Made by a program: the position numbers and the translations under genes. DNA of 64,000 bases from Telopea speciosissima (taxonomy: Eukaryota > Streptophyta > Magnoliopsida > Proteales > Proteaceae): contig NC_057924.1 of NCBI RefSeq assembly GCF_018873765.1, positions 9,238,001 through 9,302,000 of the forward strand, given 5' to 3'. Position 1 is the stretch's first letter. The number at the start of each line of letters is the position of its first letter. Shown piece by piece: positions 1 to 64,000 of the stretch. The notes under the pieces are model-generated. The model made no database searches. It was not told where the DNA came from and saw only the letters and a list, made by a program, of their open reading frames with translations.

Positions 1-18
1 AATCTATTAATTATTAAA

Positions 19-444
19 GGGAAAATTACATGATTAGTTATTTTTGGGTTTTCATTTAAAAAATTGTCCACCCTATGTTTGAGTTAACAAAAATAGACAA
101 AAACAAGTTTAGGTTTACAAAACTGGACAAAATAGAGTCTCTCCCTCCCACACTTACTTTTTTAGATATTTTTACCCTTCTCATTGCCTTCTCGTCCAGG
201 CATCCTTTGTTCCCTACAACCCTACCCTTGTCCTAGCCACCGCCATTTTCTACTACCCCAAGTAATAGAGGGAGAAAAAAAAATAGATTTTTTCAGAGGG
301 GAATTGCCGAGGAAGGAAGGAGAGTCACTATTTTGTCTAGTTTTGTAAAACTAAACTTGTTTTTGTCTATTTTTGTTAACTCAAACATAGGGTGGACAGT
401 TTTGTAAATGAAAACCCAAAAATAGTGAATCATGTAATTTTTCC
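19..444. mobile_element. MULE-type MITE with 9-bp target duplication
   Basis: The ends are inverted copies of about 130 bp. The left starts GGGAAAATTACATGATTAG and the right ends with the complement. Both arms carry the tract around the phrase GTCCACCCTATGTTTGAG. The direct repeat ATTATTAAA lies at 10-18 and 445-453, a perfect 9-bp target duplication, which is the hallmark of Mutator-like elements. There is no coding capacity in the 426 bp. Its end sequence resembles the MULE ends at 53894 and 32126. Confidence 0.85.
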
Positions 445-463
445 ATTATTAAACTCAAACATC

Positions 464-826
464 ATATAAAATGGAGGGACCGAGTTTCCATTCACTGTGG
501 GGCAGGAGAGAGCAGGAAAGGGTATTGGAAGGGTATTTTAAAACATACCAAAACCTAGGAAGGGTTTGTTAACCTTAGGATGTTGTTGCCTCATCCTCTA
601 TGGGTGGAGGGAAACTTAGTTCTATAAGAATTGACTTTAAGCTGTCCTTTTAGGACTAGTTTCCCTCCCCCCATAGAGGACGGTTCACCCATCATCCTAG
701 GGTTCACAAACCCCTCTTAGGGTTTTAGTATGTTCCAAAATACCCTTTTGATACCCTTTAACGCCCTCCCCTGCCTTGCGATCCCATTCACCGTGGGTGG
801 AGAGAAACTCGGTCCCTTTTTATATT
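464..826. repeat. Fold-back element, long inverted arms
   Basis: The left arm (from GGGACCGAGTTT) and the right arm (ending AAACTCGGTCCC) are imperfect inverted copies over about 150 bp each. The junction lies near 645. No clean target duplication is seen, so the superfamily is not assigned. Non-coding. Confidence 0.7.
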
Positions 827-1300
827 GCTATTTTTTAGGGTATCTTTAAAAAAATTCATCACATAAAAGAAAGACATTGCAAACTTTTATAAAGTTTTTC
901 ACTTTTCCTTATTACCAAAAAATAACAGTATTTTACTTTCGATAAATGAAGTTGGGGCAATTTTGAAAATTTGCTTCTATTTTTTTTCTTGTGTGGCATG
1001 AGTACTAACAACTTTGGGGATTAAGTAAATTTTTTTAAAATAGAAATTAGTGAATGAAAAACAAATTTAAAACCAATTATCTTTGTAATTTTCGTTCTTA
1101 TCTAGTGGATCTAAGAAATTTTTCCCCTTTAAAATGGGCATGTAATAACTAGGCTCTTAAAATTTGCCAAAAAAAAAATTGGCAAAAGAAAAATTCCGAT
1201 GAACAATGACAAATCCCATAGAATGTATCCCAAGGCCAAGAAGCATGTATCAAGTAGTAATCAACATGGTTTTAGGTTTATCAAAAAAAAAAAAGATAAA
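827..1300. other. AT-rich intergenic DNA
   Basis: I see no gene, RNA or clear repeat here beyond short homopolymer runs. Confidence 0.5.
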
Positions 1301-1525
1301 CATGGTTTTAGGTATTGGGATCCGGCTAATATTGGTATCGGTATTAGTTAATAACGGTATTAGTATCATTCTATACTAGCTGTATCAGATGATTTTGTCC
1401 TCAAAGATACCGATTCCATATCATATTTAGACAATTTTATCCTTTCTATCGATAACGGCTAGGTATTGGTATCAATGTCAATTGATACCAATACGGTCCA
1501 TCCATAATCGATACCTAAAACCATG
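1301..1525. repeat. MITE-like inverted repeat (GGTATCGGTAT type)
   Basis: It begins CATGGTTTTAGGTAT and ends with the inverse ATACCTAAAACCATG. The inside is rich in alternating GGTAT and ATACC words. A related sequence lies at about 35100-35350. No unambiguous target duplication was found. Confidence 0.6.
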
Positions 1526-1888
1526 ATCATCAATGAATTAGATTATGTCACCATTTTACCACACTTTTAACTTAAGTAGATCTGAGTGATAGAAAGGACC
1601 TTTGCACCTATCTTATAATTTAGTGATATTTTTTTTTCGATTTTACTTCAAACTCACTTTTCAGCATTAATCATACTTTCATTTTTTAGATCAAGTTTCG
1701 TTTCATCCACAGTGAAAAGAGAACATCTTAGATCTTGACATTCAACTAATGGATTGGGTTGGGGAAGGGTGGTTTTTTTTTTTTTTTTTTTTTTTTTGTG
1801 TGTTAAAAGAAGGGTCGTTTTGATGTCATACAATAGGGAGTGAGAGTAAATAATGAATTTCACTTGCCCAAGAATCCAATCATAGAGT
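1526..1888. other. Intergenic, with poly-T tract
   Basis: This is the AT-rich flank of the copia element. It contains a long T tract at about 1772-1797. A lysine-rich reading frame on the minus strand here is only the reverse of that tract. No gene is supported. Confidence 0.5.
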
Positions 1889-2440
1889 TGTAAGCCGATG
1901 TGGTTTCTATGCCACGTCAATACAGGATAAAAAACACCACACAAGAAAAGAAGTAATAGCATTAATTCATATTCTATTTAGAAACACTAACCATCTTAGT
2001 GTGAATATGCACTTCATTAAGATAAAATATTATTTCTTCATATTCCTTTTAGAGACTCTAACCATCTTAATGGTTGGATATGGGAATAAGTAGTATCTTT
2101 TCATATTTCTCTTAGAAACTCTAACCATCTTAGTGGTGGAATATAGGAATATGTACTTCATTAAGCTCCATTAAGATAAAGTCCTTGATGGGAGGAATTA
2201 TTGAGATGAGAGCCTCAAGGAGATTGGACTCCCTGATTTTAAAAGCTATATATATAGCACACAACCTATCCATCTATGCGGTGTGAAAAAGTGAGAGACT
2301 TTTGAAAACCAGAAGAAGTTCAAAGCAACAAAATTATTTTTCTTCAAAGAATTGGCCAAGATCGATTGGAGAAGGAATGACGAATCTCGGTTCTAATGGT
2401 GGAGGTATGTTCCGTGTACTCCGCCTTAATATCTAAGAGG
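1889..2440 (+). repeat. 5' LTR of copia element
   Basis: Starts TGTAAGCCGATGTGG and matches 8747-9298 along its whole length. It ends just before the primer-binding site. It contains an AT-rich TATATATA stretch near 2250, a plausible promoter. Confidence 0.93.
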
Positions 2441-2453
2441 TGGTATCAGAGCC
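2441..2453 (+). other. Primer-binding site (initiator Met tRNA)
   Basis: TGGTATCAGAGCC directly follows the 5' LTR. It is the standard plant copia primer site, complementary to the 3' end of the initiator methionine tRNA. Confidence 0.92.
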
Positions 2454-3898
2454 AGAGATTGCATCTCCTATCCATCGAATCCTTGGCATGATAATAGTTA
2501 TCTGACCATGATGGTCAATTTTGATTCACCGTTTCTTTTACAGTCCTACAAAAGTTTTTTTAATATGTATATCATCACTGTTGTGGACCATTTGATTTCT
2601 CTATTAAAGAATCATTATTTGGATGAAATCTTTATTTTACGGGTTAGGGTTGTTAAACAGGGCAGACCTTGTAGTTATCGGCCTTGCCCGACAACCATTA
2701 CGGTAAAGTTTTGGGCGAAAGTCTTGCCAACAATCATTGCAGTTAATCAATGGCTAGGCCATTTTTATAGAACTGTTCTATTATCCATAATAAAAAAATA
2801 AAAAATAAAAAAAGAGTTTATTATGCCGAAGTTGGTCGGCGACGACTTTGGCAACATTGTCTGGCGACCATGAGGTTGTCATGACCATTGATTGCATGGC
2901 AGGAACATAGCAGTAGCTATGACTGAGATTTGGGGATAGATCCCGTTATTTTTATTTTAGTAAGGACTTTTAGTCTTTCAAGTGGTTAAGATAATTACTT
3001 ATGACAAGTGGCATAGTCCTATTGGATGGGGATAAGATTAAAAAAAAAAAAAAAAAAAAAACAGAAGGTAATTTTGCATGATTGAAAACGTACCATATTG
3101 GGTATATAATTTGCAATTTAATTAATGGCCTTCTTGTCTTTTAATGGGAAGTTAAAACTGATTGCCATATGTCAGCTTCTCATATGAGGGTGCCTTAGTA
3201 ATTATGAAAAGACTAATTAGTGGGTTGTTGCATAATTCAGAATTCTTTTGAATACGAATTTTACTATTGTAAGCTTCCCACTATCTTGTGACTACTAACA
3301 TGTGTCAAATCGAATCGGACCAGCTTACCCGAATTTAAGACGCGTTTTGGTTAATCCGACCCGGTGGTGATCAAGTAATTTTGGTTCAATTCTGGAACTG
3401 GTTCAAGGTTATTCCTTTGGTTCATTAATTGATTTAATTACATGTACAATTTTGGTTGCATAAATTTACATAAATCATTTTTAAGGAACACTTCATTGGA
3501 ACAGTGGGAGTTCATATTGTGGTTCTTTTTAGGTGTAATTTTATGCTCTATGCTATGATTGGAACACATTAACTTAAATTCGATGTATATATATTTCAAG
3601 GATATATGGTATGGTTGACTGCATTTGATTACATTATTAATAATTGGTGAATCTTTACTTTATTTTGATGTTATAAGCTTGCTGATTTTTATTTTTTTTT
3701 TTATTATGATCGACCCTAATTTAGAATTTTCTACATCATGCATACTTATAACATCATTATTATCTTGTCTTGTGTTTATGAAGTTACCATTAAGGGATTA
3801 TGTATGCCACATACTCCATCAAATCCCATAAAGACTTTTAGGTAATTTTATAAATATGAAAGACAATTTTTACAACTTATGCACAAAGTAGACATAAT
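2454..3898 (+). other. Long untranslated leader of copia element
   Basis: About 1.4 kb without a conserved frame lies between the primer site and the leader motif array. It holds a T/A-rich tract and short frames with no recognisable product. Confidence 0.6.
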
Positions 3899-4163
3899 GC
3901 CCACAGGTAGTGACTATTTTAGTGCATACAAGTTGGGGTAGGATAAAATATTAATCATTAAGGCAGTTGATGCCCACAGGTAAGGCTATCTAATGAGATA
4001 TATTTTAATCTTATCATTTAGTTATTGACTATTGTTGGTTGCAACTGATGCCCACAGGTAAGTTGTGACTGACATTAGTTTGTCACTCTGAATATAAATA
4101 TTATTAATATTCAGTATAAAGAATGATAATCATTGCAACTTGCAGCCTTAGCCCACAGGCAAG
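3899..4163 (+). repeat. Four copies of GCCCACAGGTA motif in copia leader
   Basis: The word GCCCACAGG(T/C)A occurs at 3899, 3972, 4050 and 4151, just before gag. The third copy sits in the loop of a potential hairpin (GCAACT pairing with AGTTGT). The fourth sits between TGCAGC and GCTGTA. Spacing is 73, 78 and 101 bp. A packaging, dimerisation or translation role is inference only. Confidence 0.75.
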
Positions 4164-4278
4164 CTGTAGTGAGCTTGATTAAATATCACTAAAATTGATA
4201 TTGTTTAATTTTTAGTACTAGAACAATAGAAATTGTTTAGCATGCTTTATTTATTGTAGATCTTTTAATTTTGCAGTA

Positions 4279-7200
4279 ATGGTTAACAATCAATTTTCTT
4301 TTCCTATGCTCAATGGGGATAATTATGTTGACTGGAAGGAAAAGACTGAACTTGCACTTATGTGCATGGACTATGATTTAGCTTTGCGTGAAGATAAACC
4401 TGCTCCTCTTAAAAACACTAGTACTCCAGCTGAGATATTTCACTTTAAGGATTGGGAGCGGTCTAACCGTATTTCCTTATCAATCATCAAGGCTCATATT
4501 CATAAGAGCATTAAGAGTTCCATTCCTGACTATGATACAGTTAAGGAATATATGAAGGAAATTGAGGCCCTATTTGTGAGTTCAGACAAAGCCATAGCCA
4601 TGACCTTAATAGGTCAGTTCAGCTCCATTAAGTATAATGCAATTAAGGGTGTGAGGGCACACATCATGCACATCAGGGACATAGCAGCCCAACTGAAAAC
4701 ACTGAAATTGGATATTTCTAAACCTTTTCTGGTATATTACATTCTGAACACTCTGCCTAAGGAGTTTGCTCCCTTTAAGATCTCTTTTAACACACATAAG
4801 GATGAATGATCATTCAATGAACTACTGACCGTGTGTTCAAGAAGAAGAGAGATTGAAAAGAAAGTCAAAGGAAAGTGTGTACCAAACAACCACTCTTGAG
4901 AAAGGTCAATCCAGCAAGTCGACTCTGAAAAAGAAGACCTGGAAAAAGCCTGTGAAGAAAGAGGGCATTAAGAAAGCTTCCAAGTGTTTCTTCTATAAGA
5001 AGAAAGGACACATGAAGAAGGATTGCTCCAAATTTAAGCAGTGGATGGAGAAGAAAGGTACTCTTCAGACCTTTGTCTGTTATGAGTCAAATTTTATGAA
5101 TTTTCATTATGGGAATTGGTGGATTGATTCAGATACAACAATTCATGTTTTCAATTCCTTGCAGGGTTTTCTGGAGACAAGGCCACCTACTCTAAGTGAG
5201 CACCATGTCTATTCAGCTGAAGGGATGTCGTCTCAAGTTGAGGCCATAGGGGTCTACAGACTAGTTCTACTTTCTGGATTTATTTTAGATTTAGACAAGA
5301 CATTTTACATTCCATCATTTGATCGGAACCTGTTGTCAGTGCCTAGACTAACATCATTAGGTTTTAAATTTATTTTTTAAGGAACAGTATTTTCATTACT
5401 GAAAAATAATGTTAATGTTGGTTCTGGTACTTTAGTCAATGGATTGTATTTGCTACATTTAGATTTTACTTGTGAATACAATTTATTGTCTAATTCTACA
5501 CATGTTGGAAACAAAAGTTGTGCAACAAATGAACAATCCTCCAAGCTTTGGCACAGGAGATTAGGTCATATCTCCATTGATAGAATTAAGAGATTAATAA
5601 AGGATGGAGTCCTTGAGATTCTAGACTTTATTGATCTAGGGACTTGTATAGATTGTATAAAGGGCAAACAAACCAAAAAGTCCAAAAGAGGTGCCAAGAG
5701 AAGTTCAGAAATTTTAGAAATCATACATACTGACATTTGTGAACCTTTTCACACCATGCCTGAACGGAGAGAGATATTTTATCTCCTTTATAGATGATTA
5801 CTCTAGATTCATGTATCTCTACCTTCTGGTTCATAAGGATGAAGCACTTAATGCTTTTAAGAACTATAAAGTAGAAGTAGAGAAACAAATTGGTAAGATG
5901 ATCAAAATAGTACGTTCAGAGAGGGGAGGGGAGTTTTATGGTAGGTACACAGAGTCTGGTCAAAGACCAGGTCCATTTGCTCAATTCCTTCAGGAACAAG
6001 GAATTGTTTCACAATACACCATGCCAGGATCACCTGATCAAAACGGTGTTGCTGAACGAAGGAATTGAACATTAATGGACATGGTAAGAAGTATGATTAG
6101 TAATTCTAATATTTTCTTATCCTTTTGGGGTGAAGCCCTAAAGACATTAGTCTACATCATAAATAGGGTTCCTTCCAAAGCTGTGCCTAAAACACCTTTT
6201 GAGCTTTGGAAAGGATGAAAACCTAGTCTACATCATATACGTGTTTGGGGATGCCCTATCGAGGTAAGGGTGTACAACCCACAAGAAAAAAAGTTGGATT
6301 CTAAGACCATCAGTGGATATTTCATTAGGTATTCAGAAGGATCCAAAAGGTACAAATTTTATTGTCCTACACACACACCTAGGATAGTTGAGTCACGTAA
6401 TCCTAAATTTCTAGAGGATGACACCAACAGTGGGAGCATTGAACTTAGAAATGTTGAATTCCAGGAACTTGACATTTCGTTAGAAGCTTCCACCTCTGGA
6501 GGTGATGGCACATAATTTTTGCCTTTACCATTATTACCCTGTTCTACAACTGAGGTTGAGAAAGAAATTTCTCATGTAGATATACCACAGGAAGAACAGA
6601 TTGTTGGTGAACCAGATATTCATCATGAGGAAAATTTAGATGAACAACCAAGCTTGAGGCGATCCACTAGAACTAGGAAGTCAGCAATTCCTTTAGATTA
6701 TCAAGTATATCTACAAGAAAGTGAATTTGACATTGGAGTTGATGTGGATCCAATATCATTTTCACAAGCCATGAGCAGCCAAAATTCCATCTTGTGGTAC
6801 AATGTCATGAAGGATGAGATGGAATCAATGGCAAAGAATCATGTATGGGAGCTCGTTGAGTTGCCTAAGGGGTCTACAGCTGTTGGCTGTAAATCGATTT
6901 TTAAAACCAAAAGGGATTCCAAAGGTAACATAGAACGATATAATCAAAAGGAAGATATTGATTATAAAGAAACCTTTTCTCCTGTATCAAGGAAGGATTC
7001 AATGCGTATTGCCATGGCCTTGGTTGCTCATTACGATCTAGAGTTACACCAAATGGATGTCAAGACTGCGTTCTTGAATGGAGAATTAATAGAAGAGGTA
7101 TACATGAAATAACCTGAAGGATTTATATCGGATAAAGGAGATCACCTTGTATGTAAACTGAATAGGTCCATATATGATTTGAAACAAGCTTCTAGGCAAT

Positions 7201-8309
7201 GGTACCTAAAGTTTGATCACACAATTATTTCATTCGGGTTTGTTGAAAATCGTGCTAATCAATGTATTTACATCAAGTTTAAGGGAAGTCGTTTCATCAT
7301 ATTAGTGTTATATGTGGATGATATCTTATTAGCAAGTAGTGATCTTGGGTTGCTACATGAGACAAAAGAGTTTTTGACTCGAAACTTTGAAATGAAGGAT
7401 ATGGGTGAAGCCTTCTATGTCTTAGGCATAGAAATTCACCGAGATAGGTCCAATAAGACTTTAGGACTGTCTCAGAGAGCCTATATCGATAAGGTTTTAG
7501 ATCGATTCAGAATGATGGACTCTAAACGAAGTGTAGCACCAATTGTTAAAGGTGACAGACTTAGTCTGGAATAGTGTCCAATGAGTGACTTGGAGCAACA
7601 ACAAATGTAAAAAAATTTCTATGCATCTGCAGTAGGCAGTTTACTGTATGCTCAGGTCTGTACCAGACCCGACATAGCCTATGCAGTGGGAGTATTAGGA
7701 AGATTCCAAAAGAACCCGGGAATGCTACATTGGACAGCAGCTAAAAAAGTATTAAGATACTTGAAAGGAATCAAAAATCACATGCTCACATATAAGCGAG
7801 TTGATGATTTGGAACTAGTTGGCTACTCGGACTCAGATTATGCTGGATGTGGTGATATAAGAAGATCTACATCAGGATACATTTTTTTACTAGCTTCTGG
7901 TGCAGTTTCATGGAGAAGCGTCAACCAACCTAAGACAGCTTCTTCTACTATGGAAGCGGAAGTGGTGGCATGCTATGAGGAAGTTTCTCATGCATCTTGG
8001 TTGAGGCAGTTCGTCACAGACTTGAAAGTTATACCCTCTATTGAAAGGCCTATTCGAGTATATTGTGATAATACTGCGGCAGTGAAGTTTTCCAACAACA
8101 CTTGCTCAATAAGCCGCTATCGACATATTGAGATCAAGTATTTTGTTGTCAAGGAAGATGTTCGGGATCAAAGAGTAGCAATTGATCATATTGGCACTGA
8201 GAATATGATTGTTGATCCCTTGACTAAAGGGCTTGTCCCTAAAGTTTTTATTGACCATGTGGGTCATATGGGGTTATATAGTTCCTTGAGTGTAATGGAT
8301 CAAATTTAA
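4279..8309 (+). mobile_element. copia gag-pol coding region (fossil)
   Basis: Domains in order: gag of the UBN2 type (about 4.28-4.81 kb), a nucleocapsid knuckle near 5.0 kb, protease (about 5.1-5.4 kb), GAG-pre-integrase and integrase core (about 5.5-6.3 kb), reverse transcriptase with the YVDD box near 7.31 kb, and RNase H (about 7.7-8.26 kb) ending in the usual DPLTKGL motif. The region is interrupted by roughly eight breaks and cannot be expressed as one polyprotein. It lies between the leader array and the polypurine tract at 8736. Confidence 0.93.
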
Positions 8310-8735
8310 ACTATGTTAATGTATACATTCAAATTTAAATTTATGACTTGTGCACCACAGTTTATGATTCCAGAATTCATAAAAATTCTCTGCCAATTTT
8401 ATTAAATATCATTACTATTTTATTAGTGTACATTCTAAATTGAAGTAATGGTTGATGCCCATTAAGTTTATAGGGGCAATTTTGATGGATTTAGAATTAA
8501 CGATTGGGTTAATTCATAAAGTTTGATGTACTACATTAAGGTTTGATCTAAGAAGGACAATTCATAGTGATACATGGAAGGAAGTGTTCTTTGTATGAAC
8601 ATGCACCGCTATGATTCATGGATTGAAGTTCTCATTTCAAATGTTTGTTGCTCTCTAGGATAAAATTCGGCATGGTCATGCATTAAATTGAACTTATATC
8701 AATTAGCTTGGCATTTGCACGTGGCACTAAAGGCC

Positions 8736-8746
8736 AAGTGGGAGAA
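8736..8746 (+). other. Polypurine tract of copia element
   Basis: AAGTGGGAGAA lies immediately before the 3' LTR, in the position and form usual for plant copia plus-strand priming. Confidence 0.88.
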
Positions 8747-9298
8747 TGTAAGCCGATGTGGCCTCTGTGCCACGTCAGCACAGGATAAGAAACACCACAC
8801 AAGATAAGAAGTAATAGCATTAATTTATATTCCATTTAGAAACACTAACCATCTTAGTGTGAATATGCACTTCATTAAGATAAAGTATTATTTCTTCATA
8901 TTCCTTTTAGAGACTCTAACCATCTTAATGGTTGAATATGGGAATAAGTAGTGTCTCTTCATATTTGTCTTAGAAACTTTAACCATCTTAGTGGTGGAAT
9001 ATAGGAATATGTACTTCATTAAGCTCCATTAAGATAAAGTCCTTGATGGGAGGAATTATCGAGATGAGAGCCTCAAGGAGATTGGACTCCCTGGTTTTAA
9101 AAGCTATATATCTAGCACACAACCTATCCATCTATGAGGTGTGAAAAAGTGAGAGACTTTTGAAAACCAGAAGAAGTTCAAAGCAACAAAATTATTTTTC
9201 TTCAAAGCATTGGCCAAGATCGATTGGAGAAGGAATGGCGAATCTCGATCCTAATGGTGAAGGTATGTTCCTTATACTCCGCCTTAATATCTAAGAGG
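8747..9298 (+). repeat. 3' LTR of copia element
   Basis: Starts TGTAAGCCGATGTGG and ends CTAAGAGG, colinear with 1889-2440 and about 95% identical by eye. Confidence 0.93.
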
Positions 9299-9645
9299 TA
9301 ACATCATGGTGAATAAAGAGATTCTCCCATCCGAGACAGAAAAATTTTCTTTTTTTTTTTTTTGGATAACCAATCATGAATACAACAAGTTTATAAAATG
9401 TTAAAACCAAACATGAACCACATAAGAAATTATTTAGCCACGCATATGTAACTAGCATGGTTTAGTATCTTGTTATGTGTTTATTTATTGTTTCAAATAA
9501 AGGCCACGTAGTCAGTGACTTGGTAACGTGGTTTAGTATCGTAAGAATCTAGGTGTCATTGCATGGGGAGATGCATACACTGTGACCCTCCCAGACCGGA
9601 AGCCTTGTGCATTGAGTACGCCTTTTATAACTAGATAAAGGGAGA
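9299..9645. other. Intergenic, nothing recognised
   Basis: Contains a T tract at about 9351-9362. No gene supported. Confidence 0.5.
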
Positions 9646-9770
9646 ATGTTCTCTGTGCCGGGGGCGCAGGCTGCACCCAGACACATGGGGGTGGGTGCAA
9701 TGACCACCCTGCCCCCAGAGTGGCAGGCCCATGTGTCTGGGTGCAGTCTACGCTGCGGCGCAGAGAACAT
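9646..9770. repeat. GC-rich fold-back MITE, copy 1
   Basis: The two arms are inverted copies of about 55 bp. They start ATGTTCTCTGTG and contain CTGCACCCAGACACATGGG. The same element recurs at 11544-11667. It is strikingly GC-rich in an AT-rich region. Frames on either strand here are only products of the palindrome. Confidence 0.8.
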
Positions 9771-10128
9771 GAACCCTTAGATAAATATGTCATAAAATGA
9801 GTTTCTATTATAGTGCATAAAAAACTGTTGCCCTATTTTTTTTTTTTGCAAGTGATGGAGTCTCATTGATGAATTTAACAGATCAACGCAATGAGGATTC
9901 TCGAGCAAGCTGCATAGAGGAGTGTAGCAATGAGGTATTGAGAACTACGGTATAATTTCATACCTAAGAGGGCAACAAAATCATTTCAATATAAATAAGA
10001 GAGAAAGAGAAGGTGCCAGTGTATCCTCCATTGCGACAAAGAAAACCTTTTCCCATAAAAATTAAAGGTGATGTGCATAACTTCTACCCAAAAAAAAAGG
10101 CGATGGAAGTATTCTTTAATGTCAATAG
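9771..10128. other. Intergenic, possible LINE debris
   Basis: It holds a T tract at about 9836-9847 followed by sequence with no recognised coding content. It could be the reverse of a LINE 3' end, but nothing in it proves this. Confidence 0.3.
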
Positions 10129-10460
10129 AGGTTGAAGCTGTGCGAGATGGGCTTCTATTAGCAAGGAGTCTCGAACTGAGGAATGGTATAGTCTTTTCTG
10201 ATTCTAAGGTCTAGTTGCTAATTTAAATAAATCTTCTTCACCTTTGGACTGGGCTACTTGTATCTTCTCACCAAAACAAAAAAAAGCAAAAAAAATCTAT
10301 TTGTATCTAACATTTTATGCCTTACCTGTTTTTTTTTATGGTATAGGTTTTCTTTATATTTCTAAAAGTCTTAATAAGGAGGCCCACACTCTTGCCAAGG
10401 GTGCGGCTCTCCTTTCTTTGTCGAGTCTGGTGGGGTCAGGCACCTATTTTTTATCATTGT
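10129..10460 (+). mobile_element. LINE (L1-type) RNase H fragment
   Basis: The translation shows the C-terminal RNase H-like domain found in plant L1 LINEs. VEAVRDGLLLARSLELRNG is followed by SDSKV, then after an insertion DWATC, and then FLYISKSLNKEAHTLAKGAA (N..A..LAK is the usual end of this domain). The reading frame is interrupted by stops after SDSKV and by an A-rich insertion at about 10267-10300. This is a dead fragment, not a host gene. Confidence 0.75.
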
Positions 10461-11543
10461 AAACAATTCTCTCTTCTCTTATATAGCAGAACGTCATACT
10501 CCTCTTTCTTTAAATAATATTATTTGATTTGCTCATTTGGCCTAAAAAGATATCAGTAAAGATTTGATGGCTTAAGAATCGATTTGAATCTTCTACGGTC
10601 AAGCAGCCGAGCGGCCTCATTCAAGTAGGGCGTAGGCTCCATTGGAGCAGAGTGTTCGAGTAGTGGGTAGGACGATTATTTTACCCCTGCCTGTGTATGA
10701 ACTGCACAATAGCTGTTCGGTAGCCAATGGCGTAGAGGCCAAAATCCCTTAAGAGTTTGCCTAGGAACAGGTACAGCCGCTGGTGTAGAATTTGGTTACT
10801 TTATACTAACCTCCCTCAATATAAATAGATAAGATTGAGATACCACGCTATCAAAACAAAGATTCGAAAGGGCACACCCAACACAAGCCACCTCGGAAAC
10901 ATTCATGTGGGCATGCCACGCCAGCAATCCTGAGGAAGCGTAAAGAGATTGCGGATTTAATTGTGGCATCGCTCGCGCCACGATCGCCCATTCTATTCTA
11001 AAGAATCTAAAACTTGAATTCAACATTAAAAGATTATTAAATCCATTAATTAATTAATTAATATTGGTAAGTCCGTAATAAAATAAGGAAACATTACTCG
11101 GACCCGAAATGCAAAGGCGGACAAACAAAGCCAACTGCCATAATCAACCGGTGCCCACCAGTTAACCCAGGTGCGCGTCACATGGCCGGCCAACTCCTAG
11201 TGGGTGGAATCATGCCAGGTAAGCAGGGGATTCTTTCCACGTGGATCACATTTCATCTCCTAACGACCAAGAAAAATATCCGCGCCGAAAAGATCGATGG
11301 AAGATCTCGGAAGCTCATCATCTGGATAACGCGACGCGTGACGGTGTACTTTATAATTAGCTAGCTCAGGCTGAAAGCCGAGTTATTACTGCTGACTCGG
11401 CTCGATGATTTTATATTGGACGCAAAGCCCGGGGCCTGGAAGCTTGAGATAGGAACGTTAGAGGCAAAGGGTAAATAGGGAAAAGTACTCTTTTGTAGAG
11501 GGGAACAAGCAAAAAGTTGCTTTACTCTTGTTTTTTAGGCCAA
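10461..11543. other. BBX upstream intergenic region
   Basis: No gene is recognised. The part from about 11050 becomes less AT-rich and contains a palindromic G-box at 11238. It probably includes the distal promoter of the B-box gene at 11912. Confidence 0.4.
11238..11243. promoter_or_regulatory. G-box CACGTG upstream of BBX gene
   Basis: A perfect CACGTG within TTCCACGTGGATC lies about 670 bp upstream of the BBX start codon. G-boxes are bound by bZIP and bHLH factors such as HY5 and PIFs, which control light-regulated BBX genes. A single hexamer is weak evidence. Confidence 0.35.
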
Positions 11544-11667
11544 ATGTTCTCTGTGGAGCAGCGCAGGCTGCACCCAGACACATTAGGGTTGACGAAATGA
11601 CCATCTTACCCTCTTGAATGGGCAACCCATGTGTCTGGGTGTAGCCTGCGCTGCTGCACAGAGAACT
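11544..11667. repeat. GC-rich fold-back MITE, copy 2, in BBX promoter
   Basis: Same family as 9646-9770, with inverted arms starting ATGTTCTCTGTG and holding GCTGCACCCAGACACAT. It lies about 245 bp upstream of the BBX start codon, so it sits in the promoter or 5' leader. Confidence 0.8.
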
Positions 11668-11911
11668 TCCGCCCTGTTTTTTATCTTTGAAACTGATCTC
11701 CTTATGAATTGACAAGATTATCCTCTATCCTTCTCTGGTCAATTAGGCAGTTCTGGGTTTTAGATCAAAAGAAAGGTGATTTGTATAAATTCGCTTAAGA
11801 TTATCCTGTATCGTTCATTAGTCATTTCATTTTTCCAGGCGGAGTTGGTGGAGAAGTAAAGAAAGAAGCCGCTGAAAAGCCTGAGATTCTTGGAGAGATT
11901 AGACTTTAGAG

Positions 11912-12995
11912 ATGAAAGAATGCGAGCTCTGCAAATATCCTGCAAGGACGTATTGCGAATCTGATCAAGCTAGCTTGTGTTGGGACTGCGATGCGAAGGT
12001 TCACTGTGCCAACTTCCTCGTCGCTAGGCATTCTAGGAGTCTGCTTTGCCATGTTTGTCAATCGGCGACGCCTTGGAAAGCTTCGGGAGCGAAGCTTGGA
12101 CAGGCGGTTTCGGTTTGCGAGAGGTGTGTTAATAACTGTAATGGCAGGGATGAGAGAGATGAGAGAGGCGAAGTAGAAGGTCAGGCAGTAAATGACGGCG
12201 AAGATGAGATTGAAGAAGAAACAGAAGATGATGACGACGATGAAGATGAAGATGATTCTGAAGATGACGAAGATGGAGAAAATCAGGTCGTCCCCTGGTC
12301 TTCCACTCCGCCTCCACCAATCACCAGTTCTTCGAGTGGTGATGAGTCTTCAAGTAGTGCCCACAACAGAGGTATCGAGGAATCAACGAGGCTATATTCA
12401 TTAAAAAGGATGCGCGAGAATGCAGATCTTGGTTGTCAAGTATGTATCGATTTTCTTCTGTTTCTTTATCGCCTCTGTTTTCTTTTTCGCGATCGCACTC
12501 TAATATTAAACATAGCCTTTGTGCTTTCGAAACAAAAAACTTAATTGATTTAAGCTTTTTGCTGCTCTTATCTGGATTTTAAAAAATCTGCGGCAAAAAA
12601 GATTATCGGAGATAATTTTCTGTTTCTTCGTTTCTACTTCACCACCTGTTTAGACTGTTTTGACTGCGTCTATTCCTCCCCCATTGCAGGATGATCTCCA
12701 CTGCGCGGCTTCCGACCCAAACAACAATAGGGCGTTGGTGGAGCCAGGGGCTGGATCCTCAAACGACGACGAAGTAACCTCTTGTGGTTCTTTCAGGCCT
12801 TTGAAAAACCTAAAGAGAACTCCGACGACTTCATCGGTCCAACCGGAATCTAGAGCGGCGGCACTCCTCTGCTCGCTAGAGAGATTCCAGCACGACAGAC
12901 TCTCCGGCGAAGACGCAACTGCAATGATACTCGGAATCTGCAAATTAACCAAAGATCCTGATGCCGTTGATATCGTTTCTATTGATCATCATTAG
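11912..12995 (+). CDS. B-box zinc finger protein, BBX28/BBX29-like
   Basis: Two exons, 11912-12439 and 12690-12995, joined in phase 0 (donor CAA|GTATGT, acceptor TTGCAG|GATGAT), give 277 residues. Residues 4-40 form a B-box with zinc ligands C4, C7, C15, D18, C23, C26, H31 and H40. The following segment (LLCHVCQSATPWKASG, about 44-59, then CERC) is the conserved extension of the single-B-box group V. An acidic run covers about 95-124. The C-terminus has the conserved helix ALLCSLERFQHDRLSGEDA and no CCT domain. Family members are nuclear transcription co-regulators in light signalling (BBX28/29 act with HY5 and COP1). Close function here is inferred from the domain pattern. The start is the first ATG in frame and abuts the B-box as in relatives. 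Confidence 0.9.
12440..12689 (+). other. BBX intron
   Basis: A 250-bp GT-AG intron with a pyrimidine-rich tract before CATTGCAG. The frame shift-free join to the ALLCSLERF exon supports it. Confidence 0.85.
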
Positions 12996-14690
12996 CCGTC
13001 GGATCTGAATCAGTTTTATTTTCTTCTCTTAATTAATATCTCATTATAAACTGTTAATCTTGATTGATCCCTCTAACTCGCTGTTAGCCATGTATTAACC
13101 TTGAGATTTCTTTCGATCTTCATGTATGTGTTTGGGGCCATTTAATTCATCACTGTCAAAGTGTTGGTGTTCGGTGTTGCTTTGCTTCCAAATGTGCGTG
13201 GCTGCGGGTTGCTGGTGTTTGTGGTTCTACTGATTATGCTTGGCACACATCTAACATGCGCCGGCTTGGTACGTCTAATTCCTTATCACCCATACCTTGC
13301 CAAAAGACGGTTACTTTGTATGGAGTCATGATATGAATTCTCTGTTATTGCTTTACCGCCACATGTTTCCTGCCATCCTTTCCAGTTTCCACACTTCTAT
13401 AATTCTATTCCGTTCTTCCCAACTTTTTTTTTCTTTTTAGGTAATTCGTTCTTCGCAACTGCTTTGTGTGATATTGATTGCATGCCAGAATTTCTAGTGG
13501 ACTACAGTGGTCTTAATTTTGAAACATTGGTAGACTAACATGCGCCGGGGGTTGGGGTTGGGATTAGGGATGTAAACTGATCCGATACGGATCCAGATAT
13601 TCATAGATTTTCTAACCTGTTAAATCTTTAAAAACCCTCTATATCATTAGTTAGATATCTATTTGAATTGAATAATGTGAATCAAATTTGAATTTTCGAT
13701 TACCCATGTAATTCCCATGCTAGTGGGGTACCTTAGGAGTAAAAATAAGTATTAAAATCCGCTGCAGTATTGGTGGGGATGGTGGTGCACATCTGGTGAT
13801 ATAACAGAGACCATGTGTGTCATGTGTACCATCTAGCCTCTAATGTGCCGTTGGGATATGCATCGCCGCCCCGCTAGTATTACAGAGGATCCTGGTCCGG
13901 ACTCCAGAATAACAGTGCCTCGCTTTACCAACAAGCTTTGTTGGAGTTTATGTTTGTTTCAAGACAAGTGGAATGAAACTGAGGAAGCTCTCCGAATTAG
14001 AAAACGACAGCACAAGTTTCTTAATTATATGAACTGCGTGACACTGTGACCTCATGTCTTTGCTTTCGGCTTCTCAGATTATGGCTTTACGTTATACCAT
14101 TTTTCTGGCTTGATTTTCTCTTCGCATCTCTTCTACTTGGAAGATATTTTGGAATGGAGTTCTTTTTTTAATATAAAATCACTTGGATTAAAAACAAGAT
14201 TAGTATCAATTATTTGCCCATCACATCAGGTGATTGGACCTTATTTGTTTACGAATAGGAAACAATATATTTAAGAATAACCTTATTGGAACATGAGATT
14301 TGTGACCTGGGTGTAACACACCACGTGCATCCCAAAATGTTTTGCCTTTTTCCATCCTTATTAATCAATTTTTTAAATTGCAATTTCAGTTTACATAATA
14401 TCTTAGTAAGCAAGATTAGTTACATGTGGTGGAGGTTGTAGCTTTTAGAGGGTAGTTAAATGGAATGGTTTTCTTTTTTTTTTTATGTTTTTGGTGGCTG
14501 TGGTGTATCGTTAGGCAAATCTTCCACCGTGGAAATTTGTGGTGCTGTGATAGAGATATTGGATTCTGGTTCTCGTGATCTGCGACAGTTACAAGAGAAT
14601 CGTAGCCCAATATTTCTTGCTTTTGTAACTTGTCATGAAAGCCACTTCTATATTCCTCTCTATAGGTGTGGACTTTGACAGCGCCTAGAT
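12996..14690. other. BBX 3' flank and intergenic DNA
   Basis: The first 150 bp are AT-rich and probably carry the BBX 3' UTR. One end of a hAT-like MITE (GGGATGTAAACTGATCCG) lies at about 13567. No further gene is supported; short frames at 13843 and 14460 have no recognisable product. Confidence 0.45.
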
Positions 14691-15060
14691 TTTTTTTTTT
14701 TTTTTTGATAGAAAACAAATTTATTTATTTAAATACGTGCAACTCAAGGTATCCAAGTTACAAATTTCAAATAATCAAAGAGTATAGCATAATCAATTAG
14801 TTTTACAAGCACAAAACAAGGCCTTTTGTACCAAGAAGTCAATCGCGCTGTTAATCTTCATGGAGATATGGTGGAAAGAGCAACTCCGAATGAAAATTGT
14901 TAGGTGCTTGATGTCATGCACTAGATGAAGCACCTCATAGGGGGGAAGGGAGCAAACTGTCTGACAAATAAGAGCTCAAAGCTTTACTATCTGATTCCTC
15001 CTCCAAGTCTTTAATACCTTCCGCTATACAGTAAAGAAGGCCTGATCTTAGGGATTGGAC
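14691..15060 (-). mobile_element. Probable LINE 3' end, minus strand
   Basis: A T tract at about 14691-14706 followed by GATAGAAAACAAATTTATTT has the form of a LINE 3' terminus with its poly-A tail read backwards. The next 350 bp have no intact frame. Assignment rests on the tail alone. Confidence 0.35.
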
Positions 15061-15315
15061 CTAGAATTTGAACGAACTTAATAAAGAGTACCAACTTCAT
15101 GGCCTTGGGTACAAACTTTTGTCTCTTTAAAAGATTAATTTGGGCTGGCAGGTTTGGATAGAAATGGAATCTCCTAAATACTGAGGCTATAGTTTTTTGC
15201 TACGTGTGGCTTTCTTGTAAAAGGAAAATAAATGGAGGAAAATTTTGTGGTGTACAATATGGCACATTGCCTTAAAAGTATGCAGTTGTGCAAGTTTGGC
15301 ACTGTCCGCCGAGTT

Positions 15316-15458
15316 CAGATCTGCTACCCACATGGGGATGGGTGGGAACAGATCTGAACCCTCCATGGGGGTGTGAGACCCATCTCTAGGGTGTGGGACT
15401 CACGCCCCATGGAGGGGTCAGATCTGTCCCCACCCGTCCCCATGTGGGTAGCTGATCC
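15316..15458. repeat. GC-rich fold-back element
   Basis: The arms are inverted: the left has CTACCCACATGGGGATGGGT and the right has the complement. They close around a second inverted pair (CCATGGGG with CCCCATGG). No target duplication is obvious. Confidence 0.7.
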
Positions 15459-15833
15459 GGATTCTTGTCCGCCCGAGCCTACCTTGGCCTGCCCTGAGCT
15501 TGAACAAGGCCTAGGCCAAGATACCCTAGACTTGAGGGCAAGCCAAGGCCAGGAATTTCTGGCCCTGCGTCTAGGCCAGGCCGGGCCAGGTTGAGGCTTT
15601 GGGTTGAGCTCAGCTCGGCTCAGCCCAACCATGTCTTCTTCTTCTCTTCGATCTGGCCCAGCTCTGACATATCTCTTTCCCCTTGAAAGAGTTGGTTCAG
15701 AAATTCATATTTCATTTTTCAATCGTGCCATATATAACGCTGAAGGCTAAGATGGACAAGTTATTATATCATCGGTGTCCACTGTACAAGGAATTAAATC
15801 AACAGTGTCCACTCTCTAAAGGTTTTTAATTTC
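15459..15833. other. Intergenic, G/C-skewed CCAAGGC-rich repeat debris
   Basis: About 150 bp of imperfect GGCC and CCAAGGC words, then AT-rich sequence. The phrase GTGTCCACTGTACAAGGAAT at 15776 reappears at 16056, on the far side of the LINE tail. Confidence 0.4.
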
Positions 15834-15846
15834 AATTTCAACTATT

Positions 15847-16052
15847 TCTTTTTTTTTTGGCCGATCAAACAAATCAAAATATTATTGAAAGAAAGAAGAG
15901 AAAAACCTCCTCCTAGATAGGAGAGAAGGGTTTACAATGAAAATAGAGGTCTGACCCCCACCAAACTTTAGACAATCGAAGAAGGGGCTGCACCCTTAGC
16001 AAGGAGATGAGCCTCCTTGTTAAACTTCCTAGCAACATAAAGAAACCCTTCA
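15847..16052 (-). mobile_element. 5'-truncated LINE tail with 13-bp target duplication
   Basis: On the minus strand it encodes the end of a LINE RNase H domain (FLYVARKFNKEAHLLAKGAA), then a short 3' UTR ending TTTGATCGGCC plus poly-A. The direct repeat AATTTCAACTATT lies at 15834-15846 and 16073-16085. That fits target-primed insertion of a heavily 5'-truncated LINE, with about 20 bp of extra local duplication at the 5' junction. Confidence 0.75.
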
Positions 16053-16085
16053 TCAGTGTCCACTGTACAAGGAATTTCAACTATT

Positions 16086-16469
16086 CCTGTTGAATTCTGA
16101 TATATCTCAAAGCCTGTGATGTTCTAGTCCCAAGGGTGAGCATGATGTGCGTATTTCTATTTAATGGATGTTTGAGTGTCAATATTTTTTCATTTTGTAA
16201 TCGGTAAATCCTTTATTTGAGTTAGCGAGTTCTAATAAACCAACAAATTTGATGACTTAGCTAGCTCAGAAGACCCGATCAGTACTCCAAATGCGTAATG
16301 TTGTTCACTACTAGGGCCAATAGGATCAGCCCGGCCCAACCTGACCCCAAGGGCAGGTTAGGGTTGGGTTTTTCAGACCTTGAGTCAGGACTGAGCCTGA
16401 CCTGGACTAGCTAAGGGAACTCAGGGTTAGGCTGAGGTTTAAAAAAACCCGATCCTGTGGGTTGTTATT
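16086..16469. other. Intergenic with GGGTTGGG-rich repeat
   Basis: At about 16310-16450 there is a CCCGACC/GGGTTGGG-rich stretch like that at 34386-35014, probably a hAT MITE relic. Otherwise nothing recognised. Confidence 0.4.
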
Positions 16470-16499
16470 CACGACATTAAAAGTATTCAGCGAAGCTTT

Positions 16500-16698
16500 C
16501 ATGTCTGTGAATTCTTTCATATTAGCAGGGCTGAGAATTGTATTGCTCATGGGATTGCCAAGTGGGCTGTGTCTTATCCTATATATGGGTTTTGGAAGTC
16601 TTCTTTTCTAGAAGATTTACTTTCCATTATACATTGTTTGCTCCCCTCTGTGGATGAATGAAAATTTTGGCCCCATCGGCACTGGTAAAAAAAAAAAC
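16500..16698 (+). mobile_element. LINE RNase H tail with poly-A
   Basis: Reads VCEFFHISRAENCIAHGIAK then WAVSYPIYGFWKSSFLEDLL and a stop at a TGA near 16660, followed by a short 3' UTR and an A tract at about 16686-16697. The SRAEN.IAH.IAKWA phrase is the end of the L1-LINE RNase H domain. A short relic only. Confidence 0.7.
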
Positions 16699-17428
16699 TC
16701 ATTCGCCACTTGCAGAGTGACATGGCTCATCCAAATGCCCATCTGGAAGCCGTTGGATTGGGCGAGGTGTAATGTGGGTGGGTTGGGTGAAGTCTAGCCG
16801 ATACCAGTTCAGATTTCAGACTCAATTTAAACGTCAAGGGACGTCACGGCCCATTTAACCTGTCCCCATGATTAATCCGAAAAACCTTGCCCATGACATA
16901 GAGAAGGTAAAATGTACAACTTTTCAATGATTTATTTCATTTGAAAGTAAAATGATTATTCATTCATTTTCGGTGGATATTTCCCAGAAAAAAAAAGGGT
17001 ATGATCTAAAGAATTCCATTAATTTTTTAAAACAAGAAAATAAAACTTGATGTAAAATATGTACTTTACTACACATTTGACTATTTTTTTTTATCTTGTG
17101 TTTTTGAGTAATGAAAATTTTAACAAGATATAGCTGAAGAAAAGAATACTTTGATAAAAGTGGATGTAGCAAGAACTCCAAATCTCGCCCGGGCACGCAG
17201 CCCAACATACAGGTGCTAGATTGGACTGAGTGCCCTGTCTAATATGCGATGGACGCCCTGCCACGCCACAGGGGATCTGGATCCATCTCTCGGCTGGATC
17301 AGGATAAGCCCAAACTCAACCTTAGGTCATATTTTGGGTTGAGACTTTTGTTAGTCCAAGTTAGAATCGGGTTGTGTTTTAAGGTGGGGTGGGGGGGGAA
17401 TATTGGGCGGCTGCACCGCAGCAAAATT
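16699..17428. other. Intergenic, nothing recognised
   Basis: No gene or clear element. A short G-tract lies near 17390. Confidence 0.45.
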
Positions 17429-17570
17429 ACACTCGAAGATCATGACCAGTTTAGACCAGATGATTCCAGAAGACAATGGTTCCTCTCCCTTTGTAGAATA
17501 CACTCGAAGATCATGACCAGTTTAGACCAGATGATTCCAGAAGACAATGGTTCCTCTCCCTTTGTAGAAT
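17429..17570. repeat. Perfect 71-bp tandem duplication
   Basis: Two copies (17429-17499 and 17500-17570), each starting ACACTCGAAGATCATGACC and ending TTGTAGAAT, appear identical. Very recent, or a sequencing/assembly product. Confidence 0.9.
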
Positions 17571-18830
17571 TTCGAATTTCTTGCTTTTTTTCTTCCCAAT
17601 TTTAAAAGGCGAAACAAGAAAACAATAGTGTTAAGTATTTGTTGTTTCTAATTCGGGAGATTAGATTCTCCCCCTCCCAAACCCAAAAAAAAAAAATAAC
17701 TTTGGGAAAACCATCTTGTTTGGTTACTTTCCTGGGAAGATCTTCACAGTACAAGGAAGAGGCATTGGTGAGGAAAGGACACCAGACTACATGGAAGAGA
17801 GCGTGAACACTGTCCTATAACATGGAAATTGCCAGACTCAACTCACAATTACCAAATCAGGACATCATGTTCATTCCAACCCAAGGCCACCGAGTGGACA
17901 GTAGGCATCTCAACCACCAAAAGGAGTAACAGCAACCTACTGAATAGTGATAAAGACAGAAACTTTAACGTCAAATCAATTTAGCATTCCAGTTTCCAAG
18001 TAGTAGGTTAGCAAACTTATAATCTCTCATTATGGAATGCTAAACTCATCTACCTTATGCAATTACCAGTGTAGCAAACTACTCAAGCTTGCACATAAGA
18101 GAGTGAATACATAAAACAGAGACCAAGTCGGATTTCTACTCACTTCTTGGTTAACTTGTTAGAAACTACAAACCCTACTTAAGATTTTAGAGCTCTTGGA
18201 TTTGGATGTTTTACAATTGATGTCCTCCTCATATTGTGGTATCTCAAATCACGAGCTACAATGGTAATTGCAATAAAGGAAGACCAGATTTCTCTATCAT
18301 GATCTGAAGAAACCCTCTTTAAGTGTGTGCTCATATAGAGAAACCATGTCCTCATATTATAAATTAAAGAGAAAACTACCAAATCAATTCAAAACAAGGT
18401 GAAACTTCAGCCAAGCAGCCTACTAGTTAAATTGAGGTGGGCAGCTGGAGAAAGACTGAAATCTCAATGATGAGGTGGCAAGCTAGAGAAGATTAAAATC
18501 TCCAGAGTTTAGAGGGTTGAGGTAGGGTGTAATTCTAATCCGCAGACAATAGAACTGGAATTGTTCAATTCAAGTGATGTATAAACAAAGAATGGTGTTA
18601 GATGGGACGATATATGTGATGTCTAATGTGCACTAAAGTAGAAAAATTGTATATGCAGAAGAGATTATAGGAGACAAAAACAGAGAATAAAACAAACCAA
18701 CTGACCTAAGGGTGTGAAATAGAATAAGGCTGGAAACAACTCCACAGATCTAGAAAAGTGAGAGCAGAAGAAAAGAAGAATAGAATATCAAATACTAACA
18801 ATCTACGTCGTAATTGAGGAAATCCATCCT
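17571..18830. other. Intergenic, nothing recognised
   Basis: About 1.26 kb of AT-rich DNA with no convincing gene on either strand. Confidence 0.45.
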
Positions 18831-19273
18831 CAAAGCCACCGTGAATCCAAATATGATCAAGAGAAATTATTACTCCTAGTTGCTGAGAAAATCAACTTAA
18901 TTGATAAAAAGGGCCACATTACATCTCATTTACAAGGGAATAGGATTATCCAAATACTTCTCACCCTTGGGACTAAACAAATCCAATTATAACTCAACAA
19001 CAGGAGCTAATTTAGAAACTAAGAAGAAATAGAAACTGACTAAGAAAATAGATCAAACTTCTGAGTCCTAACAGAAATAGGAGCTATCATATCAAAAGTT
19101 AACTGACTATTAACGAAGCCTAGTAGAAATTCGATGCATGCAAAACCAAATAAACAAGGGAAACTGACAAAAGAGGATATAAAAGAGGCCTAGGAGTTGA
19201 CCAACCATAATGTTCAGGATGAACTACCGGCCGCAAGTAGGATGGGCTATTTTAGCCCTTCTCATGGGCTCCG
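18830..19273 (-). mobile_element. LTR-like relic, minus orientation
   Basis: Read on the minus strand, it has the layout of an LTR of the type seen at 41283 and 21724: repeated words for AATTAGTTTC-like tracts, then a transcript-end-like AATGTGGCCC tract. It has no coding content. Assignment is by resemblance only. Confidence 0.35.
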
Positions 19274-19740
19274 TGATGCAGATCAGGGGTACTCCATAAA
19301 GTACCAAAGCAGGAACTAGGCCAAGTCCAAAAACAGACCTGCAGTTCCTCCTTGAACCAGTTTTTGGTTCAGCCAAGCCTTGCAGTTAGGGAGTTAACTG
19401 GTTCTCTCAAAACCTGATCGTGGGGGGTCTCTTAGAGTCCTAGTCTTTTGTTATTTGTTATTTTAATGTATGTAGTAAGGCTGGATTAGGGCATATAAGT
19501 CCACACTTGTTTTCCTTCCTTATTTTTAGTTTTTTATTTGGATTAGGACACTCCAAATAGCCTGTGGCTAGGAAGAGATAGTTTCAGTTTCAGATCCAGC
19601 TTGCCTTTTACAATTTTTTTTAAGAGTCAGAGACCAATTCTCAAATCTATATAATGATGTAAAGGGCTAAGCTTCCCCACGAATTTACGAGTTCAATGAA
19701 GTTCAGTGTAATGTAGTCCTAGATTGGTTAGGGACCAACT
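19274..19740 (+). mobile_element. LTR-like relic beginning TGATGCAGAT
   Basis: It starts TGATGCAGATCAGGGG, the same head as the gypsy-type LTRs at 41283 and 43514. It runs through TTTATTTGGATTAG and a CTATATAATGATGTAA promoter/leader-like segment. A fossil LTR, partner not identified. Confidence 0.45.
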
Positions 19741-20565
19741 AGGAGCCAGTAAACCTGGATTTGATATGAACCGGTGGTCCGATTAGGTCAAAAATAGGGT
19801 TTTAGGTCAAAATTAGGGTTAGGGTTTGAGGCGTTGGTTATGCTAGGCAGGTGTAGGGGAGTCTATCAGTGAAGTTCCTGAGATGTTTTGATGGATGGAA
19901 GCGTGTAAACTAGAATAGGCAACCAATTAGGGTTAGGGTTTCGGGTTTTGGAAAAGAGGAAAAGATGGATTTCTAGGGTTTGGCTGGACAGAAGTTAAAT
20001 AAACTTGAATGGTTTTCTTAGGAGGGTATGAAGGATAATTGGTTAGATTTGTAGACTATTTTGACTGTTGGTTTGGGCTGGGCAGAAATTAGGGTTCTGG
20101 GTTTTGATTTGAGATGGGGGGGAATTAAGGTTTCAATAGTTGGAACGGGCAGCAAGGGAGACCGAGTTCTCCTACTGGGCAGTAGGTGTTGTGGTTGAAA
20201 TTTGATGGATTTCTGATGGTTGGTTATGTCTAGATAGAGTTATGGTTGTTGGGAAATTGAAAATAAAAAGGGGACAACTTAGGGTTGGGCTGTAGAGGAT
20301 TAGGACAAGAAGTATGGGGTTGGGGAGATCTCAAACTTACTTGCAGTTGCAAAGGATAAACGGCAGCAGCAGAAACTTGAATAAAAATAGAAGCTTGGAC
20401 AGAAAACTTGAATAAAAATCAGATCTTGAACTTGAGAGGAACCACCCGAGCTTCACACCGCAAAGTGTCGATTGGATCAGACACCAATCCCACCAACGAA
20501 CCACCCAGGCTTCACACCGCAAGGTGTCGATCAGATCAAACACCGATCCTACCAGCCTTGATCAA
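19741..20565. other. Intergenic or retroelement interior, uncoding
   Basis: Rich in TTAGGGTT words early on. At about 20440-20540 there is a local duplication of a segment containing GCTTCACACCGCAA. No coding domain is recognised. Confidence 0.4.
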
Positions 20566-21285
20566 ACCAAGGTTCTAAAACTCGGATCTCGGTACCAACT
20601 CGGTTCTGGGAAAAACCGAGTCAAGTCGAGGTCTCGGCGAAATCTCGCCGAGTTGGTCATTTTTTTTTCCCGACTCGAAGCCTCATCTCGGTGGGTTTTA
20701 GACCTAGTTTGGGTCTGAAACTTGGTATTCAACCTATTTTAGGCTATTTAAACACAATGGCACTATCAGATTTTGCAAAAACAAAATCCAAATATGAATC
20801 ACAGTTTAAGTCTTGAAATCCATCCAAAAATTGAAGAAAGAGAGTTGTTTTGGGAAGAAGAGACTAAGACAGTACGTTTGGGGGTTTTGGGAAGAAGAGA
20901 CTAAGAGAGAATACGTTAGGTGGGCATTAAAATGGTAGATGGGCCGTTAAAAGGGTAGATGGACATTAAAATGGTAGATGGGCCATTAAAAGGATAGATG
21001 GGAATTAAAAGAGTAACTTAGGTGGGCATTAAAATGATAGATGGGCCATTAAAAGGGTAGATGGGCATTAAAAATGGATCAGACCGAGATATCGACCCGA
21101 GATCCGAGATCTCGGCGAGCTATGGACAAGATGGCTAATAAAAATGGTTCAAAACGAGATATCGAACCGAGATCCAAGATCTTGGCGAGATCTCACACTT
21201 TTGAAAATCGCCTTAACTCTCGTCTCGTTTTTTCAAAAAACCGAGAAACTTGGCGAGATCTCGCGAGTTCTCGAGCTATGGATCA
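20565..21285. repeat. CTCGGCGAGATCTCG-rich dispersed repeat
   Basis: Begins CAAGGTTCTAAAACTCGG and ends CGAGTTCTCGAGCTATGG, an imperfect inverted pair. The inside is dense in CTCGGCGAGA words and holds the minisatellite at 20921. It looks like a non-autonomous DNA transposon, but no target duplication is proven. Confidence 0.5.
20921..21075. repeat. About 20-bp minisatellite, roughly 8 units
   Basis: Units alternate between GGGCATTAAAATGGTAGAT and GGGCCATTAAAAGGGTAGAT, with one longer unit inserted near 21015. It lies inside the larger repeat at 20565. Confidence 0.85.
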
Positions 21286-21724
21286 ATAAACAAAAATCTT
21301 TAATGGAGGAGAAGAGCAGCAAAAGCTTTTCATTACGTCTTCAATATTTGCCCCCCTTACAACCTTATATAAAAGACTCAAAAATAGACTCCTACTCTAA
21401 AAAGGAAAGGCCTAACCCAATCCTTAACCTATTAGGTAACTTAAACTGACTAGGAAAGTGAAATAACAAAGGAAATAGACTCAAAACATGGCTGGACTCA
21501 TAGAATCCTAATCCAGCCCAACTTAAATAACAATTTAATAGTCACATGACCACTTAACCAAATAAAAAGACATCTACTAACTAATCCCGTATGTAACCTT
21601 ATTACCCATAGTTTAGACTAATAAAAGTGGCCGATTACATAGAAAACCCAATACATGTATATAACCCAAAGCTAGACTCATTCCTAATAAAAAAAAGCCC
21701 AGTTTGGTGATAAATCTGCATCAC
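21286..21724 (-). mobile_element. Solo LTR-like sequence, minus strand
   Basis: On the minus strand it starts TGATGCAGATTTATCACC at 21724. It runs through a transcript-like end (GACGTAATGAAAAGC near 21320). It shares its TGATGCAGAT head with other LTRs in the window. No internal domain adjoins it. Treated as a fossil solo LTR. Confidence 0.5.
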
Positions 21725-22870
21725 AGTGTGATTCAGAATTTCTATTGTGAGATGCAGCAGGCCCTTGGTGAGATGCTAAGGTGAGGCTGGTGGGATTCCA
21801 GCCAAGTTCCAAGCAGGAAGCTTGGATCATATCTCTTCTTATCATTCTTATTATCTTTTTCTTTTCTTTTCGTCAAACTCAGGTACAGACACTTTCTACT
21901 TTCCTGCACATACTTTCTAGGTATGCTCTGAGTTCATTTTATACTGAATTTTGAATCTGATTTCAATTCTGTTTTCAAAACCATCAATCAGATCTGACTC
22001 TTATCCATTCCTGGTTTCAAAATATGATATTGCCGTTGGTTTAACAGAGTCCTATACCAAATCTGAATCTCAGTTTCTTCCTATACTTGAATTGAATTCT
22101 GGTTTCTAATTTCAGACTGATATTATGTTGCTACTCTGAGTTCTGTAACTTCTGTTCCTATTCTGATCATCTTTTGATTGCATTAATTGGACAATTTAAT
22201 TTTTGAGCTTGTTTACTGTTATGGAACCCTAATACCAGAATCCTATCTTCAGCAGGATATATCTCCATGATTCCAGATCAGACCATCAGATCTGAGTCAG
22301 GTTTTGAAGAATTGTTCTCCTCCTTCAAACTGACCTTCAACCAGCCTTTTAGCCAGATCAGAATCTCTGATTCTCTGTTATTAAATTTCTCTTGAAGCCT
22401 GATTTCTTTCTTAACTGCAATTCTGGTTTTCTTCTCGATTTCTGAACCTAGGAGCCTTAGGTGACTAGAAACCCATCACAAAGCCCATGGCCTGCACTGC
22501 TCAAAAAGACCTATTATTTTCATTTTCTTTCTAGATTACATAAGCATTATTTCTTATGATTCAATCTTTCCTTAACCCCCCCTCTCCCCCCCAAAAAAAA
22601 AAAAAAATTTTCATTTCAAATTTTGAACAAAACAAATGCATTTAGTACAAAACAAGCTTCTCTATGGATGGATGTACTGAGTACAACAAAGGTACAAGGT
22701 TTCGCTCAATTTTGTGAAACATTTTGGTTTCAGAAATGTTGGAAATGAAATATAATGTGATAATGTGGAACATCAAAGTTAGACCGAAACGGTCTTATAC
22801 TCTTATGAATAGTTTGCCGATATTTCGGTTGAAACTGTACTAAACCCTTTATATATAAAACCACATTCCG
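21725..22870. other. Intergenic, nothing firmly recognised
   Basis: T/C-rich DNA with repeated TCTGATTTC-like words. Possibly the untranslated interior of the neighbouring LTR relic. No gene supported. Confidence 0.4.
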
Positions 22871-22971
22871 TGCTCTTCATCTGGTTTCAACAGAAAACCT
22901 TGAAAAACTCTATTTTGCTTGCTCTTTTGGCCAAATCACTGTCATAAAAGAGCGCTTGGGCAATAGAGCAC

Positions 22972-23175
22972 TGCAGTGGAAGCAACGATTTTCTGCGTTG
23001 TTGAAAATTTTGTGCAAGATCCAAAGTTGGAGGTATATCAATTTTCCCAAAAACTAGTTTTTGCAACCAAAAAAAAAAATAGATAAATACTTTGGTGGTT
23101 GGCATTCAATTTTTTATATGTTACACACACAGTGGAAGCGATGATTTGCTGCATTGTTGGAAGATTTTTGCACGG
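22972..23175 (+). repeat. Local duplication of a 45-bp segment
   Basis: The segments starting AGTGGAAGC at 22972 and 23131 align over about 45 bp (roughly 80%). The second lies at the start of the gene-like remnant. Confidence 0.6.
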
Positions 23176-23593
23176 GGGGCAGTGGCGTGCATCATCATAT
23201 GGCACAGGAAGCACCGATTCTGGCTGTACTGGATATTGTCTCTTTAGGCAGTTTAGCTCTTCATCATCATTACTCTCTGCCTCTGAGTATGAGGGTCAGT
23301 CACACTGGGTCAGATTTTGTGGATAACATCCTCTCGTTCCCAGCCCCCCACCATACATGCCGGTGGCAGTTCCACAGCCACTATCCAGTAGCAGTGGCTC
23401 ACGATCGAGTTCCTCACATTTCGGAGATCAATAGACAAACCTATTTATAGGCTATTGTGGAGGACTTCGATTGTTTCTTCCACCATTCTATGAATGGCCA
23501 GCTTTTGTGATACAGTCGAAGGATAACTTAATTTGGCACCAGCAACAACATTCTAGTGGTTTTGATCCTGCCCGGCACTCATTTCAATTCTAA
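23131..23593 (+). pseudogene. Unrecognised gene remnant, one frame with two stops
   Basis: One frame stays coherent for over 400 bp with only two in-frame stops (TAA near 23324 and TAG near 23432). The peptide has biased but protein-like runs: GSTDSGCTGYCLFRQFSSS, then PPPYMPVAVPQPLSSSSG, then FYEWPAFVIQSKDNLIWHQQ, ending ARHSFQF before a TAA. I do not recognise the family. Chance is possible because the composition is low-complexity in part, but the aromatic-rich last third looks genuine. Confidence 0.35.
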
Positions 23594-24351
23594 AAGTCTA
23601 GGACTCTAGGATGGGCATAGGGATAACTTATTGCTTGTATTGTACTATTGTTGACTCTAATATATTTGACTCTTTATAACAAACCATGTATGATCCATGA
23701 TTTATGCAATGGTTTATAATTTGATGTTGAATTGTTTCTTAATACATATTTAAGTTGTTTTGCTTGAATTATATGTGTTCTAGTACTAAATAATGTGTGC
23801 AATAGGCCATATTAGAGATTTTATACAGCATACACTACCAACCTAGGGTCAGAAGTCAAACTACCATTTTGGTGTATTTTTTAAAACCTAAGGGTTCCAA
23901 TATGTTTAGAGAGCCTAAAATAGGATGTCCTATAAGTTTCAGGATCTGATTTAGCCATTTAGCCCCTGAAACCAACCATTGAAACTTGTAAATAAAAAGT
24001 GCATGCTTTTTACCGAAATTTTGATTTCAAGTACAACACAGGAAGTTCAGCAGCCCCATGAGCTACGTATACATTTTTCACCCTTTTCTATGAATAGAAT
24101 ATAAAAATATTGAGAAACATGGAACAATGGTCTCAGTTCCGCATCGAAGAAGTTTTTATATGGCATCTTTCTCTTTCTGAAAAGGGAAAGACTGCTTTCA
24201 TTTATGTGAAAACAAGTTGTTCAAGCTCCAGCCAAAAAAGTGAACAACATATTGATACATATTCATGGATTTGACTCAATGAAATCAAGTAACCAAGCAT
24301 AAATCCAACATCCAAAGTCAGTGCTGCTAAAGCAGTGGCATTTACAAGAAT
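23594..24351. other. Intergenic and frataxin 3' flank
   Basis: AT-rich DNA. The last 150 bp (minus strand) probably hold the 3' UTR of the frataxin gene. No other gene seen. Confidence 0.5.
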
Positions 24352-25948
24352 TTACGAAAGAGATATAGGTTCACCAGAAAGTTGTTCCAATTCACTTTCC
24401 AAAAGTTGTAATAAATTTGCTTTAGTTCGCCTATAAATCCAAGATTGGCTACTCCTGTCCCAATCAAACCTAGATGGACCACTGCAAGAAAATCAAAACA
24501 TGCCAAACTTTTAAACATAGTGTGGGAATAAGTAACAAATAAAATATAACTAAGACGAATTGAATCTGTAGAAAGCAATGGTAATTTGCATCTATCTACA
24601 AATAGTACAGTGGTTCTGCTGCTGCTCCTCACAGAGCATGAATGTCTGGTGATAGCCTTGAGTTTGAACAAAACCCACAGGTATAGTTACTACATACTAT
24701 TATACTAACTCGAATGAACTCACCAATTGAATAAAGCCCCTGTACTAAGTTTCAAAAATAAAATATAAAAAGGACCTGGCCATTTATAGGTCTTTGAATT
24801 AAAAGAATTACACAATTCTATGTTAAAAACAAGGTTAGGTCATAACAAATTATAATGCATGAATTATTCACCCAAAAAAAAAAATTTATAATGCATGAAA
24901 ATAAAATGTGATCTTAAACAAATTGATCTTGGAAGCCTAAGGATAAACTGTACAAGCATGTTCCGAGAGCCTAAAACTTCGAACCAAGATATTCAAAGAG
25001 GAAAGACCATACAAAGTAAAATGAAACTATACGTAGAAAAATTATGCAACAGAAGCCAAATAGTAGAATGAAAATCAAAAATTTGCTAAAACACACAAAG
25101 CTTAGTCTTATCCATATAAATGTGATACAAATAGCAAGTACCTCACTGGAGAAGACAACCAAATCTGTCTATTTGGTGTTTGCTTGTTCAACACATAGGT
25201 ACCCAAATTCCCAAGCTTAAATGTTAAAACCTGATTCTGTAAAATAAAATACCCAGAGTTAATATTGAAAGAAATGTGGTAGCCTTCTGGAAAATCTAGT
25301 GAAGTACCCCCACACTAGTCCATTATGCTTACCGCATAGTCAATGTCAAAACCATCAATTTGGATGTCATCACCATATTCCTGTTAGAAACAAAAAGGTA
25401 TAAGTAAATAATTTTAACAACTTCCCATTGCTGTTGTGAATTCAATAACAATAATTACCTCCAATTTCTCTTGCAGAGCATTTATTGTAGCATCAGCCAA
25501 GCTGTGAAATTCATCCTCCTCAAGAAGAGAACTGTACTTGACATTATACATTTGCAAATCAGTATTCCCACTAGTTTCAAGGATACAGACCATGTAAGAG
25601 ATTGAATCCAAGTAAACCTAATTTGAAGAAAAGCATCCACATTTTATTAAGCCAGATTATCATATTTGTAAATCTATTAAATTGAAGAGGAGATATAACA
25701 CACCGATAATCAATGGCAGCAGGTACTTGAGCATTGTCGAGATTCGCAGATCGAGAGCAGAAAACCCTATGAGCAGATGCTACTGTTGCTGATGACAAGT
25801 CAGGAGCTCTTGACGCTTCAAGGAGGAACGGAGAAGGGAGAAATGAGAGAGGAGAGGAACATCGATGTCTATGGAGAGAGGAAGATGAATAGGATTCCAA
25901 CGCTAACAATCTTCGAAGTGACAAGCACTTCCTTGTCGACAACAACAT
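24352..25948 (-). CDS. FH: Frataxin homologue, mitochondrial
   Basis: Five exons on the minus strand: 25704-25948, 25459-25531, 25333-25380, 25142-25236 and 24352-24481. All have GT-AG borders and compatible phases and give 196 residues. Residues 1 to about 75 form an Arg/Ser/Leu-rich mitochondrial presequence without acidic residues at the start. The frataxin fold follows: acidic helix [20 protein letters not shown], then [16 protein letters not shown], the sheet [39 protein letters not shown], and the final helix [12 protein letters not shown]. Frataxin binds iron and supports Fe-S cluster assembly with the cysteine desulfurase in the matrix. The start is the first ATG, and the length equals that of plant frataxins. 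The second exon is only 73 bp and the third 48 bp. Confidence 0.95.
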
Positions 25949-27664
25949 AATTCACCTTATAGTCTTCTGTTGTTGGAGGCGGGGTGTTAAAATCAGATCG
26001 TCAAACCTGAACTTCCAGTCGTAGGATTGCAGAAGTAACTGCCATATGAGATCTGCTCATGAGTAATTATACATTTCTAACCAATATAAAGCCATATGTA
26101 AGTAACTGTTTACCAGGAGAGAATGACCTCTAAGTTGGATTAGAAGATAAAACCCTAGAAGTAAGAAATTTCTGAGCAGATTTCAGAACAGCAGGTTAGG
26201 ATACTTCAGCAAGTTTGCCACTGAATCAAAATCGAAAATTAAAATATGTCATGTGTCCTCGTTTTCGTGAGTCATAACCTAAATTTTTTGCTGATCCAAT
26301 CTCAAGGAATTGGTCATGGAGACCCAAAATACTTGTCAGCTAGCTCTAGGAACAAAATGGCCAGAAGGATGGCAATCCTCGTATCATAACTGAGCAATAG
26401 AACTTGTTAGCACCATTCCAATCAATAACCTAGGCACATGTACCCTATAACTAGGCCCTTGCCTGCAAGCCTCCTATAGCCTTTGCAGTAACTACAAAGC
26501 CCCAAAAACAACTGTTACGACATTCCTGCCAAGCTATCAAAAGAACAATGTCCTCAGTCAAGAACATTGGATCCAAACATTAGCAAATTACATGAGACTA
26601 ATAAGTTTCAATCATATGAAAGTAATTTTACCCAACATAATGCTAAGCCAGACTGTATAGCCTCCAATATGCTATCAGACTCAGACATGGAGAGTAAAGG
26701 GTCCCCAATCTGATCATCTCTTTTTTTTCTTTTTTTTAAAGTCCTGCTAAAAATAAAAAAGAGTTGTATCCTCCCCCCCCCCCTCTGTTTTCTGATAGGC
26801 ACAGCAAAGAATAGGAAATATTAACATATATTATTCCATGTTGCATATTATTGCTTTTATCTACATTAGAAAGATCTTTCTAATGATCAAACTGAGATTC
26901 AAATCCTGTTACTCCACTACCAACACTATGAACTTTATTTAGAACAAAAAATCTTGCTTATCATTCTTTTTTAATGATTTCCATTTAAAACAAAAGTTAA
27001 AGGATTGAAAAACAATAAATTACCAAAGTATTTCAAGGGTCATGAGACTACTTCACTCTAAGAAAAAAATGAGATTTCTGACATGCATAGTTCTTGTTGA
27101 TCCTACAAACATGGTTCTTCTTTTTCTTTTTTCTTTTCAGAATATTAGAAAAGAATGATTGGAGACCTCATTTGGAATGATTAGAAACAGAACTCTAGAT
27201 GGATCGAAATAGACATAGAGAAAGAGAACGCAAATACCTGAGAACAGTACTGGCTCTTGGAGGTAGATTAAGATTGCTTTTGCCCTTGCTCTTGAGAGAA
27301 CATCACAAGCCTGAATATTTCCGTCCTTAAGGTTCTGATTCTTCAATGAGAGAGAAGAAACAGAGAGGATGAATTTTGACAGATAAGGAAGGCAGATGAG
27401 GGTAACGGAAATAGAAAGAGAGCGAGCGGAAGAGAATCGTACCTGACGGTCGAGCGAGCTTGGAATGCAAGAGAGAATCGAACCTGAAGGTATGCAACCT
27501 ACCCAATTTCGATTTGCAGGAGCTTTTTGTTAAATATTATGTGGAACAGCTCCGCCACCGAAGCGCCTAAACCCTTAAATGTTGAAAGAGAGACATTCGA
27601 ACACTACCAAACCTCTTTATCACTGTTCCACACAATCGCTGGAATATTGTTGTGATTCTAAGAG
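25949..27664. other. Frataxin upstream region; possible leader exons
   Basis: No confirmed gene. On the minus strand, 27240-27330 is flanked by consensus splice sites (CATTGAAG before it, TTCTCAG|GTATTT after it). It reads NLKDGNIQACDVLSRARAKA, which I do not recognise. It may be a leader or coding exon of an unrecognised minus-strand transcript starting near 27540. A C-run at 26771-26782 is low complexity. Confidence 0.3.
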
Positions 27665-28002
27665 TGCGTTTGGTAACGTTCAGAACAACGTTCTGAACAG
27701 TTCTTTTATTCAAAAAAACATGAAAAAGTGTTTGGTTTTGCGGTTCGTTTTTTCGTTCTTTTAGAACAAATCGGAGGTCTTGAGCACCAAAAGAATGTTC
27801 TTTTCAGACCGTCTCGACCATCTCGGAGACGGTCTGTAAAGAACAAGAACGACAATTACATCGCGATATCGTGAAAAACCATGATTTTGAGAAAAAAAGC
27901 CAACAGGCTCGTTGCCTTCTTGCGATAGATCTGGGGAAGGGAAGGAAATAGAAGGAGCAGAGGAAGAGAAGGTACCTGCAACTACGGCCAAACCATGATC
28001 TC

Positions 28003-28075
28003 ATGTCTCTCTCTCTCTCTCTCTCTGAGTCTCGCTCTCTCTCTCTCTCTGAGTCTCGCTCTCTCTCTGTCTAGG
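28003..28075. repeat. CT microsatellite
   Basis: Imperfect (CT)n interrupted twice by GAGTCTCG, inside the hAT-like element. Confidence 0.9.
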
Positions 28076-28191
28076 TAGTCCCTGTTGTGCGAAAATCAGC
28101 AGTTGATGGGGGGTTTTTGTGTGTCATTGTGTCTCAGAAATTGGATCACCAACCCTATACTTCGAAGAATTCAGCCAAAAAGGTATGGGAT

Positions 28192-28318
28192 TTTAGGAAT
28201 TTTTTTGGTATGATTTGGGAATTTTGTATGATCTGTGATTTTAGTGATTTTTTTTATATGATTTGGGAATTTTGTATGGTCTGTAATTTTAGGGATTTTT
28301 TTGGTATGATTTGAGATT
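28192..28318. repeat. About 55-bp tandem repeat
   Basis: The unit containing TATGATTTGGGAATTTTGTA is repeated about 2.3 times, with T-tract length changes. Inside the hAT-like element. Confidence 0.75.
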
Positions 28319-28517
28319 ATGGAATATGAATTTTGAAGAAGCTGTGTGCTTGTCTGCCATGTGAATTCAAGTGCATTATGAATGTGTTTCCTCATTTTTT
28401 TTTTCAATTGCACAACACAGAACAGTCAGGTTAGTAATTGGGTCAGGTTCTAGTTGAGCATTTGATCACTGGGTCATTCACTCAGACCTGATTCTCTTGA
28501 TGTAAACTTATTACTTA

Positions 28518-28673
28518 CAACCTCACTGAATTCATATCTGGTCTCTCAACAACAAATGCCTAACGACATAACAATGCCATCTGAATGCACATTACTGTCT
28601 CATCATGATTGAACTCAGCAAGCCTAGGGTCCACTAAGTCCAATGCATTTCCTTCTTGGTAGAGCTTCCAGGC
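28518..28673 (-). pseudogene. Captured receptor-like kinase exon fragment
   Basis: On the minus strand, after an intact acceptor (TTTCATAG|GCC), the frame reads AWKLYQEGNALDLVDPRLAE then FNHDETVMCIQMALLC. This is the C-lobe of plant receptor-like kinases, subdomains X-XI (usually W..YEEG..LELVDP.L...F...E..RCI.IALLC). It continues ERPDMNSV after an in-frame TAG and then stops. Only this part of the kinase is present, with no catalytic loop. It is cargo of the hAT-like element and is not functional. Confidence 0.8.
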
Positions 28674-29117
28674 CTATGAAATGACGAAACAAAAACTTAG
28701 CAGATGGAACAAATTATAGCTCTTCAAGATATATATATGTAATGAACATCAGTGGTTTTAGGCTATTCCTATTTTCAACCAAGAAGCAAGAATCAATAAT
28801 GTTCAATTCTAAAGGTAGTATCGTATTCTATTCATACTGTTTGTAGTTTATGTAGGTACACCAAAAATGACCACTTCCTGGGTCTCATGCACTATATAAG
28901 CTTAATTCTCCCTCCAGTTCCTCTGCTCATTGATCCATATCACAGAATCAGAGTCCATAATCCAAGATGCTTAACTGGACAGATAAATATAGTCATCTGA
29001 TAGCAAAACCTGTTTCTGGACCATCACCCCCAATCTGGGATGACTAAATGGAACAATATAAGGTAATGCTATATCCAACAGTCATGTAGAGTTAAATTTA
29101 AAACCAACTCAGTACAA

Positions 29118-29325
29118 GTCATGGTACAGCAAGAAAGATTCAATTCTGGTAAGTTCTTTCTTGACCTTGTTCATCCAAAGAGGCAGCCATCAATGGAGAG
29201 TTTGGATAACATAGGCTCCAATAAAGAACATGTTATGGTACAGCAAGAAAGATTCAACTATGGTAAGTTCTTTCTTGACCATGTTCATCCCCAGAGGCAG
29301 CCATCAATGGAGAGTATGTATTGAG
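29118..29325. repeat. About 114-bp tandem duplication
   Basis: Two copies beginning ATGGTACAGCAAGAAAGATT (29121 and 29236), with a few differences. Inside the hAT-like element. Confidence 0.85.
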
Positions 29326-29897
29326 AGGGTACCATATGCTCCAATAATTGTAAAATAGTTCTTATATATACCATCGATTAAATCTGTAGAAAGTTACTTT
29401 ATAACTTAGTTATAAACTGTAATACACTTCTTTACCCAAAAAAAAACTGTAACACACTTTATGTAACTTACATAGCTCAAGAGATCTGCCTTTTCTTCAC
29501 CCAACCTTGAATAGATAGAGGCTGCGATCAAGTAAAGTGCAAATGGTTAATGTTTGATGTGGTTAAGTCCCAGTTAAGATCGACTACTGTTGTGAATGGG
29601 TGTATGCAAGGGGGAAGTATGTGAATGGATTATACTATTGTTTAACCTAATATTTGCTACACAAGTCAATACTTTTCTTTACATTTGTAATTAACAAGTA
29701 AATGGGTGTGCTGCTCATTATTTACTTTAGAATCATTTTCCCATCATATTGTTATCTCAATTCATCTGTTGTGTGCTTCTTTGATCTATTGCGTACTTAG
29801 AATTTAAAGCCAAATTCATTTGTTGAGTGCTTTTTTCCCTGATTCATCTTAGCTGCTGAAATACCTTTTTGTCTCCACTGATTGAATACTACTTGAT

Positions 29898-29977
29898 GGG
29901 TCTTTAGCTCAAATTGGTAGAGCACTTGGAACATGAGTATGTTCCAAGGGGATGGTGGTTCGAATCCACCAAGGCCC
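29898..29977 (+). tRNA. tRNA-like Pol III gene, undetermined type
   Basis: GGGTCTT pairs with AAGGCCC as a 7-bp acceptor stem (one G-U). GCTC/GAGC forms the D stem and GGTGG/CCACC the T stem around TTCGAAT. A box (TAGCTCAAATTGG) and B box (GGTTCGAATCC) match consensus, and TTTTT follows at once, so it looks like a working Pol III unit. The anticodon arm is abnormal: CTTGGAACAT and ATGTTCCAAG pair over 10 bp around GAGT, so no normal 7-base anticodon loop forms. It may be a tRNA-derived pseudogene, an intron-bearing tRNA, or a tRNA-like small RNA. I cannot assign an amino acid. Confidence 0.65.
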
Positions 29978-30730
29978 TTTTTATTCAAATGTTCATAGCA
30001 TAGTCAGTTATGGCATTAATCCACATAAAAATCCAATTTTTAAAGGCATCTTTGAAATTTGTCATATTTTTATAATTGCTTCGGTTATGTTAATAAGATA
30101 TTTTAGTTTTATACTAAGGTTGGTAAGAGAAAATGATTTTACAAGTAATTTTTTGGTATAATTTAGAAGGAAATGGCATTATTATAATTAAAATCAAATT
30201 GGGAAAAACAGGTTTTACCAAACACCATTTTTGTTCTGAACGCGTTCTTGAGACCATTATCAAACGGTCATTTGTTGTCACAGAACGCCGTTCCAGACCA
30301 AGAACACAAAAGAACGTTTCTAGTCAAGAACGGGCGTTCTTTGTTCAGACCGTTACCAAACGCAGCCTAAGAGTGAAAGAACAACCGAGTTCTCGTTCTC
30401 AGTTGTTGCAGAGCTAGGAGAAGGTTCTCAATCGCAGACTGGGAAAGACCGTGAGTGAGCGAATGTGTCGAGCAAAAGTCTGATAGATTTGCAAAGAAAA
30501 TTGGGTTATTTCCAAATGCCCCCTGAAAATGGTCAAACTTACAGTTGCCCCTTTGAACTTTCACTAATTTCACGTGCACCCCTGCTTTCCAAACTAAGTA
30601 CCACTATAATCCCTCCCATTAGACAGATCCGTTATAACATAACGGATCCCAGTTTTTTAACATTGATGGACCATTCTGCCCCTTTATAGGGTAGAATGAC
30701 AAAAATGCCCTTATTTGAAGAAAAAAAAAC

Positions 30731-30778
30731 CCTGCAACTCATCTTCCCCAAATCGATTTGGGGAAGATGAGTTGCAGG
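30731..30778. repeat. Perfect 48-bp palindrome
   Basis: CCTGCAACTCATCTTCCCC followed by AAATC is mirrored exactly by its complement, centred between 30754 and 30755, at the inner edge of the left TIR. Confidence 0.9.
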
Positions 30779-31042
30779 TATCTTTCAACCCATTTGCAAT
30801 CATCCCTGCAAACCCCTTTGATTGAACCCATATGCAATCATCCCTTGAAACCATGTAATGTCCCCACCTTCACATACACAGGAAGAGGTCCCGTCGATTT
30901 GGGGAAGATGAGTTGCAGGTATCTTTCAACCCATTTGCAATCATCCCTGCAAACCCCTTTGATTGAACCCATTTGCAATCATCCCTTGAAACCATGTAAT
31001 GTCCCCACCTTCACATACACAGGAAGAGGTCCCGTTGTGAAG
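30755..31042. repeat. About 142-bp tandem duplication inside MULE
   Basis: GATTTGGGGAAGATGAGTTG opens both copies (30755 and 30897), and both end GGAAGAGGTCCCGT. They differ by about two bases. The frame it opens is a repeat artefact. Confidence 0.85.
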
Positions 31043-31534
31043 AGATTGAAGGGAGTGAAAAAGCATCCACTTTTGCTTTAGATGGGTCGGTGATTAGGTT
31101 TGAAAAAGCATCTTTAATATTGTTTTCTTGTAGAAACTCTGTTCCAGGTCCCAAAGGTCCGCCTACCCATATTCTTTTTGACGAAGGACAGGATTGGAAA
31201 AATATGCCATAGAGTCTCTCAGTTGCTTCACAGCAAATAGGACTGAGAGCAAGATTGGGATTCAGTTTTTGTAATTTATCTATGACTATTATGATCTAGC
31301 TTGGAAAGCTATTACACTTCTTAGTGGAGAGGATTCCTGATTTTGAGATCAGGTCGTTGTATTTTAGATCTGAGGGGAGTCAATTCTAGGGTATCTAGGG
31401 TTTTTGGGACCGGATCATTAGTTTTTTCAGATTGAGGGGAACCGATTCTAGGGTTTCTAGGACTTTTGAGACTAAATCACTTGAGTTTTCAGATCTGAGA
31501 GGAGTCGATTCTAGGGATTTTGTGACAGGATTGT

Positions 31535-31850
31535 TGGGTTTACAGATCCGAGGGAAGCCGATTTTGGGGTTTTTGGGATCAGATTGTTGGGTTTCAGATC
31601 TGAGGGGAGTCGTCTCTGTGTATGTGAAGGTGGGGACATTACATGGTTGTAGGTGAGTTGCAAGTTCAAAAACTCATCTTCCCCAAATCGTTGGATTGTT
31701 GGGTTTGCAGATCTGAGGGAAGCCGATTCTGGGGTTTTTGGGATCAGATTGTTGGGTTTCAGATCTGAGGGGAGTCGTCTCTGTGTATGTGAAGGTGGGG
31801 ACATTACATGATTGTAGGTGAGTTGCAAGTTCAAAAACTCATCTTCCCCA
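31535..31850. repeat. About 160-bp direct duplication inside MULE
   Basis: The segment from GGATTGTTGGGTTTRCAGAT to AACTCATCTTCCCC occurs twice (about 31530 and 31692). Its end is the inverse of the 30755 repeat, so the whole element is roughly mirror-symmetric. Confidence 0.8.
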
Positions 31851-32125
31851 AACCCTAAACAATTTGGGGAAGATGAGTTGCAGGTTTCTTTTCTTTTCTT
31901 TTTTTCCAGGTAAGGTCATTTTTGTCATTTTACCTTATCTAGGGGGCAGAATGGTCCATCGAAGTTCAAAAATTGGGATCCGTTATGTTATGACGTCTCT
32001 GTCTAACGGCAGGGACTATAGTGGTACTTAGTTTGGAAAGCAGGGGTGCATGTGGAATTAGTGAAAGTTTAGGGGGGCAACTATAAATTTGGCTATTTTT
32101 AAGGGGGCATTTGGAAATAACCCAA

Positions 32126-32582
32126 GAAAATTACATGCCCCTCCACTATACTATTGCCTAATTACACATTCCTCCCCTGGACTTTCTCCAATTACACTCA
32201 AATCCCCTTTGGGCTTTGGCTGATGTTTTCGTTTGATGTTAGTTATTAGTTTGAAAAGACAATTTTACCCTTGTACTAAAACATTAAAAATTGAATTACA
32301 ATTATACCCTGGTCCATGTAACATGACCATTTTACCCTCCTTCCCCTTCCTCCTACTCTACATTGCTATGGTTAGCGGTCAAGCCCGGTGGGAGCGCCAA
32401 CTACTGCACCGACACCACCAACTACTCCAGTCTCACCAGTTTCATCACCACCCGTTGTTGCAACCGCACCGACCATGCCCAAAACCCAGCCCTAGTAGCA
32501 ATACCAACAGTAGTTTCAGCTCCACCAGTGCAAGCTCCCAAGGCAACTCCACCAACACCCACGGTTCGACCCCAGTAGATAA
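32126..32582 (+). pseudogene. Arabinogalactan-type (AGP) gene fragment next to MULE-like end
   Basis: After a GAAAATTACATGCCCCTCC head that resembles other MULE ends in the window, 32390-32575 encodes Pro/Ala/Thr/Val-rich peptide. One frame reads APTPPTTPVSPVSSPPVVAT; after a stop and a frame change comes VSAPPVQAPKATPPTPTVRP. This is the composition of lysine-rich or classical arabinogalactan proteins, extracellular and GPI-anchored. Only the low-complexity part is present, so the family call is cautious. The other end of the supposed element was not found. Confidence 0.45.
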
Positions 32583-33518
32583 GTAATATTAAAATCACAA
32601 AATGAAGCTACTATCAAATCATTCATTTGACTTTCCAACTAATGTTGAATAGTGAACAAGGAGATCAATGGAAGCATTGTCACAAATCAAATTTTTATTC
32701 ATAACCTCATATTCATTTATTTGTAACAATTTCCCTTATAACTAGAAATTTTCTTACTTATATTGAAATCAATGGATAATCAATTCACCTATTCATAACC
32801 TTATACTCAATGATTTTTTATTAGTTTCATTTGGTTCGATTTTCAATTTGGATATCGATCGGTTTGGTGTGGTCCGGTTTTCAGCATATCGCATCATATC
32901 ATAGTCCAAAAACAATTTGATAATGATCAGTTGGTTGGTTCGGTTCGGTCCGGGTTTTTTCAATTGTTTTGATCGATCTATACCATTTTGGGCAACACTT
33001 GAAACATGTCCAATTCCGCTCCACGTATAAGAAGCATTCAACATCACCTTTTTTTTTTTTTTAAAGGAGAGGGTTTCCCACATTGCCATCATGGGAAGGA
33101 ATATGCACGTTACCTTAATGTATGGAAAATGTATCAATCCATGTGGACTCCATGTTTTTAAAATAGATGGAAAAAAAAATTTTTGCTACCTAGTTGTGTG
33201 GCTTATGTGCCCAAACATAAGAGTGTGCAAAAAGTACAGCCATGCCCCCTCTCCATGAAATAAAAAACCACATCTATGTTAATGCCCATGTATGCGCTCT
33301 CATTGGCCCTCGTGTTGGTGCAGGCGCTACACGACCAAGTATCGATCTCTTGCCTAAATAAAAAATACATGTGTGGGGCCCTCACTTTTTTGAAGGAACA
33401 TGAAAAAGAAGTAGCACATAGATAGTGTACGGATCTTTTATCCTTTCACAAAAATACCCTTTGTGCACTCTAAATGATGTTAAGGCTTTAAAGAAAAAAA
33501 AACAACATAAGTGCGGTT
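32583..33518. other. Intergenic, AT-rich
   Basis: GGTTCGG-rich fragments at about 32830-32960 resemble the arm of a hAT MITE like 33519-34302. No gene. Confidence 0.4.
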
Positions 33519-34302
33519 AGGGTGTCAAACGGTCGGTCCGGCTGGCTTCAGTCGATTGAAGTAGTTTCGATGTAGGAACAAGTGAGGCCAAAACCAAACC
33601 GTTAAGGAACTTTGGTCTTCAGTCGGTTTCGATTTCTGTCTAGTATGATTTATTTCAGTTTTTCAATACCGGGTTAGATCAATTTGTTTTCATGCTTGAA
33701 CCACAATGAAATCTTACATGCATAACCTATGGTGAGGAAAAATGTGGCAGCAATATTATAAATCATTTTCCCCAGGTCAAAGAAGTAAACAACCAAAAAT
33801 AGAGGAACTTGATTTGATATGTTCATGTTATAATCAGAGCAAAGAGGAGAAAATTGTAAGAAGAAGATAACTAATATTGAAATGGATGGAAAAACAGAGT
33901 TTTTAGTAAAATCATTATTACAAATCAAATCGATGTTTATCATTATAAGGAGACGATGACTAATTTTGAATTCAATGTATAAGTAATCAATGAGAAGAGA
34001 ACTAATATTGAAATCTCTAAATGAACCTTACTATCAAATCATTCATTTAACTGTCAAAATAATTTTGTATAGTGACCAAAGAGAACATGGAAACATGATT
34101 ACGAATCATTTCCCTATTCATAACCTCATAGGCAATGATTTATAACAATTCCCCTTACAACAAGAAATCTTCTCACTAATATTGATATCATATTGATATT
34201 GATGGATAATCAATTCACATATTTATGACCGCATAATATATGATTGTTTTATTGGTTTGGTTCGGTACAGTCCGATTTTCAATCGGTCTTGTCACCCTAT
34301 CC
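33519..34302. repeat. MITE-like element, GGGTGTCAAACGG ends
   Basis: Left end AGGGTGTCAAACGGTCGG and right end CGGTCTTGTCACCCTAT are inverted. The interior is AT-rich. Typical of plant hAT MITEs, but the target duplication is unclear. Confidence 0.5.
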
Positions 34303-34385
34303 AAATCCAATCTAACAAATATCAATTTGCTTCGATTAGGGATTTTTTTTTAGTCAGTTTCAATCACTTTTACTGATTCGGGCTA

Positions 34386-35014
34386 GTAGGGGTGAAATAG
34401 GGCCAGGTTGGGCTGAGTTTTTTAATACCATAGCCCTACCCTAAGTCCTCTTAGTTCAACCCAAGCCCAATCCCCTCCCTAGGTCAGACTGAGATATCTC
34501 AGCCCAAGCCCAACCCTGCAGGGCTTAGCCCAGCCCAACCCGACCCTGATCGGTCTGGGCTAGTCCGAGCTGGCCCTAATTGACCCTGATTTTTGTTGTC
34601 ATTTACTTTGTACTATGCATTAAAAAAATGAGACACATGTGATTGGGTATTGGTTTGTTTCATACTCAATTGACTATTAGACCTTTCTTTGGTTAAAAAA
34701 CTTAGTCCAATCTTAAAATTATAAATATTTTCGTTCAATAGATAATTAATTAGCTTCTTTTTTTTTTGGATAAACCAATAGATAATTAAATACAAAACAA
34801 AAATTGTAAAATGTAAACAATAAATTGAAAAGCTAACCTAACATAGGGCCAAGCTTAGCCTAAGGCCTCAACCCTGGCCCAACCCAACCCTGACCCAGAG
34901 CCTAAAAAGTTCAACCCTAACCCACCCTGAGGATTGAAAAATCCAGCCCAAACCTTGTGTGTGCGCAAGGATGGCCAGGGCGGGCTCGGCAACAAGGCCA
35001 AACTTACACCCCTA
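34386..35014. repeat. hAT-type MITE, TAGGGGTG ends
   Basis: Left TAGGGGTGAAATAGGGCC and right end TTACACCCCTATA are inverted. Both arms are rich in CAACCC/GGGTTG words. An AT-rich block at about 34590-34830 separates the arms and may be a later insertion. Confidence 0.6.
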
Positions 35015-37840
35015 TAGGCCACCCCCTAAGCGAGATTAGCGTGGAGCAATGCCTGTACGGCAAACTACTTGAAACCTTGGTTGGAGAGTTGAGTCTTGAG
35101 TTCATGGTTTGAGGTATCAGTATCAAATCATCCAATACGACCGATATTGCACAATTTTGAACGTGATAGATATTTGGCCGATACTGTATAAATGAAACGG
35201 TATGGAAAGGGGGTAATATATATATATATATATATAAACTCATTTTTAAAGGTAAACCATGGGTACACTTATCTGATATGGACGATTGAATACCATACTG
35301 ATTTCGAAAGTGACCGATACCCAATCCGATACTGTGCACTAAAACCATGCTTGAGCCTTGAGCAGTTGAGCCTAGGAGCCCGTGCATTGTGGCATATGGC
35401 CTGGGTTCAAATGTGCCGGCAAAACTTGAAAAATTATTTACTCCATTTCTTGTCCGATCCATTTCCCCAAGTCCCTCTAATAAGGGATAGACCCCATCCA
35501 AAAAGTGTGTTCAAATAGGGGTAGGGTGGTCATTGTCATCCCACTATTACAAGAACATGGGGAAATGGACCGGGTAGAGGGGAAATGGACCGGACAGAGA
35601 AATGGAGTAGATAATCCGCAAAACCTAGCTCATGCGTAAATAAGCCAATTGGATATGCCGCTTTTAGTTTCGGGATCCAAACACCGACCATAGCTACGTG
35701 TTTGTGTGTTAAAACTTAGACGCGAGTCCGTGACACGCCCACGTCCCTAGATACGCCTTTTTCTTTTTCAAAACATTTCTTAATTCTTATAGAGAGAAAA
35801 TGGAGTACACGTAATTAAAAGTCTTTTTTTCTTGCCTTTTAAGCGAAAGAAATTAAAAACTGTTAGAAAAAGATTGGTGGAAGATCGGTACCGTCGATTG
35901 CTTTTAAATCCAAGAGAGTCAGAGAAGACTGAGTAAGACTAATCTTCCGTAGGGTTAGGCTGGAACTGGTTAGCGTTGAATTTGCCTCGTCCACTGTTTC
36001 TTTTGAAGTGTTTTTGACTATTCACCATTTTCGATTGGATTGGAACCTTCCAAGCTATAAGGCCACAAGTAGTGGTTCCTTCGTTCTCTTTTTCTTCCTA
36101 ATCAAACAGAGTTGGTTTCCAGCGCTTCTTCCTGTTCTTCGACCGCCGGTTCTCATAACGAGTCTTTACTGTACAGTCTGGATTTAGAGAGGTTAGCAAC
36201 AGATCCCTCTGTTTCAGCTTCTCTTTTTCCTTTAAAGTTTTCTTCCGAATCTGTTTCTGCAATCTTTTATCAATCTTTTGCTGGTCAGAGTACTACATGC
36301 CGTTTTGGTAATTCACTCCTATTGGATTCATCATAATTTTTTGTCTCTCTGGTTTTTTTTTTTTTTCAATTTTATTTCACAAAACGTTGATCTGCAACAA
36401 GGTTATGCTACTGCTACTTGTAATGTAGCTTCTATCACAAGTCTATATGAATTCTGTGTGATTTCCATAACCGGAAATTCAATTCATCTGTTGAAAACTT
36501 GGAATTCATTGCAGTTCTGTATGAACATTGCTAGTTACCTTCGTAGCATTAAATCTCTGCTCGGCCGCCTGATTGGAAATCCCGATCCAGGGTCTTTGCG
36601 TATATTTTTTGTTGACACTTTTTCTTGATTGATTCAATTCGATAGGTTTTCATTATATCAGCTAATTTAATCATTTAAATGGATTTTATTGTTTTAATTT
36701 TATCTTTTTTGCAATTGAAATCACCTTGAGTTTTCCGCTCATTTGCTGACATGAAACTTTAACATACGTAGTTTCTTTGCAATATTAGGCAGTTACTTCG
36801 TGGCAACATCATCATCTAGGATTTAATTGGGTACATAACTGGTATTTTTGTAAACAAAAGATTAGCTCATGCACTCCACTTCTGTTTTGACCTGCTCCTG
36901 CTGGAACCTATTGAGTCGACAGCAACCTCATTTCCATGGATACCATGAGCTTATGGCAATGTTTTGGATAGGATTGATTTATGGACTTCATACAAAAAAG
37001 GCACAGAGCAATGCACCCAGTAAGTTCCCGAATTTCTGGATGCTCCATAACCAGAATCATCAGTGTCAGGAGGTTTCATCGATCTGAGGATGAATTCTTT
37101 ACTTTTATTGCTGCTGAAGTGCTATTTCCATTTCGGTCTTATCTTTCTGTTTTTTGTGAGTTTGATAATTGTTTGATGTTGCTCCCATTAGCCTTGAAAG
37201 AGGACAATAAAAATTTCATTGAAAATTGAACATTGATCATTGTACTTATCCTCATAGAATAACCGTGTTCTTTTTATTATACCAAACCATGGAATCTCAA
37301 TATATCAAAACCATTCATCTTATGTATGTGGAATGTCCAGCTAGCATCACTGCATCAGTTTTCAGTTCCCTCTTGATGATATTCAATTTAAGGGTGTTCC
37401 CTCTCATAGGTTTCTTTTGTGACAGGCGTGTGGCTCTTTTACATGTTTGGCATTGGGTTTTCCTAGTTGACAGTGCGTTCTTTTCACTCTGGCCGCTGCA
37501 ACAAAATCGTATTCTTCTCCCACCTCTAAGTGGGTGTGGGGTAATTATGACAGGGTGATTATATTATGTGTGTTGAGGAGATCAAAATCATCACACATTT
37601 GGAGACTGTGCCGTGTTTCAGTGGGTCTGTCGCTCGACTATGGCTAAGGTTGCTGGTGGCCTGGACTCAAAAAGTTTGATGGAGCTCCCAAATTCTGATA
37701 TTTAGTAATTGTACACTGAAAATATTCAACCTGTGTAATTTGGACTTGGTTTTAGATGTGCCAGGTAGTTATTCATAAATAAGTACCCAATATTGATAAT
37801 AGAGTCTGTGTGTGAATGAAGTTATGGTCTGTGTTTCACA
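35015..37840. other. Upstream region and probable 5' leader of LRR gene
   Basis: At 35100-35350 there is a GGTATC-type MITE relic with a (TA)n stretch at 35218-35236. From about 35880 the sequence looks like a transcript leader. A serine-rich open stretch at 36073-36338 lacks an ATG and matches nothing I know; it may be leader exon. Introns in the 5' UTR are likely, but I cannot fix their borders. Confidence 0.4.
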
Positions 37841-40800
37841 ATGGTTAAGTTCTCATGCTTCCAAGCTCACATCATTTGCCATAAATCAAAGGTTTGTACA
37901 TGAATCAACTAGGACTCATTGAAGTTGAAAATTTAATTTGTTTGGGAGAATAAGATAATCTACCTAACTATAAGCATCCTCTATCTTTCTCTTGTTTAGA
38001 AAACTGTTCAACTGTCTGCTGAAGCAACAGATAGAACAGCCCAGGATCAAGCTCTCAACGTTTCCAGTATACCTACTAATTTGAATCCCTTACTCTTGGA
38101 ATCTTACGAGGATAACCCTTCCAACACTGGTGCCAAGCAGCTTCAGAATTCCTCTTCTGTTGAGTGTTGCTCAAAATCCGAGGAAATGAATACTGATTTG
38201 AGTACTGAGGGTGATACTAAAGTTCATCAGATGGCGTGCCTTAAAAAGAGTCGGTCTCTGGAAAGTGGATTGAACAGAGAAGGGAGAGCCTTTTCCAGGG
38301 TTGGTGCTGAGGATGAGATATATCAGGTATCTACAGGTGATGATTCCCATGAAATGAACTCTAGTGCAATATTTGATATTCTCGACCATGGTGTGCATAT
38401 GAAAGAATCATTTGACAAGAAGTGCCGAGGAATCAACTTGCTTAATCAGTGTCATGAAGATCTTATCACTGAATCTTTTCAAGGGAATTGTGTTCAAGCA
38501 CATAATGAAAGCATTTTCTCAATTGGAGATCCAAAGCAGCGTGAAAGAGGACATGAAGATTTTGTTACCCAGTTATCTGGTGAGCATGGCACGGACTCTG
38601 GACTCAGTACACCAACTACTCCACCCATTATTGCAAAATCATATTCATTGCCTGACCTGGGTGTTTGTACACCTCACTCGGGAGAAGGTTCCTCTTCCCC
38701 AGTATATATTGGAGCCAACTGCAGAAATTCTGATAGTTTTTATACTCAAAATGCCAAGAGGGAAGAGTTTGTAAATCATGAAGTTGGATCAAATGCACTG
38801 GAAAAGCAAAGAAGGGATGACAGCATATCTGAGAATGAAAAAGATAAATGTGATAACAGCATATCTGAGAATGAAAAAGATAAATGTGAGAATATTTTTG
38901 GTGATGGATACAGGTTCATTGCTCCAGAAAAAGACTGGACAACTGAGGGAACGGATGAAGTAGACATGGTGAACAAGCTTCTGGGAGAACCCTCAGTCCA
39001 AAACTGGAATGACTTGCCAAATAAGGATTTTAAGATCAAGCGTATTGAGGAGTGGGTTAGTATGATAAATCTTAAGGATAGCAGTCCTTTCGAGGAAACA
39101 AGTGAACCTGCCCAGTCTATCAATGAGACAAAGAAAGTCTCCACAGCATTGGATTCTAAAAACACTCCAGGCATAGAAGCGGCAAAGAGCTACATCTCAT
39201 CTTTGACTGCCACGTCCACATCAGCTCAGCTGGCAAATCTTGGGTTGGTTGTGATCCCATTTCTTAGTGCTTTTGTTAGCCTAAGGGTGCTTAATTTATC
39301 AGGAAATTCTATAGGTATGTTTTAATTATGTCCCTAAAGCTGTCTTGTTTTTTTCTCATTGAGTGATTAAATATTAAGTATAAAAAAGCTTTACTTAGTG
39401 GGGTTAGGTTGTCTCATAAATTTCATAATCTTTATTCTACATTTTTCCAGTGAGGATAACTGCTGGTGCTCTTCCACGGGGCCTCCATGTGTTAAATCTG
39501 TCTAAAAACAACATTTCCGTCATTGAAGGCCTTCGTGAACTTACACGCTTGCGTATACTGGACCTGAGCTACAATCGGATCTTCAAAATTGGTCATGGTA
39601 AGGCATGTGTTGAATTTGGTTTTTAACATTGGAAGTTTTTGATATTCTTCTTTTTCTATATCCTTCTTTAGGGCCATATTTGTGTCTCTTGTTCACTCTT
39701 GACTAATAGGTCTAGTATCTGTTACTTAGGGACTCAGAATTTTGCTTGTACAGTGTAGTTTGTGCTGTTTAATTCCTTAGGTTATTTGAAATTCAGTTTT
39801 CTTACTAAGACCAATAACCCCAAGATGGAAAGTAATAAATTACTGACTTTTATCTAGTTAATTATGAAAATACCCTGCGTGTGAAAATCTCGAGAAATTA
39901 ACTACTCCCTCTGTCCCACAAAGACTCTGTTTTGGAGTTTTTCTATGTTCCTTTTTGTTTGTCCATTACATATTAAATGTTTAATAGTTTTCTTAGTTGC
40001 CCATACTACCCTTAAACATTTTTTATTCATTAAAAGTGGGACAAGATGGTGTATTGAAAGAGGCAGAAAGGAAGGAGGGGTGATGTGGTAGCATTATCAT
40101 GGCTGGACAGGCATGACCTGATCTGGAAACCTAAACTGAGACAAATCCAGCCCAAATCGTGATTTTGGTCTAATAAGGGTTGGTAGGGGGTAACCTTGTA
40201 ATCTTGTATTTTAATGGGAGATAGATATGTAGGAGTTAGTTTTTCCAATTTCCTAGTTTGAGTCAGTTTGTATTTTGAGGTTAGATTTCCTTATTAATGC
40301 GCATGTAACCCCTTTGTTTGAGAATAGAGTTGAATATTGAATGGTTTGAATTGCTGTTGGAGTCAAGGATTGGCTGTGGGTTGCCCCCCTTCTCTTCCTC
40401 ATCAATTCTGTTTGGCATCTCATCAGGTGTGGCCGCCTTCTCCTCATCTCTATCAATTTAGTTCAGTCCTTTCCTACCAGGTGTGGCCTCTTTCTTTCTT
40501 CCGCTACCCTGCTCTGTTTCTGTTCTATAATTAACGGTATTGATGGACACTCACGTGGTTTGTTCAAACTCCTTTAGACCTTCCCATTTCCGTCTCAGAT
40601 TTTGTGAGATCAAATCCTCATCCCTGGGGACCCTCTCTGCAAATTCCCAGTCCAAAAGCTTACCATATAACAATGATGTAGATCGATGGTGGTTAGAGAA
40701 ATCCAACAATAACCTTTTCAGATTCATCCTCCCATTATCCCAGCATATTTGGGAGATTTTTTTTTAAGATTTCTGTGGAACCCATGCCAGCTCGCGTTAG

Positions 40801-43800
40801 AGAAAGATGCTGCCAAGAAACCATATTGCGTGAGAGATTTTCTGGTGGGACCCAGCTGCTTAGAGATGTGATGGTTTCCTATAATTTGGGATTTTAATTG
40901 TATTTCTTATATAGTCCTTGCGTGGGGTCCGGGGGACTTAGTAGCTTTAAGATAGTTTCTTCTTTTAATTAGATTTGTTTATGTAATTAGTAGTTTCTAT
41001 TCCTAGGACTCTTTCTATTTCAGCTAACTATATAGATTGGATTTGATTTTTAATTAGTTTCCAATTAGGATAATGTCTAGCTTGTAAGGGGATTCCTTTC
41101 CAGGCAAGGAAGGATTCAATTGATGTAACCGATTAAAAATTATAAATAAGGGAAAGCTGCTGGATTTAAGTGGCCAGCGAATTGAAAAATAAAAGAGAGT
41201 TTTGGTTTTGAAACCATGCTATGCTGTGAGATGCAGTGGGGAGGGTGAGATGTCTATACCTATGAGTGGGTGAGAGACTCAGTGATGCAGATACACTACC
41301 TTGGACCGATCCAAACCATTTTGGGTATCCAGACGAAGATGAACCGGGTCTAGTTTGAGTTTTTGGAATTTAGTAGGATTTTAGGAATTTATGTTATTTG
41401 GGGAAGTAATGTCTTTTAGTTTATTTTAGAAGTTAGCTACGTAGGATATTTGGTTCCTAATTCTTCTAAGTTTCTTTATTTGAATTAGTTTCCTAGTTAG
41501 AGAATTAGTCTTTATTTTTAGGAGTCTTTTATTTGTCTATATATATGATGTAATTCCCCTTCTTTGGAGACAGATTTGAAGAATGAATTGAGTTTGTGGT
41601 TTGAGTAGCCTGTGGGCTGTATGTGAGGTTCTTCCCCACCCCCCTTTCTTATGCGAATTCTTCTCTTTCTAACTGCAACTCGGGTTCTTCCCAGTTCCCC
41701 TCTCTCCTTCTAACCAGCCCTCCACCAATTTGGTATCAGAGCTGAAGGATCCAACTCCTTCCCTGTCCATCTCTCTCATCCCATTCTTCTTCTCCTCTAT
41801 CCCCTATCTTTTGTTAATGTTCTGCGACCAGCAGCAGTGAAAAAAATAAATAATAAATAATACACCCTTCGACTCCAACGACCACCCCTCCCTATTCTAC
41901 CCTCTTAGCAAAACCCAACACACCTTTCCCTTCTTCCACGCTGCAACAGCGAATCCAAAAAAAAAAACTCTGCGATATCATCCTGTGATATCACAGCAAC
42001 AGCTCCCACTGCCCCCTTTCCCTCTGAGAGTTCAATCAACCCCTTCTAGGGTTCGACCCAGTAAAAAAAAAACAAAAAAAGAGTGAAGAAAGAAGAGAGA
42101 GCGAGAATCAGAAAATCTAAGGGGAAAAAAAAGGTGAAGAAGAAGATAGAGCAAGAGGCTGTGCATACCTGTTTCAGAGCTCCCACCGCGACACCCTCCT
42201 TGAGTTTCCGCCATGCGCTGAAGGTCTCCTAGTCGGTTTCGAACATTGCAACTGCTGGCCTCCTGGATTCTCTCCGGCAGTGACGACATCACCGCCATCT
42301 TCGAAGTGGTTGTTCCTGATCCTTGGAGAAGTTGAACTCCCGCCGCTGGTTGTGCTGATGTCCTACATTTTCTCCGATATTTCCGCCGTCCTTCTCTTCG
42401 AGGCTCCCTGTTGGTAGGAGATAAAGTTATGTCTTCTGCGGCTATGTCCTTCAAAACTATCAGTCTATTCTATTGTAACCCTCCCTCGAACCTATCCTTT
42501 TCGTTTGCACCAAAAAAATATATCTTTCCTTTTCCGTTTCCCCCACCCTTTTCTCGTCTCCCTTTCCATTTTAATTTTATCTTCTGTTTTCTTCCAATAG
42601 GGCCCTTGCCCCACTATAGCTCATTTAAAACTCTTATTCTCATGTTCTTTCAAGTATACCCGTCCCTCTCATGGTTCGTTCTGTTTCCTATTTTGTTTTT
42701 TTTTAATTACCCATAATACCCCTTTCTTTCCCTCTTATCACCTCATCCCCTTTAATTTTATTTTGTTCCAAGTAGATCCCTAGTCTTTATTCATCGTATC
42801 CTTTCTTTGGTCTGTCTTCGTAACCCTTTAGGATTCCTTTAATTACAAACTGGCCATGGAGCCTTTTGTGTTCAAATTTAGAGTGCGTTTACCCAATGGA
42901 AAGCTTGCTATGTTGTTTATTGATGAAGGGCAAAGCCACAATTTTGTCTCACTATCTGTGGTAGAGATGTTATCCAAGAAACGACCAGATCATTATTCAC
43001 TCTGAGGATTATGTATTCGTCAAATTCTCCATTTCTTATTGTTGTGATGGAGCTCATTGTGAAGTGTTTGATTCTCCTCGGCGGGTTATTGAATTGGGTC
43101 GAGAATAGCTTAAAGAACGAAACGACATCATTGATCATGACGGAAACTTGTGCACCCTACATCCTTTTTCACATGCCACAGACATTCATTCTTCATGGGT
43201 TAGTAGACAACATTTGTTCCAAGTCAAAAAAGGCAGCACCAGTGATACAGCCTCAACCAGAATAGCCAATAGTGGCAATGGAAGATGCGCAGATCATGGA
43301 TCAGGTAACGACGGATTCCAGTGTAGTGAAAGCTATTCCACATCATGAGTTTGTTCTTCCCCACGATTTTCCAGCCATGGATGCACCCCCAAAGCTTCAT
43401 ATTTTGGATTTTCTTCAAGTTGCAGACATGAAACCTATAGCCTCTGCTCATGAACTTTTATTTCTACCATTCTACAAAACTCGAGGTCGAGTTTTTCTCT
43501 ACACTGGGGGAATTGATGTAGATACACTACCTTAGACCGACCCAAACCCAGTTGAGTATCCAGACGAAAATGAACCGGGTCCAATTTGAGTTTTTGGAAT
43601 TTAGTAGGATTTTAGGAATTTATGTTATTTGGGGAAATAATGGCTTTTAGTTTATTTTAGAAGTTAGCTACGTAGGATATTTGGTTCCTAATTCTTAGTT
43701 TCTTTATTTGAATTAGTTTCCTAGTTAGAGAATTATTATTTTAGGAGTCTTTAATTTCTCTTTATATTTGATGTAACTCCCCATCGTTTGAGACAGATTT

Positions 43801-46800
43801 GAAGAATGAATTGAGTTTGTGGTTTGAGTAGCCTGTGGGCTGTGTGCAAGTTTCTTCCCCCCCCCCCCCCCTCTTATGCGAATTCTTCTCTGTCCCCCTC
43901 CAACTCTGGTTCTTCTAACCGACCCTCCACCACTGAGGAGAGAGTGGGATGCTTGATCCAATTCTATCCCATCTTCTAATTTTTTTTTCCCAGAGATCTT
44001 AGTGAGTATTCTGTTCTGAATTTTAAGAATCTATTGAAGGCCATTCAAAGGTTGATTCCATTGTTGGGAAGCATTGTTCGGTTGCTATTTCTGATTGAGA
44101 TTCCTGCTGATCTAATCATCTGCAGACCATACTTTGTTGCTCCTGTTGTAGAGTTGGGTTCCTATTTCAGTAGTTGGGGACTTGGTTCTACATTAAACAA
44201 GTTCCAAATAAAACTTCAGGTCTGGGTTTGTGCCCTCTGCCAGATCTGATTTCATAACCATTCCTTAAACTCCCTAGTTGATTTCTGGGATTGATTTTGT
44301 TGGATTCAGCAGGCCTTGTTATGTAGGTACACTAGCTTGGATCGACCCAAACCCAGTTGGGTATCCAGATTGAGATGAACCGGGTCCAGTTTGAGTTTTT
44401 GGATCTAGTAGGATTTTAGGAATTTACGCTATATGGGGAATAATGTCTTTTAGTTTATTTTCTTCTGTTTATTTTAGAAGTAAGCTACGTAGGGTATTTG
44501 TTTTCCCGATTGTTCTTAGTTTCCTAATTTGAATTAGTTTTGTAGTTTGTGAGAGTCTTATTTTTAGGAGTCTTTTATTTCTCTTTATATATGATGTAAT
44601 TTCCCATCGTTGGACATAGATTGAAAAGATTATTTGAGTTGATTGATTGTGTTTCAGAGCCAGTGCGTGTGTACTCTTCTTCTTCCCCTCCCTCCCCCTC
44701 TTCTTATGTGATCTCTCTCCCCTGCAACTTTGGTTCTTCCCAGTTCCCCCTCTTCTCCTAACCGGCCGTCCATCAATTTGGTATCAGTGCCGAAGGATCC
44801 ATCTCCTTCCCTATCAATTTCTCTCTTAATCCATTCTCCTTCTTCCCTAAATTCTTTTTCCCCCATTGCTGTTCTATCCTTAAACCAGTACCCCATCTCC
44901 TTCCCATCTTCCGCAGCATCTCTATCCCTCTTCCTCTCCTTCAACCCCACTGAACCCCAATCGCAGCAACCGCCTTGTGATTCCCACACAAAAAAAAAAC
45001 AAAACCGCTCACAGAAAACCCCCATCCCTTCGATTCCACTGTCTTAACAAAACAAACCCCAACCCACCGCCCCACAGAAATCCAACCATTCCCACAACAA
45101 CCATCCCCACTGTCCATTGTCTACCTCTTCCCACTGTGATATCCGTGATTCCCACAGAATAATCCCCACCATCCTCCTTTTTTTCTGCAACTTCGTTCAA
45201 TCCATCCCTCTCGTTAGGATTCCGCCAGCCAAAAAAAGGGAGGGAGGTGAGAAGAGAAGAGAGAGCGAGACAGCAAGCAAAAAAAAAAAAACTTGTACCC
45301 GTTTCAGAATGAGACGCAGACGACTCTCCAAGTTGACGCCATCCTTCGAAGTTGAAGTCCAAACCTCTTGCTGGTTCCATGTCCTAGTCGTAGTCAAAGT
45401 CGCACACTGTTCTCGTTCGATTCCGCCATTTTTTTTCTCAGTTTTCTCTTCTGGTTCGGGTAACAGAATCCAAAAATTCCAAACGGTCACCCTTCTCCTC
45501 ACTCTAACCCCTCACGATTCTTATGTTTTTTCTTTTATTTTTTTTAGTTTTCCCATTATACCCTTAAGTATCCATTTATTTTAATTGGCGGAGGGCCAGT
45601 TAGGAGAAGAGGGGGAACTGGGAAGAACCAAAGTTGCAGGGGGAGAGAGATCGCATAAGAAGAAGAAGAAGAAGAAGAAGAAGAGGGGGGGGGGGGGAAG
45701 AAGAGTGCACACGAACAGCCATGCAGGCTCTCAAACACAATCAACTCAAATCATCTTTTCAATCTATCTCCAACGATGGAGAATTACATCATATATAAAG
45801 AGAAATAAAAGACTCCTAAAAATAAGACTAACTCTCTAACTAGGATACTAATTTAAATAAGGAAACTAAGAACAAGGAAAACCTGTGCCTGGGTCTTAGG
45901 CTGAAACTTTCCGGGTTAGTTAAACTCTGACATCAGTGCTTTCGGGATGCTTGGTTGATTCCTTTAGCAGTTTTCAAGTCAGGTGATTTTCTGGAAACTA
46001 AATCACAAGAGATAGGATAATGACTATATAGTAGACCCACATATGACTTACTAATTTGGGTGAAAAGTTAGTGTTAGCTTTTGTAATAGTATTACCAGAT
46101 GTATTAAGCCTAGGGTTTGATTAACCTATTCCTACCTCGCAAAAATAGGATCAATAGACCACATATGGGACCCACAGATCATCCATTGTATGATACGTAT
46201 TGATGTTTTTCCCCTTTATCTAGCCAAACTAGCTTTTTTATACTCATTACTTTTGTTGGTTTTCCTGTTCAATTAGACTTCCACTGAATCAGCATTAAAA
46301 ATATATATATAAATATTTATGTGGAGGAAAATAATTCCAGGTACCGATTCTGTCATTATATGGGCTCTTTAGATTTTTTTCGATGATTACAAACAGACCT
46401 CCATGTTATGCATAAGAAAGGTCTGGTGAATTCGTATGTTTACTTCAATATTCCTGCGTCAAATTTTGGACATGTAACTTTGATGATTATTTAATCTTCT
46501 ATCCATATTTCTTGGCTGTGTACATCCTAGGCATAGGCATTAATTGTCTTCTCTGTTCTTCCCTTTGAAGGACTGGCATATTGTACTTCTATTAAGGAGT
46601 TATATCTAGCTGGCAACAAAATCAGCGAAGTGGAAGGTCTTCATCGTCTCCTCAAACTAAACATCCTGGATTTGCACTTCAACAAAATATCAATAGCTAA
46701 AAGCCTTGGCCAACTTGCAGCTAACTACAGTTCCTTACAAGCCATTAGCTTGGAAAGCAATCCGGCACAGAGAAATGTTGGAGATGAACAACTTAAGAAA

Positions 46801-47196
46801 TATCTGCAAGGTCTTCTGCCCAATCTGGTTTACTTGAATAGGAAGCCTATCAAAGCTAACTCTTCAAAGGAGGTTGTTGACCGTGCAGCTCGATCAGCGC
46901 TCAATGTGCATAAATTTGATGGTGGCCTAAGATCAGAACTTAAGCTGACCAGGAAGGGAAGCCATAATGTAGCATCTCACAAGCCATCATCTTCATCCAG
47001 CCACGGCCATACAAGCAGAGGCACGGGCTCACAAAACCAGTCTAAGAGTCGGCGAGGGCAAATGCCACCAATCGCAACTAAAGGGACTACTGATCAACAT
47101 CACCATTATCTTGATCTCAGTTTGAAGTTGAAAAACTTGCGGTCAGGGCTCTCTATGCACCGGAGTCGAAGTGCAGGAAATCTGAGAGATCCATGA
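37841..47196 (+). CDS. SDS22-type leucine-rich-repeat protein (AT4G03260-like)
   Basis: Four coding exons (37841-37891, 38000-39314, 39451-39597, 46571-47196) join in phase with GT-AG borders and encode 712 residues. Exon 1 is only 17 codons (MVKFSCFQAHIICHKSK) and joins KTVQLSAEATDR, the conserved N-terminus of this plant family. Residues about 60-425 are low-complexity and Ser/Glu-rich with the motif KSYSLPDLG. About 430-575 are SDS22-like LRRs (LRVLNLSGNSI, LHVLNLSKNNISVIEGL, LRILDLSYNRI, IKELYLAGNKISEVEGL, LNILDLHFNKI). The tail is basic and ends RSRSAGNL. Plant databases often call this family outer arm dynein light chain 1-like. Flowering plants lack axonemal dynein, so a protein-scaffold or phosphatase-regulator role is more likely but unproven. 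Intron 3 is 6973 bp and full of retroelements. Confidence 0.92.
38816..38887 (+). repeat. In-frame 36-bp tandem duplication in LRR gene
   Basis: Two copies encode D(D/N)SISENEKDKC back to back. One G/A difference distinguishes them. It keeps the frame and lies in the disordered part of the protein. Confidence 0.9.
40080..41250 (+). mobile_element. Two LTR-like relics in intron 3
   Basis: Both stretches show the layout of LTR ends in this window: AATTAGTTTCC-type tracts, a TATATA-like promoter and a leader with pyrimidine-rich sequence. They lack internal domains. Fossils, by resemblance only. Confidence 0.4.
41283..43932 (+). mobile_element. Short gypsy-type LTR element in LRR intron
   Basis: LTRs at 41283-41727 and 43514-43932 both start TGAT(G)(C/T)AGATACACTACC and end CCCTCCACCA. 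TGGTATCAGAGC at 41731 is the primer site, and ACTGGGGGAATT before the second LTR is the polypurine tract. The flanks CTCAG and CTGAG are a probable 5-bp target duplication with one mismatch. The 1.8-kb interior retains only a stretch resembling a gypsy aspartic protease (near 42900). The element is non-autonomous and broken many times over. It shares the transcription direction of the host gene. Confidence 0.8.
44317..44775 (+). mobile_element. Related LTR with primer site
   Basis: Colinear with the LTRs at 41283 and 43514 (GTACACTAGCTTGGATCGAC at its head). It is followed by TTGGTATCAGTGCC at 44777, a primer-site relative. A 3' partner in the same direction was not seen. Fossil. Confidence 0.75.
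45585..45880 (-). mobile_element. Inverted partial copy of the same LTR
   Basis: Read on the minus strand it matches the second half of the LTR at 44317 (the TATATGATGTAATTC stretch through TTCCCAGTTCCCCC to CTGGCCCTCCGCC). Between it and 44775 lies C-rich leader-like sequence. Fossil fragment, opposite direction to its relatives. Confidence 0.75.
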
Positions 47197-48240
47197 TCTG
47201 ATCAGATGTCCATGTTTATTCATTAGTTTATTTTTGTGAAATTTAATTTACTCATGAGATATTGGATTGCTGGAAACTTAAGTACTTGATTGTTTGCAAC
47301 ACCATATTAAATTAATGTTTTCTTCCCACTAACTTTTATTTTGTATGTTTATTTCTTGATTTGTGATGTGTGCTCGTTTGGACCTTACTGGTATGTGTTG
47401 TTGCGATTGTTGGGCTTCATTTCCCACATAGAGACCAGTTATTGGGCAAAACGGTTAAAAATTTGGAATCGGACAGGGGATTTGCCTCCATCTTGGATCG
47501 ACTCGGTCGGAATAAGTGGAATTTTAGAAATTGGATCAGGAAGAAGCAAAGATTTCTATAGATTTGTGATTTCTAAAGCAACAATTTCAATGAAAGAATC
47601 TGCACCACCATTTATTCGATAGAAATCCTCGATTGGTTTCATTTGGTAGGCCCTATAATGGCTGGTCTAGGTTCTAGACTAAATTGGAACTTTAAAACAA
47701 ACATCTACATACAGGAAAAAGAACCCTGAAAGGCAACATGCCCCTGTGTCTGTGCCCACACACATAGAAGGGGGGCATGAAATGACCATCCCACCCTATA
47801 AAAGGTGAAATCTCATTCAAATTGATGCTTCCGTGCATGCTCCCCATTAGCCCCTTCTCTAGGGTAGGGGTCACAATTAGCCGGTGGCAGAGCTGTAACT
47901 TGGATAGGCTTTCTGTTTGCACCTTGGCTTCCTCGGTGCGGTAGATCCTCAACATGAGATGTTGCTTCTTCCAAAGTAGCTGAAGTCAAATCCGATGCAG
48001 AGAGTTCATTTTTTTTTTTTTTGGGGGGGGGGGCGGGAGTTGGGTCTAGACCTCAAGCTCGAGCATGTCTTTGATGAATATGTTCCATTCAAATTGATTT
48101 TGTTGTCAAAAGTTTAAAAATAGTTTTTAAACGTTTCCCTAAATTTTTTTTATTTTGATAGTGTAGTGTAGTTTTGTAGTCTTGGCCTTTTACGCACCTT
48201 TCGAAAGTGAAATAGCACTCCGATGCTAGACTCGGCTCTT
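47197..48240. other. LRR gene 3' flank, intergenic
   Basis: The first 130 bp probably hold the LRR 3' UTR. A T/G run lies at 48009-48033. The 47341-47640 stretch has short frames without recognisable product. Confidence 0.5.
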
Positions 48241-48402
48241 GTCCAGCACCTGCCTGGGCTGCATGTGCAGCGCCAAACTTGGTGAGGTGTGAAAAGACAG
48301 CATCACCCCTGCCCAAGCGCCTTGCCCGAGCAGGGGTGAGGGGGTCTTTTCACACCTCACCAAATCCAGTGCTGCACATGCAGCCCGGGCAGGGTGCTGG
48401 AC
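48241..48402. repeat. GC-rich fold-back element
   Basis: Arms of about 60 bp start GTCCAGCACCTGCCTGGGCT and end with the complement (GGTGCTGGAC). A second inner pair, GGTGAGGTGTGAAAAGAC, is also inverted. The 162-bp unit is GC-rich in AT-rich DNA; superfamily unknown. Confidence 0.8.
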
Positions 48403-48559
48403 AGAATCTTTTTGGATTGTTTCTTGGGGTAGCTAAAAATAAGTAAGTATTGCAAAAGATACAAAAGACGTTGAGTACATTTATTATAGTGTGGCAGCTA
48501 CTCATGCAATCTAAATAACACGATTCTTAATGAAATTCGGGTTAGATCTTGTAAAGACC

Positions 48560-49090
48560 AGTGGAAATATTTTATGATAATCAAGTGGCAATACACTTGA
48601 TAAATAGTGGCGCAAACAGCTCAAAAGGAAACATATGAAAATATACTACCATTATAAACAAGATATAGAAGAAAATGGTGAAATTAAAGATGACTTATAT
48701 AAATATGAGTGATACGGTAATCAATCCCCTTACAAAGGGAGTTTTTGCCAAAGCCTTCAACAAACGTGTGAATTTAATGAGACTTATAATTGTTTTAAGT
48801 CTAATATATGAACTGAATATTCCTCGTCATGACAATCAAATATCATGATGATTATTCTTAAAAATAATGAGTGAAACGTAAATGCAAAATAGAGTTGAGA
48901 GAACTTCCAAGGACATCTCACCAATATTAGAAGATTCACTTTGATCCATCTCTATACTCATGAAAGATGGGTTCACTATATTTGGGACGAGGCTTGTGAC
49001 TAGGCCAACAAGATATCAAAGAGTACCTGACCAAGCCTATGGTATTAGCTGCCTCCATTGCAATATATAGCCAAGTGGAAGATGTGGGTG
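48560..49090 (+). mobile_element. Ty1/copia relic, RNase H end
   Basis: 48580-48700 reads NQVAIHLINSGA and KHMKIYYHYKQDIEENGEIK, and 48705 on reads NPLTKGVFAKAF. These are the end of a copia RNase H domain. At about 49070 GCCAAGTGGAAGATGTGGG resembles a polypurine tract meeting an LTR start. Old, broken several times; no LTR pair seen. Confidence 0.65.
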
Positions 49091-49168
49091 AATTGGTCAT
49101 ATGGCCTCACCCACATTCATATGGAAAAGATCAATGCACCCATAATAGAAGGAATGAAAAGAGAAGTC

Positions 49169-49413
49169 TGGGTGTAAATGAATAGCCAAAATCCGTTTAG
49201 CACAATCCAAATCCGTCCGAAAGCTAAACTGATGCGGATACGAATAGACTATAGCAATCCGAAAAACTATATTCACATGTAAATGAATAAAATATTCGAT
49301 CCGTATTCGTGTCCGTATCTATTTAGCACTATCCGAATCCGTCTGATAGCTAATCGAATGCAGATGCGGATATAGTACTATCCGAACCGAATCCAATCCG
49401 TTTACAGCCCTAA
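49169..49413. repeat. hAT-type MITE, GGGTGTAAATG ends
   Basis: Begins GGGTGTAAATGAATAGCC and ends CCGTTTACAGCCCTA, inverted. The interior alternates ATCCG/CGGAT words. It abuts the copia relic. Confidence 0.65.
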
Positions 49414-51030
49414 AAAGAAGTGATTCCTTCTTGTGGAATATAGTTGTTAAGAATAAAACACTCCAACGGCTACGAAAATGAGTACAAATAATTGACACAG
49501 AATTGATGATTGCAACTGAAGAGCCCTCTACCTGTATACGGCACATCAAAAAGATCCTCTAATTCCAAGAGTTTGCTTAGTACTGCCATTTTCAACTATC
49601 ATAAACGTAAGGTCCCCCAAGGGCATTAGGGACTATATGCTGGAGTTTTTAAGCTCAGATCAGACATCTCAGATTACTTCCACAAGCTTATCCATATTCA
49701 CTGTTGTAGTTTTTCATTTGGACCACCCATACTCTAGAGCAGAGCTGCATAGAATGGTTGCAGTTCTACATTATAAACCATTCCCCCATGGTCATCAAGT
49801 TACCAGATTGATTACTCTAAGTCAATCTTGAATGAGTTAAAAACGGTTTCCTCGTGTCAACTAATCCAATAATAAACCTCTTCCACTGCTCACATGCCTG
49901 TGTCTTGGTTTGGGTTCAATCCAACCATCAAGGCTTATCAAACAGATTTTAGAGATTCAACTACAGCTACCAACAAGATCAGAAGGGTTAAAATGATAGC
50001 ACCATACCAGGGGTCTGATCACGAACTCACAACTAGAGACCATGCAGCACAAAAGCATCGGGAAATACACGTAATACCAGCCAATTTAACGTTGTGCTTG
50101 GTCTCTATAATAAGTAATGAGATGATAATAGACCAGAAAGGTATTTAGCAAAACAGTATAAACTGTCACAGGGGAAACTCCATTTCACAAAGCATTAAAA
50201 CCTTTTCTCATGACCTACATGAAACCGAAAGAACCCCAGGAACCACACAAATACCATCAATCATCTCATAGTACATATATATGAAAGACGGAGAGACTGC
50301 AGCAACACTACTAACCACTGTTCAATATACATGGCATGAATCTAACCCACCAAAACATCTCAAATCTCAGCTTCCCCAGCCTCCAGTAGACTCAATTGCC
50401 TTCTTCACTTTCTGCATCAGAATAGGAAACCTATATCGCAAACAACCTTTAGCCCATGATATTCAACGACAAAAAAAAAACACAAATTTATACAGGTTAA
50501 ATTGTCTAGCTAAGACATGAGAAATCAAAATAGGCTGACATCAGTATGCCAGAGCCGCACAACCAGTTCCAACATTAAGACTCATGCAAGGTTACCCTGG
50601 AAACACGTATTCAGGTGTAGGCTAACACATGTAGCAATTAGCAGTCAGCGAGAAGGGAGAGCTATGCTCTACTTGAATGTGCATGCGCTCTAATGAAAGA
50701 AAAGTAGACAGCAGTTAAATTTTCCAGCATGAAGTCATCACCTGAGTCGGTACGTCCATGCCATGAACCAAGCAACACTCAAGCTTCTGCAAACACAACA
50801 CAGAAATGTCAAAGCCATCACCTTAAATGCTAAACAAAATTCTGGGAGTATCATCATTTTGTGCAAATACTTCGTTGGATTTACCATTTTAATCCAAGGA
50901 ATTAAATCGTTCATAACTAGTGAAGAGAATACCCAAAATCACTGTTGCATTATGAGAGCAAAATTAAATAATTGGCCAAGCCATCATAAAACAGTATACC
51001 CTTTTTTAAGGGAATTCACTTTCAATGGGA
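49414..51030. other. Intergenic or intron DNA with two exon-like segments
   Basis: On the minus strand, 50742-50786 has consensus borders (TTTGCAG before, CAG|GTGATG after) and reads KLECCLVHGMDVPTQ. Lower, 50382-50443 after GATATAG reads FPILMQKVKKAIESTGGWGS then TGA in one frame. They could be the last exons of an unrecognised minus-strand gene. I cannot name it or connect the frames with confidence. Confidence 0.3.
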
Positions 51031-51039
51031 AAATGGTGG

Positions 51040-51245
51040 AGAAAAAAGGATTGCAAGATATCTTGGAAGAATAGTGCATAATAAGCAAAGAAAAAATTAT
51101 TTTGCAGGTACACCAGAAGTTTACACCAAAACTGAACAAAACCAACCCAACAAAAACAGAACTGAATGAAACTAATGAATTAAAATTAAGAATGCGTATC
51201 GTCCACAACACTCACATTTAGGAACAATCACTGACCCACCAAAAC
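51040..51245. repeat. Local duplicate A (empty site of the Pack-MULE)
   Basis: The segment with GGATTGCAAGATAT, AATAAGCAAAGAA, then GGTACACCAGAAG and CCAAAACTGAACAAAACC matches the two flanks of the MULE insertion (51258-51320 and 52675-52790) joined together. So it is a tandem duplicate without the insertion. Confidence 0.7.
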
Positions 51246-51479
51246 AAAATGGGAGAAATAAGAAAAGGGTTGCAAGATATTCATGGAATAACAGTACACA
51301 CTAAGCAAAGAAGAATTTAATGGGGGTAATTTACACGTACCTCCCCTGAGGTATCACGTAAGTACAGATTCACCCGTGAGTTTTGGATATTTACACATGC
51401 CACCCCTGCTTTTCAAAATAATTAATAAGTAAACCCTAGAACAATGGTAAAGTGAAGGACATAACAGCTGCAACAATGG

Positions 51480-51946
51480 AGAGCACCATATCTGATGAAA
51501 ATCTGGGATTTGGGAGAAGACACTTTCGGCAATTCCGGACGTTGCAAGCAATCTATAACTTGAAATCATTGTCTCCTTCAAAGGGAACTTGCAGCAACAG
51601 ATTCATACCCTGCAGATCCTCTTCATGGCTTCACACTTTTGGGGTAATCGAAAATGCTTCCCCTGTTAATGAAGGGGGAAATGAGGCTTATTGCAGGCTG
51701 CTGAAAAACGAACTTTTTGGGACTGATTTTGGGTTTTTTCTCCTGCAGGTCCAGGTCAGGCTCAGGGTTTGCCTTTGATGAGTCCAAGCAAGAATATGTT
51801 GAGGTTTAAGACCGATCCATCGAGTCCAAGCTCACCTTACTCTCCATCTGTGTTTATCCATGATGGAGCAACTTCCGGGAAGGTTTCCACGCCACTTAAG
51901 CCTCCTAGGAAGATTCCCAAGACACCCCACAAGGTTAGATCCAAGT
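51480..51946 (+). pseudogene. FZR3: Captured exon 1 of FZR3/CCS52B (APC/C activator)
   Basis: Reads LKSLSPSKGTCSNRFIPCRS, then NEGGNEAYCRLLKNELFG, and in a second frame MSPSKNMLRFKTDPSSPSSP, then PLKPPRKIPKTPHK. This is the N-terminal region of plant FIZZY-RELATED 3/CCS52B, with the C-box-like DRFIPCRS element (here NRFIPCRS) that docks on the APC/C and the usual K.PRK.P.TPHK stretch before the WD40 propeller. A frameshift separates the halves near 51740. After PHK the sequence continues GTTAGATCC, as if intron 1 began there. No WD40 repeats follow, so it cannot activate the APC/C. It is cargo inside a MULE. Confidence 0.88.
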
Positions 51947-52404
51947 GATCAGAATATTGTGTTCCAATTATAACTTCATAGTTTATAATTGGCGGTGGAC
52001 AGAGCAGGGCTGGTGAGTTGCATAGGGCAGTCGAGTGTAAATAACAGATTATTCATGTTTTGGATCTCTGTTTTGGGTTCTCTTCGGTTGGAATCAACAG
52101 GCCATGGGACTCCTCTTCCACCCTGCTGATCTCTCTATTTTTTTTCGGGATCTTATTTGTCTGCACAAGGGATTGCTTCAGCATGAATTTCAGGTCAACC
52201 GGACCTGCAGAACTGGTTCTCCTTATCTGATCGATTTTACCAGGTTTCAGGGTTTTATAGGCTTCTCGATTTTGGGATTTCTACCAAATCATGCCACTGG
52301 TTGCATAAATTTTTGGGGATCACTTCCCGCTGTCTGGTATTTGTTTCAGTTGTCTTCTCAGGTCAATCATATGCGGAAAGTCTCCTCACCTCCTTTCCAA
52401 ACCA

Positions 52405-52455
52405 GGAAGAAGAAGAAGACGATGACGATGACGATGATGAAGAAGAAGAAGAAGA
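52405..52455. repeat. GAA/GAC/GAT low-complexity run
   Basis: Imperfect trinucleotide repeat encoding an acidic run in one frame; inside the Pack-MULE. Confidence 0.85.
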
Positions 52456-52666
52456 GGACCACAATGTCATTCTACCCTATCAAGGGTATATTGGTCATAA
52501 AATGTCTAAAACACTCTTAACGCTCGCAACTAATGGGAACAACCAACGGAGTGAGTTTACTTATTAATTATTTTGGAAAGCAGGGATGGCATGCATAAAT
52601 ATCCAAAACTCACAGGTGGTTCTGTAATTATGCGATACCTAATGGGAGGTACGTGTAAATTACCCC

Positions 52667-53608
52667 TTTTTTTCAAGGTACAGCTGAAGGTTACTCCAAA
52701 ACCAAACAGAACAAACCCAGTAAATGAGAGGTTGGTGAATCAAAAAACATGAATGCTCCTCAGTTATGTTCTCATTTGAAAAGAGCCCATCAGCCACAAA
52801 AGAAAGAAATTGTTAAGACTATATAAATCTCAGTGTTTTGGAACAGCTAGAAAACCTCCATAATGCTAAGACATCCCCGTACACTTTCCTTAAGGCAGCA
52901 CAATTGCTTTGATTACTTTAACAATATGCAAAGCTCAAGGAATTCTAGAAGAGGCAAAAGACAAAAAACTGAACCAGAAATTCGGCAATATAAACTTGCA
53001 TAACTGGTAAAAGATTGGATGCCTGGGAAAGAGTGGGTTACAGATATGACAATGGTTGCTCATGCCAACAACAAATCGCCACATTGCCACAATCAGTTCA
53101 ATTGTGATAAAGCTACATAATCGGATAGTTTCAGCTTCTTTCTTTTTCTTTTCCTTTCCTCTATTTTAAATGTTAGGTCAAAGAGATTTTATTGCAAAAG
53201 AACAGCCAAGGTATGAGACATAAAATAAAAAGCTTTGGGTAAATCATCACCAAAGGCCTAATAAGCCTAAAAACCTCAAGAGGACTAAACAATAGGGTAG
53301 GACCCAATATATAAGGACTACCTAACCACCCCGCTGGTGGCCAGCTAATCTGATAGATAATTAGCAAATCACAACCTCCAAGAGAACCAAAAATCCCCAT
53401 GAGAGCAAAGCAAACTCACTCTCATGATGAGATGCATACTGCCAAGGTTCAACAGGATGAGCTTGGAGTCAATTGATTACCAACTTGGAATCATCTTCAA
53501 TGAGTACATCCTCCCCAACCATTGGACAAAGCAATATCCAAACCTTTGAAAATAGATTTCTGCTCTGCAGTAACAGAGTAAGAGCAACCAATGGTGCCGA
53601 TTCCCACT
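52667..53608. other. Right flank of Pack-MULE, intergenic
   Basis: The first 130 bp are the second half of local duplicate B. At 53160-53410 there is repeat-like sequence with no coding content, possibly an old LINE end. No gene. Confidence 0.4.
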
Positions 53609-53620
53609 GGGTCCTAACTA

Positions 53621-53864
53621 CAACAACAACAACAACAAACTCAGCCTTACCCCAACTTAATGGGGTCAGCTACATGGATCCAAACAAAACAAAGTATGGA
53701 AAACATAGTTTTAACCAAAAAAAGGAAAGAAAAGATGGGGAAAGAGATGAGAGATGAAAAAGGAAAAGGACAAAAGAAAGATGGGAAATAAATAGAAAAA
53801 TGAACGATGGAAGATGGAAGAGAAAAGAGGCATAGCCAACCCGTCAGGAGAACTCAGCTAAATG
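53621..53864 (-). mobile_element. SINE with RTE-type TTG tail, 12-bp target duplication
   Basis: On the minus strand it ends GATCCATGTAGCTGACCCC, AAGTTGGGGTAAGGCTGAG, then (TTG)n. This 3' end matches the RTE LINE at 54919. The direct repeat GGGTCCTAACTA at 53609-53620 and 53865-53876 is a perfect 12-bp target duplication. It has no coding capacity over 244 bp. A sister copy is nested in the TRIM at 58515. Confidence 0.85.
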
Positions 53865-53893
53865 GGGTCCTAACTATACCATAAATATTTTAA

Positions 53894-54841
53894 GAGTAAA
53901 TTACACGGACCTCCCCTGTACCTTTGATAACCTCAGAGAGCACCCTTGTATTTTCAAAAATTACAATCAACCCCAGTACGTTAGATGAGGGATTGTGCAG
54001 CGATGAGGGATTGAAACAGGGGTGTGCGAAGGTTGTGGGTGGGGAGCGTTCTCAGGAACGATAGGAGAGGCGTTGACAAGGTCAAGAGTACCCGTCAAGG
54101 GAGGGATCCCAACTCCAAGAGGAGAGGTGTGAACCGCATGCTATTGTAAGAAGCTTACTGTCATCTGAACTTTGATCTACACTCTCAATTGAGTTCCAAA
54201 CCTCTTCGGATTAAAGTTCTGCAACTTTGCTTCAGAATGATGGAACCCTACACTATTATCATATCTTCTTCCGTCTGGGGATGGAATTACAATGTAATCT
54301 TGCGTTACAAAACAGGAAACAATTTCGCAACCTCTACGCCTCCCTGGAGAGGGCCAAGATCAAAACATTCAAGAAAATCAAGGAATCAAGATTCACAATG
54401 ATCATATTCTTGTGGTCATGTGGAACGATGCTTATTCGGACGTTGCCTCGAAGACCTTGCCTTGATAATGGAATGCCAGAAAAAGCTTTCGTGGAGGTAC
54501 TCACCCACAATGGGTGATGAACACAGCATCCATTCAACGATCTTCTCTCCCAGGTGGTCTGGTTGAGTTGCAGAGAAGAACAAGGTGAAAACAAAATAGA
54601 ATTGCTATTTAGGGCAACTCATTCAAAAGGGCAAAAGGTTAATCTCACTTCCAGGTAGGGTAACTTGGCCATTATGAATTTATTTCCTCTATGACGTCAT
54701 CACTTAACAGCAGATCACTAACAAGGTGGAGTCGAGTGTAACAACGTTTGTGAAATACGGGCATTAAGCGTAATTTTTTAAAAGATAGGGGTGTTCCCTG
54801 GAATTAGGCAAAGTAACAAGGGTGGTCCGTGTAATTTTCTC
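53894..54841. mobile_element. Non-autonomous MULE with 9-bp target duplication
   Basis: Ends GAGTAAATTACACGGACC and GGTCCGTGTAATTTTCTC are inverted, and the similarity continues for about 85 bp. The direct repeat ATATTTTAA (53885-53893 and 54842-54850) is a perfect 9-bp target duplication. The 948-bp interior has a 96-codon open stretch (54227-54517) that I do not recognise; it may be captured DNA. Confidence 0.9.
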
Positions 54842-54918
54842 ATATTTTAATTACACCATATTCACAAGATTGTGGACTTGCTAAAAAATATCACTGGACA
54901 ACCTTTCAAATGGCACAC

Positions 54919-55640
54919 TACAACAACAACTCAGCCTTATCCCAACTAAATGGGGTCGGCTACACAGATCCTTGTGAAGACAAAAAATTAAAACAAAGTA
55001 AAAGAAAAGAAAAGAAACACAACATGGCCATGCCTTTCGACGTCATATTAGAGACAAGACCTAAACTATGCATGTCTTTCCTCACCACTTCTCCTAGGGT
55101 CATTTTAGGCCTGCCCCTAGCTCTTTTAGTACCTTCAATCTGAATCAAGTCACTCCTCCAAACTGGGGCGTCCGAAGCCCTACATAGAACATAGCCATGC
55201 CATCTCAAACGACTTTCTCGTAGCTTATCTTGAATCAAGGCAACCCCCAAGTCAGCTCTAATATGGTTATTCCTTTCTTTATCCTTCCTAGTTTTGCCAC
55301 TCATCCATCTCAACATTCTCATCTCCGCTACACTTAGCTTATCTATATGACACTTCTTAACTATCCAACACTCCGTGCCATAAATCATAGCCGGTCTAAT
55401 GACTGTCCTGTAAAACTTTCCTCTAAGCTTTAAAGGGATCCGTCGATCACATAACACTCCGGATGCCCCTCTCCACTTTATCCACCCTATTTTAATCTTC
55501 TGTGAGACATTATCTTCAATATCACCTTCCATACTAATAATCGATCCTAGATACCTAAATTGGTTACATTGTAGAATCTTCGTTTCACCAACTTTCACAC
55601 CCTCATTCTCAACTTCAGTTGTTCCAACCTTAGTAAACAG
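54919..55640 (-). mobile_element. RTE-type LINE, 3' part of reverse transcriptase
   Basis: The minus-strand frame (about 55598-54960) shows the end of an RTE reverse transcriptase: CNQFRYLGSIISMEGDIEDN, WIKWRGASGVLCDRRIPLKL, KFYRTVIRPAMIYGTECW, VAEMRMLRWMSGKTRKD, then RLRWHGYVLCRASDAPVWRS and ARGRPKMTLGEVVRKDM. The frame is open across the whole fragment. The catalytic palm and the endonuclease are missing, so it is 5'-truncated. The 3' end reads GATCTGTGTAGCCGACCCC through GGGATAAGGCTGAG to (TTG)n. Confidence 0.92.
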
Positions 55641-55900
55641 AACTCCTTCTCAATTGGAATCCCAACTCTTATGTTAATTTCTTGCGTTCTTCCATTTTTT
55701 CCTTTCAATTTCTTAACAGTTACTGCAGCACTATTTTTTCCTTCTCTCGATCTTTAGGTAATTCTTCTTCATTCTAAAATTCCAGCAACACAGATCCATC
55801 ACATAGCATTTACAGATTCAGCTACCATTTCCCAATTCTTTCTAATCCTTGATAAGTTCACTTGGACCCTTCTTGAATCATAGTAACCTCTTGAAACTCA
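55641..55900. other. Intergenic, nothing recognised
   Basis: T/C-rich sequence next to the LINE fragment; no gene. Confidence 0.4.
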
Positions 55901-57055
55901 ATGATTCAAGAACTCAGAAAATCATTGCCTCTCTTAATCATGTTGTCCAGCAGTCCCTATTCCATCTTTTTATCCTAGGATTACAGCAGAATTTGCATAG
56001 CTCAATTGAGTTGTACCGATAGGATAACCATCCACAATCCTTATCCATGCCACCAGCAGCATCTTAGGCCACCACATCATTTGACATAACCATGTGGCTG
56101 CTCCTCTTTGAACCTCCTCAACTCAAATAAACCATGGCAATCCATATTTGAACCACTTGGTTCAGTCAAACCAAGCCAAACCAAGCCAAACCAAGCCAAG
56201 CCAAACCACTTAACTCAAAGATAATATTAATAAACTCTATTACATTAATATAAAAATCTAACACTAATTACACTCTAACCCATTTTAATTTGGTCAAACC
56301 ATGATTAAGGTCCCAATTACTCAATCTTGGATACCTTAGCTGTCATGCTAGGTGGTCGCCCTTTAACTTGCCACCCAAACCCAGCCTAACCTAAGATGAT
56401 GCCACACATAATCCACTAACTCATTACATGTTGCTGATATAAGCCCACTATCAACTCTTGTGACAACACATACTACCATGTTAGGTGGCCTCTTCCTAAG
56501 CCACCACCACCTTGGCCCATGCACATGGTGTCTAAACCATGTTGCGACACATGGTCCAATAGGGTGCTGCCACCTTTAAACATCATTAATTTTAATTAAT
56601 GATCCCTTAACTTAATTAATCAAGGTTACTTTTAATTAAGCATGATTACGACTAATCATGCCACCTTATGCTTCACTATTCACACCTACTTCCCTATTCA
56701 CTTAGTATATAATATGTACATATATATACCATAGTTGATATAAATATACCATAATACATAAAACAATACCTTAGTGTATTAAAATACTTCATAATCCTAT
56801 AATATGAATGTCAAAGATGAAAATTCATAAAATAATGTCCTACATTAATATAATATAAAATATCATATTACTCAATAAAATAATATTAAATAGCAATAAC
56901 ACTCACCATCTCAATGCAAATATTATTAGAATATTCACAAAAGCATTAAAATATTCATAGACATCTAACATAATATTAAAATAATGATGACATGCATGCG
57001 GGGTGTTACATTCTCCCCCTCTTATAAAATTTCGTCCTCGAATTTTCAGAGCTTG
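55900..57055 (-). mobile_element. Ty3/gypsy (chromovirus, Tekay/Del-like) LTR relic
   Basis: On the minus strand TCGAGGACGAAATTTTATAA is followed by GAGGGGGAGAATGTAACACC. This is the well-known junction of pol end, polypurine tract and LTR start in Tekay/Del chromoviruses. The LTR runs toward lower coordinates from about 57011; its far end is not sharply visible. A CCAAACCAAG microsatellite lies at 56163-56206. Fossil; no coding domain beside it. Confidence 0.7.
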
Positions 57056-58320
57056 TTACTTACTAAAACTTACAACTTAGAAAGAATGGGTTATTCAGAA
57101 CTCACTGCCCCAATTAATTATAACCCAAACGACAAGGTAAACTTGACTGCGATAATCGTTGGTAAGAAACAAAACAGAAACATGTTAAATCAGAGCACAA
57201 TTATTTAAAACAATGAAGAAGGCAAATACTAGTGCCAAGGATGACAAGAGCTCGGCTTAAAATAAAAGAAATATTGAAAAAGGTATGAGGGCTCTATCGA
57301 GCGCCTGCTTAGTGGTTAGAAAACCAACCCCCAGATTTATGGTGAATGGAATGAATTGTTTTGGTTTAGAATATTAGTTTGTTTTCAGATTAAAATCTTC
57401 TTCCTCCTATCCTTAACCTTAAGTGAGCCCATCACTTATATATCCAACAATCGACCTGCATCACAGCCTCACCATGATACAAGCCTCCTAGCATAAGCAT
57501 TAGAAAACTTATTTCAAGCAACGATTTAGAGATGGGTATCTCAATCCAGATCATTCCTAGGTGCCAATCTAGCTTGATCTGGATCAGTTGATCCAACTGA
57601 AGGATCAGCAGATTCAAAGGAATTACTGACATGGTGATTGATCTACTGCGTATAATAGATTGGATCAGTCCCACCATACACCAGGCCAGATAAGATGAAC
57701 TAGATCAGCATTGGCTGATCCTTGAAACCAGATAATATTTAAGGAGGGTATAAAAGTATAATGAATATCAAATGGTCACAAGACACACAACAAGCAGCTC
57801 TCATCTCATCTAAAGATCACAATTCCAAGATCCTATGCCTCAAACAAACCTGAAACCAACCAGCACACCAAGTAAAAGTTCACCCAACTACGGCTCCCAT
57901 TGCTGATAAGTCCACCTAAAGGTCCTAAACCACTACAAACGAAATCCCAAAAACCTGACAATACCCACAGCTGGGCTTTGAACCTGAAATGACAGTAGTT
58001 CCACATAAGCACCATAAACCACATGTCCACATCAACTAATTCCTGCTGCAAAGGGAATGTAGCCCATTCCTCGAAAGCAGTTTTTGCAGGATCCCTATAC
58101 ACCAAAATTATCACTTCAGGTTTTGGCGAACGAATAATCATACAGCTCTCTTTCCGGACAACACATACTAAGTGACCCCCACCACTTCTTCAGTTAAGAT
58201 TGGATTCCACATTTTTTTCCATGTTCTTTCGGGGGCAAATTGAAACAATTTATGCTACTAAGAACATATAAAAATTGACAATCAAAAAAGACCCCACAAG
58301 TATGACCTGAAATCAATGGA
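57056..58320. other. Intergenic, nothing firmly recognised
   Basis: About 1.26 kb with GATCAG-rich words at 57540-57720 and an open minus-strand stretch at 57833-58141 without recognisable domain. Confidence 0.45.
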
Positions 58321-58325
58321 TCAAC

Positions 58326-59703
58326 TGATGCAGCTTAAAAATATATAGAAGAGTTTAATTACCAAAAGAAGAAATCTAGTCACTTGGGGACTCACTCAAC
58401 CACAAGAGGACCTCAAACTCAAATGGGGACTCATTCAAACCAAGAGTGGTACTAACTCACCACAAAGGTTACATTGGACTCAAATTCTTCTTCTCTATTT
58501 TTCTATACCTCAACAACAACAAACTCAGTCTTATCCCAACTTAATGGGATCAGCTACATGGATCAAACAAAACAAGATAGGGAAAAGTGAGGACTAAACA
58601 AAAATGAGAAATGAAAAATGGAAAATAACAAATAAAGGATGGGAAATTAAAAAAATATATATGAAAGAGAAAAGAGGCACAGCCCAACAAGTTTTTCCAT
58701 ACTTCACAATACAAATATATATAGGGAAAGGGAAAACTAGCCGTTGGAAAAGAGACTCTGAAATATAGCTATTAGATAGAGCCGTTGAATTATATTCATT
58801 GGAATAGAATCGGTGGAAATATAGCCATTGGACATTAATGACTAATGACATTATTATGGCTTCATCATTCTCCCCCATTTTGAAAGAACTCGTATTCGAG
58901 TTTGATGCAGCCACATTCATCGTCCAAGTATCATTATCAAGCTTCTCCAACTCATCCTCTACTTCTAACATGGTGCTCAAGAACAGAACTTGCTCTGGTA
59001 TCAAACTGATGCAGCTCAAAAATATATAGAAGAGTTTTATTACCCAAATAAGAAACCAAGTACAAGATAACAAGGGTCAAAGAGGACCACTAAACTCAAG
59101 GGTCAAAAAAGAACCACTAACTCTAGGGTTGGGGACTCACTCAACCATATACTCCACAATGTGTATATATATATATAGGGGAAGGGAGAACTAACCATTG
59201 GAGTTTGATGCAGCCACATTCATCGTCCAAGTATCATTATCAAGCTTCTCCAACTCATCCTCTACTTCTAACATGGTGCTCAAGAACAGAACTTGCTCTG
59301 GTATCAAACTGATGCAGCTCAAAAATATATAGAAGAGTTTTATTACCCAAATAAGAAACCAAGTACAAGATAACAAGGGTCAAAGAGGACCACTAAACTC
59401 AAGGGTCAAAAAGAACCACTAACTCTAGGGTTGGGGACTCACTCAACCACAAGAGGACCCCAAACACAAATGGCGACTCGCTCACCACAAGAGGTTACAT
59501 TAGACTCAAATTCTTCTTCTCCTTGATTTTCTATACTCCACAATGTGTATATATATATATAGGGGAAGGGAGAACTAACCATTGGAAAAGAGGCGTTCAA
59601 AAATAGCAATTGGAATAGAACCGTTGAAAAAAGAGGCATTGAAAGATAGCAGTAGGAATATAGCCATTGGAAACTAATGACAAGTGACATTATGGCTTCA
59701 TCA
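58326..59703 (-). mobile_element. Three-LTR TRIM element with TCAAC target duplication
   Basis: On the minus strand the order is LTR (59703-59310), internal (59309-59203), a shorter LTR copy (about 59197-59007), internal (59006-58868), LTR (58867-58326). The full LTRs begin TGATGAAGCCATAA and end GAGCTGCATCA or AAGCTGCATCA. The internal parts begin with GTTTGATACCAGAGCAAG (primer-site-like), and the last ends with a GGGGGAGAA polypurine tract. The flank TCAAC at 58321-58325 and 59704-59708 is a perfect 5-bp target duplication. No structural genes: a terminal-repeat retrotransposon in miniature. Confidence 0.85.
58515..58696 (-). mobile_element. SINE nested in TRIM LTR
   Basis: Sister of 53621-53864, with the same (TTG)n tail and AAGTTGGGATAAGACTGAG. 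The flanks TTTTTCTATACCTC and TTTTTCCATACTTC are a probable 14-bp target duplication with two changes. The TRIM LTR at 59310-59703 shows the uninterrupted site (TTTTCTATACTCCACAATG). Confidence 0.8.
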
Positions 59704-59744
59704 TCAACGTTGCAGAAAAACTTACATACCTTTAAACAAATGCA

Positions 59745-59807
59745 GAGCCAAAATGGCATCCATAGTTTCAACAGATAATATTGATTTATGGAAAACTAAT
59801 GATCAAT
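59745..59807 (+). repeat. 63-bp direct repeat left of NUMT
   Basis: GAGCCAAAATGGCATCCATA and on to GAAAACTAATGATCAAT; about 84% identical to 60713-60775 and in the same direction. Confidence 0.75.
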
Positions 59808-59928
59808 CACAGAAAAGCAGAAAAAATTACAGCAGAAAATTGCATCCACATTTGTGAAATTTGTTGTTATTGGTAAACTTGAGCAAGAGACTGGTGGCAA
59901 CAACCAGAATGAAATATTATTTGATCAT

Positions 59929-60213
59929 GGAATTTCCATGTCGGGTGCACCCATCAGAATCGGAACAGACCAATTACCAGATCCACCTATCATTGCCGGC
60001 ATAACCATAAAAAAGATCATTAAAGATGTGTGAGCAGTTATTAAAACATTATACAGTTGATGATTCCCACCAAGAATTTGATTGTCGGGTCGTGCTAATT
60101 CCATATGAATCAATACTGGGAAGCATGTGCCCATCACTCCAGCAATGACACCGAAGCTGAAACAGAGTCCCTATATCTTTGTGGTTAGTGGAGAATAACC
60201 ATCAGACCAGATT
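59929..60213 (-). pseudogene. cox1: Nuclear copy of mitochondrial cox1 5' end (NUMT)
   Basis: The minus strand matches plant mitochondrial cox1 from its first codons ([17 protein letters not shown] region) to about residue 95. It reads [15 protein letters not shown]-like sequence, then [40 protein letters not shown] and LMGAPDME. Compared with functional cox1 it has a short deletion just after DIGTL, changed residues (for example GFGNWFVP to GSGNWSVP) and no rest of the gene. It is a dead mitochondrial insert in the nucleus. The ordinary cox1 encodes subunit 1 of complex IV. Confidence 0.93.
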
Positions 60214-60712
60214 TGCTGTAAAATTGGTAGTAGATCCATAATCAGAAAAGTGCTTGTGATTGTTCCAGAAGAAATGAAACAAAAGATATAGGAGAATGGT
60301 TAAAATGATGTTCTATATGAGAGGTATTTGAGAAATTCCCTGAAAGACTTCACTGAAATAGAAGTTGAGGCCTTACCTTGATTTCAAGGATAACGCTATG
60401 ATGGGCCGAACGAAGGTTGTTAATAAGAACGCTTACGGAAACAAGAGTAATGAAGAAAAAAGTTTTGATTCAGAGAAGTCTATTGATCCTTCTGAGTAAA
60501 TTCCGCTTGCTGAAGTACAAGCCATTATCAAAGGCAAAAAGACTTTGATTCTGACTCCGGACACACTATCATCAAATGAAAGGAGCCTCTGAATGATGTT
60601 GTGCCTCCATTAGAGCTAAAGCGCCGGGTCTCGGTATCAGATGTCTCTCTAAGACTCATTTCGGGGAAAAGGTTCGGGGAGAAAAGAAATATGCCACTAA
60701 TACTTCTACTAG
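60214..60712. other. Unassigned DNA inside the repeat-bounded block
   Basis: 60385-60500 has a short open stretch (DNAMMGRTKVVNKNAYGNKS), then IPLAEVQAIIKGKKTLILTP after a stop. Its base use differs from flanking DNA. It could be further organelle or gene-derived sequence; I do not recognise it. Confidence 0.3.
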
Positions 60713-60775
60713 GAGCCAAAATGGCATTCATAGTTTCTACAGGTAACATTGGTGTCTGGAAAACTAATGACCAAT
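60713..60775 (+). repeat. 63-bp direct repeat right of NUMT
   Basis: Second copy of 59745-59807 (GAGCCAAAATGGCATTCATA to ACTAATGACCAAT). Confidence 0.75.
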
Positions 60776-61603
60776 ATTAAATACAAATTTTGAGTTACAA
60801 AATTATGCCCATTTTAGAATCAGAATTGTAAAAGATAGTGAGATGATATATAAGTGAAAACGACAGACACAAACTCATTTAAAATTTGAAAATAACAATC
60901 CATAAACAAAGGTTGTCAAACAGCAGTATCAAAGCATAATAGGCTAGTATCACTAAATAGAATGCATCCTAGAAGGCAAAAGATAAATAGTGTACCACTT
61001 TGAATAAATAAAGGTGCCAATAGCTGGGCAGATAGAAGAAACATATCAACACATGCACCCAATCACTAGCCCTTCCCCAAATACTCGAGGCTCGCTACCA
61101 GGATCCATGCAGGACAACCACTTAAGTAGATTCACGCCAACCGAGTGTTCAAAAATAAGCACTCCACTAGAAGAAACTACTATATTATCGTCCAATTATT
61201 CTGAATTAAGAAAAACATAAACCCATCTCCGGTAATAATATAATAATTCAGCAATAAGCACCGAAAGACTTTGCCATTCCACCACCATACCACGAAAAGA
61301 AACGAACTAAACCCCCCCCCCCCCCCAAAAAAAAAAAAAAACCAGTTGAAAGAATGAGAGAAAGAAAGGAAGGAATGATAACAGGGGAAAAAATCATTTC
61401 TTCCAATCCAATCAATCCATATTCCATACCAGGATCATAAACCACAAGAGAAACCCATGCCTGACAAAACCAAATCCCACCATTCCTAACGAGCAAAAGA
61501 CAAACAGATATAGTAGAAATGAAAATTGAAATACCTAATTAGTAACAACATTAAGAAATAATAATGGGAATTAAATCAATATCAATGAAGAAAAAGACCA
61601 AAC
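60776..61603. other. Intron/3' region of PHOS32-like gene, low-complexity
   Basis: A C-run followed by an A-run at 61312-61340 is low complexity. The last, very short coding exon of the gene at 61604 probably lies here or further left, but I cannot identify it. Confidence 0.4.
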
Positions 61604-62309
61604 CTTTCTGTTCCTCGGGGGCATCGTGATACTCCTGATCTTCCTCCGGCACTGGGTGCAGCTCTGCCTCTTTGGCCGCCGCCCTAGCGTTGGCAGCATC
61701 AGCTTGAGCAGCAGCAGCTCCGTCTTTTTCATCGGGATATCTAACAACAACCACGGGACAAACACAGTGATGGACGCAGTAATCACTGACGCTACCAAGT
61801 CGTCCCTTGCTGTTGCGTTTTGACGCACCAAACCCTCGACTACCCATAATCACAGCACTCAACCCTAACCTCTCGACCTCTAAGCAAAGGCGCTCCTTCA
61901 TGTCGTGGTCCTTGACGATATGGATCTTAAAAGGGATCTGGGCATCAACCAAAGGCTGTGACAGATCGGTAGCTTTGGTGGTGGTGAAGGCATCGAAATC
62001 ATCCTCGAGCTTCTGCTGGGACTCTTCGTCGGTATCGACGGATTGGTCAACGGAGCCCCAATCAGCACCATAGAGGACGCTGGTGGGACGCACGTGAAGC
62101 AGGATCACGGCGTCACCGGGGCGAAGGTAGTTCTGCACAGCCCATTTAACGGCAAATGCGCTTTCGTCGCTGAGATCAACGGCGATGGCGATCCGCCGAT
62201 GGGCCCCGGAGGTGGGTGTAGAAGCGGATGATAGTGGAAAGCGTGGTGAGGACGGTTGGATGGTGGGAACCGGACGGTCGGATTCCGTCGGACTTTGCTT
62301 CGAAAGCAT
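61604..62309 (-). CDS. PHOS32: Universal stress protein, PHOS32/PHOS34-like (exon 1)
   Basis: The minus-strand frame from ATG at 62309 gives 235 codons up to a donor at 61603 (CAGAAAG|GTTTGG). Residues 1-36 are Ser/Pro-rich and include the S-P site at S21-P22, equivalent to the MAP-kinase site Ser21 of PHOS32. The USP domain (about 38-193) starts RRIAIAVDLSDESAFAVKWA, continues GDAVILLHVRPTSVLYGADWG, and has KIHIVKDHDMKERLCLEVER and the nucleotide-binding MGSRGFG....GRLGSVSDYCVHH. It ends VCPVVVVRYPDEKDG. The tail EEDQEYHDAPEEQK is acidic. USP-A proteins of this type bind ATP and act in stress signalling in the cytosol; the specific role is inferred. Only a few final codons should lie in another exon. 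The first ATG is used. Confidence 0.92.
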
Positions 62310-62591
62310 TCCGGATGAAGCAGAGAAAAATCGAGGCGTCTAGGCCTTACCGGGTTTGGGGAGATCTTTTGTTTTGTTTTCCCTTTCTCTTCTATTATCG
62401 TCTTTGAATTTTCGTTCTCTTCCTTCGTTTGTCGTTCTGCTTGAGTTGGTCTGCGAGAGCAAACTATGTTTGAGCGCAACCGAGACGCGGAGGGATCGAC
62501 AGAGAGGTATTGGCGAGTGCAGTTTAGAGAGGTTTCTTTTTTTGCCGGGGAAAGCCGCCTAACCCGAAGGGATAATTACTCTTTTTTTCTT
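62310..62591. promoter_or_regulatory. PHOS32-like 5' UTR and proximal promoter
   Basis: The 280 bp between the PHOS32-like start codon and the MULE arm are pyrimidine-rich on the minus-strand leader side. The MULE arm therefore begins within the gene's promoter. No clear TATA box was fixed. Confidence 0.4.
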
Positions 62592-62832
62592 GGGTTATTT
62601 CCAAATGCCCTCCTGAAAATGGTCAAACTTAAAGTTGCCCCTCTGAACTTTTATTAATTTCACATGTACCTCTACTTTCCAATCTAAGTACCACTATAGT
62701 CTCTGCCGTTAGACAGAGACGTTATAACATAACGGATCCCAGTTTTTGAACTTCGATGGACCATTCTACCCCTGAATAGGATAAAATGACCAAAATGACC
62801 TTACCTGGAAAAAAAAAAAAAAAACCTACAAC
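62592..62832 (+). mobile_element. MULE terminal inverted repeat, left arm only
   Basis: Starts GGGTTATTTCCAAATGCCC and matches the left TIR of the element at 30503 over about 230 bp (TGGTCAAACTT, TAAGTACCACTATA, GTTATAACATAACGGATCCC, GATGGACCATTCT), ending in a comparable A-run and CAACTC. The other arm would lie beyond 64000. It directly abuts the XTH pseudogene. Confidence 0.85.
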
Positions 62833-63996
62833 TCTCCTTTGGCACTTCTTCTCGCCGTTGGAGCTCTCATGGCTTGTTGTCCTACAATGGAAGCGGCCAC
62901 ATCCAATTTTTCTTTCGCAGATAACTTCGATATAATGTGGAATGAGAGTCATTTCAAGACCTCTGAAGATGGGAAGGTCTGGTACCTCTCCCTCGACAAT
63001 AGTACAGGTACAGAGAGATGAATCTGTGTTTTGCAATTGGGTCTTATTCTTTGATTTTTGTTATTGAGATACTGTTTGTGTTTTTGTCTCTGAGAAAACA
63101 GGTTGTGGGTTTCAAAACAAAACAGAGATACATATTTGGGTGGTTCAGTATGAATCTCAAGCTTGTTGGAGGCGATTCTGCTGGTGTTGTGACAGCCTAT
63201 TATGTAAGTTAAATCTACATTGGATTTCTACTTTGTGAGTTTGTGGTAATAATTGATGAATGAAGAGGTAATCGAAATCTGGAATTGCAAATGTGCTCGG
63301 ATTTGGGAGCAGGGCCAACGAGGGATGAGCTAGATTTCGAGTTCTTAGGGAATAGAAGAGGGGAACCCTATTTGATACAGACGAACGTTTACCAAGATGG
63401 AGTTGGGAACCGTGAGATGAGGCATATGCTCTGGTTCGATCCAACTGAGGACTTCCATTCCTATTCCATTCTCTGGAACTCTCACCAGATTGTGTAAGTT
63501 TCTACTCCCTAATCCCAAAAAAGAGAATTTTTTTTTTCACTTAATTGATGTGAGATTTTTTGGGGTTTCAACAAAACAGGTTCTTCGTCGATGCTGTGGC
63601 GATAAGGGTTTTCAAGAATTCAGATTCATTAAACAACACTTTCTTCCCTAACGCGAAGCCCATGTACATCTTTTCCAGTATCTGGAACGCTGATGACTGA
63701 GCAACCAGAGGTGGGTTGGAGAAGACGAATTGGACATTAGCTCCATTCGTGTCCACATACACAGATTTCAATGGCGATAGTTGTCAATGGCAAGACCCAT
63801 ACCCTGATTGTGTCTCCACTACCACACAACAATGGTGGGATCAATACGATGCTTGGCATCTCTCTGACTCTCAGAAGAAAGATTACGCTTGGGTTCTCAG
63901 AAATCTCGTCATCTACGATTACTGCCAAGAACAAAGAGGTTCCCAACCTTGCCACCGAAGTGTTCTTTGAGTCCATGGCCAAGAGATGATTCCAAA
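62833..63996 (+). pseudogene. XTH: XTH (xyloglucan endotransglucosylase/hydrolase) pseudogene, XTH6/7-like
   Basis: Four exons are readable: about 62833-63007, 63102-63203, 63291-63493, 63580-63996. They follow the usual XTH gene structure, with a signal-peptide-like start (ALLLAVGALMACC), [40 protein letters not shown], the catalytic [28 protein letters not shown] and C-terminal WWDQYDAWHLSDSQKKDYAW. Breaks: no ATG in front of the signal peptide; a one-base insertion at the start of exon 2; the exon-3 acceptor is AA instead of AG (63289-63290); W to TGA in NADDWATRGG (near 63699); a frameshift before the final RFPTLPPKCSLSPW. XTHs cut and rejoin wall xyloglucan; this copy cannot. Confidence 0.92.
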
Positions 63997-64000
63997 TGGG

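Follow-up and report, generated by a model that had tools for sequence, protein, structure and literature searches.

Structure and insertion site of the element

The window analysed here is a stretch of 64,000 nucleotides of the Telopea speciosissima genome (C9:9238001-9302000), and coordinates without a prefix follow its numbering. The genome searched contains 822,943,500 bases in 1287 contigs. At 51323-52666 lies a non-autonomous Mutator-like element (MULE) of 1344 bp with terminal inverted repeats (TIRs). The left arm (51323-51434, plus strand) and the right arm (52555-52666, minus strand) are 112 nt each and pair with 89% complementarity, within the 100-500 bp that is typical of MULE TIRs (PMC3310237). 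The second-best inverted pair within the 2-kb stretch is only 20 nt long at 75%. The outer end reads GGGGTAATTTACACGTACCTCC, which is reversed at the opposite end. An earlier note, made from the sequence of this region, had described such inverted repeats with a length of about 125 bp, which is slightly too long.

A local repeat shows where the element was inserted. One copy (51044-51149, plus strand) is uninterrupted and serves as a paralogous empty site, while the second copy is divided by the element into a left part (51263-51319) and a right part (52667-52719), so that comparison of the two copies marks the insertion limits. The target-site duplication (TSD) of MULEs has 9-11 bp, and none is visible within 8 nt of the ends, where the best flanking repeat is 8 nt with 2 mismatches and lies off both ends. 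TSD loss is common among TIR elements, as only 2.4-30.8% of copies retain the TSD across ten tomato TIR families (PMC3310237). With no visible TSD of its own, the element is classed as a MULE through its family.

No transposase was detected by Pfam in the ten stop-to-stop frames of the element, the longest of which has 159 aa, and the three largest frames gave only weak matches below the cut-off to unrelated families. The element contains fragments of two host genes (FZR3 exon 1 and an amino-acid permease) and no internal transposase, as is characteristic of Pack-MULEs. Its surroundings look like intergenic sequence; the neighbours are an LRR-type frame at 46537-47196 (Pfam just under the cut-off) and a universal-stress-protein frame at 61551-62339 (PF00582). 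Pieces of a copia-type retrotransposon, with gag (PF14223) and reverse transcriptase (PF07727), lie farther away at 4222-7109.

The repeat family and its transposase

A genome search with the left TIR gave 857 candidates, and all of the 40 scored ones matched, which bears out the expectation that the inverted ends recur in many other copies. Judged by these matches, the element belongs to a large repeat family. Several members retain a TSD, such as the sibling on C2 (9/9), a copy on C11 (8/9) and a copy on C9 (11/11, with one end shifted by 3 nt). Among 8 family TIR pairs examined, 5 have a repeat of 8-11 nt that is perfect or has a single mismatch, although two of the five are weak, one being poly-A and the other not abutting its TIR. 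A further 2 pairs have no repeat, one of them with a left end that had to be extrapolated because only part of it matched, and in 1 the locus ended.

MULE transposase domains are abundant in the genome, as all of the 150 scored (of 827 candidates) are above the Pfam cut-off. We compared these by eye with the 40 listed TIR places in search of an autonomous partner, and no transposase lay within 20 kb of any of them. The nearest listed distance is about 56 kb (C8), among the scored places, which are 40 of 857 TIR candidates and 150 of 827 transposase candidates.

The captured FZR3/CCS52B fragment and its parent gene

The segment 51542-51944 aligns to C7:20943868-20944265 with 372 identical columns of 404 and 7 gap columns (92%, E 2.7e-164). 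The earlier note had read it as exon 1 of FZR3/CCS52B, captured as genomic DNA by a Pack-MULE, and the TIRs, the family and this match, far above background, agree with that reading. We searched the whole genome with 51437-51950, and it turned out that the FZR3 part matches only the window and C7:20943868-20944265, while the other 5 of the 7 candidates (all scored) match within the left piece only. Thus no second FZR3-bearing copy of the element was found among the 7 scored candidates genome-wide. A protein search with the parent exon 1 (5 of 5 candidates scored) returned the parent, the element and two paralogs that are only distantly related (42% and 40%); the element occupies two rows because its frame is broken. 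Nothing of the element besides the cargo matches the 10 kb around the gene on C7.

The parent is an intact gene: its 10 exons are separated by GT-AG introns and encode 477 aa in an uninterrupted frame. Its top match in PDB is human FZR1/CDH1 (5.3e-148), with CDC20 at 1.4e-105, and by this homology it is an FZR/CDH1-type activator gene of the APC/C. The parent contains DRFIPCRS and PRKIPKTPHK, whereas the paralogous exon 1 loci on C6 and C1 read DRFIPSRS with PRKVPRSPYK or PRKVPWSPYK. We take the former motifs to mark CCS52B and the other forms CCS52A, and name the parent CCS52B/FZR3 on this assumption. CCS52A and CCS52B form separate clades (PMC3095333). No Pfam model matched FZR exon 1, even in the parent's own exon, and neither of the two broken cargo frames had a match in PDB.

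The cargo consists of 387 of the 480 coding nt of exon 1 (51542-51933, plus strand), without the first 93 (31 codons), and of the first 11 nt of intron 1 (51934-51944, plus strand), as placed by the alignment to C7 and the parent gene model. Because the 11 nt of intron 1 were captured beside the exon, the source was genomic DNA and not mRNA, as had been proposed from the sequence alone. The proposal that intron-like sequence follows the exon applies to these 11 nt; the rest is element interior that matches the sibling elements. A longer stretch of intron 1 was ruled out, as the match to the FZR3 locus stops after these 11 nt. The exon itself had been assigned correctly, but it is partial and its frame is broken by a 1-nt deletion and a 6-nt insertion (net +5 nt), which rules out an intact captured exon.

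The two motifs of the earlier note are where it placed them, NRFIPCRS at 51596-51619 and PRKIPKTPHK at 51904-51933. The C-box has the consensus DR(F/Y)IPxR (PMC3095333), and in the cargo (51596-51616, plus strand) it reads NRFIPCR, with the D of the parent's DRFIPCR changed to N. In total, 25 substitutions separate cargo and parent over 397 sites (K2P 0.066). By a codon count on the BLAST alignment, 12 of the 25 are synonymous and 13 nonsynonymous, with 6.6 synonymous ones expected (P 0.022), and synonymous sites have diverged by about 0.117 per site. Constraint on the parent branch would lead to such a synonymous excess and can explain it, in a comparison whose changes are unpolarised (no outgroup); constraint on the cargo itself is a less likely source, given the broken frame.

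Other modules of the element

Two features go beyond the earlier note, namely an antisense permease fragment and sibling elements that show where FZR3 was inserted. The permease fragment occupies 51438-51540 on the minus strand (antisense to the plus strand) and is 81-85% identical to C7:9697348, C1:10431438 and C2:46821120. Two of these three loci read as amino-acid permease (Aa_trans, PF01490) with E 1.1e-13 and 7.1e-13 on the opposite strand. In the element itself, the minus-strand frame has a weak match (E 0.085) to the corresponding part of PF01490.

To the right of the FZR3 cargo follow module C (51945-52104), which is common to the siblings on C2 and C650 in genome DNA matches, and module D (52119-52369, plus strand), which is 77-79% identical to three loci without these TIRs. 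These loci precede a copia-gag-like frame (Pfam below the cut-off, in 1 of 2 frames), so module D may be, on weak grounds, a leader-like fragment of a copia-type retrotransposon. A subterminal simple repeat rich in GAA/GAC/GAT lies at 52401-52454. The rest of the right part is common to sibling elements.

Sibling elements and order of acquisition

Two siblings, C2:64815837-64817272 and C650:8426-16595, contain the TIR, the permease fragment, a filler Y, modules C and D and the second TIR, and FZR3 is absent from both. In the C2 sibling (1436 bp) the order is TIR, a segment X with permease sequence, permease exon, filler Y, C, D and TIR. The C650 sibling has the same order, with longer permease sequence and both ends of Y retained; about 6.6 kb of other sequence lies inside its filler Y. 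Apart from the two siblings, filler Y has only two matches in the genome, of 49 and 75 bases at 82-86%, and the genome search found no origin for it.

In the element of the window, the FZR3 piece is located between the permease fragment and module C. Since the siblings have the same flanking modules with another filler, FZR3 most likely replaced the interior of an existing Pack-MULE, taking the place of the end of the permease piece and of Y. At the right FZR3 junction CAA is common to both templates, and at the left one CAT is common only if one A-to-G change is assumed. Because 5.8% of random junctions also share at least 3 nt, the microhomology of about 3 nt at the FZR3 junctions only suggests template switching. 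Segment X is absent from the element, with CCC at the junction of its loss.

Over five modules, the element and the C2 sibling differ at 54 of 716 sites. The cargo has diverged from its parent to a similar degree at synonymous sites, which suggests that FZR3 was captured at about the time when the two copies parted. Because a single genome contains the parent, the siblings and the insertion point, the sequence of gains becomes readable, the permease fragment and filler coming first and FZR3 later in the filler's place.

Proposed history and alternative explanations

We are highly confident of the following general history, in which a Pack-MULE with older permease and leader-like fragments had its middle filler replaced by a genomic piece of FZR3 and then decayed. 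The ancestor would have carried amino-acid-permease and retrotransposon-leader-like fragments between its TIRs. Into it, a genomic piece of FZR3/CCS52B from C7 (most of exon 1 and 11 nt of intron 1) would have been placed instead of the filler. This probably happened through gap repair with template switching, in which the FZR3 locus served as template to mend an internal break or gap of the element. Afterwards the copy decayed, as seen in the frameshift, the changed C-box and the absence of a visible TSD. As the ten frames show no transposase, the element would have needed one in trans, and was presumably moved by an enzyme encoded elsewhere. We infer that the element is without function, and nothing in these results points to an effect on cell-cycle control.

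A less likely alternative concerns the timing of the capture: the element would already have been immobile when the FZR3 fragment came alone, in a gap-filling event at the site that did not depend on transposition. Such gap filling is reported for most single-copy Pack-TIRs of animals (PMC8277862), and the FZR3-bearing copy is single, without a visible TSD. However, one genome does not separate late gap filling from capture during transposition, and the divergence of the cargo from its parent (by K2P as well as at synonymous sites) is close to that between element and C2 sibling. Another reading, a processed retrocopy of FZR3 mRNA between unrelated inverted repeats, would account for a cargo that is mostly exon, but it is refuted by the retained start of intron 1 with its splice site unspliced and has next to no probability; exon 2 and poly-A are absent, and the TIRs are not unrelated repeats, since they belong to a family.

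Explanations that give the cargo a role fare poorly against replacement followed by decay. Exaptation through antisense or small RNAs acting on FZR3 or the permease genes, which the earlier note had suggested for FZR3, could draw on 76 of the 1324 element 21-mers that are identical to the FZR3 locus, all inside the cargo, and on 2, 15 and 6 identical to the three permease loci; in maize, captured donor sequences serve as siRNA reservoirs according to a review (PMC13317346). But only transcripts that start at the right end would be antisense to FZR3, since the piece is sense in the left-to-right direction, and the FZR3-bearing copy is single and decayed, with nothing that sets its cargo apart from an inert copy. 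We regard this exaptation as very unlikely. It is extremely unlikely that the element is a bidirectional source, which would exploit the opposite orientation of its two fragments (FZR3 sense, permease antisense) to yield, from whichever TIR is transcribed, RNA antisense to one of the host genes; if it were true, trans-acting small RNAs would target both a cell-cycle activator and an amino-acid transporter. A new chimeric protein is barely credible. An open ATG frame of 100 aa (51476-51778, plus strand) does join antisense permease codons in frame to FZR3 codon 32 onward, but an in-frame junction is expected by chance in one case of three, the frameshift that follows from the 1-nt deletion ends the frame, and the product would have an altered docking C-box and no WD40 domain. 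We therefore list it as a chance frame.

Relation to known gene-capturing elements

The element is a decayed Pack-MULE with fragments of two genes, and elements of such kind are well known, so that the example is clear but ordinary; Pack-MULEs with several parents have already been published (PMC4858842). Like the Pack-MULEs of rice and other plants, it is non-autonomous, has long TIRs and no transposase, and carries genomic fragments of host genes. It differs from them in its host, which is a member of the Proteaceae, in its cargo, which is part of a cell-cycle activator, and in the TSD, which is not visible. It resembles the gap filling of animal Pack-TIRs (PMC8277862), where single-copy cargo takes the place of internal TIR-element sequence and the breakpoints have short microhomology (1-36 bp, median 2), though those elements belong to other superfamilies and live in animals. 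Pack-CACTA and other Pack-TYPE elements (PMC8903248) are similar in exon capture by TIR elements, but they belong to other superfamilies with other ends.

The replacement speaks for a model of cargo gain in which new fragments displace the interior of Pack-MULEs that already exist. Our search of one open-access library found no paper on Pack-MULEs with CCS52 and yielded only the lotus genome for Pack-MULEs with Proteaceae. This case adds a Proteaceae example to a grass-centred literature.

Frames in other family members

Besides, ten frames of other family members were compared with Pfam, giving one HSP70 match below the cut-off and one reverse transcriptase. The former comes from an element of 3.66 kb with the same TIRs (C4:49298686-49302347, L016:687-4348), in which a frame resembles part of HSP70 (PF00012, E 0.0073) and is perhaps another captured gene, judged from this match. 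The latter is a reverse transcriptase domain (PF00078, E 1.5e-12) at L015:6797-7225, between two family TIR matches.
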